61,851 nucleotides of DNA from contig JAFGDN010000044.1 of the NCBI GenBank assembly GCA_016932095.1, forward strand, positions 1 to 61,851. The letters run 5' to 3'. Positions 1 through 61,851 of this stretch are shown here, one piece after another. Below the pieces are notes generated by a model. It saw only the letters and a list, made by a program, of their open reading frames with translations. It made no database searches and was not told where the DNA came from. The position numbers were made by a program, and so were the translations under genes. Positions within the stretch are counted from its first letter, which is position 1; each line of letters begins with the position of its first letter. This DNA is from Sedimentisphaerales bacterium (lineage in GTDB: Bacteria > Planctomycetota > Phycisphaerae > Sedimentisphaerales > Anaerobacaceae).

Positions 1-1
1 A

Positions 2-61
2 CTGATTGCCAACCGCGTAAAAGGTGAATATAACCGTCAATTAAAGGCATTGGCAGCATAA
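2..61 (+). CDS. 3' end of an unidentified protein (cut by window start)
   Basis: An open frame runs in from the window edge and ends at TAA 59-61, giving a 19-residue basic C-terminal tail (ends KALAA). No family can be recognised from so little sequence. It could be a transposase or any other protein end. The call rests only on an open frame reaching the edge and ending before the next promoter at 241-268, so it could also be chance. Confidence 0.3.
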   Translation: MIANRVKGEYNRQLKALAA

Positions 62-240
62 ACTATGTTTTCAAACTGGACAGGCTCCGTTCTATTATGT
101 GGTATTATAATCAGCGGGCAACGTCATTAACACAGTAGTTCAAATTATCCGAAGAGAAGTGACACAGGACAATAAATAAGTTCAAAATGCTGCGTGATGT
201 TCCGCCAGTGCATTATTTTTCGATTAAACTAAAAAATATA

Positions 241-268
241 TTGACGAGCATTGTTTTTACTCTATAAT
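241..268 (+). promoter_or_regulatory. sigma70-like promoter of the Pro/Gln repeat protein
   Basis: TTGACG at 241-246, a 16-bp spacer and a perfect TATAAT at 263-268. Transcription would start near 275, leaving a leader of about 65 nt before the ATG at 342. Confidence 0.65.
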
Positions 269-341
269 GACAAATGTACTCCTATATACAGGGGTAATAT
301 TGAGAAATAGTTTTTTTTATTTGCGAAAGGAGATTGACTGT

Positions 342-491
342 ATGAATGGCGAACAAAAACCTCAGGTACCGGAACAACCACAACAGGCACCACCTGAAAA
401 ACCGCAACAGGCCCCGCCGCAACAACCGCAGCAGGCCCCGCCGCAACAACCGCAACAAGCCCCGCCGGAAAAGCCGGCAGGACCCAAATAG
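342..491 (+). CDS. small Pro/Gln-rich tandem-repeat protein, 49 aa
   Basis: The ATG at 342 follows a good ribosome site (GAAAGGAG, 325-332). The 49-aa product is almost entirely Pro, Gln and Ala, built from an 8-residue unit of the type PQQAPPQQ or PQQAPPEK repeated about four times; the DNA shows the matching 24-bp tandem repeat. There is no signal peptide, membrane segment or cysteine. A strong promoter precedes it and a hairpin terminator follows at 511-544, so it appears to be a single-gene transcription unit. A similar polyproline style occurs in linker or surface-binding segments, but no function can be assigned. The tandem DNA repeat could vary in copy number between strains. The signals around it, more than its composition, support it as a gene. 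Confidence 0.6.
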   Translation: MNGEQKPQVPEQPQQAPPEKPQQAPPQQPQQAPPQQPQQAPPEKPAGPK

Positions 492-510
492 GATTAGTTT
501 TTATTTGAGG

Positions 511-544
511 AGGGAGTTGGACGGGCGGTCTGACTCCCTTCTTT
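511..544 (+). terminator. hairpin terminator after the Pro/Gln repeat protein
   Basis: AGGGAGT (511-517) pairs perfectly with ACTCCCT (533-539) around a 15-nt loop and is followed by TCTTT. It lies 20 bp after the stop codon. The T-run is short. Confidence 0.5.
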
Positions 545-876
545 AGCTGATTTCTCATGGAATTCGTAATAATTCTAATGTGCGTTAACCTTGTGTGGCA
601 CACTTGTCCTTTCCAATAGTTGCATCAGGATGCTCGCTGGTTTCGAGAAACTATGCTCAGGCCGGCCTCGCCTTTTTAATGACAGATTAGCTTGGCGCAG
701 TCAAAGGCAGCAGCCGTATACCAAATCCTAAATCCGAAATTGTTCGACAAACTCCCCTTTTCGAGAAAACTCAAAGACACAGGAATTTCTTCATAATATT
801 TCAGTAATTGAAAAGTCGGAAGGGAAAAGGTAAGCTGGCAGGGAAATTATTCGATGGGGCCGGCTTGGAAACGAAA
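545..876. other. gene-free stretch upstream of the fucosidase gene
   Basis: No convincing gene, RNA or strong promoter seen. There is a weak AGGC/GCCT hairpin with a T-run near 660-677 and low-complexity AT-rich sequence around 720-740. An in-frame extension of the fucosidase frame from a TTG at 808 is open but carries no ribosome site and would sit upstream of a clear lipoprotein signal. Confidence 0.5.
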
Positions 877-2397
877 ATGAGAAGGTTGATGATTTGCCTG
901 ATACTGACGACGGGGTTGGCGGGGAGTTGTGACCGTGAGTCGGTAAACGTTGAGAGAAAACAGGTTTTTACGGCGGACTGGGAATCGCTGAAGAAGCGGA
1001 ACCCTTCGCCGGAGTGGTTTCGGGACGCGAAATTCGGGATATATTTTCACTGGGGCGTTTACAGCGTGCCGGCGTTTGCGAATGAATGGTATCCGCGGAA
1101 TATGTATGATATAAAATCGGCGGAGTACAGGCATCACGTCAGGATGTACGGCGAGCCGAATGTGTTCGGCTATCCGGATTTTGTGCCGATGTTTAAGGCG
1201 GAAAAATTTGACGCCAATAAATGGGCGGATTTGTTTGTAAAGGCGGGGGCGAGGTTCGCGGGGCCGGTGGCAGAGCATCACGACGGGTTTTCAATGTGGG
1301 CAAGCTCAGTGAACCCCTGGAACGCCAAAGATATGGGGCCGAGGCGGGATTTGGTCGGCGAGCTTGAAAAGGCCATACGAAAACGGGGGATGAGATTTGT
1401 TACGACGTTCCATCACGAGCGGAATGGGCTTTATGAGATTGAAAAGAAGGGGGGTAACAAGCGATGGACAGGGCATTACGAGTATGTGAAGAAGAATTTT
1501 CCCGAATTGCTGGAGGACCCGAACCGGGCGATTATGTATGGCTATATGCCGGCGAAGGAGTTTTTCCAGACGTGGGAGGATAAACTCATCGAGGTGATTG
1601 ATAAATATCACCCGGATTTGATGTATTTCGATTCCTGGCTGGATGAAATACCCGGAACGTATAAAAAAGAGTATTTGGCGCATTATTTCAATGACGCGGT
1701 TAAGCTGGGCAAGGATGTCGTGGTTACATATAAGCAGGATGATTTGCCGAGGGATGTCGGCATTGAGGATTTCGAGAAGGGCAGGGCGGACAAGCTGACT
1801 GATTTTGTCTGGCTGACCGACGATACGATAAGCCGGGGGTCGTGGTGCTATACGCAGGATTTGGGGATAAAAAAGGCGATGGAAATTGTGAGGACGCTTG
1901 CGGATATCGTCAGCAAGAACGGTCAAATGATGCTGAATATATCGCCTATGGCGGATGGGACCATACCGGAAAATCAAAAGCAGGTCCTGCTGGAAATAGG
2001 GGAGTGGATGAGGAAATATGGAGAAGCAATTTACGGGACGAGGCCGTTTGTGGATTACGGTGAAGGGCCGACGAAAATGGCAAAGGGGGGGCAGTTTGCG
2101 AAAATGAAGGGGGGTTACGGGCCAAAGGACATACGCTATACGCGGAAGGGAAAAACGGTTTACGCGATAGTGCTGGGCTGGCCGGGGGAAAATACGGAGG
2201 TTGCGTTCACGATATTCGGCAGGGAGGGCAAGGCAGGCAATATAGGGATAAGAAGCGTTTCGATGTTAGGAACTAAAGAGAAGATTAAATGGACGCAAAC
2301 CGAGGCGGGTATGATATTAACGACGCCTTCGAAGAAGGTTGATAACAAGGCGATTGTTTTCAAGCTGAAATGCGAGGGCAATAAGAAAGGATTTTAA
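877..2397 (+). CDS. GH29-family alpha-L-fucosidase-like lipoprotein
   Basis: Predicted exported glycoside hydrolase of family GH29, which removes alpha-L-fucose from glycans by a retaining mechanism. The ATG at 877 begins a lipoprotein signal (MRRLMICL... with lipobox LAGSC), so this start is preferred over an in-frame TTG at 808. GH29 signatures follow: an early FGIYFHWGVYSVP block, AEHHDGFSMW, and HPDLMYFDSW, in which Asp252 is the expected nucleophile. A C-terminal beta-sandwich-like part begins near residue 400. Length (506 aa) is normal for the family. It is followed after 3 bp by a GH9 gene, so the two are probably cotranscribed and work together at the cell surface. The exact substrate cannot be read from the sequence. 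Confidence 0.88.
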   Translation: MRRLMICLILTTGLAGSCDRESVNVERKQVFTADWESLKKRNPSPEWFRDAKFGIYFHWGVYSVPAFANEWYPRNMYDIKSAEYRHHVRMYGEPNVFGYPDFVPMFKAEKFDANKWADLFVKAGARFAGPVAEHHDGFSMWASSVNPWNAKDMGPRRDLVGELEKAIRKRGMRFVTTFHHERNGLYEIEKKGGNKRWTGHYEYVKKNFPELLEDPNRAIMYGYMPAKEFFQTWEDKLIEVIDKYHPDLMYFDSWLDEIPGTYKKEYLAHYFNDAVKLGKDVVVTYKQDDLPRDVGIEDFEKGRADKLTDFVWLTDDTISRGSWCYTQDLGIKKAMEIVRTLADIVSKNGQMMLNISPMADGTIPENQKQVLLEIGEWMRKYGEAIYGTRPFVDYGEGPTKMAKGGQFAKMKGGYGPKDIRYTRKGKTVYAIVLGWPGENTEVAFTIFGREGKAGNIGIRSVSMLGTKEKIKWTQTEAGMILTTPSKKVDNKAIVFKLKCEGNKKGF

Positions 2398-2400
2398 GAA

Positions 2401-4881
2401 ATGATGAGAAAGATGTTTGTTTGCTCGATAGCGATTATGTTATGGGTTTGCGGCTGTGAACAGGGGCATAAGCACGGCGAAGGACTGAAACTCAATGCAA
2501 ACGAGTATTTTGAGACGCGAGGGCTGAACGTCCTGGCGTTCAGTGACTGGTATGATGTGAACTTTTTTGACGATTCCAAGCTCAGCGGGATAGAGATTAT
2601 TCATCACGAGGTCAGGACCGCTACTAACGGCGACGTCCGGCTCAACCCTACGCCTGAGCAATGGGACCCGATACCAAGAATGGTCAAACGAGTCGTAAAT
2701 AAGGAGGGAAACTATATTGAGGCGTATTTGTCTTATCCGGCAGAGGATTTCAATTACGTTGTGAAGACCGAGGCGAGAGGTGAAGGGGTGATTTTGAGCG
2801 TTGAGCTTGATAAGCCGCTGCCGGAGGGATTAGCGGGCAGGGCAGGGTTTAATCTTGAGTTTCTGCCGGCGGCTTATTTTGAGAAAGCATATTTGATTGA
2901 CGGAAAAAGCGGGGTATTTCCCTTATACCCGACTGGGCCGATGGAAATTGCAAATGACGGAGTAGTCGAGCCGAGGCCGATAGCAAGGGGCAAGACACTT
3001 GTCCTTGCGCCCGAAGACCCGCAACGACGAGTCACGATAGAAGCCAGAGAAGGTGAACTGATGCTTTTCGATGGGCGGAATAAGGCGCAGAACGGGTGGT
3101 TTGTTGTGCGGACGCTTATTCCACAGGGGAAAACAGGTAAGGTTGTCGAATGGTTTTTAACGGCCAATACGATTGCGGATTGGGTCAGGCCTGCGGTGAT
3201 TGGGCATTCGCAGGTGGGGTATCTGTCGAAACAGAAGAAGGCGGCGGTAATCGAACTGGATAAAAATGACAAGGCGCTTAAGTCGGCGAGGGTCCTTAAA
3301 GTTACGGAGAACGGCAGGTTTACAGAGGCGTATAAAGGAGAGGTTAAAGAATGGGGGAAATTCTTGAGATATAATTATTGCACGTTTGATTTTACGGCCG
3401 TTCAGGAGGCGGGTTTATACGTGATTGAATACGGGGGCGGGCGGACGAAGCCATTCAGAATTGCGGGTGATGTTTTCGAGAACTGCTGGCAGGCGACGTT
3501 AGACGTTTATTTTGCCGAGCAGATGGACCACATGTTTGTTAATGAAGCGTATCGGGTCTGGCACGGCAAGTGCCATCTCGACGATGCCCGCCAGGCCCCC
3601 GTCAATCACAAGCATTTCGATTTGTATGTGCAGGGGCCGACAACCGATTCACCTTATCAGCCGGGGGAGCATATTCCCGGCCTTAATATAGGCGGATGGT
3701 TCGATGCAGGAGATTTCGACATTCAAACCGGAACGCATAATCACGCTGTTTCGACGCTCGTCCAGATATGGGAGACATTCCGGCCGACAAGAGATGAAAC
3801 GCTCATCGACCAGAATAATCGATACGTCGATATTCACCATCCCGATGGTACACCTGATTTCTTACAGCAAATCGAGCACGGGACGCTGGCTTTAATCGCT
3901 CAGCAGAGAACGATAGGCCACGCCTGCCGTGGCATTGTTGACCCGATCCTTTCGCAATACACACATTTAGGCGACGGCTCAACCCAGACCGACAACCTAA
4001 TCTACAATCCTAAAATGCTACCCACTGAATCAAACTGTCTTGAAAGCGGCGTCCCCGACGACCGATGGATATTTACTACCAAGTCAACACCCCTGAATTA
4101 TGGCTCGGCAGCGGCGCTGGCAGCGGCAAGCAGAGCGTTACGCGGGTATAATGATGCTTTAGCGGACGAGTGTATCGCTACGGCGAAAAAAATCTGGGAC
4201 GAGGAGCACAGCCATGAGCCGAATGTGCCCCATGCTTTCGACAGTTTCGGGAGATTAGAAGGCGAGGAGCTTAACGCGGCTCTGGAGCTTTTGATTTCCA
4301 CAAAAAACGCTAAATACGCCAAGCGGATAAACGAGATGATGCCAGCAATTGAGAGGCAGTTTAATCGTTTGGCGGCGCTGGCTGTGCGGGCAAAGCCGTA
4401 TATGGACGCCTCATATTCGCAAAAATTAGAGGCGCTTGTCCGGAAGTATAAAACCGACATCGATAAATTTAACGAACAGAATCCGTTCGGCGTCCCGATT
4501 TCGACGGGCGGCTGGGCGGGCAGCGGCTGGGTTACTTATTTCGGCATTAACAGTTACATTCTGCACAAGGCGTATCCTGATATTATTTCTTCCGAATATA
4601 CGTTGCGTGCTCTTGATTATATTTATGGCTGTCATCCCGGCTCGGATATTTCATTCGTGTCGGCGGTAGGGACTCACTCAAAAAAAATCGGCTACGGCAA
4701 CAACCGGGCTGATTTTACGTTTATCGCAGGCGGCGTCGTTCCTGGAGTTCTGGTGGTTAAGCCGGATTTCCCCGAGAACAAGGAGGACTGGCCGTTTTTG
4801 TGGGCGGAAAACGAATACACTATAGGCAACGCCGCCGCTTATATCTTTCTCGCCAACGCCGCCGATGATTTGGCCAGGTAG
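2401..4881 (+). CDS. GH9-family glycoside hydrolase lipoprotein with N-terminal Ig-like domain
   Basis: Exported 826-aa enzyme. A lipoprotein signal ends at VCGC. A first domain of about 250 residues has no clear assignment. A cellulase N-terminal Ig-like domain follows (about 265-360, from VGYLSKQKKAAV to KPFRIAG), then a GH9 (alpha/alpha)6 catalytic domain. Its DAGDFD motif (residues 435-440) carries the catalytic base, and NEYTIGNAAAY near the C-terminus carries the acid Glu805. GH9 enzymes are inverting beta-glycanases or exo-glycosidases; the specificity here is unknown. The gene begins 3 bp after the GH29 stop, with AAAGGA inside the upstream end as ribosome site; ATG 2401 and ATG 2404 are both possible. 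The pairing suggests degradation of a fucosylated or plant/algal polysaccharide. Confidence 0.87.
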   Translation: MMRKMFVCSIAIMLWVCGCEQGHKHGEGLKLNANEYFETRGLNVLAFSDWYDVNFFDDSKLSGIEIIHHEVRTATNGDVRLNPTPEQWDPIPRMVKRVVNKEGNYIEAYLSYPAEDFNYVVKTEARGEGVILSVELDKPLPEGLAGRAGFNLEFLPAAYFEKAYLIDGKSGVFPLYPTGPMEIANDGVVEPRPIARGKTLVLAPEDPQRRVTIEAREGELMLFDGRNKAQNGWFVVRTLIPQGKTGKVVEWFLTANTIADWVRPAVIGHSQVGYLSKQKKAAVIELDKNDKALKSARVLKVTENGRFTEAYKGEVKEWGKFLRYNYCTFDFTAVQEAGLYVIEYGGGRTKPFRIAGDVFENCWQATLDVYFAEQMDHMFVNEAYRVWHGKCHLDDARQAPVNHKHFDLYVQGPTTDSPYQPGEHIPGLNIGGWFDAGDFDIQTGTHNHAVSTLVQIWETFRPTRDETLIDQNNRYVDIHHPDGTPDFLQQIEHGTLALIAQQRTIGHACRGIVDPILSQYTHLGDGSTQTDNLIYNPKMLPTESNCLESGVPDDRWIFTTKSTPLNYGSAAALAAASRALRGYNDALADECIATAKKIWDEEHSHEPNVPHAFDSFGRLEGEELNAALELLISTKNAKYAKRINEMMPAIERQFNRLAALAVRAKPYMDASYSQKLEALVRKYKTDIDKFNEQNPFGVPISTGGWAGSGWVTYFGINSYILHKAYPDIISSEYTLRALDYIYGCHPGSDISFVSAVGTHSKKIGYGNNRADFTFIAGGVVPGVLVVKPDFPENKEDWPFLWAENEYTIGNAAAYIFLANAADDLAR

Positions 4882-4893
4882 TCCCCAGACCCC

Positions 4894-4926
4894 AGACACA
4901 AGACCGCAGACCCAGGTCTTGTGTCT
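4894..4926. terminator. perfect 12-bp hairpin between convergent genes
   Basis: AGACACAAGACC (4894-4905) pairs perfectly with GGTCTTGTGTCT (4915-4926), loop 9 nt. It sits between the GH9 stop and the stop of the opposed propeller gene, so it can act on both strands. The sequence just before it repeats the word CAGAC, like the other word-built hairpins of this window. No strong T-run follows. Confidence 0.55.
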
Positions 4927-4938
4927 TGCATCCCTTTA

Positions 4939-6486
4939 CTACTCGCGTTCATTATGCCGGGGGTGTAACTTTTCACTGCCGGCAACGGGAGTGGCGGTGG
5001 TGTAGGGAATATCAATTTTGATGCCCTCGACAGAGCGGACTACCCGGCCAATCGCCTTATAGTCAACCCTGACCGGGCCGGTAATCAGTTCGGGGACGCT
5101 GTAAGTTTCGAGAAACGAGTCGTAAAACTCGGGGTCTTTTTGAGGCATTATAAAAGGTTTATGGACGTTACCCTGCTCATCCACGAAGCTTATGTATGTT
5201 CTGGTAAACAGACCGCCTCTTCGTTTACTGCTGAACGCAATCCAGCGGCTGTTGCTCGACCAACTGTGCCAGGATTCGGAATATTCGCTGTTGATAGCGA
5301 GCTTGCGGTAATCGCCTGTCTTGAGGTCCATCAGATAAAGGTCGCTTGAGGGCTGATAGACGGGGAAACAACCATAGTTACACATACAGAAAAGAAGAAA
5401 TCTGCCATCCGGAGACACGCGGGGCTCGAGAATACTCAAACCGGTCTTATCAGCCGAGAGAACTGTTTCCGGCTGGCCCCACTGGTCGGTTTCAACGTCG
5501 TAACTAATGCGTCTCAACACATATTTAACCTGTTCGTAGTGTTCAGGAGGCAATTTGTTGCGGTCTTGCCATGGTATTGGTGCGCTGCAAAAGTAGAGGT
5601 ATTTGCCGTCCGGCGTCCAGGCAGGATACGTTTCAAGGCGATTTTTTTCAGATACATTCGGAGCCGTTTTTATCGTCTTGCTGCTGAGATTATAATAAGC
5701 TATAGTGCTGTCGAGATCGACGACGTCGCGAATTTCCATTCCTGTGCTGTGAAAAAACTGCCTTACCTTGATAAATGCATAGGCGATAAGGCGTCCGCTG
5801 GGATGCAAGGCAGTATAGCCGAAAATTGAATCGATTTTCTCAATGCTGCCGTTGCGGACACATATAGCAGAACCGCCGTATTTGCTGCTGCGAATACCTA
5901 TCAACATGGTTTCAGGATTATTTCCTGCGAAGCTGTGGCAATTAACACAATCATTGGCGAATGTTTTACCATGAACTATCAGGGACTCGCTGAAATTTTC
6001 AAGATTTCGCTGATAAATTCCGATTTGTCCCCAAACAGAGCATACCGGCTCGATACGGCGGTAAGCAATGAAGCTGTCGATATTTTCTTCTGCTATATAA
6101 TTTTCAATTAACCTGTATTTTTTCCACTGTCCGTTGTTTATATAGATTTCAAAAAACAGCTTTTCGCCGCGATTTGCCTCCAGCAGGGTCTTCCATTTAC
6201 GAAGAGGAATGATAATTTTGTTTCTATTGCCTGGGATATTAATCGGTTTGCCGTTTACAGAATGTATTTTAACAAAATACTCCCGGCCGGGTTCGAGAAC
6301 AACAAAATTCAAAGGAGCGATATTAAGCGGGATGGTAATACCGGTGTAATCCGGCTTAATCGCGATATCCTTGTCAACGGTTACAAATTCTTTCGGCTCA
6401 GATACTTTTGGCAATAAAATAACGGATATTGCGCATATCAAGCCAATGAGACCAAGAATCAATAAATAACCATTACGTTTTTTCAT
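4939..6486 (-). CDS. membrane-anchored c-type haem-motif protein with PD40/TolB-like propeller
   Basis: An N-terminal membrane anchor (about residues 6-26) is followed by a beta-rich part, a single CVNCH haem-attachment motif (Cys180, Cys183, His184), and a C-terminal TolB-like beta-propeller with WTPDGKYLYF and VSPDGRFLLF blades (PD40 repeats). Proteins of this build are predicted to face the periplasm. The haem motif suggests covalent c-type cytochrome maturation, but the axial ligand and electron partner cannot be seen. ATG 6486 is chosen; an in-frame TTG lies at 6495. Either start overlaps the end of the upstream DUF6057-type gene, so the two are almost certainly cotranscribed. The function of this pair is unknown to me. 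Confidence 0.75.
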   Translation of the reverse strand: MKKRNGYLLILGLIGLICAISVILLPKVSEPKEFVTVDKDIAIKPDYTGITIPLNIAPLNFVVLEPGREYFVKIHSVNGKPINIPGNRNKIIIPLRKWKTLLEANRGEKLFFEIYINNGQWKKYRLIENYIAEENIDSFIAYRRIEPVCSVWGQIGIYQRNLENFSESLIVHGKTFANDCVNCHSFAGNNPETMLIGIRSSKYGGSAICVRNGSIEKIDSIFGYTALHPSGRLIAYAFIKVRQFFHSTGMEIRDVVDLDSTIAYYNLSSKTIKTAPNVSEKNRLETYPAWTPDGKYLYFCSAPIPWQDRNKLPPEHYEQVKYVLRRISYDVETDQWGQPETVLSADKTGLSILEPRVSPDGRFLLFCMCNYGCFPVYQPSSDLYLMDLKTGDYRKLAINSEYSESWHSWSSNSRWIAFSSKRRGGLFTRTYISFVDEQGNVHKPFIMPQKDPEFYDSFLETYSVPELITGPVRVDYKAIGRVVRSVEGIKIDIPYTTATPVAGSEKLHPRHNERE

Positions 6487-8383
6487 TTGAGCCAAATATA
6501 TAATAGAAAAAATAAGTGGCGCCGAATTTCGGCGCTAACGGCGCTAATTTGCGTTTCAGAGTTTTCAAATTGCTATTATCCGGGTCATTTACGATTTCAC
6601 TAATTTGATTGAATTGATTAACTGTCTCAGTATTTATTTCCCGACCGCCTAAATCAATATCTTTTTGCATTACGCCTTTGTAAACCAAAATAGCTTCCTG
6701 ATAATGGCGAGGAATATTTTTATATCCCAAATCGTCAAGACGAGGAAGGTTTTCGACAAATTTATCAAGCTGACGTTCGAGAAGATAATGAGCCATGAGG
6801 TATTCGAATGCCATTTTATTGTTTTTATTTTTCCGCAGAAGCTCTTTAAGCCAGAGTTCCTCATCGAAACCGGAAAAGGCGAATTCATCTTCGACCATGA
6901 TTTCCCGTAATGATTGAATGCGCCGGTCACGCTCAAGCAGCGGGTCTTCTTCAATATTATGCAGCATATTAACCGCCTCTTTTGTGTATGCCGGATAACG
7001 GCTAAGCGCATTCAGATACATTTTGGCCGTCTCGATTTGTCCTTTAACCAGATTTATCTGCGCAAGCTGTTTAAGCATACAGGGGTTGCCATTCGACGGC
7101 GGAAGGAAGTTGTAAGCAATCGTTTCGGCCGCGTTTATCATCCCCAAATCAAGACACAACTCCGGCCGCTCTATATAGGAAATGTTTTTCTGCGGTTCCT
7201 TGTTGAAAACCAAATCATAATCCGATAGCGACTGAGGGAAAGCAAACATTTCTTCACCCAGCCGGCCCGTATAAAACAATGCTCGATTAACAGCATTGTT
7301 ACAAAATGGAAAATATTGCTTCAAAAAACCTTCTCGTGCGATTGTCAGCGCTTCAGGCCACATTCGCCTGCTTGTAAAAAAAATGACCTGCAGAGTTTTT
7401 TTGACCTGCCGGTCAAAAGAAAAAAGGACAGAAGGCACACCAATAATAGTTATAAGCGCCGCCTGAACCAGCCATCCGAGGGCTTCGGCTTTTTTTTCTT
7501 CCGAAACCAGCGATTTATTTTTCCGGCTCAAATTTTTTAAACTTGAATCCCTCATCTTTGGTATCAGCCGCCGGATTATATTAACTATTAAAACAGTTAC
7601 CGGGAAAAAGGCCAATAATGCAATGTCAATAAATCTCGACAATTTTTCCTGCTCGACGATTTGCAAAACCTGGACGTAATGTATTAGCGAAAGAAATGAA
7701 TCGCCCGCATCCAATCTGAAAAGAAATTCACCTGAAAGCCAGCACACAGCCGCTCCGGTTAAAAGAAAAGCCATGCTGACAGCCGGTTTTCGTCTTTCAA
7801 AAAGCTCAAACAAAGCTGCGATTATCACAAACGTCAGAACTGCGCTTCCCGCGATATAATAGAACGTCGCTGTTAATATCACAAACAAAGGTAACCTTAG
7901 CCAACCTATACGCCTGGAGGTCTTCTGATAGACCACTGAAACAAGAACAATAATCAAAAGAGCTGTGCCAGTAAATAACGGATTTTCGTATCGACCGCAT
8001 TTCATTAATATCAGAAATGCCGGCATATAACAAACAACCTGCAAAGGGTTTTCCGGTGAGATATTGAGCAGTGTTCCTGTAAAACGGTATAGCCCCCATG
8101 CAATCAGGATGATGAATAAGGAACCTAACAAGGGGAAAAAACACAATTGCGTGAGAAATGCCGCCAGATACTGGGCCGGCCCGCCGGGATAAGAAATACA
8201 ATCCAATAAAAATTCGGTGCCGGTTCTGAAATTGGGAGATTTGGAGCGCATTTGGAAAAAATAGTAAATAAGCTCCGTTTTTATTGCAAAAACTAAAAAA
8301 AGATAAGCTGCGCCGAAAAACAACACGCTGATACCGAGTAAACCATACCTGGGCCTGAATAGATTTTTAATTTGTCTGGGCAT
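6473..8383 (-). CDS. DUF6057-type multi-pass membrane protein
   Basis: 636-aa protein. The first half (about residues 15-310) holds around ten hydrophobic segments. The second half is soluble and helical, with short repeats resembling TPRs (for example LAQINLVKGQIETAKMYLN). The overall pattern and its placement next to a PD40/haem protein match the DUF6057 family as I recall it from Bacteroidetes-like genomes; this assignment comes from memory and was not searched. The gene is first in a two-gene unit with the haem-motif propeller gene, overlapping it by 14 nt. No enzymatic motif is visible. A role in assembly or sensing at the membrane is possible but unproven. Confidence 0.65.
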   Translation of the reverse strand: MPRQIKNLFRPRYGLLGISVLFFGAAYLFLVFAIKTELIYYFFQMRSKSPNFRTGTEFLLDCISYPGGPAQYLAAFLTQLCFFPLLGSLFIILIAWGLYRFTGTLLNISPENPLQVVCYMPAFLILMKCGRYENPLFTGTALLIIVLVSVVYQKTSRRIGWLRLPLFVILTATFYYIAGSAVLTFVIIAALFELFERRKPAVSMAFLLTGAAVCWLSGEFLFRLDAGDSFLSLIHYVQVLQIVEQEKLSRFIDIALLAFFPVTVLIVNIIRRLIPKMRDSSLKNLSRKNKSLVSEEKKAEALGWLVQAALITIIGVPSVLFSFDRQVKKTLQVIFFTSRRMWPEALTIAREGFLKQYFPFCNNAVNRALFYTGRLGEEMFAFPQSLSDYDLVFNKEPQKNISYIERPELCLDLGMINAAETIAYNFLPPSNGNPCMLKQLAQINLVKGQIETAKMYLNALSRYPAYTKEAVNMLHNIEEDPLLERDRRIQSLREIMVEDEFAFSGFDEELWLKELLRKNKNNKMAFEYLMAHYLLERQLDKFVENLPRLDDLGYKNIPRHYQEAILVYKGVMQKDIDLGGREINTETVNQFNQISEIVNDPDNSNLKTLKRKLAPLAPKFGATYFFYYIFGSNEKT

Positions 8384-8415
8384 CCGGTTACATTAAACAC
8401 TATAATACGTAAAAA

Positions 8416-8464
8416 TTCAACTCGTCTCGGCGCAGGCGCCGAGCCACAGCCGGGATGGGCTTAT
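8416..8464 (+). promoter_or_regulatory. hairpin-bearing upstream motif, copy A
   Basis: CTCGGCG (8426-8432) pairs perfectly with CGCCGAG (8437-8443) around CAGG, followed by CC-ac-AGCCGG and CTTAT shortly before the CE15 start codon at 8476. The same arrangement recurs at 36467-36508 before the STAS gene, with the stem kept by compensating changes. It could be a cis-regulatory RNA or a small dispersed repeat. Confidence 0.5.
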
Positions 8465-8475
8465 GATGATGATTT

Positions 8476-9669
8476 ATGAGAATAGGGCTGTGTTTGTTAT
8501 TGACGTTCTGGTGCAACGTTGTTTTGGCGGTTCCACCGAAACTGCCGCGGGGAATGCCGCCGGGGCAATATGACGAAGAAAAGGTCCCGGAATTTAATCT
8601 GCCTGACCCGCTGGTTATGCTCAACGGCGAAAAGGTCAACGACGTAAATACATGGAAGGGAAAACGCCGGCTGGAGATTCTGGAACTTTTCGAGAAGCAC
8701 GTTTATGGCAGGACGGTAATCGGCAGACCCCACGGGATGACCTCGAAAGTCGCATCGGAGGACCGCTCAGGTTTGAATGGCAGAGCCATTATTAAAAATG
8801 TCTCAATCTATTTCACTGCCAAAACAGACGGGCCGCGAATGAACGTCAATATTACTTTACCGGTTGACGCGGCGAAAAGGCCTGCGCCTGTATTTTTAAT
8901 ACCGGGCTGGGGGCCTGACCCGCAGGCGCTCATTCGTCGCGGCTACGGATTAGTCACATTTAATCCCTGGCAGATTGAGCCGGATACAAGACAGGGTTCA
9001 TACGAAAAAAGCATACGCAAGGTCTTTTCCGACCCGGACCAGACCCGGCCGGAGCGGGACGAATGGGGGGCGATTGGGGCCTGGGCGTGGGGGATGAGCA
9101 GGGCGATGGATTATATCGTTACAGATGCGGATATCGACGCGAATAAAGTGTGCGTTTTTGGATTTTCGAGGTATGGCAAGACGGCGATGTGGGCGGGGGC
9201 GCAGGACCCTCGTTTCGCGATTGTTTTTTCGGGCCAGTCGGGCTGCGGCGGGCAGGTTTTAGTCCGGCGGGGATTCGGGGAAACGGTCAAGTCGATGAAT
9301 GGTTATGCACCGCACTGGTTCTGCGGGAATTTCAAAAGCTATAACTATCGCGTTAACGATTTGCCGGTTGACTGGCATATGCTCATCGCGTTAATTGCGC
9401 CGAGGCCGGTGTATATCGCTGTAGCCGAGGAGGACTACTGGGGCGACCCGCGGGGGTCGTTTTTGGCGGCCAAGGACGCTGAACCGGTTTATAAATTGTT
9501 CGGCAAGAGGGGGCTTGAGGTCAACGAGATGCCGCCGGTTGAGATGCCCGTGGGCGATTTTATCGGCTTTCACAGCCGAAAGGGCGGCCATAGCATAACG
9601 GATTATGACTGGCAGCAGTTTTTGTCCTTCGCCGACAGGCATTTAGGAATCACTAAACCGCCCAAATAG
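8476..9669 (+). CDS. CE15 glucuronoyl-esterase-like exported protein
   Basis: 397-aa alpha/beta-hydrolase with a cleavable signal peptide (ends near VLA-VPP). It carries the family CE15 signature GFSRYGK, with nucleophile Ser231, and a late GGHSITDYDW containing the expected catalytic His372. FNPWQIEPD and WGAIGAWAWGMSRAMDY are also typical of this family. Known CE15 enzymes split ester bonds between 4-O-methyl-glucuronic acid of xylan and lignin alcohols; the natural substrate here could be another uronate ester. It stands alone between the divergent DUF6057-type gene and rpmF. A hairpin motif directly upstream (8416-8464) may regulate it. The length is normal for the family. Confidence 0.85.
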   Translation: MRIGLCLLLTFWCNVVLAVPPKLPRGMPPGQYDEEKVPEFNLPDPLVMLNGEKVNDVNTWKGKRRLEILELFEKHVYGRTVIGRPHGMTSKVASEDRSGLNGRAIIKNVSIYFTAKTDGPRMNVNITLPVDAAKRPAPVFLIPGWGPDPQALIRRGYGLVTFNPWQIEPDTRQGSYEKSIRKVFSDPDQTRPERDEWGAIGAWAWGMSRAMDYIVTDADIDANKVCVFGFSRYGKTAMWAGAQDPRFAIVFSGQSGCGGQVLVRRGFGETVKSMNGYAPHWFCGNFKSYNYRVNDLPVDWHMLIALIAPRPVYIAVAEEDYWGDPRGSFLAAKDAEPVYKLFGKRGLEVNEMPPVEMPVGDFIGFHSRKGGHSITDYDWQQFLSFADRHLGITKPPK

Positions 9670-9689
9670 CCAGCGCCGATAAATTTCGC

Positions 9690-9718
9690 TTGACAACTAA
9701 GCGGTGGTGAATTATTAA
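9690..9718 (+). promoter_or_regulatory. promoter of the rpmF-plsX-fabH operon
   Basis: Consensus TTGACA (9690-9695), 17-bp spacer, TATTAA (9713-9718). Transcription would start about 60 nt before the rpmF start codon. Confidence 0.7.
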
Positions 9719-9785
9719 AGACGGCTTTAATGTTGAAGTAACGCGAAAGAAACGAAACAGACGGCCCTTTTGGAGTAAATGAGTA

Positions 9786-9977
9786 ATGCTTCCGGTAAAA
9801 AAGGTAAGTAAAAGCAAGACCCGCAGCAGACGAGCACATCATCGGCTCAAGCCGGTTAATTATAGTGTATGCCCTAAATGCGGGCAGGCGAAGCTGCCGC
9901 ACGCCGCGTGCGACAAATGCGGCTATCTCAATTCAAAAATCACTCTCAAGGTCGCGGAACAAGCCGAGAAGGGATAA
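9786..9977 (+). CDS. rpmF: ribosomal protein bL32
   Basis: 63-aa basic protein with the bL32 pattern: a Lys/Arg/Ser-rich N-terminus (KVSKSKTRSRRAHHR) followed by a zinc ribbon of two cysteine pairs, CPKCG and CDKCG. GGAG at 9772-9775 is the ribosome site. It is the first gene of a unit with plsX (3-bp gap) and fabH, the classical rpmF-plsX-fabH order that couples ribosome and membrane lipid synthesis. It belongs to the large ribosomal subunit. The four cysteines indicate the zinc-binding form. Confidence 0.95.
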   Translation: MLPVKKVSKSKTRSRRAHHRLKPVNYSVCPKCGQAKLPHAACDKCGYLNSKITLKVAEQAEKG

Positions 9978-9980
9978 TAG

Positions 9981-11051
9981 ATGCGCATTGCCATAGACGC
10001 AATGGGGGGCGATTTGGCCCCCGACGCGGTGATTTCGGGGTCGTTATTGGCGCTGGAATCGCTTGAAAAGGGCGACGAGGTAATTCTGGTGGGGCCCAAG
10101 GAAGTTCTGGAGCCCAAAGTTCAGGGCCGGGGGGGATATTCCGCGACGCTGTCAATCGAGCATGCGCCCGACGTAATCGGAATGGATGAGCCGCCGGTTG
10201 AGTCGCTGCGTAAGATGCCTCGAAGCTCGATATCTATTCTGGCTAAGTTAGGCAAATTAGGCAAGGCGGACGCGGTCATATCAGCGGGTAATACCGGCGC
10301 GTGTGTGGCGGCTTTTCAGATGCGGATGCGTAACCTGGAAGGAGTTAATCGGCCTGGTATTGCGGTAGTTTTTCCGACATTTACGGGACCGGTTACAATA
10401 TGCGATGTCGGGGCTAATATCGCGTGTAAACCCATCAATCTTTATCAATACGCTGTAATGTCGATGATTTATGCGAGGCGGCTTTTCGGGATACAAAGCC
10501 CGCGGATTGGATTAATGAGCATCGGCGAAGAAGACGCCAAAGGCAATGAAAACGTCAAAAAAGCGAGAGAGTTTCTTAAAAAGGACCCGAAAATCAATTT
10601 CATCGGCAATATCGAGGGGCGTGATATTTTCAAGGGGGTCTGCGACGTGGCCGTATGCGACGGCTTTGTCGGCAACGTAATACTGAAGCTGACCGAGGGC
10701 CTTGTTGACGGGCTTTTCAAGGCAATCAAGCAGGAAGTTATGTCTCAGAAGATGAATTTTCTTCTGGCACCTATATTCAAGAGCATAATGACTAATATAT
10801 ATAAAAAACACGATTATAACGAATACGGCGGTGCGCTTTTGCTGGGGGTAAACGGGACCGCGCTTATATGCCACGGGGCGAGCGAGGCGAGAACGATAAA
10901 AAACGCGATTTTGATATCCAAGAAATACTACGGTGAACGGATTAATGAAAAAATTGCCGCGTATCTGGCCGCCAGCGCCATCGTCGAGGATACGCCGGCA
11001 GGCGAGCCGCAGGACGTTGCTTTAAGGGTCACGGATGGACAAGTCGATTGA
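9981..11051 (+). CDS. plsX: phosphate acyltransferase PlsX
   Basis: PlsX makes acyl-phosphate from acyl-ACP, the first step of the PlsX/PlsY route to phosphatidic acid. The 356-aa product starts with MRIAIDAMGGDLAPDAV, the family hallmark, and keeps SAGNTGACVA, DVGANI and CDGFVGNVILKLTEG. Full length. It begins 3 bp after rpmF and overlaps fabH by 17 bp, consistent with translational coupling. AAGGGA precedes the ATG. PlsY is not in this window. Confidence 0.95.
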   Translation: MRIAIDAMGGDLAPDAVISGSLLALESLEKGDEVILVGPKEVLEPKVQGRGGYSATLSIEHAPDVIGMDEPPVESLRKMPRSSISILAKLGKLGKADAVISAGNTGACVAAFQMRMRNLEGVNRPGIAVVFPTFTGPVTICDVGANIACKPINLYQYAVMSMIYARRLFGIQSPRIGLMSIGEEDAKGNENVKKAREFLKKDPKINFIGNIEGRDIFKGVCDVAVCDGFVGNVILKLTEGLVDGLFKAIKQEVMSQKMNFLLAPIFKSIMTNIYKKHDYNEYGGALLLGVNGTALICHGASEARTIKNAILISKKYYGERINEKIAAYLAASAIVEDTPAGEPQDVALRVTDGQVD

Positions 11052-12060
11052 GTCGCAAGCGCCGCGATATTGCGCGGTTATAACGGGGCACGGTTCATAC
11101 ACACCGGCGGGGATTTTGACCAATGAGGACCTTGCCAAAATGGTCGAGACGTCGGATGAATGGATAAGCGCCCGCACGGGTATAAAAAGACGTCACAAGT
11201 GTTCAGAAAAAGAAAGCACAGCTCAGCTTGCGACGGAGGCGGCCCAAAAGGCGCTGGCGTCGGCGAACCTGACGGCTGAGGAGCTCGAGCTTATTATCGT
11301 GGCGACCATCACGCCCGAAATGGTATTTCCCTCAACGGCCTGCTTTGTGCAAATGAACCTTGCCGCAAAAAAGGCGTGGGCTTTTGACCTGATGGCGGCC
11401 TGCAGCGGGTTCATTTACGGGGTTTCAATAGCCCAGCAGTTCATAGAAAGCGGCCGGATTAAAAATGCGCTGATAATCGGCGCAGAAGCGCTGACAAAAA
11501 TCACCAATTACCAGGACCGCACAAGCTGCATCCTTTTCGGCGACGGCGCCGGAGCGGTTGTTCTTGAGGCCAGGCCGAGAAAAAAGACAGACGCTCAAAG
11601 CGGTGTTATTTTCAGCACTATGTATTCCGACGGAAGCAACTGGCGGTCGCTGAACTGCCAGGCATACGGTTCGCGGCACCCCGTCAGCAGGCCGTTGGAG
11701 AATGCCAATATGGTCTTTATGGAGATTCACGGCAGGGAGGTCTATCAGCAGGCGGTAAGGCGCATCGTTGAGGCTGTTAAAGAGTGTCTTGAAAAATGCA
11801 AGCTGAAGTTGGACGACGTGAAGATGGTTGTATCGCACCAGATGAACGCCCGCATAATCGAGTCGGCGGCGAAACGGTTAGAACTGCCGCCTGAAAAGTA
11901 TTTCATAAATATCCACGAATACGGCAACACGTCGGCGGCGTCAGTGCCGCTGGCATTCGACCAGGCGATACGAGCGGGGAAAATCAGCCGGGGCGACCTT
12001 GTTATACTTGTCGCGTTCGGGGCGGGGCTGACGTGGGGGGCGAACGTAATCCGGTTCTAA
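11035..12060 (+). CDS. fabH: 3-oxoacyl-ACP synthase III (FabH)
   Basis: Starts type II fatty acid synthesis by condensing acetyl-CoA (or another short acyl-CoA) with malonyl-ACP. The 341-aa protein keeps the whole Cys-His-Asn triad: Cys123 in AACSGF, His268 in VSHQMN and Asn298 in YGNTSAAS. The start at ATG 11035 lies inside the end of plsX, and full length is reached without an extension. It is the last gene of rpmF-plsX-fabH. About 110 bp further on lies the convergent fabF. Confidence 0.95.
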   Translation: MDKSIESQAPRYCAVITGHGSYTPAGILTNEDLAKMVETSDEWISARTGIKRRHKCSEKESTAQLATEAAQKALASANLTAEELELIIVATITPEMVFPSTACFVQMNLAAKKAWAFDLMAACSGFIYGVSIAQQFIESGRIKNALIIGAEALTKITNYQDRTSCILFGDGAGAVVLEARPRKKTDAQSGVIFSTMYSDGSNWRSLNCQAYGSRHPVSRPLENANMVFMEIHGREVYQQAVRRIVEAVKECLEKCKLKLDDVKMVVSHQMNARIIESAAKRLELPPEKYFINIHEYGNTSAASVPLAFDQAIRAGKISRGDLVILVAFGAGLTWGANVIRF

Positions 12061-12085
12061 CCACAGATTACTCGCTGCAAAGCGC

Positions 12086-12105
12086 CCTCGACAAGCTCAG
12101 GACGG
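12086..12105. repeat. short dispersed-repeat fragment between fabH and fabF
   Basis: The sequence around CGACAAGCTCAGGAC resembles a short intergenic repeat seen in many bacterial genomes. A reverse-complement look-alike lies inside fabD near 19070. It is only a fragment and could be chance. Confidence 0.3.
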
Positions 12106-12171
12106 GCAGCGTAGAGGACAGGGATGCTTTGCCTCGGATTCAGGATGGAATTTTGCAGCTTTGCGGTGATA

Positions 12172-13416
12172 TTAAATTTTACCGACGACTAAGCAGGCGT
12201 TGTGCCCGCCGAAGCCGAATGAATTGCTCATCGCGATACCTACCTTTTTTTCCTTTGCCTTCAAGGGCACGTAATCAATCTTGTCGTCGCAGCGTTCGTC
12301 CACGTTTTCAAGGTTAATCGTCGGCGGGACAATGCCTTTTGTAATAACCATTGAGCACACTATCAGCTCGATAGCGGCGCTTGCCCCCAGCAGGTGGCCG
12401 TAGGCGCTTTTGGTGGAGCTGACCATTATATTATAAACGTGGCTGCCCAGGACCGACTTTATGGCCGAGGCCTCGGCGATGTCGTTCAGCTCAGTGCTTG
12501 TCCCGTGAGCATTGACATAATCAACCTTTTCGGGCGGTAACTGAGCGTCTTTCAGGGCAAGCTCCATCGCTTTGGCGGCGCCGGCGCCGTCGGAAAGCGG
12601 GGCTGTAATATGGAATCCGTCATCGGTAGCGCTGTAACCGAGTAATTCTGCGTAAATTTTCGCATTGCGTTTTTTGGCGTGCTCGTATTCTTCGAGGACG
12701 ATAATGCCTGCACCTTCTGCGAGGACGAAGCCGTCACGGTCCTTGTCGAAGGGTCTTGAGGCGGCTGGGGGATTATCATTTCGCAAACTAAGCGACCTTG
12801 CGGCGCAGAAGCTGGCCAGTCCGATGGGTGTAAGGGCGGCCTCTGTGCCGCCTGTTATAACAACCTCGCTTCGTCCGGAGACGATATTGCAGAACGCCTC
12901 GCCGATAGCGTGATTGCTGCTGGCGCAGGCGCTTGAGACACAGAAATTGGGGCCTCGCAGGCCGTATTGAATCGCGATATTTCCGGCGGCGGCGTTTGAC
13001 ATTAAGCGGGGAACCGTAAAAGGCGAAATCCTCATAGGGTTCTTGTTGAGCAGGATAACGTGCTGTTCTTCAATTTCTTTTATGCCGCCTATACCCGTTG
13101 CGACGATTACGCCAATTCGATAGGGGTCTTCTTTCGTGAAGTCAATGGCGCTTTCTGTTACGGCATGCTTGGCCGCGGCGACGGCAAACTGTGAAAAGCG
13201 GTCCATCCGTTTGGCTTCACGGAAGTCGATATACCTGGCGGGGTCGAAACTCCTGATTTGTCCTCCGAAGTGAACTGGATAGGCGGTTGTGTCGAAGGAA
13301 TCAATGGTTGAGATGCCGCTTTTTCCCTGACAAAGGGCATCGAAGAAGCCCTCAACGGTTTCCGCCAGGGCTGTAATACAACCCAAACCTGTGATTACAA
13401 CTCTACGCCTGTCCAT
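12172..13416 (-). CDS. fabF: 3-oxoacyl-ACP synthase II (FabF)
   Basis: Elongating condensing enzyme of type II fatty acid synthesis, joining acyl-ACP with malonyl-ACP. The 414-aa protein has the nucleophile Cys164 in SSACASSN, and the two histidines in VNAHGTST and SAYGHLLGA. The N-terminus (RRVVITGLGCIT) is typical. It ends the unit fabG-acpP-fabF read on the minus strand; acpP stops 10 bp before the fabF start. It faces the fabH operon tail to tail. Confidence 0.95.
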   Translation of the reverse strand: MDRRRVVITGLGCITALAETVEGFFDALCQGKSGISTIDSFDTTAYPVHFGGQIRSFDPARYIDFREAKRMDRFSQFAVAAAKHAVTESAIDFTKEDPYRIGVIVATGIGGIKEIEEQHVILLNKNPMRISPFTVPRLMSNAAAGNIAIQYGLRGPNFCVSSACASSNHAIGEAFCNIVSGRSEVVITGGTEAALTPIGLASFCAARSLSLRNDNPPAASRPFDKDRDGFVLAEGAGIIVLEEYEHAKKRNAKIYAELLGYSATDDGFHITAPLSDGAGAAKAMELALKDAQLPPEKVDYVNAHGTSTELNDIAEASAIKSVLGSHVYNIMVSSTKSAYGHLLGASAAIELIVCSMVITKGIVPPTINLENVDERCDDKIDYVPLKAKEKKVGIAMSNSFGFGGHNACLVVGKI

Positions 13417-13426
13417 TTGAGTGCGG

Positions 13427-13702
13427 CTACGCTTTTTTCTTTCCCGACTTGGCTACATTGACGATGTAGTCAACAGCCGCACCGACGGTCTGAATCTTTT
13501 CCGCTTCCTCGTCCGGAATGGACATTCCGAACTCATCCTCAAATTCCATAACCAGCTCGACTGTATCGAGCGAGTCGGCGTTCAGGTCGTTTATGAAGGA
13601 AGTATCGCGGCTTATCTCCGCCTTATCAACGCCCATTTGTTCACTTATTATCTCAATAACTTTATGCTCAATCGCCTGGACATCCACAGTATCAGCACTC
13701 AC
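13427..13702 (-). CDS. acpP: acyl carrier protein
   Basis: Carries growing acyl chains on a phosphopantetheine arm. The product is about 91 aa with the usual helical acidic core and the DSL motif (attachment Ser44, in NADSLDTVE). A Lys-rich tail (SGKKKA) extends it beyond the common 78 residues. Start choice: GGAGG at 13710-13714 lies 7 nt before a GTG at 13702, whereas the ATG at 13708 is only 1 nt from it, so GTG 13702 is preferred. The frame stays open further upstream without signals. Its own promoter lies at 13784-13812, allowing high expression independent of fabG. Confidence 0.93.
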
Positions 13703-13783
13703 TTGCATACCTCCAAAAACACTGTATTTACAAATTGTCCGGCAGCGGACCCGGTCAGTCGCTGCACTATCCTTCAGTCGGCA

Positions 13784-13812
13784 AGTATAATACCCGACGG
13801 GATTTATGTAAA
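13784..13812 (-). promoter_or_regulatory. promoter of acpP-fabF
   Basis: On the minus strand: TTTACA (13812-13807), exactly 17 bp, then TATACT (13789-13784). It lies between fabG and acpP, so acpP and fabF can be transcribed apart from fabG. Confidence 0.65.
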
Positions 13813-13882
13813 CAACCAATTTTTTTGAAAATTTTTGGATTAAAGCGGTGGTACAGACCCCGCCCTGCAACTGAATATATTG

Positions 13883-14620
13883 TTACATAGACATACCGCC
13901 ATCGACGGCGAGGACCTGGCCTGAGATGTAGCCGGCGTCGTCGGAAGCGAGAAAGGCCACGGCGCGGGCGACGTCGTCAACTGTGCCGAAACGCCTGACG
14001 GGAATGACCTGCATCGCGGCCTCTTTGACGATATCGGGCAGGACGGCGGTCATATCGGTCTGGATAAAGCCGGGGGCAATACAGTTGGCGGTGATGTTCT
14101 TTTTGCCGACCTCGCGGGCGATTGATTTAGTCATACCGATTAGCCCGGCCTTACTGGCTGCGTAGTTGGCCGAGCCGGCCTGGCCTATGACGCCTGCGAC
14201 TGAGCTGATGCTGATTATTCGGCCGAATTTATTGCGAATCATCGAACGTGCGGCCACGCGCGTCGCGACAAAGGCGGCACGGAGGTTGACGGCGATTACC
14301 TTGTCGAAATCGTCGTCGTCCATTTGAATCATAAGCTTGTCGCGGGTGATGCCGGCGTTGTTGACGAGGACGCCGATGCCGCCGAGTTGATTGGCTAATT
14401 CTTCCAAAACCTCGGTGAGCTGAGGAGTATTTGTAATATCGACGCACTTGGTAATAACATCAAAGCCCTGCTGTTCGCATACGTCCTCAAGGTCGCGGAG
14501 TTGTTCGGCGTTGATATCAAGGCCCGCGACGATTCGTCCCTGTTTGAGTAGTTCGAGCACTATGGCCCTGCCGATTCCCCGTGCGGCTCCGGTAACAACC
14601 GCCAAACGTTTCTCTGACAT
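13883..14620 (-). CDS. fabG: 3-oxoacyl-ACP reductase (FabG)
   Basis: NADPH-dependent short-chain dehydrogenase that reduces 3-oxoacyl-ACP. The Rossmann motif TGAARGIGR is near the N-terminus, NNAGITRD follows, and the catalytic Ser and Tyr-x3-Lys are present (SISSVAGVIGQ ... NYAASKAG). The C-terminal SGQVLAVDGGM is standard. ATG 14620 is preferred because GGAG and AAAGGA lie just before it, whereas the in-frame ATG at 14635 has no ribosome site. It is the first gene of fabG-acpP-fabF on the minus strand. Other short-chain dehydrogenases look alike, but the operon context fixes the role. Confidence 0.93.
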   Translation of the reverse strand: MSEKRLAVVTGAARGIGRAIVLELLKQGRIVAGLDINAEQLRDLEDVCEQQGFDVITKCVDITNTPQLTEVLEELANQLGGIGVLVNNAGITRDKLMIQMDDDDFDKVIAVNLRAAFVATRVAARSMIRNKFGRIISISSVAGVIGQAGSANYAASKAGLIGMTKSIAREVGKKNITANCIAPGFIQTDMTAVLPDIVKEAAMQVIPVRRFGTVDDVARAVAFLASDDAGYISGQVLAVDGGMSM

Positions 14621-14662
14621 ATCCTTTGTCTCCATTTAGCAGAAACGAATTCACACTAATTG

Positions 14663-15793
14663 CTAATCAATAACGTGAATGTTTTTCTTATGGCACATAT
14701 CTTTGAGGATTTTTGGCCAGACGGTAGCAGAGACCTCGCCGAGGTGCGCCTTTTTAAGCAGAATCATAAAGGTGCGCGATTGTCCGATGCCTCCGCCGAT
14801 ACTCAGCGGCAGTTGATTATTCAAAACGCCCTGGTGATAGGGCAGCTTCATAAAATGCAGTTGGCTGGTCATTTCGAGCTGTATTTTAAGCGTATCGGCG
14901 TTGACGCGGATACCCATACTTGTCAGCTCGTGGCGGCGTTTTGTGACGGGGTTCCAGACGAGTATGTCGCCGTTGATGCCGTGTGTATCTTTGCCGGTTT
15001 CGCTGGAGGTATCGGTGACCCAGTCGTCATAGTCGGCGGCCCGCAGCTCGTGGGGGTAGCCGTCTTTTAGGGTCCAGCCGATGCCGTAAATGAAGATGGC
15101 GGGGTATTCCTGAACGATAGTGGTTTCGCGCTGCTTACGCGGCAAATCAGGGTATCTTTCGAGAATCTCTTCTGCGTGAAGGAAGGTGAGCTTATCGGGC
15201 AGGTCGGGGTATTTGTCGGTTTTAAGCTGCGGGAAGAGCTTCTGGACGTGTGTTTCGGCTCCCTTTAAGACCATCCATATTTTTTCGACTACACTTTTGA
15301 GGAATTTGAGGTTTCGCTGCTCTTTGGTTATGGCCAGCTCCCAGTCCCACTGGTCAACGTAGGCGGAATGGTCGTGGTCGAGAAAATAATCTTTTCGGAC
15401 GGCCCGCATATCTGTAAGGAGGCCTTCGCCGATATTCATACCGAATTGTTTCAGCGCGACTCGTTTCCACTTTGTTGCGGCCTGGACGACCTGGGCGTCA
15501 ATGGGGTTTTTGTCGCGGTCATTCGAGATGTGGAAGCCGACGGGGGTTCGAGAGCCATCGCGGTCGAGGTAGTCGTTGACGCCGCTTTCCACGTCCACAA
15601 TCAGGGGCACGGTAACTCGAATCAGATTAAGCTCTTTGCAAAGGTTCTTCTCGATGTAATCCTTGGCGTCATATATCGCCAGTTGTGTCTCTTTTGGTGA
15701 TAGCAACGACGTATAATCCTGTGGAAGAATTTTCTCCAGTTCAGCGTAATCGCCAATACCTGGTCCTGCCAAGTCCGCCTTCTTATCCGCCAT
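14663..15793 (-). CDS. asnA: aspartate-ammonia ligase (AsnA)
   Basis: Makes asparagine from aspartate, ammonia and ATP with a fold related to class II aminoacyl-tRNA synthetases. The 376-aa protein shows AsnA blocks: SPKETQLAIYDAKDYIEKNL, VDVESGVNDYLDRDGSRTPV, AVRKDYFLDHDHSAYVDQWDWE and the late GGGIGQSR. It is longer than the usual 330-340 residues, through added residues at the N-terminus (about 20) and some internal ones. GAGGAG precedes the ATG. It is monocistronic, upstream of fabG on the same strand with a 27-bp gap, so read-through into fabG is possible. Confidence 0.93.
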   Translation of the reverse strand: MADKKADLAGPGIGDYAELEKILPQDYTSLLSPKETQLAIYDAKDYIEKNLCKELNLIRVTVPLIVDVESGVNDYLDRDGSRTPVGFHISNDRDKNPIDAQVVQAATKWKRVALKQFGMNIGEGLLTDMRAVRKDYFLDHDHSAYVDQWDWELAITKEQRNLKFLKSVVEKIWMVLKGAETHVQKLFPQLKTDKYPDLPDKLTFLHAEEILERYPDLPRKQRETTIVQEYPAIFIYGIGWTLKDGYPHELRAADYDDWVTDTSSETGKDTHGINGDILVWNPVTKRRHELTSMGIRVNADTLKIQLEMTSQLHFMKLPYHQGVLNNQLPLSIGGGIGQSRTFMILLKKAHLGEVSATVWPKILKDMCHKKNIHVID

Positions 15794-15909
15794 TCGTATA
15801 TCTCCTCATAAGCTCATAAAATAATATTTGGGACAATTTTCTGGGAGAGTATGACGGATTTGCTCAAAATAGCAAGGGAAAATTTCGACCTGTTAAGCCA
15901 ATGGTCTGA

Positions 15910-16020
15910 CTAAATTCGCTCTTTCAAAATGGATTGAACCTTTTGGCTTAGTCCGTCAAGTTTCGTCTCGACGACGTTCCATTTATCGTAAAGGCATTTG
16001 CGGGGGTCACGAAGCGACAT
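15910..16020 (-). pseudogene. truncated HepT-like (HEPN toxin) remnant
   Basis: A 36-residue frame begins with ATG 16020, overlapping the end of the nucleotidyltransferase gene by 14 nt, and stops at TAG 15910. Its start, MSLRDPRKCLYD, resembles the beginning of HepT/DUF86 HEPN proteins (family pattern from memory), which normally run to about 110-140 residues and carry an RX4-6H RNase motif. That motif is missing here. The overlap and order match MntA-HepT toxin-antitoxin pairs, so this looks like the leftover of a deleted toxin. Confidence 0.5.
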
Positions 16021-16315
16021 AAACAGGCCTCCTGGTTTGCTCGAGACATTCTAAAAAAAAGGGATTTTGCAAAACGCCCGGCTCGATGAGATCAACCTGC
16101 CTGTCGAAAAGCTCCTTCAGGGCGTCTAACAGCTCGAAATAATTGTCAAAGCGCTCGTTCCCGACGCTTGCATCGAATTCCACGACAAAATCGATGTCGC
16201 TCGACGGGGTAAAATCGTCCCCGGCCGCCGAGCCAAAGACGTCCAGCCGGCGGACGTAGTGCTTTCGGCAGATTTCCCGCAACTCGTCCCGTTTTTCTTC
16301 GAGCACCTGTTCCAT
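16007..16315 (-). CDS. MntA-like minimal nucleotidyltransferase
   Basis: 102-aa protein with the pol-beta type nucleotidyltransferase motif: GSAAGDDFTPSSDIDFVVEF, i.e. GS...DxD with metal-binding Asp in SDIDF. In MntA-HepT modules this enzyme AMPylates and silences a HEPN RNase toxin. It is complete, but the overlapping downstream partner is cut to 36 residues, so the module is probably inactive as a toxin pair. The opposed htrA-like gene starts 125 bp away. A related but not identical copy lies at 31920. Confidence 0.8.
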   Translation of the reverse strand: MEQVLEEKRDELREICRKHYVRRLDVFGSAAGDDFTPSSDIDFVVEFDASVGNERFDNYFELLDALKELFDRQVDLIEPGVLQNPFFLECLEQTRRPVYVAS

Positions 16316-16363
16316 ACCCAGTCAATAATAACCGCGGAACCATAAATACACAAAGAATTTTTA

Positions 16364-16393
16364 TTGACTGCCAAATACGTGACTTGGCATAAT
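16364..16393 (+). promoter_or_regulatory. promoter with overlapping palindrome, htrA-like gene
   Basis: TTGACT (16364-16369), 18-bp spacer, CATAAT (16388-16393). Between and overlapping them is a perfect inverted repeat TGCCAA...TTGGCA (about 16369-16389), a plausible operator for a dimeric regulator. Confidence 0.55.
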
Positions 16394-16440
16394 AACGGGT
16401 GATTTGGTCTTTTTAATGTGTTATCAGGAGATTCCTAATT

Positions 16441-17967
16441 ATGACCGGCAGAAACTTATTCCTTTTTTCTTGCCTGTTAATGGCGTTCCCTTTTTCCGCC
16501 AAAGCAGACGACAATCTCGTCGAGCTTGTTAAAAAAACAAAGCCCGCAGTTGTTTTGATTCAAACCTTCGATGACAGTAATCAGCCAACAGGTCAGGGCA
16601 GCGGCTTTTTTATAAACAATAAAGGCCATATCGTTACAAACTATCACGTAATCGAAGGAGCTTTCCGAGCCACAGTTAAAACCTCGTCCGGAATAGAATA
16701 TCCGGTTGAAGGCATTATTGCCAAAAACGCCGACGCCGATATCGTTAAACTCGTCGTAAATATAGCTGATGCCAATTTACCGTTCTTAAATCTAAGTGAA
16801 ACCATCCCGTCCGAAGGCCAGGATATTGTCGTTATAGGCAATCCCCTCGGCCTCGAATCAACCGTCTCATCCGGCATAGTTTCGGCTGTCCGCGACATTC
16901 CCGCCTTCGGCAAAATCCTCCAAATCACCGCCCCCATCTCCCCTGGCTCAAGCGGCAGTCCGGTTATAAATACCAAAGGTGAGGTAATCGGCATTGCTAC
17001 CCTAATCGTAACCAAAGGCCAAAACCTCAATTTCGCCATCCCCACCGACAAAATCATCACCCTTAAAGAAATCTCTCAAATTACTTTATCCAATGCGATT
17101 CCCCCCGATATAAACGACGCCCAAATATTTTACCAGAAAGGAATGAAGGAACTTTGGCAGGAAAACTGGTCCGCTGCACTCACTTACTTTCAAAAAGCAA
17201 AAGAAAAAAAACCGCAAGATGCCGATGTATTGTTTCAGGTTGGTTATTGTTTTGGCAAACTTAGCATCAACGAAGATGCAATAGAATCCTTTAAGCAGGC
17301 CATCAGAATAAGTCCGGATTATGCCGAAGCCCACTACAATCTTGGCATTACCTACAATGAACTTGGTGATTATGAAAATGCGATAGAATCCTATAAGCAG
17401 GTCATTAGAATCAAGTCGGATTTTACTGATGCACATAGCTGTCTCGGAGTTGCCTATAGTGCACTTGGTCGCTATCAAGATGCAATAGAATCGTTCAAGA
17501 AGGCGATTATAATAAAATCTGATGATGCTGTTGCATATTATAATCTTGGTGTTGCCAATGGTGAACTTGGCCGCCATCAGGATGCGGTAGAATCATATAA
17601 ACAGGCCATAATAATAAATCCAGATTTTTCTCTGGCACATGTCAATCTTGGCGTTTCCTACAGTAGACTTGCTCGCTATCAAGATGCAATAGAATCCTAT
17701 AAGCAGGCCATAATAAAAAATCCGAATTATGACAATGCACATTGCGGTCTTGGCTCTGCTTACGGCCAGCTTGGTCGATATAAGGATGCGATAGAATCAT
17801 TTAAACAGGCAATTAGAATCAATCCGAATAATGCCTTAGCGCATTATGGTCTTGGTGGTGTTTATTATTTAGTTGGCGACAAAGATTTAGCCCTCGAAGA
17901 ATACAAAATATTAAAAACTTTGGATGTCAAACGTGCTAATGAGTTGTTTAACTTAATATACCAGTAG
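16441..17967 (+). CDS. HtrA/DegP-type serine protease with C-terminal TPR array
   Basis: Exported trypsin-like S1C protease. The signal peptide ends near AKA-DD, with a protease domain at about residues 25-215. The triad is His69 (NYHVIEG), Asp100 (ADADIVKL) and Ser171 (GSSGSP). The usual PDZ domains of HtrA are absent. Instead about eight TPR units fill residues 225-505, each of the type YxxAIESYKQAI-x-x-x-P-x-x, and strongly alike, suggesting recent duplication. TPRs normally bind peptides or partners, so they may take over the PDZ role in substrate or partner recognition. CAGGAG precedes the ATG, and the promoter at 16364-16393 overlaps a palindrome. Confidence 0.88.
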   Translation: MTGRNLFLFSCLLMAFPFSAKADDNLVELVKKTKPAVVLIQTFDDSNQPTGQGSGFFINNKGHIVTNYHVIEGAFRATVKTSSGIEYPVEGIIAKNADADIVKLVVNIADANLPFLNLSETIPSEGQDIVVIGNPLGLESTVSSGIVSAVRDIPAFGKILQITAPISPGSSGSPVINTKGEVIGIATLIVTKGQNLNFAIPTDKIITLKEISQITLSNAIPPDINDAQIFYQKGMKELWQENWSAALTYFQKAKEKKPQDADVLFQVGYCFGKLSINEDAIESFKQAIRISPDYAEAHYNLGITYNELGDYENAIESYKQVIRIKSDFTDAHSCLGVAYSALGRYQDAIESFKKAIIIKSDDAVAYYNLGVANGELGRHQDAVESYKQAIIINPDFSLAHVNLGVSYSRLARYQDAIESYKQAIIKNPNYDNAHCGLGSAYGQLGRYKDAIESFKQAIRINPNNALAHYGLGGVYYLVGDKDLALEEYKILKTLDVKRANELFNLIYQ

Positions 17968-18018
17968 ACATTTCTATACCTGCTAAATAATTTGAAAACT
18001 AAATGAGATATTTACATA

Positions 18019-18531
18019 GTGACTGACGAATATAAAAATATTAGAAAAATGGAGGTGGGTGACATTGATGAGGTATGTAAGATATGGCTCACATGCTCTT
18101 TGATTGCGCACGGTTTTATTCCAGCAGGATTCTTGCATTCGCTTTTGCCAAAGATAAAAAAGCAATGGGAGGATAACTGTTCGAGTAATAATTACCAAAT
18201 GTATGTTTATAAAGAGGAGGGTTCAGCAATTAAAGGATTTATTATAATACGTAATGAAAACAACTATGTGGAGGAGTTATTTGTAAGTCCGGAATATCAA
18301 GGACAGGATATTGGTTCTAAGATATTGGATGAAATAAAGAAAGACAAAGAATTTCTTGAGGTTAATGTTTACCAACTCAATACTGGCGCTATTATTTTTT
18401 ATACAAAGCAAGACTTTGATGTAAAAAAAGGAGAGAAATCTTTTCACATAGAAAAAGATACCGGACAATGGAAAATACGGATGAGATGGGAAAAAGACCC
18501 CCTCCTTTCGCAACTCAAAACTCAATACTAA
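18019..18531 (+). CDS. GNAT-family N-acetyltransferase
   Basis: 170-aa GNAT protein. The acetyl-CoA binding region is seen as EELFVSPEYQGQDIGSKILDEI (the R/Q-x-x-G-x-G/A loop appears as QGQDIG), followed by the beta-strand/helix part NVYQLNTGAIIFYTKQDF. Such enzymes acetylate small molecules or protein amines; the substrate is unknown. The start is uncertain: GTG 18019, or ATG 18049 after a weak site. The gene is clearly richer in A+T than its neighbours and its last residues (SQLKTQY) are encoded by a word-type repeat, both compatible with recent arrival. Confidence 0.78.
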   Translation: MTDEYKNIRKMEVGDIDEVCKIWLTCSLIAHGFIPAGFLHSLLPKIKKQWEDNCSSNNYQMYVYKEEGSAIKGFIIIRNENNYVEELFVSPEYQGQDIGSKILDEIKKDKEFLEVNVYQLNTGAIIFYTKQDFDVKKGEKSFHIEKDTGQWKIRMRWEKDPLLSQLKTQY

Positions 18532-18572
18532 GAACTCAAAACTTTCTCTGTGGCCTCTGTGTCCTCTGTGGC
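18505..18572 (+). repeat. word-type tandem repeats between the acetyltransferase gene and fabD
   Basis: AACTCAAAA-type words (18508-18544) are followed by three copies of a CTCTGTG-type word (CTCTGTGGC, CTCTGTGTC, CTCTGTGGC). They also supply the last codons of the acetyltransferase. A TATAAT at 18573-18578 follows directly and could be a -10 element for fabD, though no -35 box is evident. Confidence 0.5.
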
Positions 18573-18618
18573 TATAATAAGACAAAAACTCTGTGGCTTA
18601 AAGATTGAAAGGAATCTA

Positions 18619-19545
18619 ATGAGCATCGCATATTTGTTTCCGGGGCAGGGGGCACAATTTGTCGGGATGGGAAAGGACATTGCAGAGCAATTCCCGGCGG
18701 CGAAGGCGATATTCGAGAAGGCAAACGAAATCGCGGGATTTGATTTGACGAAAATATGTTTTGAAGGACCTGCTGAAAAGTTGAATACGACGACGATGTC
18801 TCAGCCGGCGATATTTACCGTCTCGGCGGCAATTCTTGAGGTTATGCGGACGACCACGGCATTAAAGCCCGATGTTACCGCGGGATTGAGTATGGGCGAA
18901 TATACAGCTTTACACGCGGCGGCACTAATCAGCTTTGAGGATGGATTGCTGTTAGTGAAAAAACGAGGCGAGGCAATGCAGGCGGCTGCGGACGCATCCA
19001 GCGGCGGTATGGTCGCAATAATCGGACTTGATGAGCAAAAGTCAAGGGCGCTCTGTCAGGAAGCCGCTTGTGGTGAGCTTGTCGAACCAGTTAATTTTAA
19101 TTGCCCGGGGCAGATTGCGCTCAGCGGGGCAAAATCGGCCTGTGAAAGGGCACAGAATCTGGCGGAAAAGTACGGGGCAATAAAGGCGGTTCGATTGGAA
19201 GTGGCGGGGGCGTTTCATACGGTGATGATGTCGCCGGCGGGTGAGGCGCTGGGCGAACAGCTTGCGAAGACGAAAATCGCTGAGCCGGCGACCGTCAAGA
19301 CAATCGCAAATATCAATGCTGAATATTACGCATCAGCGGCACAGATTAGAGACGGATTGAGAAAGCAATTGGCGCAGCCGATTTACTGGCAAAAATGCGT
19401 TGAGAGGTTACTGGCAGATGGTATCGAAACCTTTTACGAAATCGGTCCCGGCAAGGTGCTCACCGGCCTTATGCGACGTGTAAATCGCAAGGCGAATATC
19501 ATCAATATTTCATCAGCCGATGAAGTCAAGTCGCTGGGGATTTGA
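18619..19545 (+). CDS. fabD: malonyl-CoA:ACP transacylase (FabD)
   Basis: Loads malonyl groups from CoA onto acyl carrier protein for type II fatty acid synthesis. The 308-aa product has FPGQGAQ at the N-terminus, the nucleophile Ser91 in GLSMGEY (the common form is GHSxGE; Leu replaces His here) and His200 in GAFHTVMMSPA. NFNCPGQIALSG is typical. ATG 18619 is preceded by GAAAGGAA. It lies apart from the fabG-acpP-fabF and fabH units. The segment CGELVEPVNF aligns with other FabD proteins without a gap. Confidence 0.94.
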   Translation: MSIAYLFPGQGAQFVGMGKDIAEQFPAAKAIFEKANEIAGFDLTKICFEGPAEKLNTTTMSQPAIFTVSAAILEVMRTTTALKPDVTAGLSMGEYTALHAAALISFEDGLLLVKKRGEAMQAAADASSGGMVAIIGLDEQKSRALCQEAACGELVEPVNFNCPGQIALSGAKSACERAQNLAEKYGAIKAVRLEVAGAFHTVMMSPAGEALGEQLAKTKIAEPATVKTIANINAEYYASAAQIRDGLRKQLAQPIYWQKCVERLLADGIETFYEIGPGKVLTGLMRRVNRKANIINISSADEVKSLGI

Positions 19546-19561
19546 GATATTTTGCCGATTT

Positions 19562-19648
19562 TTATTTTTTCTTCGTTTTGCGTTTGCCTGCCTTTGATTT
19601 TTTTGCTTTCTTTTTCATTGAGCTGCGACAACCACATGTATTACACAT
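19562..19648 (-). CDS. 28-aa CNTCGC lysine-rich small protein
   Basis: A very short gene: ATG 19648 after AAAGGAT (5-6 nt spacing), stop TAA 19562. The product begins MCNTCGCRSS and then becomes a tail of Lys, Arg, Ser and Ala (ends KRKTKKK). Three cysteines in a C-x2-C-x-C pattern beside a polycationic tail suggest a metal-binding or nucleic-acid/ribosome-associated peptide; similar CNTCGC starts occur in small uncharacterised proteins (from memory). It is convergent with fabD and divergent from the LplT-like gene. Ribosome site, compact frame and cysteine pattern support it; no function is claimed. Confidence 0.6.
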   Translation of the reverse strand: MCNTCGCRSSMKKKAKKSKAGKRKTKKK

Positions 19649-19812
19649 TTGTTCATCCTTTCAAATATGTTTTTAATGTCATAAGTCATATTTAACTTAT
19701 TTTGAATATAGAAGTCAATGCAGTCGATGTCAATCCTTGATTGCCGTGACTGCCCGCATCTGTTAAGATGTTTTTCAAAACACAAATCATAAACATAATG
19801 GATGGTGGGACA

Positions 19813-21084
19813 ATGGATGGTCCGTTGAACGAGTCGAGTGGTATAAAGCGCCTGCGCACGCGGGGCAAATTCGCGGCGATGACAGGGGTATATTTCGCCG
19901 GCGCTCTGAACGATAATTTCTGTCGCCAGGGCGTTATGCTGCTGGCGGTTGCGGCGGGAATAGGGAAACTGCAGAGTTACATCACCATTTTATTTACGCT
20001 GCCGTTTATTCTCTTTGCGGGCCACGCCGGGTATCTGTCGGACCGGTTTTCCAAGCGGACAGTGATAATCGGGGTAAAGCTTGTGTCCGTTATCGCGTAT
20101 ATTTTCGGAGCAATCGGCCTTTATTTAATGAGCTGGCCGGTTATTTTGACTGTGGTGTTTGTCATCGGCGCGCAGGCGACGTTCTTTAGTCCCGCGATAA
20201 ACGGCACTATTCCTGAGTTATATCCCGCCGACCGCGTTGTTACAGCCAATGGAATTCTGACTATGGCTGCCAATGTCGGCATATTATTAGGCAGCTCTCT
20301 CGCCGGCGCGGTCCTCGATATAAAAGGCACCATCAATAGCGTTCCTCTGGGCATTTGTCTTGCGGCGGGAGCAGTCCTGGGTATGGCTTTTGTTACGTTT
20401 TTCATATCTTTTTTTGTTCCGGGATTTCCCGCTGCCTCGCCGAATGCACGCTTTCCATGGGGGGGGCCGCTCGATTCCTTCATCACCCTTGCACACACTC
20501 GACGGGACCCATTGCTGGCAAAGTCCGTTTTCGCCAAGGCGTTTTTCTGGTTCGCCGGCTATCTGCAGATATTAATCATAAACGCGATGGTCCTTGAACA
20601 ATTCGGACTGACAAAGACAATGACCAGTATTATGGTTGGAATTGAGCTTGTTGGCATAGGTGCGGGGAGTATGCTTGCACCGCTTTTTTCGAAGGGCGCG
20701 AGATGGCATCGCTCACTTACACCTTCGGCGATGTTAATGGCGGGAGGAATGTTTGTCGTAGCGGCAGTTCCGTATCTGCCGGCGGAGGCGCGAAAGCCCG
20801 TTATAGTCGGGGCGTTGGCTTTGATAGGGATTGCAGGCGGTGTCTTTTGTATTCCGGTAACGAGTTTTATTCAGGTCAGACCCGCCGGGGATGTCAAGGG
20901 CAAAATGATTGCGTCATCGAATCTTGCGGACTTTTTGGGTGTATTGCTGTCGGGCGTGGTTTTTTACGTTTTCGACCGGCTGCATATAAAGCCCAGCAAT
21001 TGTTTCGCAATTGAGGCGATAATGGTGCTGGCCGTGGCGGGCTGGCTGGCTGCAACGCTGCCGAAAGGAACCGACAATGCTTGA
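19813..21084 (+). CDS. LplT-like MFS lysophospholipid transporter
   Basis: Major facilitator protein of about 423 aa with around twelve membrane segments. The motif after TM2 (GYLSDRFSKRTVII) fits the MFS loop motif. The N-terminal FxGALNDNFCRQ matches LplT/Aas-type transporters that flip lysophospholipids inward across the inner membrane. ATG 19813 follows GGTGGG; in-frame ATG 19798 and an earlier start at 19768 lack good sites. The stop overlaps the next gene, an Aas-like enzyme, by 8 bp. This LplT-Aas pairing supports a role in recycling lysophosphatidylethanolamine or similar lipids. Confidence 0.85.
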   Translation: MDGPLNESSGIKRLRTRGKFAAMTGVYFAGALNDNFCRQGVMLLAVAAGIGKLQSYITILFTLPFILFAGHAGYLSDRFSKRTVIIGVKLVSVIAYIFGAIGLYLMSWPVILTVVFVIGAQATFFSPAINGTIPELYPADRVVTANGILTMAANVGILLGSSLAGAVLDIKGTINSVPLGICLAAGAVLGMAFVTFFISFFVPGFPAASPNARFPWGGPLDSFITLAHTRRDPLLAKSVFAKAFFWFAGYLQILIINAMVLEQFGLTKTMTSIMVGIELVGIGAGSMLAPLFSKGARWHRSLTPSAMLMAGGMFVVAAVPYLPAEARKPVIVGALALIGIAGGVFCIPVTSFIQVRPAGDVKGKMIASSNLADFLGVLLSGVVFYVFDRLHIKPSNCFAIEAIMVLAVAGWLAATLPKGTDNA

Positions 21085-23704
21085 TTGTATAGTTACAACA
21101 ATCGCAAAGTTACTCTTCCGATTGCGTTACCGCATCCGGCTTATCGGCCTTGACGAAATCACCGCCAAAGGCATGACGGGTATTGTTTTTCTGCCCAATC
21201 ACCCGGCGTTAATCGACCCTGTCATTATGTTCGCGTATCTGCACGGACGGTTTAAGCCGCACGGCATCGGCGACCAGGACCAGGTAAATCGGCCGCTTAT
21301 AAGAACTTTTGCCAGGCGGTGGGGCGTCAGGACGATTCCGAGCTTTGACCATTACGGGCCGGCGGCGAAAGATGAAATCGAAAAAACGCTGAATGAAACA
21401 ATTGAGGGGCTTAAAAAAGGTGAAAATCTTGTGCTTTGGCCGGCCGGCAGGGTATATCGAAGCTGCAAAGAATCGTTAGGAGCTAATAGCTCGGTCGAGC
21501 GGATTTTGAAAAACTGTCCTGATGTCCGCATTGTGCTGGTTCGGACTCGCGGGCTTTGGGGAAGCCGGTTTAGCTGGGCGTGGGGGAAGGAGCCGGTGGT
21601 TGCGCCGACATTGCTTAAAGGTGTGTTGGGATTATTGGCAAGCGGTGTGTTTTTTGCGCCCAAGCGTAAGCTTACGGTTGAGTTTTATGAGCCGGGCGAT
21701 TTGCCGAGAGACGCGGGCCGCAATACGTTCAATCGGTATCTTGAAGAATATTACAACGCAGACGCGCCGCCGAATACATACGTGCCGTATATGATATGGG
21801 AAAGGGGCGGCACACGAGTCGTGCCGGAGCCGGTTCAGCCGAAGCTGCAATCAGATTACTCGAAGGTCCCTGATGCGACCCGCCAGATTGTTCTCCAGCA
21901 TCTTTCTCAACAGACGGGAATCGCCAACCTTAAAGATACTGACCGATTGGCCGCTGATTTGGGGATGGATAGCTTGTCGCGGACGGATTTGCTGTTATGG
22001 ATTGAGAAGGAATTTGGATTCAGGCAGGCCGACGCCGACGTGATGCAGACCATAGGCGACGTTATGCTGGCGGCCTGCGGGCAGTTTGTTTACCTTACGC
22101 CGACCGCCATCAAACCCGTCCCGGCGCGATGGTTTCAGCCGAGGCCTGATACTCGTGTGTCGTTGCCTCAAGGTAAAACGATAGCCGAAGCTTTTCTCAA
22201 TCAGGCCGCCAGGCACCCCTCGCGGGTTGCCATAGCGGACCAGACGTCGGGAGCGAAGTCGTATCGGGATATAGTTATTGCCTGCCTGGCTTTGCGGCCA
22301 ACGATACAAAAATTTGAAGGTGATTACGTCGGGATAATGCTGCCTGCGTCGGTTGCCGCTGATATTGCTTATATGGCGACGCTTTTCGCGGGTAAAGTCC
22401 CTGTTATGGTCAACTGGACGGCCGGACCTCGAAATATCCTCGCTTCACTCGACGCCGTCGGTGTGCGTCATATAATTACCGCTGAGGGGCTTGTAAATAG
22501 AATCGTGCTTCAGGGAATCGACCTTTCGGAAATCGCGTCACGGTTTTGCTTTTTGGAAAAATTAGGCGGACAGATTACCCGAACTACCCGCGTTAAGGCC
22601 TGGCTTACCGCTCATATTTCGTGGTCGTCTTTGCGAAGCGTTAAGGTTCCCGATATGGCGGTTATTCTTTTTACCAGCGGCTCGGAGACACTGCCAAAGT
22701 CAGTGCCTCTCACACATTCAAACTTGCTTTCGAATATACGGGACGTTCTTGGAAGGGTAAAGATTTACGAGACCGACCGGCTGATTGGCTTTTTGCCGCC
22801 TTTTCATTCCTTCGGGCTGACGGTAACAATGCTCTTGCCCCTGCTTGCAGGCATCCAGGCCGTTTACTCGCCCAACCCGACCGAGGCCGATACATTAGCT
22901 AAAATTATCGAGGCCTATAAAATTACATTGCTTTTAGGCACGCCGACGTTCCTCGGCGGCATCGTCCGCGTTGCAACCGATAAACAGCTTGCGACGCTTC
23001 GGCTTGCGGTAACCGGCGCCGAAAAATGCCCGCAATTGGTATATAATACCCTCGGCGAGAAATGTAAACAGGCCGTAGTGCTTGAAGGATATGGCGTTAC
23101 AGAATGTTCGCCAATCATCTCGCTTAACGACGAAAACGACCCCCGGCCGTTCTCAATCGGCAAAATCATACCCGGCCTCGAATACGTCCTGATTCATCCT
23201 GAGACGCAAAAGCCCTTAGCGACTCCGGCGACGGGCCTGCTTTGCGTCCGTGGTGAAAGCGTCTTTTCCGGTTATCTAAATTTCTCCGGTAAATCCCCCT
23301 TTGTCGAAATCGACGATAAACTTTGGTATAACACAGGCGATTTGGTCTGTGTTGACGATGATGGCTTACTGACGTTCCAGGGCCGATTGAAACGGTTTGT
23401 TAAATTAGGCGGCGAAATGATTTCGCTGCCTGCAATCGAATCGGTATTGGAAGCGGTCTTCCCTTCAGACCCCGACAAAGGCCCGGCAATTGCGCTCGAA
23501 GCGACTGAAGGTGAGCATCCTGAGCTTGTTTTGTTTACATCGCGCGATATTGAACGCGAGGACGCCAACAGAAAAATCCGCTCCGCGGGTTTCTCAGGCC
23601 TCCACTCCATCCGCCGCGTCGTCAAACTCGACCAGATTCCCCTCCTCGGCACCGGCAAAACCGACTATAGAGCGCTGAAGCAACTCCTTTCCAAAAGCCA
23701 GTAG
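21077..23704 (+). CDS. Aas-like fusion: acyltransferase, acyl carrier domain, acyl-ACP ligase
   Basis: 875-aa three-domain enzyme. (1) PlsC-type acyltransferase, about 1-220, with NHPALIDP (NHx4D active site) and WPAGRVYRS. (2) An acyl-carrier-protein domain, about 255-335, with LGMDSLSRTDLL, Ser299 being the expected phosphopantetheine site. (3) An AMP-forming acyl ligase, about 360-875, with the nucleotide loop LFTSGSETLPKSV and YNTGDLVCVDDDG. E. coli Aas has only the first and third parts and is known to bind free ACP as a subunit. Here the carrier is built in, so activation and transfer of the acyl group to a lysophospholipid can happen in one chain. It follows the LplT-like transporter with an 8-bp overlap. 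Confidence 0.88.
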   Translation: MLDCIVTTIAKLLFRLRYRIRLIGLDEITAKGMTGIVFLPNHPALIDPVIMFAYLHGRFKPHGIGDQDQVNRPLIRTFARRWGVRTIPSFDHYGPAAKDEIEKTLNETIEGLKKGENLVLWPAGRVYRSCKESLGANSSVERILKNCPDVRIVLVRTRGLWGSRFSWAWGKEPVVAPTLLKGVLGLLASGVFFAPKRKLTVEFYEPGDLPRDAGRNTFNRYLEEYYNADAPPNTYVPYMIWERGGTRVVPEPVQPKLQSDYSKVPDATRQIVLQHLSQQTGIANLKDTDRLAADLGMDSLSRTDLLLWIEKEFGFRQADADVMQTIGDVMLAACGQFVYLTPTAIKPVPARWFQPRPDTRVSLPQGKTIAEAFLNQAARHPSRVAIADQTSGAKSYRDIVIACLALRPTIQKFEGDYVGIMLPASVAADIAYMATLFAGKVPVMVNWTAGPRNILASLDAVGVRHIITAEGLVNRIVLQGIDLSEIASRFCFLEKLGGQITRTTRVKAWLTAHISWSSLRSVKVPDMAVILFTSGSETLPKSVPLTHSNLLSNIRDVLGRVKIYETDRLIGFLPPFHSFGLTVTMLLPLLAGIQAVYSPNPTEADTLAKIIEAYKITLLLGTPTFLGGIVRVATDKQLATLRLAVTGAEKCPQLVYNTLGEKCKQAVVLEGYGVTECSPIISLNDENDPRPFSIGKIIPGLEYVLIHPETQKPLATPATGLLCVRGESVFSGYLNFSGKSPFVEIDDKLWYNTGDLVCVDDDGLLTFQGRLKRFVKLGGEMISLPAIESVLEAVFPSDPDKGPAIALEATEGEHPELVLFTSRDIEREDANRKIRSAGFSGLHSIRRVVKLDQIPLLGTGKTDYRALKQLLSKSQ

Positions 23705-23705
23705 T

Positions 23706-24539
23706 TCAGACGATGAACTTTTTGAACTCCTCGATAAGCTGCTTAGTCCAATTTCCGGGTTTGGCGTCGGCGATTGGGTGGCCGTCGAATTTGACGATGG
23801 AGATGATGTCTCTCGTAGTAACAGCTAAAAATAACTCATTGGCCTTTGCGGCTTCGCCTACTTTCAGGGATTTCTCGACGACTTTTAAGCCGATATTGTT
23901 TGCGGCCATAATTACGTATTTTCGCGTAACTGACGGCAGGATGTTTGCCTTCAAAGACGATGTTCGCAGGACTCCATTTACGATGCCGAAAAACGCCGAG
24001 CCGGCGCCTTCGGTGAGCAGGCCGGCGTCATCGACGAAAATTGCCTCCCAGCAGCCCTTTTTGGCCGAATCCATTCGAGCAAGGACGTTTGGCAGCAGGT
24101 TCAATGACTTTATATCGCATCGTTTCCAGCGTAAATCAGGATAAGTCGAGACGGCCACGCCTTCGGCTTTCAATTTCGAGTTATCTTTTAGTTCCGAGAC
24201 CGTCAAAAAGAAATTCGGCCTTGCGTTTTTGTCCGGCAAATGGTCTCGCGGGCCTGAGCCGCGTGTGATATGAAAATAAATCCTGGCATCCTTGAAACCT
24301 GCTTTTTCAAATGCCATCAGGACCCTTGAACGGACTTGCTGAATATCTACGCCGGTTATTTGTATTTCATCCAAACTTCTTTCAAAGCGGGCGAGATGGT
24401 CGTCAAAGGCAAATATTTTGCCGCTATAACTGCGCAAAACCTCGTAAACTCCGTCGCCGAAAAATATGCCCCTGTCGAGATATTCCGGCCCGATTTCCTC
24501 AATCGGCACAATCTTGTCGTTTATCATAACTATCTGCAT
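23706..24539 (-). CDS. class IV PLP aminotransferase (D-amino acid/branched-chain type)
   Basis: About 277-aa fold-type IV PLP enzyme. Family signs: YLDRGIFFGDGVYEVLR near the N-terminus, the PLP lysine in CDIKSLNLLPNVLA, and LTEGAGSAFFGI. The KSLNLLPNVLA form is most common in D-alanine aminotransferases, which make D-amino acids for the cell wall, but branched-chain aminotransferases and aminodeoxychorismate lyase share the fold and cannot be excluded. ATG 24539 (MQIVMINDK) is preferred over the start at 24554. It faces the Aas-like gene tail to tail with a 1-bp gap. A word-type hairpin lies upstream at 24582-24710. Confidence 0.82.
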   Translation of the reverse strand: MQIVMINDKIVPIEEIGPEYLDRGIFFGDGVYEVLRSYSGKIFAFDDHLARFERSLDEIQITGVDIQQVRSRVLMAFEKAGFKDARIYFHITRGSGPRDHLPDKNARPNFFLTVSELKDNSKLKAEGVAVSTYPDLRWKRCDIKSLNLLPNVLARMDSAKKGCWEAIFVDDAGLLTEGAGSAFFGIVNGVLRTSSLKANILPSVTRKYVIMAANNIGLKVVEKSLKVGEAAKANELFLAVTTRDIISIVKFDGHPIADAKPGNWTKQLIEEFKKFIV

Positions 24540-24581
24540 AATTTTATCCTGCAAAAATATCTCCGTATGAAATTTTAGATC

Positions 24582-24710
24582 ATCAGAAAATCAGGTTATC
24601 AGGTAGTGGGTCTCAGGTTAACAGGTTATCAGGAACTCCCGGTGTGCTGTGGTTCACCTGATTTCCTGATGCACTGATATCCTGCATCCTGGTTTCCTGA
24701 TAGCCGGATT
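24582..24710. repeat. word-type inverted repeat (ATCAGG/CCTGAT) upstream of rplU
   Basis: The left part repeats ATCAGG and ACAGG words; the right part repeats CCTGAT and TCCTG words. For example AAATCAGGT (24588-24596) pairs with ACCTGATTT (24656-24664), and other copies offer alternative pairings. It fills most of the gap between the aminotransferase gene and the rplU promoter. Confidence 0.6.
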
Positions 24711-24745
24711 GCCTGTGCTGTTAATAAAAATATCCGAAATTTAGC

Positions 24746-24773
24746 TTTACTGCAAGAAAAGGATTGCTATAAT
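24746..24773 (+). promoter_or_regulatory. promoter of rplU
   Basis: TTTACT (24746-24751), 16-bp spacer, and an extended -10 element TGC-TATAAT (TATAAT at 24768-24773). Confidence 0.6.
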
Positions 24774-24823
24774 ACCCTGCTCTTAATTTGGAAATTTGCC
24801 TTTAGATAAGTGGAGTGCCTGGA

Positions 24824-25153
24824 ATGTATGCGATAATTGAACAAGGTTCTAAGCAATACAAGGTTAGCGAAGGTGAATCGCTCGATATTGAGCTGACCGA
24901 CGTTGCGCCGGAGGCCAAAACACTTGAGCTGAACAAGGTTTTGATGGTCAGCGACGGCAAAGAAGTCAAAATAGGCAAGCCGTACATCGAAGGAGCAAAG
25001 GTGAGCGCGTCATTCAAGACGAACCCATCGGAATCGGTCATAAAGGGCCAGAAGCTTTACCCCACACATTTCCGCAGACGAAAGAGCAGTCACAAACGCG
25101 TTGGCCATCGGCAAAAGTACTTCCGTGTTACCATAGATAAAATCGCGGTCTAA
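24824..25153 (+). CDS. rplU: ribosomal protein bL21
   Basis: 109-aa large-subunit protein with the bL21 pattern: MYAIIEQGSKQYKVSEGE at the N-terminus and KGQKLYPTHFRRRKSSHKRVGHRQ near the C-terminus, which binds rRNA. ATG 24824 with GGAG at 24812-24815 is preferred over the in-frame GTG at 24815. In most bacteria rplU is followed by rpmA (bL27) and often obg. Here it stands alone between its own promoter and a terminator, and rpmA is nowhere in the window. Confidence 0.95.
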   Translation: MYAIIEQGSKQYKVSEGESLDIELTDVAPEAKTLELNKVLMVSDGKEVKIGKPYIEGAKVSASFKTNPSESVIKGQKLYPTHFRRRKSSHKRVGHRQKYFRVTIDKIAV

Positions 25154-25168
25154 AAGATTTGCCGACTG

Positions 25169-25196
25169 AAAAACCGTATAAAAGTTGCCGGTTTTT
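25169..25196. terminator. bidirectional terminator between rplU and a histidine kinase gene
   Basis: AAAAACCG (25169-25176) pairs with CGGTTTTT (25189-25196) around a 12-nt loop. The T-run on the plus strand ends rplU. On the minus strand the same hairpin follows the kinase stop and again ends in T residues. Confidence 0.75.
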
Positions 25197-27069
25197 AGAT
25201 TGTCGCCGTCTGGAGTATTTTTTGGGAGACGGTTGCCTGGGCCTTGGGCCAGGTGAAAAAGAAGGTGCTGCCCTTACCAGGTTCGGAGGTCAGCCATATT
25301 TTGCCGTCGTATAATTCGACGATTTTTTGTGTTATTGTAAGTCCTGCGCCGACGCCCTTGTTATCATCGTCTTCGTCTAATGCCTGGAAGAGCTGGAAGA
25401 TTCTGTCGAAATACTTTCTTTCGATGCCAGGCCCGTTATCACTGATGCTGAATCTCCACTGTTTTTCTTCTTCAGTGCAGTCAATTGTAATGTGCCCCTC
25501 TTTTTTATCCATAAACCTGACGGCGTTATTGATTATATTGTAGAAGACCTGGTAGATGTGTTTTTCTTCGCAGAGCAGGGCAGGCAGTTGTTTGATGACG
25601 GTTATTTCGATATTCTCAGGCGGTTTGGCCTGGAGGATGGCTTCCCTGAGCGGCCCGTTAAAGTTAACCAGCCGTTCATTGTGTTTGTTTCTGTCAGTCG
25701 TGGAATATTCAAGGATTGCATTCATAAGTTTATCGACACGCCGGATTCTTTTGGCCAGAAGGTCGAGCTGCTTTCGACCGTTGTCGTCGAATTTGTCGTA
25801 GTAGTCGGTCAGCAGCCATTGCGCAAGCGTGCTGATACCCCGAAGAGGAGTTTTGAGGTCGTGGGCCGTAAGATGGGCGAATTCGTGTAGATGTCTGTTG
25901 GAGCGGATAAGCTTTGACACCGTCGTCTTGAGGTCGGCGTTGAGCTTTTCGAGAGATTTCTCCGCATTTTTGCGCTCGGTAATGTTTCTGTCTATGCCAC
26001 GATATCCGCAAAATTCCCCTTTATCGTCTAAAACCGGTGTTCCGGTTGTCTCCATAATGATGGTACTGCCGTTCTTATGTATAAGGGGATTAACGAAACC
26101 TATAAAACTCTCCCTCCTGTTAAAAGCATCAAATGCCGCCTTCTTGAGCGACTCTTTTACTTCCGGGGCGAAGAAGTCGTAAAAATACTTCTTTCCGACA
26201 ATTTCTTCCGGTTTATAGCCAAGCACTGTTTCTGCGATAGGGCTTGAATAAGTGTATAATCCTTCAGCGTTAACCTCCCATATCCAGTCGCCAGCGTTTA
26301 CGGCTATCTGCTTAAATCGCTCCTCGCTCTTTCGCAGGTCATCTTGTGTCTGCTTGAGCTGTCGAAAGAATCCGCCCGTTCTGTAGATTGTTGCGTTGTC
26401 GGATATTTCCGGGTGGCTGCGTAAATACGCCTGAAGGTATTGTGCCATCTTACGAGGATGTGCCATAATGAACCGGCAGGCACTATCACCTCTGGCTTTA
26501 CACATTATCTCAGAGGCAACCAGCGGAATTCCAAAACTCTCCTCACACCATCCGGATGAATATCCGGCATTCATAGCGCAGACGCAGGAACTGCTCTTCT
26601 TGCCGCTCTTTTCCCACGAATCGGCCTCAAACGAGAATGGGTGGTCGTATATAAGATAGTAATTTTCGTCCGCCGTCGGTTTTGATTCGGCAGATATATC
26701 AACAAAAGCCCATCCCGTATGAGAAAAATGAATTGGTCCTGCGGAAAGCTTCTCTATTGGGTCTTGCAGACCCATTCGTTGATGAAAGTTCCTGGCATCC
26801 ATTTTTCCGATTGTGTGTGCAAAGTCAAAAAGAAGGCTCCTTGCCATTTCCGAGGCCTTGTCCTCTCCCCAGTCCTTGAACATACCCTTTATGGTATCGA
26901 AGAAATCAACCGACATCGAGGCCGCTCTGACAAGGATATACCGTTGGCCGAATACTTCTATCTTGCCCGTCGTCGCATCTTCCTTCTTTTGACTGAAGTA
27001 CGCGCTCACGTACTCTTGAGCTTTCCGGAAAATTGGCTCAAACTGTTCTGGAACGGTTACTGTATCCAA
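25195..27069 (-). CDS. V4R-PAS sensor histidine kinase
   Basis: 624-aa soluble kinase without membrane segments. An N-terminal V4R (4-vinyl reductase-like) small-molecule domain at about 80-215 has cysteines in SSCVCAMNAGYSSGWCEE and CKARGDSACRF. A PAS domain follows at about 245-365 (WIWEVNAEGLYTYSSP ... GYRGIDRNITERK), then a coiled segment, the phosphoacceptor His403 in HLTAHDLKTPLRG, and an ATPase domain with NNAVRFMD, DNGPGIE and GVGAGLTI. The start is TTG 27069 after AAAGG. It is the last of three tandem paralogous kinases; its dimerisation and ATPase parts are very close to those of the next gene upstream. No response regulator is near. The V4R ligand is unknown. Confidence 0.9.
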   Translation of the reverse strand: MDTVTVPEQFEPIFRKAQEYVSAYFSQKKEDATTGKIEVFGQRYILVRAASMSVDFFDTIKGMFKDWGEDKASEMARSLLFDFAHTIGKMDARNFHQRMGLQDPIEKLSAGPIHFSHTGWAFVDISAESKPTADENYYLIYDHPFSFEADSWEKSGKKSSSCVCAMNAGYSSGWCEESFGIPLVASEIMCKARGDSACRFIMAHPRKMAQYLQAYLRSHPEISDNATIYRTGGFFRQLKQTQDDLRKSEERFKQIAVNAGDWIWEVNAEGLYTYSSPIAETVLGYKPEEIVGKKYFYDFFAPEVKESLKKAAFDAFNRRESFIGFVNPLIHKNGSTIIMETTGTPVLDDKGEFCGYRGIDRNITERKNAEKSLEKLNADLKTTVSKLIRSNRHLHEFAHLTAHDLKTPLRGISTLAQWLLTDYYDKFDDNGRKQLDLLAKRIRRVDKLMNAILEYSTTDRNKHNERLVNFNGPLREAILQAKPPENIEITVIKQLPALLCEEKHIYQVFYNIINNAVRFMDKKEGHITIDCTEEEKQWRFSISDNGPGIERKYFDRIFQLFQALDEDDDNKGVGAGLTITQKIVELYDGKIWLTSEPGKGSTFFFTWPKAQATVSQKILQTATI

Positions 27070-27147
27070 CGTATTGCCTTTCCTGCATTGTACCGGAGTT
27101 CACACGATTATCAGATAACGTGCTTTCATTACAGCTGCCTCTCTTCT

Positions 27148-29118
27148 TCAACCAATTATACTTGCCTGCAACTTCGCATTTTTAATCTCAATTTTCTGTT
27201 TTGGTAATGTAAAGAAGAATGTGCTTCCCCGGCCGGGTTCGGAGGTCAGCCATATTTTCCCATCGTAAAGTTCTATGATTTTCTTGGTGATTGACAGGCC
27301 CACGCCCATACCCGGGACGTCGTCGTCATCGTCTAAGGTCTGAAAGAGATGGAAGATTCTATCGAAATGCTGTTTTTCGATACCTGGGCCGTTATCACTG
27401 ACGCTGAATGTCCAATGGTTTTTTTCCTCTGAGCAGTCGATTATTATGTGCCCCTCTGGTTTATTCATAAACTTGACGGCGTTGTCGATGAGATTGTAGA
27501 AAACCAGGTTGATATGTTTTTCATTGCAAATCACGGTGGGCAGGCGTTTTTGAACGGTTATTTTAATATTAGGGGGCGGCTGAACCTGAAGGATGGCTTC
27601 CCCGAGCGGCCCATTAGAGTCAACGAGACGTTCATTGTGCTTGATTCGTGCAATCGTGGAATATTGAAGGATGACATTTATAATTTTATCGATTCTCTGG
27701 ATTCTTTTGACCAGAAGGTTGAGATGCTTTCGACCGTTGTCATCGAATTTATCGTAGTAGTCGGTTAGCAGCCATTGTGCAAGTGTGCCGATGCCTCGCA
27801 GAGGAGTTTTGAGGTCGTGAGCCGTAAGGTGGGCGAATTGGCGAAGCTGCCTGTTGGAACGGATAAGCCGGGACACCGTTGCTTTGAGGTCTGTGTTGAG
27901 CTTTTCGAGAGATTTCTCCGCTTTTATACGTTGGTTTACTTCCTGCTGGAGTTGTCTTTTGGATTTTTCAAGCTCTACGGTTCGTTTTTTGACGATATTT
28001 GCGAGATTGTTGCGATTGGCGCGAAGCTCGGACTCGGCGGCTTTGCGTTTTTCAATTTCGGCTGATAGCGAGTTATGTGTTTCAACAAGGCGTTTTTCGA
28101 TTGCGTTGATGTGGAAGTAAAAGAATAAAACCAGCGTTGAAGCAATAAGAAAGCACAGGGTTGTGACTATTGCCAAAAGCGCGTGCAGCGAGGCATAATC
28201 TTTCGATACGTTTTTGATTACGAGGATGTCGCCGACCTCTCGTCCGCCGGCGTCAAGAAGCCGAAAGAAGCCACCGCGGTAAGATAAACCGTTAAGTTTG
28301 GAGGAAAAGAGCCGGTCTTTGTGCTTATGTCTGGCCTGGTCGGTGGATGTAATGAAATCAGGAGGTATGACAGGAGTGGTCGAGTAAGCAATAACAGAAT
28401 CAGACAGCCGGTCCCAGTCGCCGATTCGTCCCATCATTGTCTGACCTTCCTGCCAGGACCGACGGTCGAGCAGTGATTTGTTTATCAGCACAACCAGGTC
28501 AACGTCGAGCATTTCTTTGAGCTTGAGGGTAATTTTTTCTATCTCCTCGCCGAGTTCAATGAAACCGGCGGGCGAATTTTTGACAAACCACGGCTGGACC
28601 CTGCGCAGGGTGAACGTGCCGTTAGGTCCTAACTCTATTCCCCAGGCGGGTTTTCCCGTCCTCAACGCTGATTGGAGGGTGAATCGGTCTAAACGGTCGT
28701 CGTATCGAACTGGATTGTGGACGCGCAGAAAGCAGGTGTTGTTGATGTCGATGAAATAAAGATGAGTGACTCCGTAATCATTGCGAAATTTAACGAGCAG
28801 GGGGGCGGTGTAATGAAGAAGCGCAGGACGGTCTTTTGCAAGCCAGGCATTCTGGATATTAGGGTCGTTCTCTATAAATTCGGTTGTTGCAGCGAGGAGA
28901 CGGGCGTCGGCGGCAAGGAGCTGATGGAAGGTGCGACACGTGTTGTTGATTTGCTTTGAGGCGTCGTTTGAAATTTGTTGCTGCTTAAGGTTGTAAATGG
29001 CAAGGGAAAAAATGGCCAGAAGCACAAGAATTGAGCTAAAAAGAGGGACCATTACCGGCAGCGTAATACGTTGGTTTTGTGTTATTTGTTTGTCGGGTTG
29101 TGAATCGCCGGGAGTCAT
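27148..29118 (-). CDS. membrane sensor histidine kinase with extracytoplasmic Cache-like domain
   Basis: 656-aa transmembrane kinase. TM1 lies at about 15-35 and an extracytoplasmic sensor at about 40-310 resembles Cache-type ligand domains (YFIDINNTCFLRVHNP...). TM2 lies near 325-345, followed by a long coiled coil, His434 in HLTAHDLKTPLRG and an ATPase domain (DNAVKFMN, DNGPGIE, GMGVGLSI). ATG 29118 is chosen because GGGGAG precedes it; the frame is open 34 codons further but would overlap the upstream kinase. It starts 1 bp after the upstream kinase stop, so they are coupled. The C-terminal half closely resembles the V4R-PAS kinase, showing local duplication with exchange of the sensor. 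Confidence 0.9.
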   Translation of the reverse strand: MTPGDSQPDKQITQNQRITLPVMVPLFSSILVLLAIFSLAIYNLKQQQISNDASKQINNTCRTFHQLLAADARLLAATTEFIENDPNIQNAWLAKDRPALLHYTAPLLVKFRNDYGVTHLYFIDINNTCFLRVHNPVRYDDRLDRFTLQSALRTGKPAWGIELGPNGTFTLRRVQPWFVKNSPAGFIELGEEIEKITLKLKEMLDVDLVVLINKSLLDRRSWQEGQTMMGRIGDWDRLSDSVIAYSTTPVIPPDFITSTDQARHKHKDRLFSSKLNGLSYRGGFFRLLDAGGREVGDILVIKNVSKDYASLHALLAIVTTLCFLIASTLVLFFYFHINAIEKRLVETHNSLSAEIEKRKAAESELRANRNNLANIVKKRTVELEKSKRQLQQEVNQRIKAEKSLEKLNTDLKATVSRLIRSNRQLRQFAHLTAHDLKTPLRGIGTLAQWLLTDYYDKFDDNGRKHLNLLVKRIQRIDKIINVILQYSTIARIKHNERLVDSNGPLGEAILQVQPPPNIKITVQKRLPTVICNEKHINLVFYNLIDNAVKFMNKPEGHIIIDCSEEKNHWTFSVSDNGPGIEKQHFDRIFHLFQTLDDDDDVPGMGVGLSITKKIIELYDGKIWLTSEPGRGSTFFFTLPKQKIEIKNAKLQASIIG

Positions 29119-29119
29119 A

Positions 29120-29896
29120 TCATCTCCCCGTTGTTTTATTTTCCGCCGCGCCGGCAGAGGCAAGGAGCTGTTCGTCAGATGAGGATTTTGGCAGTGTGAA
29201 GAAAAACGTGCTGCCTTCACCGATTTTTGAATTCAGCCATATTTTACCGCCGTATAGTGTTACGATTTTTTTTGCTATTGTAAGGCCCATCCCGGTTGTT
29301 TCGAGCTGGTCTTTGGCCTGCAATGTCTGGAAAATCTTGAAGATTCTTTCGAAATGCTGCTGTTCGATTCCCGGGCCGTTGTCGGATACGCTGAACTCCC
29401 AGAATCCGTCTTTTTCCTCGCAGGCGACTTTGACGACGCCTTCGGATTTGTTCATAAACCGGACGGCGTTGCCAATCAGGTTGGCAAAGACCTGCTGTAT
29501 TCGGGTTGGTTCCGAGGTAATAACCGGCAACTGGTTTTCGACGGTAATATGTATATTGGGGGGCGCGGCGAGCGCGTCGATGATTTGAGGCAGTAGCTTA
29601 TTTAGGTCGATGGGAACCGGCTGCTCTGTGACTCGTCCGATTCGTGAGTATTGAAGAACGCCGTCCATAAGGCTCTGCATACGCTTGACCCGGCTGGTAA
29701 GCAGGTTTAGCTGTTCCTTTCCATCGTTATCAAACTTGTCCGCGTAGTCAGAAGCAAGCCAGTCGGTCAGGGCGCTGATGGCGCGAAGCGGCGCCTTCAA
29801 GTCGTGCGAGATGGTATACACGAAGTCATTAAATTCCTGCTCGACGCTTTGGAGCTTTTTTTGAAGCTCAGCGTACTTTTCCTCTGATATACCCAT
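29120..29896 (-). CDS. short histidine kinase without sensor domain
   Basis: About 258-aa kinase made almost only of a short coiled coil, the phosphoacceptor helix (His31 in SHDLKAPLRA) and an ATPase domain (IGNAVRFMN, DNGPGIE, GMGLTIAKKI). No sensor or membrane part is present, so its input must come from a partner protein or from heteromeric pairing with the neighbouring kinases. ATG 29896 is preceded by GGGGGA; an in-frame TTG lies at 29911. It is the first gene of a three-kinase unit on the minus strand and couples to the next with a 1-bp gap. Confidence 0.88.
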   Translation of the reverse strand: MGISEEKYAELQKKLQSVEQEFNDFVYTISHDLKAPLRAISALTDWLASDYADKFDNDGKEQLNLLTSRVKRMQSLMDGVLQYSRIGRVTEQPVPIDLNKLLPQIIDALAAPPNIHITVENQLPVITSEPTRIQQVFANLIGNAVRFMNKSEGVVKVACEEKDGFWEFSVSDNGPGIEQQHFERIFKIFQTLQAKDQLETTGMGLTIAKKIVTLYGGKIWLNSKIGEGSTFFFTLPKSSSDEQLLASAGAAENKTTGR

Positions 29897-30057
29897 AGGT
29901 AAATCCCCCAACTTTTTTATCAGGCGTTTATCAAGCTTTTACAAAAGGGTATGTTCTTTATATCGTTTGTTGATAGCAGGTTATTAAGAGAAGAATGAGG
30001 GTTTTTCTTCAAGATGTGTTATTTTTACATAAAGTTTGGGAATTACGGACGATAAGA

Positions 30058-30078
30058 AAAGCCGCCTTTCCGCGGTCC
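30058..30078 (-). terminator. possible terminator after the membrane-anchored unknown gene
   Basis: On the minus strand CCGC and GCGG form a short stem around GGAAAG, followed by CTTTTC. It lies 23 bp after the stop of the 30101-30796 gene. Confidence 0.35.
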
Positions 30079-30100
30079 GATAATGTGATGAACTTTGAAT

Positions 30101-30796
30101 TCAGTTGGTTTTTGATTCTGGAATGGGGATAAGGGAAATGGTTAGTTTCCCGTCGTCGAGGACGAGGTTTGAAACCCGCAGCATTTTATTATACATTTCA
30201 AACGTCGGCTCAAACGGCTCATCATTCAGCAGCGACCGGCATATTTGGGCGGCAATATCGTCGGGGTCGTTTCCCGTCGAAGTGAGCCAGTCCGAGTATG
30301 CTTTCTTTCCCATCGACAACGCGAGAGGCGTTATATCGACTGCGCCAATTGAGACGTTGTTGACGTTCAGGATTAACTGTCCCTGTTTGTTGATGGAGGG
30401 CATAAGCTTGATTGAGACGAAAAGGTCGATGGGCGTGGACCCGACGGTGGCCATAAGGATTATATGGTCCGGCAGAAAAATAACCTGCGGGTCGGTCAGC
30501 GTGATGCTGTCCAATTGCAGGGGCAAAGGCCAGCGGGCTATGATGTCGTTTAGGCCGTCCTGCGTGATAACGATTTCAAACGGCTCGCCGAGCTGTGAGC
30601 CGTTATAGAGCTTGGGAAGAATTTGATGGGTCACGTACGGGCTTATCAGATTTTTGTCGGCGACTTTAACGGGTGCGTATCGGCCGGGCCTGTGGGTAAT
30701 CAGAACAAGAGCAAATACGAGCAGCGTCAAAATGAAAAGCGACGCGAGCCAGAGATATTTTTTTATTTTTTTCAATTTTGGTAAATCTTTTTTCAT
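30101..30796 (-). CDS. membrane-anchored protein of unknown function
   Basis: About 231-aa protein with a basic start (KKDLPKLKKIKKY) and one membrane helix at about residues 15-37. A soluble part, probably outside the cytoplasmic membrane, follows. The pattern of alternating strands (ITLTDPQVIFLPDHIILMATVG, LILNVNNVSIGAVDI, LVLDDGKLTISLIPI) resembles lipid-binding or DUF-type tubular domains, but I do not recognise a family. ATG 30796 is taken; a TTG at 30811 is in frame. It is transcribed away from pyrF and is separated from the kinase unit by a 189-bp gap. Confidence 0.6.
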   Translation of the reverse strand: MKKDLPKLKKIKKYLWLASLFILTLLVFALVLITHRPGRYAPVKVADKNLISPYVTHQILPKLYNGSQLGEPFEIVITQDGLNDIIARWPLPLQLDSITLTDPQVIFLPDHIILMATVGSTPIDLFVSIKLMPSINKQGQLILNVNNVSIGAVDITPLALSMGKKAYSDWLTSTGNDPDDIAAQICRSLLNDEPFEPTFEMYNKMLRVSNLVLDDGKLTISLIPIPESKTN

Positions 30797-30938
30797 CACA
30801 TTCAAACTCAATGCTTGTTAGAAATCCATCGAGCGGTTATAGTAAGTGTTCGGATACCAAAAGTAAACCTGCCAGTGTCGGGTAAATCCGCTGGTGGCGG
30901 ATAAAACTGAGAAATTTATAGAAAGGAATGATTTTACT

Positions 30939-31889
30939 ATGTCAAACCACTTTGGAGACCGGCTTTTTGATTCAGTGAAGATTAAGCGAACGCCGTTGAT
31001 TGTCGGGCTGGACCCGGTTTACAGCCGGCTTCCCGCGGCGATAACAAGCAGGAAAGATATGAACGACGAATTCGACGCGGCCTCGGCGGTTGACGCGATT
31101 TTCGATTACTGCACGCAGGTGCTGAGAATTGTTGCGCCGATGGTTCCGGCGGTGAAAATAAATATCGCGTTTTTTGAAAAATATCTCTGGGAAGGGATTG
31201 AGACGTTCTACTCACTTATTACTGAAGCCAATGAATTAGGCATCGAAGTTATCGGCGACGTCAAGCGGGGCGACGTCGGTCATACGGCCGAGGCGTACGC
31301 GTCGGCGCACCTCGAAAACCCGGAATTGGCCGGCCTGGAAGACACCCTGGCGCCGGACGCGATAACGGTAAACGGTTTCGCGGGCGCCGAGGCGATTGAG
31401 CCGTTCGCCGCGACCGCGACCAAAAACGGCAAAGGCGTCTTCGTATGGGTCCGCGCGAGCAACCCGGGCGCAGCCGTGATTCAGGATTGCGTTTGCGAAG
31501 GCGGACAAAAGGTTTACGAGAAAATCGCGGCCGTTGTCGCCGATTTCGCGAACAAGCCTGAATGTATCGGCAAGGCTGGCTACAGCAATATCGGTATGGT
31601 AGTCGGCGGCACAAGCCCCGAGGAGACCAAAGAGCTTCGTAAAAAATATGAAAAGGTCTGGTTCTTAATACCGGGTTACGGCTCACAGGGCGCCTCTGCC
31701 GCGGATTGTATCCGGTTCTGCAAAAAAGACGGCTCAGGCGCATTGATTAACGCCTCTCGCTCGATTATTTACGCCTACCAGAATCCTAAATACACCGAGC
31801 AGTTCGGCGACAACTGGAAAAAGTGCATCGAGCAGGCCGTCATCGACGCAAAATTAGACATCGCAAAAGCCGTCCAAGACGCATTGTAG
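30939..31889 (+). CDS. pyrF: orotidine 5'-phosphate decarboxylase (type 2)
   Basis: Makes UMP, the last step of pyrimidine synthesis. The 316-aa length and sequence fit the longer type 2 subfamily. The catalytic block is GDVKRGDVGHTAEAYA with the Asp-Lys-Asp residues, preceded by VKINIAFFE and followed by FLIPGYGSQG. ATG 30939 is preceded by GAAAGGAAT; an open extension to 30894 lacks a site. Its stop lies 30 bp before the nucleotidyltransferase gene at 31920. Confidence 0.93.
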   Translation: MSNHFGDRLFDSVKIKRTPLIVGLDPVYSRLPAAITSRKDMNDEFDAASAVDAIFDYCTQVLRIVAPMVPAVKINIAFFEKYLWEGIETFYSLITEANELGIEVIGDVKRGDVGHTAEAYASAHLENPELAGLEDTLAPDAITVNGFAGAEAIEPFAATATKNGKGVFVWVRASNPGAAVIQDCVCEGGQKVYEKIAAVVADFANKPECIGKAGYSNIGMVVGGTSPEETKELRKKYEKVWFLIPGYGSQGASAADCIRFCKKDGSGALINASRSIIYAYQNPKYTEQFGDNWKKCIEQAVIDAKLDIAKAVQDAL

Positions 31890-31913
31890 CTAACATAGTT
31901 TTCAGAGTATAAT
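31884..31913 (+). promoter_or_regulatory. promoter predicting a leaderless transcript
   Basis: TTGTAG (31884-31889), 18-bp spacer, perfect TATAAT (31908-31913). The expected start site coincides with the ATG at 31920, and no ribosome site is present. Confidence 0.5.
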
Positions 31914-31919
31914 AAGAAT

Positions 31920-32231
31920 ATGATTGATTTGATTGAAAAAACTCTCAATGAGTTGAAACGATTATGTGTTAGGTATCATGTACAACGACTTGAGCTTATC
32001 GGTTCTGCTGTAACAGGTGAGAGGTTTGATAGGAAGAAAAGCGACATCGATTTTCTCGTTGAGTTTCAGCCGTTGAAAGAGGGCGAATACGCCGACACCT
32101 ATTTTGGATTACTTGAGGCATTGGAATCGCTTTTCAACAGACACGTTGACCTCGTAATGGTTCGCGCCGTGAAGAATCCTTATTTTCTCGAAGCCATAAG
32201 TAAAAGCCGGAAGGTGCTTTATGCACCTTGA
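31920..32231 (+). CDS. MntA-like minimal nucleotidyltransferase, second copy
   Basis: 103-aa protein with GSAVTGERFDRKKSDIDFLVEF, the nucleotidyltransferase GS...DxD motif, related to the gene at 16007-16315. Such proteins are usually the antitoxin part of a pair with a HEPN RNase. Here a short frame opens at ATG 32221, overlapping its stop, but runs at once into a palindromic repeat (32254-32273) and ends at 32289 after 22 codons, so no partner remains. It has no ribosome site, and a TATAAT just 6 nt upstream suggests a leaderless message. Confidence 0.78.
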   Translation: MIDLIEKTLNELKRLCVRYHVQRLELIGSAVTGERFDRKKSDIDFLVEFQPLKEGEYADTYFGLLEALESLFNRHVDLVMVRAVKNPYFLEAISKSRKVLYAP

Positions 32232-32253
32232 GGTGAACCAATCGCCGTCTGTC

Positions 32254-32273
32254 ATTCCTGCACAAGCAGGAAT
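32254..32273. repeat. REP-like palindrome (ATTCCTGC-ACAA-GCAGGAAT)
   Basis: A perfect 8-bp stem with a 4-nt loop, of the widespread GTCATTCC...GGAATCC type that reads as VIPAQAGI when translated. It lies directly after the second nucleotidyltransferase gene where a HEPN partner would be expected. Confidence 0.7.
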
Positions 32274-32285
32274 CCAGCTTTACGC

Positions 32286-32327
32286 TTGACGCAACCGTAA
32301 CGAGCTGCGCAACCGTAACCGTCTAAC
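32286..32327. repeat. 42-bp dispersed repeat, copy 1
   Basis: Starts TTGACG and ends TAAC, with CGCAACCG-type units inside. It matches 54661-54702 at 37 of 42 positions without gaps. It lies 14 bp upstream of murD. Confidence 0.75.
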
Positions 32328-32341
32328 GCAACCTTAATTGA

Positions 32342-33694
32342 ATGATGGAAGATTTTTTTAAGGACAAAACTGTTTTGGTAATGGGCCTTGGGCGATTCGG
32401 GGGAGGGGTGGATGTTGTCAAGTTCGCCTGCAAGAAGGGTGCGAAGGTCATCGTTACCGATTTGGCGAAGCAGGACGCGCTGGCGGAATCAATCGGGCAA
32501 TTGGAAGGGCTGGTTGTTGAATATCATCTCGGCTCGCACGAGCCGGCTGATTTTGAAACGGCCGATATGGTGGTTGTTAATCCTGCCGTGCCGCTCGATA
32601 ATAAATTTGTTCAGATTGCGCTCAAGGCAGGGAGAAAGATTACATCGCAAATAGAACTATTCTTTGAACTTTGCCCAGCCGCGATAATCGGCGTAACCGG
32701 CGCAAACGGCAAAAGCACGACGACCGCATTGACGGCGCATATATTGCGAAGTCAAAGCGACAGACACATTTGGTTAAGCGGCAATATCGGCAATGAGCCG
32801 ATGTTGACGATTGTTGATAAGATAAAGCCCGATGATTTGGTGGTGCTGGAGCTGTCGAGTTTTCAAATTGAGCAATTGGCACAAAGTAAAAAAGCCACGC
32901 AGGTTGCCTTATTGACCAACCTTACGCTAAATCACTTGGACCGGTATAAAACGTTCGAGCGATACTGCGACGCAAAGCGGCTTATTTTTGATAATCAGAA
33001 GCTCGATGAGAAAGAGCCGGCGATTTCGATTTTCAACGGCGAGGATAAAGTGGGCAGCGAATGGTTTGAGAAATACGGCAAAGACGCGGGACGGCTTTGT
33101 ATAAAATTCTCGCCTGACGACATACCAGGCGAAATCAGGGCAAAATTTGGTCTGCCGGGAAGGGCGAATCTTTCAAATCTGGCAGCCGCTGTGGCTGTTG
33201 CCCGAAATTTCGGCGTTACTAACGATGAAATTGTAAATTGCCTGTCGGCTTTCAAGGCGCTGCCGCATCGATTGCAGCTTGTCGCTGAAGGCAGGGGGGT
33301 GAAATGGTTCAACGACTCCAAAGCAACCACCCCTGATAGTGCAATCGTTGCCCTTGAGGCGTTCGACTGCCCCATAATCATCATTACGGGCGGCTACGAC
33401 AAGCACATCCCCTTCGATGAATTTGGCCGGAAAATAGCCCAGAAAGCAAAGGCGGCGATTCTTATAGGCCAGACCGCCCAGGTCATAGCCATGAACATCA
33501 CAAAACACCCCCAAAACCGAGCAAAAATCAAATTTGCTGAAACGCTTGAAGAAGCGGTTAAATCGGCAAATGAGCTGGCCGAAAAAGGCGACGTTGTTGT
33601 GCTTAGCCCCGCCTGTGCCAGCTACGATATGTTCGAGAATTACCGGCAGCGAGGGCAGCAGTTTATTGATTTAGCAGGTAAGTTTGCCCGCTGA
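32342..33694 (+). CDS. murD: UDP-N-acetylmuramoylalanine-D-glutamate ligase
   Basis: Cytoplasmic Mur ligase that adds D-glutamate to UDP-MurNAc-L-Ala. The 450-aa protein has an N-terminal Rossmann part (VLVMGLGRFGGG), the ATP loop GVTGANGKSTTTAL, LELSSFQIEQL, NLTLNHLDRY and the C-terminal WFNDSKATTPDS block with GGYDKHIPFDEF. Full length. ATG 32342 and 32345 are equally possible, with no strong ribosome site; the gap upstream is filled by repeats. It is separated from ftsW-murG by 22 kb, so the division cluster is scattered. Confidence 0.94.
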   Translation: MMEDFFKDKTVLVMGLGRFGGGVDVVKFACKKGAKVIVTDLAKQDALAESIGQLEGLVVEYHLGSHEPADFETADMVVVNPAVPLDNKFVQIALKAGRKITSQIELFFELCPAAIIGVTGANGKSTTTALTAHILRSQSDRHIWLSGNIGNEPMLTIVDKIKPDDLVVLELSSFQIEQLAQSKKATQVALLTNLTLNHLDRYKTFERYCDAKRLIFDNQKLDEKEPAISIFNGEDKVGSEWFEKYGKDAGRLCIKFSPDDIPGEIRAKFGLPGRANLSNLAAAVAVARNFGVTNDEIVNCLSAFKALPHRLQLVAEGRGVKWFNDSKATTPDSAIVALEAFDCPIIIITGGYDKHIPFDEFGRKIAQKAKAAILIGQTAQVIAMNITKHPQNRAKIKFAETLEEAVKSANELAEKGDVVVLSPACASYDMFENYRQRGQQFIDLAGKFAR

Positions 33695-33865
33695 TTATAG
33701 GAACATCTGCCTCAGCAGGCATTGATTATTGAGCGCAGAAGGGGTTATAAAATCATCAATTATCGTTTGTCAGTCATCGGTCCTAAAGTCATTACTCGAA
33801 ATCGTCGAAGCGCACTATGAAAACACACTTTTGTTTACTAAGTTTTATCTTGTGGAGGATTGATT

Positions 33866-34252
33866 ATGGAGAACATATTAGAACGCCGGAGAGAGCAGCG
33901 GTTGCGGTATCAATGGCCGGTATGGTTCGCGGAGGACTTTCAGGGGTTGCTTTATCAGGGTCAAATGGTGGACGTTTCGAGCACGGGTGCGGCTTTCACC
34001 TGTTTTGCCAGGGGCTGCCCGTATCCGGGCCAGCAAATAACCGCCCGCATAAACGTTCCTTATTATCACTCCGACGCCAGTTTCGACGTTAACGAATTTA
34101 TCCAGGCCGGCTCCGTCTGCCGGATTGACCACCTGCCAAACGGGCTTCGACGAATCGCGATAAAATTCTTTCATCCCCTGCCTTACAAACCAGGCGAACA
34201 CGCAAATAAGCAATTTGAAGCGCCGCTTTTCACAGGAGCGGCGATGATGTAG
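33866..34252 (+). CDS. PilZ-domain protein
   Basis: 128-aa protein consisting mainly of one PilZ domain: RRREQRLRYQW at the N-terminus (RxxxR) and DVSSTGAAF (D/NxSxxG), the two parts that bind cyclic di-GMP. ATG 33866 follows GTGGAGGA with ideal spacing; an in-frame TTG at 33860 is less likely. It is a single gene followed by tRNA-Lys on the other strand. It may be a stand-alone c-di-GMP receptor, but target and pathway cannot be read here. Confidence 0.85.
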   Translation: MENILERRREQRLRYQWPVWFAEDFQGLLYQGQMVDVSSTGAAFTCFARGCPYPGQQITARINVPYYHSDASFDVNEFIQAGSVCRIDHLPNGLRRIAIKFFHPLPYKPGEHANKQFEAPLFTGAAMM

Positions 34253-34308
34253 CGATACTTAGAGGACAAATTTTTCCATTATCCCTCATCTATCGTCCGT
34301 TCCCCGAA

Positions 34309-34381
34309 TAGGAGTGCTGGGATTCGAACCCAGGACCTACGCATTAAAAGTGCGTTGCTCTACCACCTGAGCTACACTCCT
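34309..34381 (-). tRNA. tRNA-Lys (UUU)
   Basis: 73-nt cloverleaf on the minus strand: acceptor AGGAGTG/CACTCCT, D arm GCTC...GAGC, anticodon stem ACGCA/TGCGT with loop CTTTTAA (anticodon TTT), T arm CTGGG-TTCGAAT-CCCAG, discriminator A. CCA is not encoded. A small perfect hairpin (GTCGGC/GCCGAC) touches its 5' side and a promoter lies about 118 bp upstream. Confidence 0.95.
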
Positions 34382-34383
34382 GT

Positions 34384-34480
34384 GTCGGCTTTTGGCCGAC
34401 TGAGCATTTGAGCATCGGAACAGGTGAGCAGTTGATACGGACAAGCGAATGCTCAAATGCGGTCACCTGTTCTACTGCTC
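34384..34480 (-). repeat. leader with crossing inverted repeats upstream of tRNA-Lys
   Basis: GTCGGC/GCCGAC hairpin at 34384-34400. GCATTTGAGCAT (34404-34415) pairs perfectly with ATGCTCAAATGC (34449-34460). ACAGGTGA and GAGCAGT (34420-34432) pair with TCACCTGT and ACTGCTC (34463-34480). The order of the last two pairs crosses, so they form either a pseudoknot or alternative structures. Confidence 0.6.
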
Positions 34481-34498
34481 TACTTTCAAAACCCGGAC

Positions 34499-34528
34499 AG
34501 CATAACAGCTTTTGTCATATCTTGTCAA
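34499..34528 (-). promoter_or_regulatory. promoter of tRNA-Lys
   Basis: On the minus strand: consensus TTGACA (34528-34523), 18-bp spacer, TATGCT (34504-34499). Confidence 0.55.
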
Positions 34529-34598
34529 TGCTTGTTATTGACACAAAGCCGTAATATGGATACCATCGCACCTCCACTATATTTTTGGGGCTAATACT

Positions 34599-35684
34599 AT
34601 GACCAGTGTTACATTAGTTACGGGCGATGGAATCGGGCCGGAAATCGCAGAGGCCGCTCGAAGATGTATTGACGCGACGGGCGTCAAAATAAACTGGGAA
34701 ATACGCGAGGCCGGAGCCGACGTTATGGCAAGGCAAGGAACGCCTCTGCCTGATGCGACGGTGGAATCTATAAGGAAAAACGGTATTGCACTAAAGGCGC
34801 CGATAACAACGCCCGTGGGCACGGGCTTTCGCAGCGTAAACGTTCATTTGCGGCAGGCGCTGGATTTGTATGCCTGCCTGAGACCCTGCAAAAGCTATAA
34901 AGGCGTTCGCAGCAAATATACCGGTATCGACCTCGTTGTAGTCAGGGAAAACACCGAAGACCTGTATGCAGGAGTCGAGTTCGAGAAGGGTAAAGACGAT
35001 ACGGCTGAGCTGATTAACTGGCTCAACAGCCACAGCAAAAAGCAAATCAGACAGGATTCCGGCATAAGCATCAAGCCGATTTCAATAACCGGCACGCGGA
35101 GAATCGTTCAGTTCGCATTCGATTACGCCCGCAAAATGGGTCGCAAAAAAGTTACCAGCGTTCATAAAGCAAATATTATGAAATTTACCGACGGCCTTTG
35201 GCTTGAGGTCAGCAGGCAGGTAGCCGCTGAAAATAGCGACATAGAATTCGAGGACCGAATCGTCGATAATATGTGTATGCAGCTCGTTCAAAAGCCGGAG
35301 CTTTACGATGTTCTCGTTCTGCCGAACCTGTATGGCGATATATTAAGCGACCTGTGCGCGGGCCTGGTAGGGGGGTTGGGCGTCGCGCCCGGCGCGAATA
35401 TCGGCGAAAAAGGAGCTATATTTGAAGCCACGCACGGCAGCGCTCCTAAATACAAGGGCTTGAATAAGGTTAATCCAATCGCCCTGATTCTTAGCGGCGT
35501 GTTAATGCTCAGGCATATCGGCAAAATGACTGAGGCCGACAAGCTCGAAACAGCCGTTGCTGCCGTTATCGCCGAGGGCAAAGACGTTACTTATGATATG
35601 AAGGAAGACCGAAACGACCCCTCAGCAGTCGGCACAAGCCAAATGGCCGACGCCATTATCGCAAAAATAAAAAAAGGTTCCTGA
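34599..35684 (+). CDS. isocitrate dehydrogenase, NAD type
   Basis: 361-aa beta-decarboxylating dehydrogenase. GDGIGPEI opens the chain; [21 protein letters not shown] is the substrate loop, with Ser and Asn as in isocitrate enzymes; [41 protein letters not shown] and [11 protein letters not shown] follow. Length and motifs fit the short NAD-dependent isocitrate dehydrogenase rather than the longer NADP enzyme; isopropylmalate and homoisocitrate dehydrogenases are close relatives. It would make 2-oxoglutarate for amino acid synthesis or the TCA cycle. A terminator overlaps its stop codon. Confidence 0.87.
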
Positions 35685-35694
35685 CACCTTTTTT
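35670..35694 (+). terminator. terminator overlapping the isocitrate dehydrogenase stop codon
   Basis: AAAAAAGGT (35670-35678) pairs with ACCTTTTTT (35686-35694); the stop TGA (35682-35684) lies in the 7-nt loop. The T-run makes it a good intrinsic terminator. Confidence 0.8.
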
Positions 35695-36048
35695 ATCTCT
35701 GTTTTTAGCTTAAAAATGGTGCTTGCCCGCCCTAAGCGTGGGTGGCGTCAATTCTCCTGTCATAAAAGTAACGAAAACTCGTGAAAACAACGCTTTTTTG
35801 AGAAAAAGCGCGAATTTTTTGTGAAAATCTGTTAAAAACTGACTCAAACTAATAGTTTTTCTCTCAATAACGATAGGATGCAAGAATGTAAGGTTGCAAG
35901 GGTTCGCGCTTTTGACTATTCACAGTTATATAGTAGGATTTCCCATATTAACATTTTAAGGAAAAAGCGATTAATGGTTCCCCTGCTGCTGGACCAATTT
36001 AGCAGCACTCCCCCCCCGATAGCAAGACCGTTGGAGCAACAGTCGAGG

Positions 36049-36073
36049 GCCCCTGCTAACAGCTTGCAGGGGC
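36049..36073. repeat. dispersed palindrome, carbamoyltransferase-remnant copy
   Basis: GCCCCTGC (36049-36056), loop TAACAGCTT, GCAGGGGC (36066-36073), followed by AGGCAGGA. The same loop and flanks occur at 54061-54085 on the other strand inside nfnB. Confidence 0.75.
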
Positions 36074-36098
36074 AGGCAGGATGGAACCTGTTATCGTG

Positions 36099-36206
36099 CT
36101 TTTTTCTGCTGAAACGCTCTTCCTGCAAAGCAGCGGGTATTGCGCCGTCGCGCGCCAGTGCGGCGGCATTGTCGTGATAAAACGCCGATATTCCGAGGAT
36201 ATTCAT
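36099..36206 (-). pseudogene. carbamoyltransferase N-terminal remnant
   Basis: From ATG 36206 the frame reads MNILGISAFYHDNAAAL ... LQEERFSRKKHDNRF, the unmistakable start of NodU/CmcH-type carbamoyltransferases, normally about 570-600 aa. After some 36 residues the frame enters the palindrome at 36049-36073 and then unrelated sequence, ending at 35916. The remaining domains are missing, so this is a dead fragment. Such enzymes sit in surface-polysaccharide and exosortase-type loci in related bacteria (from memory). The repeat may mark the point of breakage. Confidence 0.75.
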
Positions 36207-36466
36207 AATTATACTGTTCGGCATTTGAGATTCATAAGGTGTTCACCCGGCGCCTATTTGTTTCGTCTCCAAATAATGAAAATCGCCAGGAAAATGCAGA
36301 TGCCCAAAGGCGACCCACTGCTCAATAATCGAGGCAAATAAGTGCGGGGCCGGTTTTTTGCAGTTTTGGCTTTTTTTCTTAATATTTACATATTAAAACG
36401 CGAGCTCTTGACGTTTTTTTTCCTTAACCTGCCTTAAAAGTGAGCCGATAGATGAATTGGCTGTAA

Positions 36467-36508
36467 TTCGTCTCGGCGAAGGTCGAGCCGTAGCCGGACT
36501 GAACTTAT
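36467..36508 (+). promoter_or_regulatory. hairpin-bearing upstream motif, copy B
   Basis: CTCGGC (36472-36477), loop GAAG, GTCGAG (36482-36487; one G-U pair), then CC-gt-AGCCGG and CTTAT, 25-30 nt before the STAS start codon. Compare copy A at 8416-8464. The stem is kept although its bases and length differ. Confidence 0.5.
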
Positions 36509-36533
36509 ATTTGTTTATTATGAGGGTAAACAG

Positions 36534-36869
36534 ATGGGTATTCAAAACTGGTCGGAAAATATAATTCTCGTTGACCTGCCCGCCGAACCGATGCTGGCCG
36601 ACGAGCTTAAGACCGTCACGGAAATCTCCAAAGACAGGGGCGACTGCGACATAGTGATGGATTTCTCCAGCGTCGATATCATAACCTCATCGAGCTTGTC
36701 GAAACTGCTGAAATTACGCAAAATGCTGCTCGACTGGGACCATCAGCTTGTGTTCTGCAACGTCGCGCCTGCCACCAAGGGCATTTTCACCGTTACCGGC
36801 CTGGAGGGGGTCTTCAAGGTCGTTGATGATAAATTCATCGCGCTGGCGGGCCTTCAGTTAGTCAGATAA
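36534..36869 (+). CDS. STAS-domain anti-sigma factor antagonist-like protein
   Basis: 111-aa single STAS domain: IVMDFSSVDIITSSSLSKLLKLRKML carries the conserved strand-loop-helix with a serine (in TSSSL) where SpoIIAA-like proteins are phosphorylated by an anti-sigma kinase. Late GLEGVFKVVDD fits the family. GAGGG precedes the ATG. No partner kinase or sigma factor lies nearby. The last 12 nt overlap the convergent giant gene. Partner-switching control of transcription or of another enzyme is the likely role (inference from the family). Confidence 0.83.
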   Translation: MGIQNWSENIILVDLPAEPMLADELKTVTEISKDRGDCDIVMDFSSVDIITSSSLSKLLKLRKMLLDWDHQLVFCNVAPATKGIFTVTGLEGVFKVVDDKFIALAGLQLVR

Positions 36870-39800
36870 TCCGTCGAGCCATTCATCCGCGAAAAGCATC
36901 AGGTCATTCAGGTCAACCAGTCCGTCGCCGCTAATTTCCGCTCCCTCAACATCGCCGTAATCGGTTGCCAGCCAGTTTTCACACAGGATAATTAGGTCAT
37001 CCGAATCGACTTTACCATCGCCTGAGTAATCAATCCCGGCGCAATTCCCACAGTTGCCCTGACCCCAGTAGCCCGCCAGAATCGTAAATTCCGCCAGGTC
37101 AACTTTACCGTTGCCGGTGATATCGAGGCCGTTGCAGTTTCCGTAGTCGGTTTGCAGCCAGTGCTCAGTCAGGAATGAATAATCAATGAAGTCAACTCCG
37201 TCTGGGCACAGGAAATCAGAAACTGGCACCTGCCACAGCAGTTTCGGGTAATTTACAGGTTCGCATATACGCCATACGTTATTGAAGTCCCAGCCGGCGT
37301 CAGCGAAATATAAGTATGTCTTCATTTGCTCGGTAGTCAGGCCTGTGCCGCCTGCGCTAGTCGCTTGTCCTGAAGTATTGACATCCCAGAAAGAGGCATT
37401 GACTGCCCCGTTGCCGTAGCCGACAAGCCCACCGGAGGATGATGGTCCCGATACATTACCTGCCGAATAGCATCGCTGTATCGTGCCGCCATAATTGTAT
37501 CCCGCCAGGCCGCCTGCATAAGAGCTTAATGCAACTACTTTTGTTGTAGAGTAACTGTCCATTATTTTCGCGTTGGCGGAGCCGAGCCGGCCGACAAGAC
37601 CGCCTATGCCATACATGCCGGCAACGTTACCATCACGAGAGAAGCATTGTGATATTGTTCCGGCATATAAATATCCGATAAGTGGGCCGCAATCCGGAGA
37701 ACCCTGTAGTGGTGGTAAAATGTTAATGTCGGGTCGCACTAATCCAAGGTTTTTAACCTGTGCATTGGCGTCTCCGACGCATCCGAAGAGGCCGTTGCCG
37801 AGATATTTGTATTCACGATTTGTGTAAGCCGGCCGGAAATTAAAATCGGAAATTATATGACCTTGACCGTCGAACGTCCCATTGAAGCACCCGGAATAGG
37901 CGGGCGCGGGCTCTTGTTGAGGATTAGTTCCAATTGGCCTGTAGTCCGCCAGGTTGTAGTCGCTGAAATCTAAATCAGTAGTCAGCGCGAAGTTTTGTTT
38001 GAAAAGGCAATTGGCCCAGCCAATGGCCAGAAGCTGCTGCGGATTGGAAATAAGGAACGGGTCGTTTTGCCCGCCTGTTCCCTGCGGGTAAATGAGCGGC
38101 ATTATCGGTTGGCCCTGCTGGGACTCCCAGGATAAATGAGGCGGATTTTGACCGTCTTCAATCAGCCAGTTTGCATCGCAGACCCAGCCCGCGAAGGAAT
38201 ATGCCGATTTCATTTGTTCGGTGGTCCTGCCTCTGTTGAAAGAAGATTCATAACAGGCGCCGTAGCCGCACCAGTTGTTGAGGTCGCTTTTCTCAACGTC
38301 CCAGACGCAATTAGCTGGCGGATAACTTGTGGAAAATCCGACAAGTCCGCCGACATTTTTTGCGCCGGAAATTTCGCAGGAGGCGTAGCTGTTTACAATC
38401 TGCCGGCTTGTTGAGTTGCGGCCGGCAAGTCCGCCGACGTCGGTTTGTCCCGTAACCTGACCTTCGGCATAAGATGATGTAATGCTGTAACCTGGACCTG
38501 ATGTCGGCTGGTTATAACCAACGATGCCGCCTACCTGCGTTGTTCCCGCGACTGTTCCTGTGAAATGCGAGGCCTTTATCTGGGAGTAATTTGCAGCGTT
38601 GCCGACTATGCCGCCGACCATATCGAGGCCTGCCACGTTACCCCATACTTCGCAATTGATTATATTCGAGTCATTCACACCGGCAAAACCGCCGACGTAG
38701 TTGCCGGTTGCGTTGATTTCCACCGCAGCCGTGCAGCCAATTACACTGCCGAACATGAGCCGAAGCCGTCCGGCAAAACCGCCGACATAATCTTTCCCGG
38801 CAATTGCGGAATCACTGTGACAGTCGACAATATTAACAAACTCGCGGCCTAAAAGCGTCCCTGTAAATCCGCCGACGACGTTATTGCCGGCCACGCTGCC
38901 GGACGAGTAGCAATTTACAAGTTGGCTGTCGCCAGGAGCGAGATTTACACGCCCCCCGAAACCGCCGATATTATCCAGTTGCCCCGAAACGCTGCACTCG
39001 GCAGAGCAGTTGAGAACCAGCAGCGAGCTGATGTCGCCTGCCAGTCCTCCAACGGTACTCCTGCCGTTAACATTGGTTTTAGCATGGCAATCAGAAAACT
39101 CCGTACCGATACATCTTCCAATTAACCCGCCGACGAAATCGCCTTCTGATGTGATATTACCCCACCTGACGGAGCAGCCGGTAACATTGCCCTGGAATAC
39201 TGCACCGGCTAGGGCGCCGACATAATTACTGCTGCCGCCGTCAATATTCGGATTAACGAGCGTGATGTTTGTAAGCCGGCTGTTGGCATCGCTGACGTAG
39301 CCGAACAGGCCGACGTAGTTCGAGTTTGCGGCGCAGGAGATGTTATAAATATTGTAGTTGTTGCCGTCAAAGACGCCTGTAAAGGGATTTTCGTAAGTTC
39401 CTATTATGTGGTAATCGTCGCCGGCAATGTATCTCATATCGATATTCGCCGTTTGTTTAAAGTGCTTGCCCCATTCACAGTCGAACTGGCCGATTAGGTT
39501 CAGGGCCGCTGCGTCCGAAACCAGGTAGGGGTCTTCAGCCGTACCGCTGCCCTGCAAATAATCCGACAAACTGGCGTCAATCGGCTCGCCCGGGGCATTC
39601 TCACAAAGAACACGGGGATAGTCGTTGCCGTTATCAATCGTCCATGCGAGTTCATTACATCCCCAGCCGGCAAATGTGTCGGCATTTTTCATCTGCTGCG
39701 TCGTTTTGCCGGTGCCACCGTAGCTTGTGGCTTGTCCGCTTGTTTCTATGTCCCAGAAACAACCCTGGATACTTCCGTTGTTATAACCCGCAAAACCGCC

Positions 39801-42800
39801 GACAGATTCCGTTCCTGTTACTGTGCCGGTCGAGTAGCAATTTATAACCGAGCCGTAGTTTTGTCCTATCAATCCGCCTATGTAGAGGTTGCCCGTTGTG
39901 TCGGCCTGCGTGTAGCAATTTTTTATCGAGTACGCGTTGTATCCTACAAGCCCGCCTACGTATTCATCGCCGCTTACGGAGCCGCCTCTGACCCAGCACT
40001 GGGTTAATGTTCCGCTGTTTCTGCCGGCAATTGCCCCGACGTAATCGCCGCCGCTGATGATTGGATTAACAAGTCCAAAACAGCTTACCTGTCCGCCACT
40101 TATATATCCGAACAAACCCGCGTAATTGGCGCTGCCCGTATTTATTATCAAGTTTGAAATAGTATGCCCTGCGCCGTCGAAGACGCCTGTAAACTGGGCG
40201 CTTGAATTACCGATTGGCTGGAACTCGTCTTCGAACTCGCTGCAATCAATATCCGCGTCCAATCTGAAATGTTTGCCCCAGTCGTCGGGTATCCGGCCAA
40301 CTGCAGCCAGATGCTGTGCTGTTGAAATCAGATAGGGGTCGTTCACGTTGCCTGAACCGCCTTCATACCACTGGTTGAAAATCGGCTCTCCGGGCAAGCC
40401 CTCCCAAAGCAGGTGCGGATAATCAACGCCATCCTGAATATTCCAGGCGCAGGGGTCGGACTGCCAGCCAATATATGCCGAAGCGGATTTCATTTGGGCA
40501 GTCGTTTTGCCGATACCTCCCGCGCTTATTGTCTGACCGCTGGAGTTGATATCCCAATACCCATAATTCACCGACCCGGCTAAATCATAGCCCACAAGTC
40601 CGCCGATTTCAGTTTCCGTGCCGTTGACGAGTCCCGAAGAATAAGCCCTGGTTATTATATTATCTGCCGTACCCATTCTCCCGACAAGCCCGCCGACACC
40701 GACAGTCCCGCTTACAGTGCCGCGTGCGTAGCAATCAGTTATTACGCCGCCCTGTCCTGTGAGGCCGCCGACATAATTTGTGCCGTTGACATCAGCCGTG
40801 GAATAGCAGCTTGTTATGGTGCCGTTATTGTAGCCGCTTAGACCGCCTGTATAAAAGCCGCTCCCCTGAACGTTGCCTGTGGAAAAGCTCCGGGAAATAG
40901 CGGCGCTCTGTCCCGCCAGGCCGCCGATGCGGTCGCCGCCTGTCGCTCCTTTTACGGCACAGGAGGAATGGCATAAGTCAATTACTCCACCGCTTCTGCC
41001 GACCAGCCCTCCCAGGTAAGAAACTCCTGTTACGCTACCTGAGGTATTGCAGTTGATGATGCTGCCGGAGTATTGATAGCCGACAAGTCCGCCGGTATAA
41101 CTATAGGTATCGGTTCCCAGGACAAATACGTTATTCGCGGAGCAGTTCTCCACCGTTGCGGCAGTCAAATATCCAATTAATGCGCCGATTCGGCTGAAAC
41201 CGGTTACATTCGGCTCGGCAAGGATTATATTTTTTATTAAGCAGTTCGCGCCCGAGCCATATCCAAACAATCCGATATAAGTTGTTCCGGAAGCCGCGTA
41301 TTTGAAATTCGAAATCGTATGGCCGTTGCCGTCGAAGACACCGGTAAAGGGATTCGAGGAACTTCCGATGATTTTGAATTGCGAGCCGGAGTATTGGACA
41401 AGGTCGATATCGGCGGTCAAAAGGAAGCATTTGTTGAAGTCCTCGGGATGGCTGCCGATTGTGTTAAGTGATTCTGCCGTCGCGATTTGATATGGGTCTT
41501 CAGGGGTGCCGCTTCCTAAGCCGTAAGGATTTGTATTTGTAATATAATCCTGGCCGTTCTGGTCTGCAGTAATATTGGAGTAGATATTGTTCGGCGGTTT
41601 GAAAAATAAGCCTGTTTTATTAGGTGTTATCGTTCCAGACCATCCATAAGATGTTTTAATCTCATAAAAACCGTTGGTATCGGTAGTGGTCGATGCGCCG
41701 GCTGATACGGTTACACCTATGGCGGGGCCGCCGCTGAGCATTGTTATATGACCTCTGATGATTGGTTGAAAAGCGATATAGTTCTGATCTGTTATCTCGC
41801 TTATAACATTTGTATAACTCTTGTTCGGCGGTATTAATCCGAAGTTGTTTAAACTTGGCGTTACAGTCCCTGACCAGTTATATGGAACTCTAACTCGATA
41901 GGAACCATCGTCACGGGAGATAAAATAGTAAAGATTATCAGAGACATGATATGTTATTGTTCCTGTAATCGGATTTCCGAAACGGTCTTTGACATAACCG
42001 GAAATGAATACGCTTCGTCCTGTGTAATCCTGGTTGTTCAAGTCGGAAGTGACGTTAGTATAAGTTCGCTGGTTCGGCTCGAACGCCCAACTGTCAAGCA
42101 AGGGCTCCATTATGCCTGACCAGCCGTATTCAACGGGAAATTCATAGCGGCCGTTCGAATCAGTGTATGTCCACAGATAACCATCCATCCTGATGCCTGC
42201 GTGTTCTATTGGTTCGCCATTCTCACTGGCGACAGTTCCTTTAATTCGGGGCTTAAAAACGGTGAAATCCTGGTTGGCCTGGCTTGCCGTCAAGTCATTG
42301 TAATCTCTGCCTGTGGGAATAAAACCCCATTGCGACAGGTTCGGAGTAACTCTTCCCGACCAGTGATACGGGACTGAAAAAGAGTAATCGCCGCCGGGAC
42401 CGGTTAAAACCGAGACCCTGCCGTCGCTTGTCGTGACCTGAACGTTTTGACGCGGATTACCGCTTTGGTTTGTGATGCGCCCTGATATAGTGGGCTGGAA
42501 TCCTGTAAAGTCAATTCCGGCTATATTGGTAGTAACATAGCTGAGCCATCGGTTGCCGGGGGTGAATAACCATTCACTATTAACCGGTCTTATCGTGCCC
42601 GTCCACTCGTATGGCACGCGGACATCGAAGTGACCGTCTGCATCGGTAACGCCGGAGTAGCCGCCGTCGGCTATTATCTGGATTCCGGCGAGCGCCGCAC
42701 CGGTGTCTTTCTTTACGTAACCTGTTATATGCGGCTGAAAGGCCTGGATATCGATATTATTCCAATCGGAAGTTGTTTCGCTGAAGATAAGTGCATCCGG

Positions 42801-43592
42801 GTAAATATACCAGCCGGTTTTGCTGATATCCAGCCGGTCTGCCCACAAAGGGGGCACCAGCAGCTCATAATAACCATTCACATCGGACAAAGTCGGTTCA
42901 ACGTCGCTATGCGGCACTGTAAATGACACTCCTTCAACGGGCGTTCCCTCGTATGTGCGAACGTGCCCCCATATCCTGAAATTCTGATATGTTACTTCAA
43001 GCACGGGAGCGTTGGCCGGCGCCGTATCAAAAGATACAAAAGACCTGGTCCGGTTCGAGTTGCTTCTTGTCCTGTAAAGAATCGCCAAATCGTTGCCTCG
43101 ATACCAGCCGGTTCGATTCAATACCGGCTGTAAGACTGTTGAGATGTTCGGGCTTGTATATAACGTATTTGCAGCCCAGGTGCTTGTATGGTCCCAGTTG
43201 AGCGTCGCAGAATTCAGGGGCGTCGAGGCGATATAGCGGGAGCTGAAGTCAGCGGCGTCGTCCGAGGCCTCGCTTCGAATCTGCCCGTAAACATTTCCGC
43301 TAAGCCCGGTGTCTGTTGATTGAATTTTAAGCGTCGCTGATGTAACTAACGCGCTTCTGGGAATGTCCACGTTTCGGAATCGCATCGCGGACATATAGTA
43401 GGGCGCTGAAACGCCCCCGTCGCCGATAATCAACAATCCGCTGATATTCTGTGCGGTTGAACCTGATGAATATCCATCATCCGCTCCGGCGGAAACCTGG
43501 TATGTTCTAACATACTCCGCTGCGATGACGTTATCTGCGAAAAGGGGGATTGATACGATAAAGACAAAAAACGTTAAAACGGCCTTTTTCAT
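36858..43592 (-). CDS. giant exported GLUG-repeat protein with dockerin-like C-terminus, 2244 aa
   Basis: ATG 43592 opens a signal peptide (KKAVLTFFVFIVSIPLFA); AAAGGG lies upstream. Layout: a DNRLRE/CBM96-like beta-sandwich at about 30-205; about seven carboxypeptidase-regulatory-like modules to about 680 (each ISGYVKDRFGNPITG-like and ending in NNQDYT-like strands); then four large GLUG blocks. Each block starts with a GSGTPEDPYQI-type header and a LTADIDL strand, continues with many GGLVGYN...CYSTG repeats (beta-helix), and closes with a GGTGKTTQQMK ... DYPHLLWE module. The last 125 residues hold three dockerin/EF-hand-like loops of the DxSGDGKVDxxDLxxL type with a Trp-Leu after each. Probably a cell-surface or secreted adhesin or polysaccharide-binding protein; no catalytic domain was seen. 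Confidence 0.85.
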   Translation of the reverse strand: MKKAVLTFFVFIVSIPLFADNVIAAEYVRTYQVSAGADDGYSSGSTAQNISGLLIIGDGGVSAPYYMSAMRFRNVDIPRSALVTSATLKIQSTDTGLSGNVYGQIRSEASDDAADFSSRYIASTPLNSATLNWDHTSTWAANTLYTSPNISTVLQPVLNRTGWYRGNDLAILYRTRSNSNRTRSFVSFDTAPANAPVLEVTYQNFRIWGHVRTYEGTPVEGVSFTVPHSDVEPTLSDVNGYYELLVPPLWADRLDISKTGWYIYPDALIFSETTSDWNNIDIQAFQPHITGYVKKDTGAALAGIQIIADGGYSGVTDADGHFDVRVPYEWTGTIRPVNSEWLFTPGNRWLSYVTTNIAGIDFTGFQPTISGRITNQSGNPRQNVQVTTSDGRVSVLTGPGGDYSFSVPYHWSGRVTPNLSQWGFIPTGRDYNDLTASQANQDFTVFKPRIKGTVASENGEPIEHAGIRMDGYLWTYTDSNGRYEFPVEYGWSGIMEPLLDSWAFEPNQRTYTNVTSDLNNQDYTGRSVFISGYVKDRFGNPITGTITYHVSDNLYYFISRDDGSYRVRVPYNWSGTVTPSLNNFGLIPPNKSYTNVISEITDQNYIAFQPIIRGHITMLSGGPAIGVTVSAGASTTTDTNGFYEIKTSYGWSGTITPNKTGLFFKPPNNIYSNITADQNGQDYITNTNPYGLGSGTPEDPYQIATAESLNTIGSHPEDFNKCFLLTADIDLVQYSGSQFKIIGSSSNPFTGVFDGNGHTISNFKYAASGTTYIGLFGYGSGANCLIKNIILAEPNVTGFSRIGALIGYLTAATVENCSANNVFVLGTDTYSYTGGLVGYQYSGSIINCNTSGSVTGVSYLGGLVGRSGGVIDLCHSSCAVKGATGGDRIGGLAGQSAAISRSFSTGNVQGSGFYTGGLSGYNNGTITSCYSTADVNGTNYVGGLTGQGGVITDCYARGTVSGTVGVGGLVGRMGTADNIITRAYSSGLVNGTETEIGGLVGYDLAGSVNYGYWDINSSGQTISAGGIGKTTAQMKSASAYIGWQSDPCAWNIQDGVDYPHLLWEGLPGEPIFNQWYEGGSGNVNDPYLISTAQHLAAVGRIPDDWGKHFRLDADIDCSEFEDEFQPIGNSSAQFTGVFDGAGHTISNLIINTGSANYAGLFGYISGGQVSCFGLVNPIISGGDYVGAIAGRNSGTLTQCWVRGGSVSGDEYVGGLVGYNAYSIKNCYTQADTTGNLYIGGLIGQNYGSVINCYSTGTVTGTESVGGFAGYNNGSIQGCFWDIETSGQATSYGGTGKTTQQMKNADTFAGWGCNELAWTIDNGNDYPRVLCENAPGEPIDASLSDYLQGSGTAEDPYLVSDAAALNLIGQFDCEWGKHFKQTANIDMRYIAGDDYHIIGTYENPFTGVFDGNNYNIYNISCAANSNYVGLFGYVSDANSRLTNITLVNPNIDGGSSNYVGALAGAVFQGNVTGCSVRWGNITSEGDFVGGLIGRCIGTEFSDCHAKTNVNGRSTVGGLAGDISSLLVLNCSAECSVSGQLDNIGGFGGRVNLAPGDSQLVNCYSSGSVAGNNVVGGFTGTLLGREFVNIVDCHSDSAIAGKDYVGGFAGRLRLMFGSVIGCTAAVEINATGNYVGGFAGVNDSNIINCEVWGNVAGLDMVGGIVGNAANYSQIKASHFTGTVAGTTQVGGIVGYNQPTSGPGYSITSSYAEGQVTGQTDVGGLAGRNSTSRQIVNSYASCEISGAKNVGGLVGFSTSYPPANCVWDVEKSDLNNWCGYGACYESSFNRGRTTEQMKSAYSFAGWVCDANWLIEDGQNPPHLSWESQQGQPIMPLIYPQGTGGQNDPFLISNPQQLLAIGWANCLFKQNFALTTDLDFSDYNLADYRPIGTNPQQEPAPAYSGCFNGTFDGQGHIISDFNFRPAYTNREYKYLGNGLFGCVGDANAQVKNLGLVRPDINILPPLQGSPDCGPLIGYLYAGTISQCFSRDGNVAGMYGIGGLVGRLGSANAKIMDSYSTTKVVALSSYAGGLAGYNYGGTIQRCYSAGNVSGPSSSGGLVGYGNGAVNASFWDVNTSGQATSAGGTGLTTEQMKTYLYFADAGWDFNNVWRICEPVNYPKLLWQVPVSDFLCPDGVDFIDYSFLTEHWLQTDYGNCNGLDITGNGKVDLAEFTILAGYWGQGNCGNCAGIDYSGDGKVDSDDLIILCENWLATDYGDVEGAEISGDGLVDLNDLMLFADEWLDGLSD

Positions 43593-43715
43593 AACAACAC
43601 CCTTTACTCTCCCAATAACAATTCGGATAATATTATAGCCGATAAAGGCCTCAATCACAAGGAAAAGATTCGATATTTAACGTAAAACCTTGACTTTTGG
43701 GGCTTGTGTCGCTAC

Positions 43716-43789
43716 AAAAGAGCACAAGGGCACAAGTCACAAGTGCACAAGCAGCTTGTGCTCTTTTGCTCTTGTGTTCTTGTGCACTT
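43716..43789 (+). repeat. word-type inverted repeat (GCACAAG/CTTGTGC) upstream of trpS
   Basis: Four direct GCACAAG-like words are followed by four inverted ones. AAAAGAGCACAAG (43716-43728) pairs perfectly with CTTGTGCTCTTTT (43755-43767), and AAGTGCACAAG (43741-43751) with CTTGTGCACTT (43779-43789). The two pairings cross. The element ends about 10 nt before the trpS ribosome site. Confidence 0.75.
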
Positions 43790-43809
43790 TTATTAATGGG
43801 AGATTGATT

Positions 43810-44784
43810 TTGAGAGTTCTTTCAGGCATACAGCCATCAGGCCGGCTGCATATAGGCAATTACTTCGGCGCTATGCGCCAGCATATCAAAATGCAGGAAG
43901 GCAACGACTGCTTCTATTTCATCGCAGATTTCCACGCCCTGACCAGCAACCCTTCGCCAAAAGAAGTCGCCGATTTCACGCTCGATGTTGCTATGAGCTA
44001 TCTTGCGATGGGGCTTGACCCGGAAAAGACCGTTTTCTGGAGACAATCGGACGTGCCGGAGGTTACAGAATTAACCTGGCTGTTATCCTGCGTTACACCT
44101 ATGGGACTTCTGCACCGTTGCACAAGCTATAAAGACAAGGTTGCCCAGGGGCTTACCCCTAATCACGGACTTTTTGCTTATCCTGTTTTGCAGGCGGCGG
44201 ACATCCTGATTTATAAAAGTAACGTCGTTCCCGTCGGGGCCGACCAGAAACAGCATATCGAGGTAACCCGCGACATCGCCGGCTATTTCAATAATACATA
44301 CGGCGAGGTGTTCGTTTTGCCCACCGACCACATTATCGAGTCGGTGGCGGTCGTGCCTGGAGTCGATGGCCGTAAAATGAGCAAAAGCTACGGCAACACC
44401 ATCGAGCTGTTCGAGCCGGAAAAGAGCATCAAAAACAAGATTATGAAAATCGTTACCGATTCGACGCCTGTGGAAGCCCCCAAAGACCCCGACAAATGCA
44501 ACGTCTTTGCGCTTCTGAAATTGGTCGCCTCAAAAGAGGAATTGAAACAATGGGAGGACAAATACCGTAAAGGTGGAACGGGATATGGCGAGGCCAAGAA
44601 ACGGCTTGTGGAGATTATCATTGAATACTTTAAGCCGTTCAGACAAAAGCGGGCTGAGCTTGAAAAGAATCCCGATTACGTCAAAGAAACACTGGCAAAA
44701 GGCGCCCGGCGAGCAAAAGCTATAGCACAGGCAACGCTGATGGAGGCCCGAAGAGCGGTCGGTTTGGGTGATTATTATGGCTGA
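43810..44784 (+). CDS. trpS: tryptophanyl-tRNA synthetase
   Basis: Class I synthetase charging tRNA-Trp. The start is TTG 43810 (MRVLSGIQPSGRLHIGNY) with GGGAGA 6 nt upstream; the frame is open upstream only through the repeat region. Signature motifs: HIGN (HIGH) near the N-terminus, GADQKQHIEVTRD, and KMSKS as GRKMSKSYGN. The 324-aa length is normal for the bacterial enzyme. The following DUF2007 gene overlaps its end by 8 bp. A strong word-type inverted repeat lies in the leader and may affect expression. Confidence 0.94.
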   Translation: MRVLSGIQPSGRLHIGNYFGAMRQHIKMQEGNDCFYFIADFHALTSNPSPKEVADFTLDVAMSYLAMGLDPEKTVFWRQSDVPEVTELTWLLSCVTPMGLLHRCTSYKDKVAQGLTPNHGLFAYPVLQAADILIYKSNVVPVGADQKQHIEVTRDIAGYFNNTYGEVFVLPTDHIIESVAVVPGVDGRKMSKSYGNTIELFEPEKSIKNKIMKIVTDSTPVEAPKDPDKCNVFALLKLVASKEELKQWEDKYRKGGTGYGEAKKRLVEIIIEYFKPFRQKRAELEKNPDYVKETLAKGARRAKAIAQATLMEARRAVGLGDYYG

Positions 44785-45034
44785 AAAAGTTGTAACCATC
44801 GCTGAGTTTGCGGATTCGATGCAGGCAGATCTGGCAAGACAGCTTCTTGGAGACTTTGGGATACGGGCAATGGTTATGAAACAGAATGCGACCGATATTT
44901 GGCTGCCTACAAATCTGCCGATGACTGCGAAGCTGCAGGTTCTCGAAAGTGACGTTGTTAAGGCGCAAGAGATACTTAAGGAGCAGGAAAGCAGCGCCCA
45001 ACCGGACAAGCAGAAAGATATGGAGAGGCAATAG
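44777..45034 (+). CDS. DUF2007-type small protein, copy 1
   Basis: 85-aa protein: MAEKVVTIAEFADSMQADLARQLL ... FGIRAMVMKQ ... AKLQVLESDVVKAQEILKE. This is the DUF2007 pattern (small ferredoxin-like alpha/beta domain, sometimes called putative signal-transducing protein) in which a strand-helix unit precedes the LQVxxxDxxxAxxIL end. ATG 44777 overlaps trpS by 8 bp. A close paralogue follows after 15 bp. The function of the family is not established. Confidence 0.78.
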   Translation: MAEKVVTIAEFADSMQADLARQLLGDFGIRAMVMKQNATDIWLPTNLPMTAKLQVLESDVVKAQEILKEQESSAQPDKQKDMERQ

Positions 45035-45049
45035 GACCGGGAGTATATA

Positions 45050-45343
45050 ATGGAAAATAAGCTTGTGACTATTGCAGAGTATGCCGATTCGATGCAGGCG
45101 GAAATGGCAAGGCAGGCACTTGAGGATTTCGGGATAAAGGCCGTAGTCGTGGACCAAAACGCCGCCAATCTGGGTTTTCCAGCAACCGTGCTCACCGCCA
45201 AGCTGCAGGTTCTCGAATCAGACGCGGAGCAGGCAAGACAGATACTTGAGGAGCAGCAGGAGGTTTATGAGCCGGAAGATTATGAAGTAATGGATGAAAC
45301 GGAAGATGACGAGCCATACGAGCCGGATGAGGAGGAACTGTAA
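45050..45343 (+). CDS. DUF2007-type small protein, copy 2, with acidic tail
   Basis: 97-aa paralogue of the preceding gene (VTIAEYADSMQAEMARQAL and LTAKLQVLESDAEQARQILEE are nearly the same). It differs by a strongly acidic tail of about 25 residues, rich in Glu, Asp, Tyr and Pro. The last codons contain GGAGGAA, which serves as ribosome site for the scpA start directly after the stop codon. The duplication and tail suggest the two copies have diverged in partner choice; no function is known. Confidence 0.78.
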   Translation: MENKLVTIAEYADSMQAEMARQALEDFGIKAVVVDQNAANLGFPATVLTAKLQVLESDAEQARQILEEQQEVYEPEDYEVMDETEDDEPYEPDEEEL

Positions 45344-46267
45344 TTGGCTGATTACCGGGTAAATCTTGAGATATTCGCGGGACCACTCGACCTGCTTTTG
45401 CACCTCGTTCGCAAGGAAGAGGTCGATATTTACGACATACCTATCGCCAAAATCACCGACCAGTATGTTCGCTATATTGAGATGCTCAAGCGGCTCGATA
45501 TCGACGTAGCTGGCGATTTCCTCGTTATGGCGGCGACGCTGATGCAGATAAAATCCGCAATGCTTTTACCCAGGTCAGAGGGAACCGAACTTGGCGCAGA
45601 AGACCTGGCCGACCCGCGCGAGGAGCTTATAAGGCAATTACTCGAATACAAGAGGTTCAAAGACGCCGCCAATCTTTTAGCGGCGGCGGCCGATGAGCAG
45701 GGCGAGAAGTTTGCCAGGCCCGATACTGTTATAGAGCAGTTGAAGGGCGAATCAGAGCCGACGGTTGACCTTGACCAGATAAGCGTCTGGGACCTGCTGG
45801 AGGCCTTTGACAAGCTGATGGAGGCCACCGGCGCGAAATTCGATATAAGTAACATCGCCGACGATACACCGATTGACCTCTACCAGATAGAGATTTTGCA
45901 CCGGCTGCAGGTCGAAGGGACGATGAGCTTTGAGCGTATTTTCGAGAACCGGGGCAATCGGCTGACGTTAGTCGGGTTGTTTCTGGCGATACTGGAATTG
46001 ATAAGAGCGCAGCTCATATCGGCTGAGCAGGCGGAAACATCCAGGACGATATACCTGCGGGCGATGACCGATGAACCCGCGGAAGTCGCGGTGCGAAAAG
46101 CCATATTGGCGATTGAAACAGCGGCGGCGGTTAATCAACAAGCCGAACCGGCTCAGCCAAACCAATCCCTGATACCGATTGTGGAAATACCGGCTGAAGG
46201 GGCCGGCACACAACCAGCAAAAGAGCTTGAGCCGATGGGCGGCGAATCTTCACAAAAGTCGGAGTAA
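45344..46267 (+). CDS. scpA: segregation and condensation protein A
   Basis: Kleisin subunit of the SMC condensin complex, needed for chromosome compaction. The N-terminal block FAGPLDLLLHLVRKEEVDIYDIPI and AGDFLVMAATLMQIKSAMLLP are diagnostic. A winged-helix-like C-terminal part (VEGTMSFERIFENRGNRLTLVGLFLAILELI) is followed by a Glu/Pro/Gln-rich tail of about 45 residues beyond the usual end. Start TTG 45344 follows the upstream stop directly with GGAGGAA well placed. scpB and smc are not in the window. Confidence 0.92.
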   Translation: MADYRVNLEIFAGPLDLLLHLVRKEEVDIYDIPIAKITDQYVRYIEMLKRLDIDVAGDFLVMAATLMQIKSAMLLPRSEGTELGAEDLADPREELIRQLLEYKRFKDAANLLAAAADEQGEKFARPDTVIEQLKGESEPTVDLDQISVWDLLEAFDKLMEATGAKFDISNIADDTPIDLYQIEILHRLQVEGTMSFERIFENRGNRLTLVGLFLAILELIRAQLISAEQAETSRTIYLRAMTDEPAEVAVRKAILAIETAAAVNQQAEPAQPNQSLIPIVEIPAEGAGTQPAKELEPMGGESSQKSE

Positions 46268-46282
46268 AAAAGCAATTTGCAT

Positions 46283-46311
46283 TTGACAGGGCGGAATCAG
46301 CTATATAAAAT
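46283..46311 (+). promoter_or_regulatory. promoter of trxA
   Basis: Consensus TTGACA (46283-46288), 17-bp spacer, TAAAAT (46306-46311), 39 bp before the ATG. Confidence 0.7.
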
Positions 46312-46349
46312 CGCATGCATCTTAGGTAGGATATAGAAAGGGACCGACA

Positions 46350-46676
46350 ATGGCTGGGAACGTGTTTGAATTGACCGATGCGGATTTCGACGACGTTATT
46401 CATAAAGCGCAGGAGCCGGTGCTCGTGGATTTCTGGGCGCCCTGGTGCGGGCCGTGCATAATGATGGGGCCTATCATCGGGGAGATTGCCAACGATTACG
46501 CCGGCAAGGCCAAGGTCGGCAAGCTCAATACCGACGAGGCGCGCGACAGCGCTATGGAATTCGGCATAAGCGCGATACCCACCATCATTCTGTTCAAAGG
46601 CGGCCAGGTTCAGAAGAAATGGGTCGGCCTTACAAGCAAAAAGGAGCTTTCAGCGGCGATTGAAGAGCTGCTTTGA
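46350..46676 (+). CDS. trxA: thioredoxin
   Basis: 108-aa thioredoxin with the classical active site WAPWCGPC, a DFWA lead-in, and the cis-proline in SAIPTIILFKGG. GAAAGGGA precedes the ATG and a consensus promoter lies upstream. It faces the thioredoxin reductase gene tail to tail across a word-type hairpin, so reductant and substrate genes are neighbours but on opposite strands. Confidence 0.95.
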   Translation: MAGNVFELTDADFDDVIHKAQEPVLVDFWAPWCGPCIMMGPIIGEIANDYAGKAKVGKLNTDEARDSAMEFGISAIPTIILFKGGQVQKKWVGLTSKKELSAAIEELL

Positions 46677-46681
46677 ATTTG

Positions 46682-46754
46682 GAATTGAGAATTTAGAATG
46701 AATAATTTAAAAGCGTAAATTTTTTCTGAATTCTCAATTCTTGATTTTCAATTC
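46682..46754. repeat. word-type hairpin between trxA and trxB
   Basis: GAATTGAGAATTTAG (46682-46696) pairs with CTGAATTCTCAATTC (46726-46740) at 14 of 15 positions; further GAATT words extend it. The right arm contains the last codons of trxB (ending LKIKN). It may end both genes. Confidence 0.65.
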
Positions 46755-47726
46755 GTCCGCAAGCGGCTGATGCCACCAGTTCGGGTCGCGGAAATAATGC
46801 TTCAGCGCCATAGCGGCGTTAACGCCGTCGCCGACCGCCGTGGCCAGTTGCATCGCGGCGCCAACCCGGCAGTCGCCCGCCACAAAAACCCCCGGCACGC
46901 TTGTCCGTAGATATGCGCAATCGCACTTGATATAGCCGGCGTTGTTGAGCTCGACAAAATCTTTTAAGAAGCCCGTGTTGGGAACCATACCGATGAAAAT
47001 AAATACGCCGTCGCAGGGATAATTCTCTTCCCGGCCGGTTTTCAGGTCTTTCAATTTGACCGACTGCACTTTATCGCCGCCTCCGATGGCGGTCGCGACC
47101 GTGCTGTATTTGATAATCAGATTCGAACCCGGCTCGTTTGCTTTTGCCAGAAGCTCTTCCTGGAGAACTTTTGTCGCCCGGAATTCGTCTCTGCGATGAA
47201 TCAGTGCAACCTTCGCGGCGTGTTTACACAGGTGCAGGGTATCTTCCAGCGCCGTGTTGCCGCCGCCGACGGCTGCGACGGATTTGTCTTTGAAGAATGG
47301 CGCGTCGCAGGTGCCGCAGTAGCTTACGCCGGCGCCTGCGTTGCGGAATTTGTCTTCGCCGGGAACGCCGAGCTTGCGATAATCGCTGCCCGGCGAAAGT
47401 ATGACCGCCCGGGCGAAATATTTATCTTTGTCGCAAGCGACCTCTAAAGAGGCGTCGTTGAGTTTTTTCAGGGCGGTTACTTCTGCGCCGGTTTTAATCT
47501 CAGCGCCGAAAGCTGCCGCCTGTTTTTGCATTTTTTCGACAAGCTCGATACCGCCAACGCGGTCGAAACCCGGGTAGTTCTCGATTCTGTCGGTGGTGCT
47601 GATTTGACCGCCGGGCATAAATTTTTCAAGTATAAGGGTTTTGAGCCGGTCGCGGGCGGTATAAAGCGCAGCCGCAAGACCCGCCGGGCCGCCCCCTACA
47701 ATTATGCAATCATAATTCTCAGCCAT
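46734..47726 (-). CDS. trxB: thioredoxin reductase
   Basis: 330-aa FAD/NADPH disulfide reductase. The FAD loop GGGPAGLAAALYTARDRL is near the N-terminus, and the redox pair lies in SYCGTCDAPFF (family norm CATCDG). The NADPH loop GGGNTALEDTLHL and the C-terminal FVAGDCRVGAAMQLATAVGDG are present. AAAGGG precedes the ATG. The C-terminus is encoded by an arm of the neighbouring word-type hairpin. It works with trxA next to it. Confidence 0.93.
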   Translation of the reverse strand: MAENYDCIIVGGGPAGLAAALYTARDRLKTLILEKFMPGGQISTTDRIENYPGFDRVGGIELVEKMQKQAAAFGAEIKTGAEVTALKKLNDASLEVACDKDKYFARAVILSPGSDYRKLGVPGEDKFRNAGAGVSYCGTCDAPFFKDKSVAAVGGGNTALEDTLHLCKHAAKVALIHRRDEFRATKVLQEELLAKANEPGSNLIIKYSTVATAIGGGDKVQSVKLKDLKTGREENYPCDGVFIFIGMVPNTGFLKDFVELNNAGYIKCDCAYLRTSVPGVFVAGDCRVGAAMQLATAVGDGVNAAMALKHYFRDPNWWHQPLADELKIKN

Positions 47727-47769
47727 ATTGAAATCCCTTTAACAAGTGATAATCACAAGACGCCAAAGT

Positions 47770-47868
47770 ATTGACAATTGATGAATGATAATTGATGATT
47801 GACGTTTGTCAACAACGGATGCAGCGAACGATTGACGTTAAATTACTAATTATCAATTAATTAGAGGT
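47770..47868. repeat. word-type repeat region between trxB and the FG-GAP gene
   Basis: AATTGATGA and GATTGACG words repeat on the left (about 47775-47812), while the right side carries GATTGACGTTAA and inverted TTATCAATTAATTA. It forms only imperfect hairpins. Both divergent genes must be transcribed from within or beside it. Confidence 0.45.
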
Positions 47869-47873
47869 ATTCG

Positions 47874-50300
47874 GTGCGAACGATTAAGTGCATAATCATC
47901 CTGTTATTGTTGTCGTCGGTTACTGTTGGGGCGGGAAAACCCGTAAAAAATCTCGACAATGGACTAACGCGAGCGGATTCAAAACAGCCCGACTCAAACG
48001 ACATCGGACAATATTACGGCTTCGCCGAGCTGGAGATAGTCAAACTGGACTACGGAATCCAGAACCTGCAGATAGCCGATTTTGACGGCGACGGCCTCAA
48101 CGATATTGTATTAGCCAATAATGCCAAGTCCTGTATTGAATTGCTTTTACAAAAAAAGCAGGTCGGGCCGGAAGAGGAGGAAGTAGCCGTTGACCCCAAT
48201 GACCTCGATATAAATGCCCTTGTCGGGCCCAGCCGGTTCAAAAAACAAACGCTGCCGGTCTCGCAAAGGATATACAGTTTGGTTGCCGACCACCTTAATG
48301 GGGATAAGCTGACTGACCTGGCGTTTTACGGTGAGCCGAGGGGCTTGTATGTGTTGTTGCAGAAGCCGGGCGACAGACAGGGGGCAAAAAGAAAAGACCT
48401 CGCCTGGCAGCCGAGAAAGAGAATCAATATTGACGATGCCCTGCCGAGCAGGAACGCCCTGATATGCGCCGACATAGATAACGACGGCCGCAAAGACCTG
48501 GTGGTGGCCGGCAGAAAGGTCATATATTTAGTGCTGCAAAAGGACGACGGCCAGTTCGCCGAGCCGGTAAAATTCGCAAGTGCCGCTCAAATTCTCGGGG
48601 TAGATGCCGGCGACATAAACGGCGACGGCAAAACCGACCTCATTATTTACACCGATGAGCAGGAACGCCCCATTCACGTTCGACTGGGGCAAAAAACCAA
48701 TCAGTTAGGCCCCGAGATTCGCCTGTTTGCGGAGTTCCCGTTAGCGGCGGAGCCGGCCAATATTGACCCGGGCCAACCCGGCGGCAGTGAGCTTGTCGCT
48801 ATCGACGCCGTAAGCAAAAGATTGGTCTGTTATAAGTATGTAACCGATACCAGCGCGACCGGCACCGACGGCGATTGGCAGGTTTTATTCTATCCCCTTT
48901 CCGCTGGTCAGGATAGCGCTAAGCGTGACCTCGTGATTGCCGATTGCGACGGCGACGGGCTTTCAGACGTTGTGATAAGCGACCCTGTCGCCGCGGAGCT
49001 GGTTTTCTACCAACAAGCAGCCGGCGTGGGACTTATGGAGCCGTCAAGATTCCCGTCGCTATCGGATACCGATTGCTTGTCGGCTGCGGATGTTGACGGC
49101 GACGGCGCCTATGAGGTGGGCATATTAAGCGTCAGGGAAAAGGCCATTGGCATCAGTAAATTTGAAAACGGGCGACTGACGTTCCCTCGGGCGGTCGATT
49201 TGACGGGCGAGCCGCTGGCGATGGAGCTGGCCGATATTGACGGTGATGGTTCAATTGATTGCGTTTATGCGGCACGGTCGCAGGATGACGCGAGGTCGTT
49301 TAGGGTAATCTATGACGTGAAACAGACACGTATCAAACCTAATAATATACCTGAAATTGAGCTGAAACGCCTTGTCGCCAATCCGCAGGGTATCAGGGTC
49401 TTTGATGTTGACCAGGATGGCCGCAAAGACGCGATTATTTTTGTCAAATATGAGCTGCCGATACTGGTTCGCCAGGTTGAATCGCGTAAGTTTGAAGTAG
49501 TCGATTCGCCAAGGGCGCAGACCAGCTTGTTAAAAGAGGCGACGCCTCGCTCGATTGATGCGGCCGACGTCGACGGCCGCCCGGGTAAGGAGGTTTTAAT
49601 CGCACAAAATAATTTCGCCAGGAGTTTGGTTTTTGCCGACGGCGGCTGGAAGGTAATCGACCAGTATAACGCCAAAAGCCCCGAGAACCGGATTTCAGCG
49701 GTTGCCGTGACGCATCTTGACGAAGGCACAAAAGATAAACCGGGAATATTTTTACTGGACGGGCAAAAAGGCAGCTTGCAGATTCTTAAACCCGGCGCCG
49801 ATAAAGCATATCATTTTGACAAGGAGCTGGACGTCGGGACGTGGAGTTTATCGGGCGGGATTAAGATGATGCTCGCTTCTCTGATGAACGGACGAGGCGA
49901 AAATATCGTGCTGTTTGACGGCGAAAAGTTCGCTGTAGTCCTTTCGCCAAAAGACGCGGTAAGCTGCAAATTTGAAAAGATGTTCAGTTATGAAACAAAG
50001 ATAAAGGACGGCGCCTACGGCAACCTGGCGACCGGCGACATAAATTCAGACGGGCTGGTCGATTTAATAATGGTCGAATTCAAGCACAACCACATAGAGA
50101 TACTGACACTGGATTCCTCGGGTAAGCCGGTCCCGGCCATGAGATTTAAGATATTCGAGGATAAGTCCTATCGCCGGGAAAGACCGCAGGGAACGGGCGT
50201 AGAACCGAGGGAGCTTAAAGTCGCCGACGTTACGGGCGACGGCGCTGCCGACCTTGTTACCGTTATCCACGACAGGGTGATTATATATCCCCAGGATTAA
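47874..50300 (+). CDS. exported FG-GAP/VCBS-repeat protein
   Basis: 808-aa protein starting at GTG 47874 (AGAGG upstream), with a cleavable signal peptide (IIILLLLSSVTVGAG). The rest is a series of about ten FG-GAP/VCBS-like repeats with calcium-type loops: DFDGDGLNDIVLA, DIDNDGRKDLVVAG, DINGDGKTDLIIY, DCDGDGLSDVVIS, DVDGDGAYEVG, DIDGDGSIDCVYA, DVDQDGRKDAIIF, DINSDGLVDLIMVE and DVTGDGAADLVTV. They probably fold into one or more beta-propellers of the integrin-alpha type. No enzyme domain was recognised; a role in binding at the surface or in the periplasm is likely. It is a single gene. Confidence 0.85.
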   Translation: MRTIKCIIILLLLSSVTVGAGKPVKNLDNGLTRADSKQPDSNDIGQYYGFAELEIVKLDYGIQNLQIADFDGDGLNDIVLANNAKSCIELLLQKKQVGPEEEEVAVDPNDLDINALVGPSRFKKQTLPVSQRIYSLVADHLNGDKLTDLAFYGEPRGLYVLLQKPGDRQGAKRKDLAWQPRKRINIDDALPSRNALICADIDNDGRKDLVVAGRKVIYLVLQKDDGQFAEPVKFASAAQILGVDAGDINGDGKTDLIIYTDEQERPIHVRLGQKTNQLGPEIRLFAEFPLAAEPANIDPGQPGGSELVAIDAVSKRLVCYKYVTDTSATGTDGDWQVLFYPLSAGQDSAKRDLVIADCDGDGLSDVVISDPVAAELVFYQQAAGVGLMEPSRFPSLSDTDCLSAADVDGDGAYEVGILSVREKAIGISKFENGRLTFPRAVDLTGEPLAMELADIDGDGSIDCVYAARSQDDARSFRVIYDVKQTRIKPNNIPEIELKRLVANPQGIRVFDVDQDGRKDAIIFVKYELPILVRQVESRKFEVVDSPRAQTSLLKEATPRSIDAADVDGRPGKEVLIAQNNFARSLVFADGGWKVIDQYNAKSPENRISAVAVTHLDEGTKDKPGIFLLDGQKGSLQILKPGADKAYHFDKELDVGTWSLSGGIKMMLASLMNGRGENIVLFDGEKFAVVLSPKDAVSCKFEKMFSYETKIKDGAYGNLATGDINSDGLVDLIMVEFKHNHIEILTLDSSGKPVPAMRFKIFEDKSYRRERPQGTGVEPRELKVADVTGDGAADLVTVIHDRVIIYPQD

Positions 50301-50385
50301 TCCATATGCGGCGGATTAAAAACGGGCATTTTACAGGACCAAGAAAATTACTTAACGGTTTTTTATTTAGGGCATACGGATTTAA

Positions 50386-50402
50386 TTTCTATATTATAGA
50401 AA
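50386..50402 (+). promoter_or_regulatory. perfect AT-rich palindrome upstream of a secreted protein gene
   Basis: TTTCTATA and TATAGAAA flank a single central T. The palindrome lies about 80 bp before the next start codon and overlaps a possible -10 element (TATTAT). A plausible operator. Confidence 0.4.
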
Positions 50403-50481
50403 GACGATATGTGTATAAATGGGCAAGCTGGTCTAATTGGGCTGGTTTGGAAATAATAATAACTGATTAAGGAGGCGAAAA

Positions 50482-51105
50482 ATGAAAAAGTTACTAACTG
50501 TGTTTGCATTGTTGCTGTTGTTGGGGATATGCTCGGTATCCTCAGCCGACGTCCTGTATTACAACGTATTTGGCTCCGCCAGGTCGGTTGACAACCTGGT
50601 CGAGGGCTTTGACAGGACTTCGATAAACGGTTTCCTGGTAATGGAAATCGATGAAGCCGCAGGAGATGTAACCGCGTCAACACTGGTGCTTTACGGCAGA
50701 GATGGGCAGGAAGCGAGGGTTTACAAAGTATATGATGAAGCCGTCTCTTTGAATATGTCCGGAAGCGCCGCTGTCTTTGTAATGAATCCCAGCGAGGGCG
50801 TTACCCTGGTTTTGACCGGTACGCTGAGAAATACACGCCTGAGTTTTTCAAGAAGAAACTCTGTAACTGTTTACGCGGCCGCTACGCTGAGCGGCAGCAT
50901 ACAGCTCCAGTGGGGGTCGCTGCTCGACATCAACCAGCTTCTTATGGGCGAGGGTTCTGTTATGGCATTTCTGAATTACGCTCAAACAATGAATGCCGTC
51001 GTGAATGAAAGCACTATCGACGACGTTGTTAATGAGATTATCCAGCGGCTGGAGTCAAGAGATTACATTCCTGTGCCAGACGAAGAGGAGCCCTTGCCGT
51101 TATAA
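50482..51105 (+). CDS. exported protein of unknown function, 207 aa
   Basis: Begins with a clear signal peptide (KKLLTVFALLLLLGICSVSSA-DV) after a strong ribosome site (AAGGAGG). The mature part is a beta-rich domain to about residue 150 (LYYNVFGSARSV..., FLVMEIDEAAGDV, VTLVLTGTLRNTRLSF), followed by a helical part and an acidic, proline-containing end (DEEEPLPL). I do not recognise a family. It is a single gene with a palindrome in its upstream region and a shared terminator-like hairpin downstream. Confidence 0.7.
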   Translation: MKKLLTVFALLLLLGICSVSSADVLYYNVFGSARSVDNLVEGFDRTSINGFLVMEIDEAAGDVTASTLVLYGRDGQEARVYKVYDEAVSLNMSGSAAVFVMNPSEGVTLVLTGTLRNTRLSFSRRNSVTVYAAATLSGSIQLQWGSLLDINQLLMGEGSVMAFLNYAQTMNAVVNESTIDDVVNEIIQRLESRDYIPVPDEEEPLPL

Positions 51106-51122
51106 GGCGTTGTTTGACAATA

Positions 51123-51169
51123 CGTGACTCGTCGCCCGGCAAAAAAGGAAGTGTGGGGGACGAGTCACG
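51123..51169. terminator. perfect 11-bp inverted repeat between convergent genes
   Basis: CGTGACTCGTC (51123-51133) pairs with GACGAGTCACG (51159-51169), loop 25 nt. The right arm includes the stop codon of the minus-strand lipoprotein gene. No T-run; it could work with a termination factor or as a 3'-end stabiliser. Confidence 0.5.
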
Positions 51170-51686
51170 GTAATCGGGCCGGGCGAATACAAAAGTCCGC
51201 CCACAGGCGTTTTCCGGTGGGGCAGATGCAGGTCGCCTGAATAATACAGGTCTCCCCCGTGATTCGCTGCTGCAGAGGAAGAGAAAACTTGTATGCGCGC
51301 AGGAAATCCTGCCAGTGCGAATTATTAACTCCCGCGTTTGTCAGGTCGATATCAGGCCAGATATTCAGGCGTTTTCCTTTTGGGTCGGCTGAACGCTGGG
51401 TATATTGAAATAACTCGAAACGCAGCGTGACAGGCGCCTTGATTTGGGAATCGAATGAGTCGAGAAGGCAGACGTAAACATTTATGGCCGATTCACCCGG
51501 GCTGCCGGCCGATGACGTAATAGTTGTTATCGGCAGAACGTCAATTCGTGCCGGCCCGAAGTGGGAGTAAACGGAATCCTGCGACCTGGAAAAATCAATC
51601 GGAAAGGCCGGATTTGAATTCGGTTCCCCACAGCCGGCGTAAAACAGCGGCGAAAGGGCCAACAGCAGCACACTTATCGTTCTCAT
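51165..51686 (-). CDS. small lipoprotein of unknown function
   Basis: 173-aa predicted lipoprotein: signal RTISVLLLALSPLFYAGC with the lipid Cys at about residue 19. The mature part has regular strands (FGPARIDVLPITTI, SAINVYVCLLDSF, APVTLRFELFQYT) resembling a beta-sandwich, and ends with cysteines in CIIQATCICPTGKRLWADFCI, which could form disulfides. No family was recognised. It lies downstream of a word-type hairpin that also follows ribBA, and is convergent with the 50482 gene. Confidence 0.65.
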   Translation of the reverse strand: MRTISVLLLALSPLFYAGCGEPNSNPAFPIDFSRSQDSVYSHFGPARIDVLPITTITSSAGSPGESAINVYVCLLDSFDSQIKAPVTLRFELFQYTQRSADPKGKRLNIWPDIDLTNAGVNNSHWQDFLRAYKFSLPLQQRITGETCIIQATCICPTGKRLWADFCIRPARLP

Positions 51687-51691
51687 TCTTC

Positions 51692-51787
51692 GATTTATTA
51701 TTTTCTATTTATGATTTATTATTTTTATTTCGTCCCTGCGCACCGGTAATCTTTAAATTATAAATCATAAATCGTAAATTATAAATC
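51692..51787. repeat. word-type hairpin (GATTTAT/ATAAATC) after ribBA
   Basis: A left arm at 51692-51726 and a right arm at 51755-51787 match as reverse complements over about 33 positions with a handful of mismatches, each made of GATTTAT-type words. The right arm includes the last codons and stop of ribBA. Confidence 0.7.
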
Positions 51788-53020
51788 TTCGTCAAGTATA
51801 TGCCCCAGCCGGTATTTTTTTGTGCGCAGGTAGTCGATATTGTGCGGGTTGGGGGTGGTAACCAGCGGAATTTGCTCGACAATTTTGATGCCGTAAACCT
51901 CCAGGCGCGAGATTTTCTTGGGATTGTTGGTGAGTATTTTAATTTGTTTTAGCCCCAGGTCGCGCAGGATTTGGGCGCCGATGCCGTAATCGCGTTTGTC
52001 GGGCATAAAGCCGAGCTTGAGATTTGCGTCAACTGTATCGAGGCCTTGTTCCTGGAGTTTATAAGCGTGTAATTTGTTTTTAAGCCCGATACCCCTTCCT
52101 TCCTGCCTCAGGTAAACTAACGCCCCCTTGCCGGCCTGCTCAATCATTTTCAAAGCCGCGATGAGCTGTTCGCCGCATTCGCATCGCCGGGAATGAAACA
52201 GGTCTCCCGTCATACATTCGGAGTGAACCCGGACCAGGACCGGCTCATCGTGCGGAACAGGTCTGCCTGAGTCGTCGAGGTCGCCGATTCCTCCCTTGCA
52301 CAGGGCCAGGTGCGGCTCTGGCGCGGAAAGCGATTCGTAGGCGATGAGCTTGAAATCGCCGTAATCGGTGGGTAAATGCACGGCCTCGACGCGCTTGATA
52401 TGACTTTCCCGCTGGAGGCGATATTCGATTAATTTGGCGATGGAGGTGATTTTGATACTGTGTTTCACGCAAAACTCCAGCAGTTGAGGCACGCGGGCCA
52501 TAGAGCCGTCGTCATTCATCACTTCGCAAATCACCCCCGCCGGTTTAAGCCCCGCCAGCCGCATCAGGTCAATCGCCCCTTCGGTCTGACCCGCCCGGAT
52601 AAGCACTCCGCCGTCGCGGCCTCGAAGGGGAAAGACGTGCCCCGGCCGGGCAAGGTCGGCTGGTTTGGCGTTGTCGGCGAGCACCGTTTGAATGGTTTTT
52701 GCCCGGTCAGCGGCGCTTATTCCCGTCGTGATTCCATCCGCGGCATCGATACTGACCGTAAAGGCAGTATGCAAACGTGCGGTATTGTCCACCACCTGCG
52801 GGTGAAGCGCCAAAGCATCGCATTTTTCGCCCGTCAGAGGCAGGCAAATCAGCCCACGCCCGAATCTGGCCATAAAATTGATTATTTCAGGCGTTACCCT
52901 TTCCGCAGCGCAGACAAGGTCGCCCTCGTTTTCGCGGTCCTCATCGTCAACTAAAACGACCATTTTGCCCGCGCGAAGGTCGTCTAAAACTTCCGGTATC
53001 TGGCTGAATTTAACTGTCAT
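51779..53020 (-). CDS. ribBA: bifunctional riboflavin synthesis enzyme RibBA
   Basis: 413 aa. The N-terminal half is 3,4-dihydroxy-2-butanone-4-phosphate synthase ([41 protein letters not shown]). The C-terminal half is GTP cyclohydrolase II with the zinc ligands in [20 protein letters not shown] and the [19 protein letters not shown] block. Together they supply both precursors of lumazine for riboflavin. All key residues are present in both halves. No FMN riboswitch was found upstream; the 48-bp gap to nfnB leaves no room for one. Confidence 0.94.
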
Positions 53021-53068
53021 GTTATTAAGGATTAGCAGGAATTTCGAGTTTGGTCAAGTGCGGCGTGA

Positions 53069-54550
53069 TTATAGTTTTGCCGACAGGAATTTGTGTATAT
53101 TCTGGGCGGCCTTTTTGCCGTCGCCCATAGCTAAAATGACGGTAGCCGAGCCGCGGACGATATCGCCGCCGGCAAATACGCCTGGGATGCTGGTCATAAA
53201 GTTTTCATCGACTTCGATATAGTCCCATTTATTGAGCTTCAGGCCGGGGGTTGTCCTGGTAAGAAGCGGGTTTGCGCCTGTTCCAATGGCGACTATAACG
53301 ACATCACAGTCGATTGTGAATTCCGAACCGGGGATTGGAACCGGCCGGCGTCTGCCTGATTCATCCGGCTCGCCTAATTCCATTCTTATACATTTAATCG
53401 CTCGCACCCAGCCGTCGTCGGTTCCGAGGACCTCCACCGGCGCTGCGAGCATCTCGAACCTGATATTTTCCTCTTCGGCGTGGTGAACTTCCTCGACGCG
53501 GGCGGGCATTTCAACCCTGCTGCGGCGATAGACGATTGTGCTTTCGATTGCGCCGAGGCGTTTGCTTGTCCGCACCGCATCCAAAGCGGTATTGCCGCCG
53601 CCGATGACGCAGACGCGCTTTCCCCTGACAATCGGCGTATCCGAGTCGTGGTTGTAGGCCTCCATAAGATTGGTGCGGGTGAGGTATTCATTGGCTGAAT
53701 ACACGCCCTTGAGGTTTTCGCCGGGAACATTCATAAATTCAGGCAATCCCGCCCCGACGGCTATAAAGACCGCCTCGAAGCCCTCTTCACTCATAAGCTG
53801 TGGTATTGTAACGGTCCTGCCTACGATAACGTTGGTTTCGATTGTAACGCCGAGGGCTTTGAGATTCTCGATTTCCCTGTTGACTACTGATTTAGGCATA
53901 CGAAATTCCGGTATGCCGTAGATTAGCACGCCGCCGGCCCTGTGAAACGCCTCGAAAATGGTTACGTCATAACCGAATTTTGCAAGCTGGCCTGCGCAGG
54001 TAATACCCGCAGGCCCAGAGCCGATACAGGCAAGCTTTTTGCCGGTCTTGGGTCTTGCTTGCCCCCGCAAGCTGTTAGCGGGGGTGTCTTGCCTGCCCCT
54101 GCATGGCGTGGGCAGGGGCGTCTGATTTTGATGTTGCATCTGGTAATCTGCGACGAAACGCTCCAGCCAGCCGATGGCGACGGGCGTATCGCTTTTGCAC
54201 CTGATACAGGTTGCCTCGCACTGAATTTCCTGCGGGCAAACCCGCCCCGTTACCGCCGGCAGGTCATTATCCTTACGGACAAGCTCGGCAGCCGCTAAAA
54301 AATCGCCATTGGCGATAAGCCCGATGAAACCCGGTATATCAATTCCGACCGGGCATCCGGGAACGCATTTCGGATTTTTGCATTGAAGGCAGCGCTGTGC
54401 TTCTCGGATGGCGACCTGTTCCGACAGCCCGAGGTTGACTTCCTTGAAGTCCCTGCTTCGCTCGATACCGTCGCGATGCGGCATTTGCTGACGCGGTATC
54501 GCCAGGCGTTCTTGGGCCGTCATTTTTTTTTGTTCTTCAGTCACTCTCAA
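53069..54550 (-). CDS. nfnB: NADH-dependent ferredoxin:NADP oxidoreductase large subunit (NfnB / GltA-like)
   Basis: 493-aa flavoprotein. The N-terminal [4Fe-4S] domain has [18 protein letters not shown] and [14 protein letters not shown]. The FAD part begins [14 protein letters not shown]; the NADPH part has [11 protein letters not shown]; the end has [16 protein letters not shown]. With NfnA upstream it fits electron bifurcation between NADH, ferredoxin and NADP; a glutamate synthase small subunit is the alternative, but no large subunit is present. Start TTG 54550 with AGGA upstream; ATG 54523 is possible. Between the Fe-S and FAD domains (about residues 142-165) lies an in-frame insert encoded by two dispersed palindromes. 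Confidence 0.87.
54061..54119. repeat. two dispersed palindromes inside nfnB
   Basis: First: GCCCCCGC, loop AAGCTGTTA, GCGGGGGT (54061-54085). Second: GCCCCTGC (54095-54102), 9-nt loop, GCAGGGGC (54112-54119). Read on the coding strand, both units are followed by GGCAAGCAAGAC-like flanks, as at 36049-36080. Both keep the reading frame open. Confidence 0.8.
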
Positions 54551-54580
54551 TATGTCCTGCTATTTTTTCGCAACTTCTTG

Positions 54581-54696
54581 CGGTTGCGTTTTTCGTCTAT
54601 CGGTTGCGCTGCTCGTTTCGTCAATCGTTGGACGGTTGCGTCTTTGACGACGATATACATTTGACGTAACCGTTACGAGCCGCGCAACCGCAACCG
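54581..54696. repeat. CGGTTGCG/CGCAACCG inverted repeat cluster between nfnA and nfnB
   Basis: CGGTTGCG occurs at 54581, 54601 and 54633, and the inverse CGCAACCG at 54683 and 54689. A long imperfect hairpin can form between the two genes. Confidence 0.65.
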
Positions 54697-54702
54697 TTTA
54701 AC
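54661..54702. repeat. 42-bp dispersed repeat, copy 2
   Basis: Matches 32286-32327 at 37 of 42 positions without gaps. It overlaps the stop codon of nfnA (54698-54700), so the repeat supplies the end of that gene. Confidence 0.75.
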
Positions 54703-55540
54703 CGAGATTTTGGAGTTTGCATTTATGCTCTTCGTATTTTTTGCCTTCGTGGTCTTTATAGGTCTTAAGCCGGTCCATAAGCTCATCGAAATCGACCTTA
54801 TGGCCGTCGAATTCCGGGCCGTCAACGCAGGCGAATTTTCGTTCGTTGTCAACAGTAACCCGGCAGCCCCCGCACATACCCGTGCCATCGACCATAATCG
54901 GGTTCAAACTGACGATGGTTGGGATATTCAGCGGCCGAGTCAGTTCCGATACGGCCTTCATCATAATCACAGGCCCCGCGCAGTAAACCGCGTCGATTTG
55001 ATTATCCTGCTGGTTAATAAGCTCTCGAAGGGCGTCGGTAACAAGCCCCTTTTTGCCGGATGAGCCGTCGTCGGTTATAGTTATGAGCTTGTCGCTGACT
55101 GGGCCGAGCAGGTCATCTAAAATCATAAGGTCTTTTGTTCTTGCCCCGATGATACTGATTATTTTATTACCCGCCTGCCTTAACGCTACCGCCTGCGGAT
55201 AAACGACTGCTGTTCCGAGACCGCCGCCGATTATGGCAACCGTCCCGTATTTTTGTATATGGCTTGGCCGGCCTAACGGCCCCGCAACGTCGCAAAACGA
55301 GTCGCCTTTGCTGAGGGTCGCCATTTCAGAGGTGCTTTTACCGACGCTTTGAACAATAAGCGTGATTGTTCCTGTTGTTGTGTTAACATCGGCTATTGTC
55401 AGCGGTATGCGTTCGGAATGGCCAAACGAGCGGACAATCACAAATTGCCCGCATTTACGTGATTTGGCTATCCGAGGCGCCTTTATCTCATACCGGGTAA
55501 CATTCGGCCCGATGGTCTGTTTTTCGACGATTTCAAACAT
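54698..55540 (-). CDS. nfnA: ferredoxin:NADP oxidoreductase small subunit (NfnA / sulfide dehydrogenase beta-like)
   Basis: 280-aa flavoprotein of the ferredoxin-NADP reductase family. The FAD-binding barrel includes GQFVIVRSFGHSERIPLTIAD, the nucleotide part IIGGGLGTAVVYPQA, and the C-terminal [2Fe-2S] ligands lie in MVDGTGMCGGCRVTVDNERKFACVDGPEFDGH. This layout is that of NfnA and related dihydroorotate dehydrogenase electron-transfer subunits; the NfnB-like gene downstream points to NfnAB. AGGAG precedes the ATG. It is divergent from ftsW. Confidence 0.87.
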   Translation of the reverse strand: MFEIVEKQTIGPNVTRYEIKAPRIAKSRKCGQFVIVRSFGHSERIPLTIADVNTTTGTITLIVQSVGKSTSEMATLSKGDSFCDVAGPLGRPSHIQKYGTVAIIGGGLGTAVVYPQAVALRQAGNKIISIIGARTKDLMILDDLLGPVSDKLITITDDGSSGKKGLVTDALRELINQQDNQIDAVYCAGPVIMMKAVSELTRPLNIPTIVSLNPIMVDGTGMCGGCRVTVDNERKFACVDGPEFDGHKVDFDELMDRLKTYKDHEGKKYEEHKCKLQNLG

Positions 55541-55661
55541 ATCGCTCCTGTAATTATAGCCAACGTAAGCTGATACAGAAAAAAGGATTATACCCTTATA
55601 ATCTGCTCAATAAAATCAAAATTGCAGGTTAATGGCATAAGTTTCACTTATAATTACGGCG

Positions 55662-55760
55662 ATGAAATTTTTTGGTGCGATTAGGCGCTTGAAGCCGAAA
55701 AATAAGTACAGAAGGTGGTTTTTTGGGATTTTAATTCGATGGCGGAAGTTACGGGTGTAA
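55662..55760 (+). CDS. possible 32-aa basic leader peptide overlapping the ftsW start
   Basis: ATG 55662 opens a 32-codon frame (MKFFGAIRRLKPK..., many Arg, Lys and Trp) ending at TAA 55760, 22 bp inside ftsW. A TATAAT lies just upstream at 55649-55654. No ribosome site is evident, so this may be chance. If translated it could couple to ftsW. Confidence 0.2.
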   Translation: MKFFGAIRRLKPKNKYRRWFFGILIRWRKLRV

Positions 55761-56920
55761 TTGAAGTGGAAGATAGCGCCGGATTAGGCGAGAAAATCGC
55801 CCTCGTGGTTGTTTCCTTGATGGCGATTGGGACGATTTTTGTCTTTTCGGCGGGTGTCGACGTCGGCAAGGGGATAAATTTCGAGAAATTTTACGAATCA
55901 ACAAACCTGCGTAAGGTGCTGTTTTTCCCGTTGGCGATAGGGATTATGTCGGCTATGGCCAGGGTTGATTATCGCCGGCTGAGTATGGCAAAGGGGCTTT
56001 TAAGGTCGCCGATTACTTACCTTTTCATTTTCAGCGTGATTTTGCTCGTTATAGTGCTTTTGCCCGGAATCGGCTCCGAGATTAACCAGGCCAGGCGCTG
56101 GCTGCGGATACCGTTGGGGCCTGCGACAATCAGCTTTCAGCCCAGCGAGTTTGCCAAATGGGTCGTGATTTTCGGCCTTGCCGGTTTTTGCATCAAATAC
56201 GGGGAAAGGTTAAAATCATTCTGGCGGGGTTTTGTGCCGGCCTGCCTGGTTGTCGGAACGGTTGTCGTGCTTGTTATTATCGAAGATTTCGGTTCTGCCG
56301 CACTGATAGCCCTGTTGAGCTTTTTTGTTTTGCTCGTGGGAGGGGCCGACTGGAAACACTTGGCGGCGCCCCTGCCTTTCGCGGCCGTCGGCTTTGTATT
56401 GGCGGTGATTACATCACCTACGAGAAAAATACGGATTCTGGCGTTTCTCAATCACGACCGGTGGGCGGGGTCCGCCAATTACCAGGCGGCTCAATCGCTT
56501 ATCGCCATCGGCTCCGGCGGCCTGTTCGGCAAGGGCCTGGGAATGGGCGTGTGTAAATACGGGCATTTACCCGAAGACACGACCGATTTTATTTTCGCAA
56601 TAATCAGCGAGGAGCTTGGCTTTGTCGGGGCGGCTTCGGTGATAGCGTTATTTATTGTCTTTCTCGTGCTCGGGTTTCTGGTCGTAATGCGCTGCCAGGA
56701 CCCGTTTGGAAAACTTCTGGCGACGAGTATAGTCATGGCGGTGGGGGTGCAGGCGGCATTGAATATCGGCGTGGTAACCGTTGTCCTGCCGACAAAGGGC
56801 TTGCCGCTGCCGTTTGTCAGCGCAGGGGGAACAAGTATGCTTTTAAGCGCGGCTGCTGTGGGGGTGTTGCTTAATATAGCGTCAAAAGCCGGCCAAATGA
56901 GCTTCGGGGATGACCGGTAA
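55739..56920 (+). CDS. ftsW: peptidoglycan glycosyltransferase FtsW (SEDS family)
   Basis: About 393-aa SEDS protein with around ten membrane segments. Typical features are ARRWLRIPLGPATISFQPSEFAKW, the catalytic-loop Asp region (LAFLNHDRWAGSANYQAAQSLIAIGSGGLFGKGLG), DFIFAIISEELGFVGA and LPLPFVSAGGTSML. It polymerises lipid II at the septum together with a class B PBP. RodA is the close alternative, but coupling to murG (stop and start overlap by one base) favours FtsW. ATG 55739 is chosen; the frame is open to 55715. Confidence 0.9.
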   Translation: MAEVTGVIEVEDSAGLGEKIALVVVSLMAIGTIFVFSAGVDVGKGINFEKFYESTNLRKVLFFPLAIGIMSAMARVDYRRLSMAKGLLRSPITYLFIFSVILLVIVLLPGIGSEINQARRWLRIPLGPATISFQPSEFAKWVVIFGLAGFCIKYGERLKSFWRGFVPACLVVGTVVVLVIIEDFGSAALIALLSFFVLLVGGADWKHLAAPLPFAAVGFVLAVITSPTRKIRILAFLNHDRWAGSANYQAAQSLIAIGSGGLFGKGLGMGVCKYGHLPEDTTDFIFAIISEELGFVGAASVIALFIVFLVLGFLVVMRCQDPFGKLLATSIVMAVGVQAALNIGVVTVVLPTKGLPLPFVSAGGTSMLLSAAAVGVLLNIASKAGQMSFGDDR

Positions 56921-58026
56921 TGGGAGCGAAAACTTTTTTCTTCGCCGGGGGAGGAACAGGAGGACATATTTATCCGGCGGTCGCGGTTGCCGAGAAATTA
57001 CACAAGCTCGACGTGGACGCCAAAATTCACTTTTTTATCAGCTCACGCGACATCGACAGGCATGTTTTGTCGAAGGCCGGCTTCGAATATTCAGTTTTAC
57101 CTGCAATCGGCTTTTCCGCCCGGCCTGATAAGCTTGTTCGCTTTGTTAAACTGTTTTTATCGAGCAGGAAAATCGCCGCAGAGACGATTGCCAGGGGTCA
57201 AAACCCCGTAGTAATCGGCGTAGGCGGTTACGTTGCCGCCCCCGTTTGCCGGGCGGCACATCGGTTAAAAATACCTCTCGCTCTTATCAACGTGGATTTT
57301 ATCCCCGGCAGGGCCAATAAACTCATAGCACGATGGGCAGACAGGATTTTCACCCAGTTTGACGAGACAGCCGAATATTTCGGCAGGTATAAAAAAAAGG
57401 TGATTACTACCGGCTGCCCCTTGAGAACGGCCTTCGATAATCCCGCTCCTCAAACCGCCAAAGACGCCCTCGGCCTGGACAATGATAAAAAAATTCTGCT
57501 CATAACCGGCGCATCGAGCGGGTCGCAGAATATAAACAGGACGGTATGCTCTTTATTGGAAAAACTTTCCGATTTTGCCAATAGCTGGCAGATTGTTCAT
57601 TTAGCGGGCAGTGCAAATATCAAGGAGGTCGAGGCCGGCTACGCAAACGCAGAGATAAGCCACAAGGTTTTGGATTACCGGGATGATATGGCTGACTTGT
57701 TGGCTGCCGCCGACCTTGTTATCGGCAGAAGCGGCGCAGTCAGTGTCGCCGAATACGCCGCTTCAGGCGTGCCGGCTATTTGTATGCCCTATCCTTACCA
57801 TAGTGATATGCACCAGTACTTAAACGCAGGCAAACTCGTTGACGCCGGCGCCGCCGTTATCGTTGATGACGTCGGCGACGACAAGGACAGGCGCGAATGG
57901 CTCTGGGATGAGCTTGAGCCGTTGTTGAGGGATGATAAATCCCGCCTGCAAATGAAACAGGCCTGTAAATCGCTTGGCAATCAGAACGCGGCGGACAAAA
58001 TTGCCCGGACATTGCTGGCTGAGTAA
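56920..58026 (+). CDS. murG: UDP-GlcNAc transferase MurG
   Basis: 368-aa GT28 glycosyltransferase that adds GlcNAc to lipid I, making lipid II. GGGTGGHIYPAVAVAEKL is the N-terminal glycine loop; VGGYVAAPVCRAA, GASSGSQNIN and the donor-site block GRSGAVSVAEYAASGVPAICMPYPYHSDMHQ complete the family pattern. Its ATG shares one base with the ftsW stop. Together with murD this shows a peptidoglycan cell wall. Confidence 0.94.
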   Translation: MGAKTFFFAGGGTGGHIYPAVAVAEKLHKLDVDAKIHFFISSRDIDRHVLSKAGFEYSVLPAIGFSARPDKLVRFVKLFLSSRKIAAETIARGQNPVVIGVGGYVAAPVCRAAHRLKIPLALINVDFIPGRANKLIARWADRIFTQFDETAEYFGRYKKKVITTGCPLRTAFDNPAPQTAKDALGLDNDKKILLITGASSGSQNINRTVCSLLEKLSDFANSWQIVHLAGSANIKEVEAGYANAEISHKVLDYRDDMADLLAAADLVIGRSGAVSVAEYAASGVPAICMPYPYHSDMHQYLNAGKLVDAGAAVIVDDVGDDKDRREWLWDELEPLLRDDKSRLQMKQACKSLGNQNAADKIARTLLAE

Positions 58027-58107
58027 TGATAATGGGGCCGATTGACCGATAATAACAGCATAGCTTGTAAACAGTAAAAAGGACGGTTTTTTTGAAAGGA
58101 ATCTGGT

Positions 58108-58506
58108 ATGCGAAGCAGACAAGTGTTACTGGCGATTTTTCTTATTTGTTCAACAATAGTCATCGCAGGGTGTGCATCATCCGACGGCGGAGCCAAGCCG
58201 AAGGGGATAGCTCCCGGAACCGCCAAATACTCAATGGGCACACTTGAATCCTTTGAGGCGAAAAGCATCGACAAGGTCTATGACGCTGCATTGAAAGCGA
58301 TGGATGAGCTAAAACTGCCGGTCATTCAAAAGGGCGTGGATTCGATGTCAGGCAAGATTGTGGGCCGTGACGTAGCGGACAAGAAGATTGTCGTAACACT
58401 TAGCTCAACAACCGATGGAATGACGAAGGTATCAATCAAGGTCGGTTTGCTGGGCGACGAGGCAAAATCGCGGCTCGTTTACGAGCAGCTTAAAAAGAAG
58501 ATTTAA
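58108..58506 (+). CDS. DUF3568-type lipoprotein
   Basis: 132-aa predicted lipoprotein: signal RQVLLAIFLICSTIVIAGC. It is followed by a small alpha/beta domain: GTLESFEAKSIDKVYDAALKAMDELKLPV...SMSGKIVGRDVADKKIVVTLSS...TKVSIKVG.LGDEAKSRLVYEQLKK. This is the DUF3568 pattern of short periplasmic lipoproteins; the function is unknown. GAAAGGAAT precedes the ATG. It is downstream of murG after 81 bp and probably has its own signals. Confidence 0.78.
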   Translation: MRSRQVLLAIFLICSTIVIAGCASSDGGAKPKGIAPGTAKYSMGTLESFEAKSIDKVYDAALKAMDELKLPVIQKGVDSMSGKIVGRDVADKKIVVTLSSTTDGMTKVSIKVGLLGDEAKSRLVYEQLKKKI

Positions 58507-58565
58507 CGTGTTCTTCGAGCCAGCCGTCGTCAATGTAGTGATACGGGGGTATTAAAAAGAGATCT

Positions 58566-59075
58566 TTACGGCCAGAAGGCCGAGACGGCAACGATGAGCC
58601 AGATGGCCGCGCCGATGGTCAGTTTGGTCATTGAGCCGACCAGATGCCCCATTGATGCGCCGAGGCCGGAGCGCAGAGAGGCATCGCTGGATTTGCCCAT
58701 AGCCATTTCAACTCCTGCGGCGGCAAGCCCGGTGCCCAGGCATGCCCCGATGATTGTGCCTAATAACGGGATAACAAATGTCCCGAAGATTGCGCCAAAG
58801 ACGGCGCCAAAAACTGCGGCAATTGCCCCGGGCCAGCCCGCCCCGGCTTTTTTCGCCCCGCCGGCTCCCGCGAAAAATTCGACAATCTCGCCCGCCAGAG
58901 CCAGAACGGTTATACCGATAAGAGTGTAAACGGAGAAAATACCGTTTTCCCACTGCCACCAGGCAAACAAAGCGGTGGTTATCACCATTAACCAGTTGCC
59001 CGGAAGAGCAAAAGGGACAAGGATAAGCCAAAAGGCGTTTACGGCAACAAGCAGGATACTCCAGAAATACAGCAT
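58566..59075 (-). CDS. DUF456-type membrane protein
   Basis: 169-aa very hydrophobic protein with about four to five membrane segments. It has the glycine/alanine-rich centre typical of DUF456 (GEIVEFFAGAGGAKKAGAGWPGAIAAVFGAVFGAIFG... with LVPFALPGNWLMV before it). The C-terminal ASMGHLVGSMTKLTIGAAIWLI is also usual. The function of the family is not known. It is a single gene on the minus strand between the DUF3568 gene and the PIN-TRAM gene. Confidence 0.82.
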   Translation of the reverse strand: MLYFWSILLVAVNAFWLILVPFALPGNWLMVITTALFAWWQWENGIFSVYTLIGITVLALAGEIVEFFAGAGGAKKAGAGWPGAIAAVFGAVFGAIFGTFVIPLLGTIIGACLGTGLAAAGVEMAMGKSSDASLRSGLGASMGHLVGSMTKLTIGAAIWLIVAVSAFWP

Positions 59076-59243
59076 AGAACAATTTTAGAATCGCCGGCTC
59101 AGATACGAAAGGATAATTTTACATTTGCTGATTAATGTTCGGTGGAAAGGCCAAAAGGAACGGTTTTTGCAAGATACATAAGCAATTCGCCGAACAAAGC
59201 CGGCGACATTGCCCCGACAGAATCGGATGAAAAGGTCTTGAAA

Positions 59244-59271
59244 TTGACAATAAAATGCCGATAAGTATGCT
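59244..59271 (+). promoter_or_regulatory. promoter of the PIN-TRAM membrane protein gene
   Basis: Consensus TTGACA (59244-59249), 16-bp spacer, TATGCT (59266-59271), about 55 bp before the ATG. Confidence 0.55.
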
Positions 59272-59326
59272 GGTGCAATATGCTGGATGAAATTATCAAT
59301 AAAATATATTTTTGGAGGTTACAGGT

Positions 59327-60370
59327 ATGTTGCTTTGGATTTTCAGGGCTTTTTTTATAGTTATAATTATCGCTGTTCTGCTGGTTAATCTGACGTTACC
59401 CGAGATTTCAGGGGGCGCCGGGAGAACCGACTTTTACGCAATTCTCTGGAGCGGGCTTATTATGGCGCTGGTGGCGTTTGTTGTGGATTTCCTGACGCCC
59501 AAAAAGTCCCTTGCCGCTCTGGCGGGCGTTTTCTTCGGCCTGCTCGTCGGCATTGTTATCAGCTGGGCTTTGGCGCAGGTGTTCGACATGATTATCGACA
59601 TATATCGCATCGAGCTTGCCGTAACAGCGGCCAGGGCAGTCAAATGGATGCTCGGTATATGCATTTGTTTTCTCATAATCAATATTGTTATCCGCACCAA
59701 AGACGACGTTCGTTTTGTCATTCCATACGTCGAGTTTGCCAAGCAGACCAAAGGCGCACGCCCCCTTGTTCTCGATACCTCCGCCATAATCGACGGCCGG
59801 ATTGCCGATTTGTACAAGAGCAAACTTTTCGACGCGCCTCTGATAGTTCCTCGCTTTGTGCTAAACGAGATACAACTGATATCCGATTCAGCGGACAAGC
59901 TCAAGCGAAACCGCGGCAGACGCGGCCTCGACATCCTCAAGGAAATGCAGTCCAACACCGGCGTCGATATAACCATCGACGATACCCCGTTGCCGGACGA
60001 AGAGGGTCTCAAAGGGGTTGACCAGAAGCTGATTGTCTTTACCAAGGAACGCGGCGGCCGGCTCGTAACAACCGATTACAACCTCAGCAAAGTAGCCGCA
60101 GTCCGCGAGGTTGACGTCCTCAATATCAATGATTTGGCCAACTCCCTGAAGACAATAGCGCTGCCCGGCGAAAGTATGAAGGTCCGCATCATAAAACCCG
60201 GCGAAGAGCCGCAGCAGGGCGTCGGATACCTCGACGACGGCACTATGGTCGTTGTCGAAGAGGCGAGAAACAGAATCGGAAAGGAAATTGTGCTGACGGT
60301 TACCAGCTCCCTGCAGACATCCGCCGGCAAAATGATTTTCGGCAAATTCGAAAGTTTCGGCGGTCAATAA
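59327..60370 (+). CDS. YacL-like PIN-TRAM membrane protein
   Basis: 347-aa protein. Four membrane segments fill residues 1-125; a PIN nuclease domain follows (VLDTSAIIDGRIADLYKSKLFDAPLIVPRFVLNEIQ ... TTDYNLSKVAA) with the acidic residues of the metal site, and a C-terminal TRAM domain (ALPGESMKVRIIKPGEEPQQGVGYLDDGTMVVVE). This is the architecture of B. subtilis YacL, a conserved protein of unclear RNA-related role. ATG 59327 follows a strong GGAGGT. The terminator at 60405-60432 follows the gene. Confidence 0.9.
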   Translation: MLLWIFRAFFIVIIIAVLLVNLTLPEISGGAGRTDFYAILWSGLIMALVAFVVDFLTPKKSLAALAGVFFGLLVGIVISWALAQVFDMIIDIYRIELAVTAARAVKWMLGICICFLIINIVIRTKDDVRFVIPYVEFAKQTKGARPLVLDTSAIIDGRIADLYKSKLFDAPLIVPRFVLNEIQLISDSADKLKRNRGRRGLDILKEMQSNTGVDITIDDTPLPDEEGLKGVDQKLIVFTKERGGRLVTTDYNLSKVAAVREVDVLNINDLANSLKTIALPGESMKVRIIKPGEEPQQGVGYLDDGTMVVVEEARNRIGKEIVLTVTSSLQTSAGKMIFGKFESFGGQ

Positions 60371-60399
60371 AAATCGAATCAGGCCGGTTTATTGACTTT

Positions 60400-61095
60400 T
60401 CAGCCCCCAGGTTTGCCTGGGGATTCTTTTTTGTAAACGCATTTCGCAAATAACACGGCAGCGCCCAATACACCCGCGCCGAAAAACGTCCATGAAAAAT
60501 GCGTTGCAAAATCGGCCGATTGCATAAACCGGCCGGCGTTGCAAAACGATGCGACGATTACCAGCGCGGCAATAGAGAAGCCCAGCCAGTCCCAAGAATC
60601 CGTGATAATCGGCCTTCCCGCCCAGTCGCGATAAACGGTAACACCCGCGAAAACGAGCATTATTACCGATACGATTACCGGCGCAAGCACCGGCCCCGCC
60701 CAGGGCACGGGGATTAAAAACAAGACGTCCCAGTCCGTTATCGACGCCGGCCAGCCGAGGATGAGCTTCAGAAAAACGTAATAGAATATGTCCCAGACGG
60801 CGAAGATTATAAGAAAGTAAGCAAGGCGCTCTCGGCGATTTTGACCAATCAGTAAACAGGCGCTGAGTATTAGAACGAGCGTCGCGGCCTCCCTGCCGAT
60901 TTCGACGAGGAGCATTTTGCCCGCGGTCTCGGTAAGGCCGAAGGGCAGCAACGGAAAATCGAAGCCGGCCGGATGAAAAATCTGCCTCAGATACACAACC
61001 ACCGCCGCCTCGATATACCCAAAGGCAATCGCCAGTATTACAACGAGGATGCAGCGGGTTATCAGAGTTTTTATCAGCGTTGTAGAAGTGGTCAT
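60400..61095 (-). CDS. multi-pass membrane protein of unknown function
   Basis: 231-aa protein with about six to seven membrane helices (ILVVILAIAFGYIEAAVVVYL, AATLVLILSACLLIG, LAYFLIIFAVWDIFYYVFLKLIL, VLAPVIVSVIMLVFAGV, WLGFSIAALVIVASF, FGAGVLGAAVLF). I do not recognise a family. ATG 61095 overlaps the ispG stop in an ATGA-type junction, so the two are translationally coupled. The C-terminus runs through the terminator of the opposite gene. It may simply travel with ispG; no role is claimed. Confidence 0.72.
   Translation of the reverse strand: MTTSTTLIKTLITRCILVVILAIAFGYIEAAVVVYLRQIFHPAGFDFPLLPFGLTETAGKMLLVEIGREAATLVLILSACLLIGQNRRERLAYFLIIFAVWDIFYYVFLKLILGWPASITDWDVLFLIPVPWAGPVLAPVIVSVIMLVFAGVTVYRDWAGRPIITDSWDWLGFSIAALVIVASFCNAGRFMQSADFATHFSWTFFGAGVLGAAVLFAKCVYKKESPGKPGG
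60405..60432 (+). terminator. intrinsic terminator of the PIN-TRAM gene
   Basis: CCCCAGG (60405-60411), loop TTTG, CCTGGGG (60416-60422), then ATTCTTTTTT. The hairpin lies inside the 3' end of the convergent minus-strand gene and encodes its last residues (GKPGG). Confidence 0.85.
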
Positions 61096-61850
61096 ATATT
61101 TTTCAGTAGTTTCATCATCGTCGGTATAATCCGGTTTTCCGCGACGGTTGCGATTTTTTTGCCTTTGCGGTAAATGAACGCCTTGTTTTTCGCCGCGCAT
61201 ACCGCCAAATCTGCATCGGCCGCCTCCCCCGGCCCGTTGACGATGCAGCCCATCACAGCGATTCGCAGGTTCTTCTGTGTAATCTGTGAAATCTGTGGTT
61301 CCACCGCCTCTTTTACCCTGCGGGCCAGTTTTACTATGTCGATTTGCGCCCGGGCGCACGTCGGGCAGACAATCAATCGCAGTTTCGGCTGCGGAAACAG
61401 GCCCAGCGAAATTAAAATTTGTTTGGCGATTTGGGTCTCGATGACGGGAGCGCCCGCGGCGCTGACGCGAATCGTGTCGCCGATGCCTTCGGCCAAAAGC
61501 GTGCCTAACGTAACAGCCGACGGGATGCAGGCGTCCTCAGGCAGTCCCGCGTGCGTCAGTCCCAGATGAATCGGGTAATCGAAACAATCGGCTATTCGCC
61601 TGTTGATTTCGATGGTGCGAATCGTATCGCTGGATTTCGCGCTTAAGACAATTTGGTTAAAGCCCCGCCCCTCGAACAGCCGGACGCAGCTTTTCATTTC
61701 TTTAAGCATCAGCGCCACACGCTTTTCAGGGGCAACGTCGGCCTTTTTCAAATCCCTTATGCTGGCCTCATTGACGCCGATACGAATCGCGGTTTTGTGC
61801 ATTTTCGCCGCGTCGATAACGCTAAGTATATCGTTTCTATTTTTTATATT
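61092..61850 (-). CDS. ispG: (E)-4-hydroxy-3-methylbut-2-enyl-diphosphate synthase (IspG), N-terminus cut by window end
   Basis: [4Fe-4S] enzyme of the MEP isoprenoid pathway. About 253 C-terminal residues are visible; the frame continues past the window edge (…SVIDAAKMHKTAIRIGVNEASI). The cluster cysteines lie in CPTCARAQID and MGCIVNGPGEA. Between them the stretch EPQISQITQKN (61268-61302) is encoded by a repeated AATCTGTG-type word and looks like a short in-frame insert compared with the usual spacing. The downstream membrane protein gene overlaps its stop. Confidence 0.92.
   Translation of the reverse strand, partial: NIKNRNDILSVIDAAKMHKTAIRIGVNEASIRDLKKADVAPEKRVALMLKEMKSCVRLFEGRGFNQIVLSAKSSDTIRTIEINRRIADCFDYPIHLGLTHAGLPEDACIPSAVTLGTLLAEGIGDTIRVSAAGAPVIETQIAKQILISLGLFPQPKLRLIVCPTCARAQIDIVKLARRVKEAVEPQISQITQKNLRIAVMGCIVNGPGEAADADLAVCAAKNKAFIYRKGKKIATVAENRIIPTMMKLLKNI
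61268..61302. repeat. AATCTGTG-type word repeat inside ispG
   Basis: TTCTGTG, AATCTGTG and AATCTGTG words follow one another in frame between the two cluster-binding motifs of ispG. They resemble the CTCTGTG words near fabD (18545-18572). Confidence 0.5.
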
Positions 61851-61851
61851 G

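Follow-up and report, generated by a model that had tools for sequence, protein, structure and literature searches.

Two hairpins in the interdomain linker of NfnB

The nfnB gene of this Sedimentisphaerales bacterium raises the question of whether two GC-rich palindromes inside an intact reading frame are an ordinary protein linker or mobile DNA that has become part of an enzyme. The window, by which we mean the whole analysed stretch of 61,851 nucleotides, encodes both Nfn subunits on its minus strand. In the profile search, the nfnB product matches TIGR01316 at 591 bits over the cut-off, and its best relative of solved structure is NfnI (5jca, E 2e-158), while the nfnA product is a sulfide/dihydroorotate dehydrogenase-like FAD/NAD-binding protein. 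Among named NfnB records, the closest come from Phycisphaerales MAGs, in agreement with the planctomycete host expected in the original prediction. The features discussed below are as follows, with slashes marking joined ends.

53069..54550, minus strand: nfnB, intact 493-aa ORF, NfnI large-subunit type NADPH-dependent ferredoxin:NADP oxidoreductase (GltA-like flavoprotein)
54698..55540, minus strand: nfnA, ORF of the partner subunit, adjoining nfnB (NF004862, 408 bits)
54092..54118, minus strand: family A element copy 1, 27 bp, CCCCTGC CCACGCCAT GCAGGGG CAGG (consensus scan, family alignment, covarying stem, excision test)
54085..54091, minus strand: CAAGACA spacer between the two copies, one heptad-array unit (joined flanks CAGACG/CAAGACA/CAAGACCCAAGACC)
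54058..54084, minus strand: family A element copy 2, 27 bp, CCCCCGC TAACAGCTT GCGGGGG CAAG (model match 50.1 bits, excision test)
54044..54057, minus strand: heptad units left 3' of the elements, CAAGACCCAAGACC, coding for ARPKT/RPKT (sequence, joined flanks)
36050..36076, plus strand (antisense to the remnant): family A element where a carbamoyltransferase remnant breaks off (48.6 bits)

The prediction placed the two palindromes in the linker that joins the Fe-S domain to the FAD domain, with the frame unbroken, and this is where they are found, between the end of Fer4_20 at residue 141 and the start of Pyr_redox_2 at residue 172. The hairpin at 54062-54084 has the loop AAGCTGTTA and a 7-bp stem, that at 54095-54119 has an 8-bp stem, and folding of the segment returns two stem-loops (z -3.3). 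The minus strand of 54044-54124 reads CAGACG CCCCTGCCCACGCCATGCAGGGGCAGG CAAGACA CCCCCGCTAACAGCTTGCGGGGGCAAG CAAGACCCAAGACC, with the two copies arranged head-to-tail and both read in frame. Excising both 27-bp units joins the flanks into an unbroken heptad array and leaves a linker of 15 aa in an unchanged frame, near the usual length of 16 aa.

The palindrome at 36049-36073, to which the first nfnB palindrome had been likened, has the identical loop, but its flank is similar rather than the same (GGGGCAGGCAGG against GGGGGCAAGCAAG). It does lie in a broken carbamoyltransferase, at the breakpoint of a remnant ORF (35916-36242, minus strand) that covers only positions 2-41 of the 346 of Carbam_trans_N. 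The second nfnB palindrome, which had not been connected with the first, belongs to the same family.

A dispersed palindrome family with a covarying stem

The exact 13-mer of the loop occurs only twice, both times within the window, which would leave no family at all; this reading is refuted by a degenerate pattern, which finds about 20 related palindromes with a 9-nt loop in the genome, and by the covariance model made after alignment of 22 of these palindromes. The family, called family A here, has a unit composed of an unpaired CAGG and a 23-bp imperfect palindrome, in which a 7-bp GC-rich stem encloses the 9-nt loop YWACRRCWT, with information content dropping to background directly outside. 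Two stem types are present, CCCCYGC../..GCRGGGG and CCCCCGA../..TCGRGGG. The stem columns covary, with 19 cells altered on either side of the stem together; in one pair, 11 sequences have C-G, 10 have T-A and 1 has G-C, with zero breaks, and sliding the stem partner by 1-3 columns lowers pairing from 97% to 42-61%.

By the covariance model, the 2.95-Mb Phycisphaerae genome that contains the window has 50 copies. Three congeners have 25, 23 and 18, two other genera have 11 and 17, and thirteen more genomes have 1-6 each, with none found in 42 of the 61 genomes searched. The counts derive from searches and individual stretches of sequence. The copy number in the present genome is far above chance.

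The unit is 27 bp and inserts beside a preferred tetranucleotide

Copies often sit in repeats, so the site restored by removing a copy should occur elsewhere in the genome. For each copy, k bases were removed, the 12 + 12 flanking bases were joined and the best match was sought in 229 kb of the genome's own sequence. With k = 27, 20 of 49 copies match at least 20 of the 24 bases, against 0-5 for the thirteen other lengths in the range 21-34; at a threshold of at least 21 of 24, the figures are 11 copies against 0-3. Examples of restored sites are CCACAGAGGACA/CAGAGGTCACAG, matched in 24 of 24 bases, CCACAGATTACA/CAGATTTCACAA (23) and TTCGACTATGCT/CAGGACATAGTT (22). For 29 of the 49 insertions no matching empty site was found in the 229 kb. 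An excision test based on the heptad lag of 7 gave only a small rise at 27 bp, and the general empty-site test was used instead.

The tail CAGG ends the unit in 40 of 49 copies, a conservation that is partly by construction, as the hits were collected with a model including the tail; the excision test is unaffected by this. The four neighbouring bases are variable, with a preference, not an absolute one, for C[A/G]RG. Tail and neighbouring target are identical in only 9 of 49 copies, which rules out a target-site duplication and indicates a tail belonging to the unit beside a preferred target. On the opposite strand, the arrangement is CCTG plus hairpin located 3' of CYYG, a REP-like layout. 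Judged from these junction sequences, family A is evidently an exact 27-bp insertion without target-site duplication.

The targets include arrays of heptads, CAAGACA among them, another palindrome family (CCTTCGACNNNGCTCAGG), the palindrome beside the Y1_Tnp gene of this genome and other copies of family A itself (L061, L106). A heptad array adjoins 7 of 49 copies, compared with 3% of random places, so this association is real but concerns a minority.

In-frame copies in other conserved genes

About 9 of the 49 copies lie inside conserved genes, the remaining ones being intergenic, near the ends of genes or in short frames that no family match supports. The original prediction would have fallen had the genome held no further copies of the palindrome; there are about 47 more, several of them in frame in other conserved genes. 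Between TSCPD and its C-terminal Cys tail, the NrdJ ribonucleotide reductase carries two units with CAAGACA in the middle, the arrangement also seen in nfnB. A DinG-type helicase has a copy after SATLSSG, inside an older TTCGACAAGCT palindrome, and further in-frame copies are found near the C-terminus of a PurQ-type amidotransferase, in the C-tail of ParA, at the N-terminus of a PilT-like ATPase and in an FtsQ-like protein, named from its appearance only and without a Pfam hit. By orientation, the genic copies are on the coding strand in 9 of 9 genes. In NfnB, NrdJ, DinG, PurQ and the FtsQ-like protein, the copy is missing in all three congeners, and the PurQ of G002 and G003 and the NrdJ of G002 have another palindrome (TTCGACAAGCTCAGG and relatives, read as STSSGQ) at about the same place.

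Since 27 bp are nine codons, the downstream frame is kept and no repair is needed. Across 49 copies and six frames, 258 of 294 unit frames are free of stops, compared with 66% open frames among random 33-mers of the same loci.

Some copies touch gene boundaries. In a fumarase C-terminal protein (L048 2019-2055) and a PEP-CTERM protein (L108 4126-4162), a family A copy supplies the final residues together with the stop codon, and two paralogous HNH/AP2-domain endonuclease-like genes (L057 2040-2822; L102 2831-3571) have a copy at each start. At the loop of DinG that carries the element here, another genome (G006, L233) has an insert bounded by a 14-bp inverted repeat, CCCCGCACCAATTG..CAATTGGTGCGGGG.

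The NfnB linker across orthologues

The NfnB linker is hypervariable among orthologues. It is 33 aa long here, whereas the orthologue mode is 16 aa (32 of 62) and 61 of 62 fall within 11-25 aa, giving a net gain of about 17-18 residues, where the original prediction gave about 20. The presence of these residues in most NfnB orthologues would have spoken against an insertion, and they are missing, also from the three congeners at 84-85% identity. The AlphaFold model, based on 63 sequences, has a mean pLDDT of 87 and falls below 50 internally only at residues 143-162, so that the sole internal segment of low predicted confidence corresponds to the inserted peptide.

The three congeners differ from each other in this linker. 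That of G001 is 16 aa long, shows no obvious repeat and is the same as the linker of record fen_1362. The linker of G002 contains a different palindrome, GTTAGCCCCCAGGCCCGCCTGGGGG, read as VSPQARLGV, which is a member of a family dispersed within the genus (the reversed-pattern control there is zero) with copies beside Y1_Tnp genes in G002 and G003. In G003, the linker is a heptad run, AGAAGACAGAGGACAGAAGG. Beyond the phylum, the NfnB linker of an Omnitrophota genome (L192) is also repeat-derived, with GACCAAA heptads, and that of a Desantisbacteria genome (L159) is perhaps so, with GGGGACAGTCCCC and CCCGCCTCGGCGGG palindromes; the pattern AAAGGGGACAGTCCCC has only two copies in the Desantisbacteria genome, which makes the cross-phylum case weak.

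Relation to known palindromic elements

Rickettsia palindromic elements (RPEs) are selfish palindromes that occur within many unrelated core genes, where they are read through in frame, with no fixed role for the insert, and an RPE-bearing guanylate kinase is active (reviewed in PMC2229807, PMC10969869). Family A resembles them in that its copies are in frame in conserved genes and missing in orthologues (NfnB, NrdJ, DinG, PurQ, FtsQ-like), and in its low-stop design. RPE-1-type elements are about 105-150 bp long (Ogata et al. 2000, as described in PMC2229807, PMC10969869), and RPE-4 and RPE-6 are short and CGTC-tagged (PMC3733652), whereas family A is 27 bp long, has another tag and lives in another phylum; by length and tag as described, family A is outside the described RPE families. 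The predicted likeness to the Rickettsia elements therefore concerns the way of working, not family membership.

The closer comparison is with intragenic REPs, which are 20-40 bp dispersed hairpins with an unpaired tetranucleotide at one end and were reported in 2013, as GTAG and CGTC REPs including Rickettsia RPE-4/6, also outside Rickettsia (PMC3733652). They lie in frame inside conserved genes of several species, including Opitutus terrae (Verrucomicrobia); their dimers add 20-30 residues, with tolerance in linkers proposed by the authors, and two Xanthomonas species have different REPs near the same recB site (PMC3733652). Family A is likewise a dispersed hairpin with an unpaired tetranucleotide and some copies in frame, and in the broad sense it fits the REPs, being a 20-40 bp imperfect palindrome with many dispersed, mostly extragenic copies. 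It falls outside both named superfamilies, with GTAG near the stem end in 1 of 49 copies and CGTC, the mark of the group including RPE-4 and RPE-6, at one end in 5 of 49. It further differs from the intragenic REPs in its CCTG/CAGG tag, the head-to-tail tandem, the 27-bp unit defined by excision and its Phycisphaerae hosts. In the open-access literature, we found no paper on such elements in Phycisphaerae.

REP-RAYT systems combine IS200/IS605-like Y1 transposases with a tag plus hairpin layout (PMC2817692, PMC3733652), while CGTC repeats are described without a known transposase (PMC3733652). Family A shares the tag and hairpin and, as in IS200/IS605-type elements, shows no target duplication and inserts beside the tetranucleotide C[A/G]RG (a preference, not absolute). 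Because tag plus hairpin, lack of target duplication and a tetranucleotide target match this class, family A may move by single-strand chemistry of the HUH/Y1, RAYT type. Unlike in REP-RAYT systems, no Y1_Tnp gene was found whose own terminal repeats are of family A. The single Y1_Tnp gene found in the present genome (L109 1846-2640, G000:C56) is flanked by a palindrome of another family, inside which the family A copy is nested, so that a RAYT is only a possible mover, and other-family palindromes also flank the Y1_Tnp genes of the genus, one of them, GTTAGCCCC..GGGG, being the palindrome of the G002 nfnB. Copies of family A lie 210 bp (G000) and 29 bp (G003) from Y1_Tnp genes, nested in another palindrome. 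G004, G013 and G021 have family A copies but no Y1_Tnp match, with the genomes of G004 and G021 being incomplete.

Two observations concern the Y1_Tnp genes themselves. Copies of a TATATAG-CCCC..GGGG-GTGCCCGCG palindrome stand on both sides of the gene of the present genome, a REPtron-like layout. In G002 and G003 (L070 1433-1485, L071 1433-1485), the RAYT-like Y1_Tnp coding sequence itself contains a pair of palindromes, GTAGGGGCAGAC..GTCTGCCC and GGGCGAAC..GTTCGCCCCTAC, whose ends are GTAG-like and which are read in frame as VGADQCVCP..MGEHAGSPLQ.

Origin of the NfnB segment

The segment very probably represents a 27-bp REP-like mobile hairpin that has inserted twice, judged from the sequence. 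The unit behaves as a precise insertion beside C[A/G]RG, often within older repeats such as heptad arrays or other palindromes, and in nfnB both units lie in a heptad array that encodes the interdomain linker. With nine codons and few stops in any frame, an insertion normally leaves the downstream protein intact, and copies persist where the nine added residues land in a flexible linker, loop or terminus. The inserted peptides are probably neutral passengers tolerated by selection.

That the linker varies so strongly among orthologues might suggest an ordinary lineage-specific linker with two GC-rich palindromes by chance, a reading we regard as practically refuted by the copy number, with some 47 further copies and exact 27-bp excision sites. 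Local repeat growth, in which a free linker is extended by slippage during replication and by gene conversion from repeats elsewhere in the genome while selection keeps the frame, would account for the heptad arrays found beside the palindromes, the varying length and repeat type of the congener linkers and the frequent location of copies in repeats. We consider it unlikely, as slippage products would not be expected to form a sequence family with a covarying stem and sharp boundaries, nor to give a single sharp excision length of 27 bp across dispersed, unrelated sites.

Retention of copies in several core enzymes, always in coding-strand orientation, could also mean that selection favoured the residues in NfnB, as in NrdJ and DinG, for what they do, for example in binding or by changing how the domains couple. 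This is very improbable given that the proteins are unrelated, the peptides and frames differ, only variable segments are hit and the predicted order is low; moreover, the segments are missing in congeners, which often have other repeats there.

Building on the insertion of a mobile hairpin, it is conceivable, if somewhat doubtful, that certain protein linkers are standing landing pads refilled by different repeat families, within the genus and perhaps across phyla, and that unit length, few stops and the choice of older repeats already present in linkers as targets make the hairpin gene-compatible. The cases behind this idea are NfnB, PurQ, DinG and NrdJ within the genus and the NfnB linker repeats of Omnitrophota and Desantisbacteria across phyla.

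Implications

Given the earlier report of intragenic REPs (PMC3733652), the original prediction made the occurrence in a planctomycete look more novel than it is. Here, naturally empty and filled sites set the unit at 27 bp, and the entry of a palindrome without gene breakage becomes a matter of nine-codon arithmetic. NfnB, NrdJ, DinG and PurQ with and without the insert coexist in one genus, which makes the cost of an insert measurable, and family A offers a direct view of how selfish DNA lengthens functioning proteins in a lineage of free-living bacteria.
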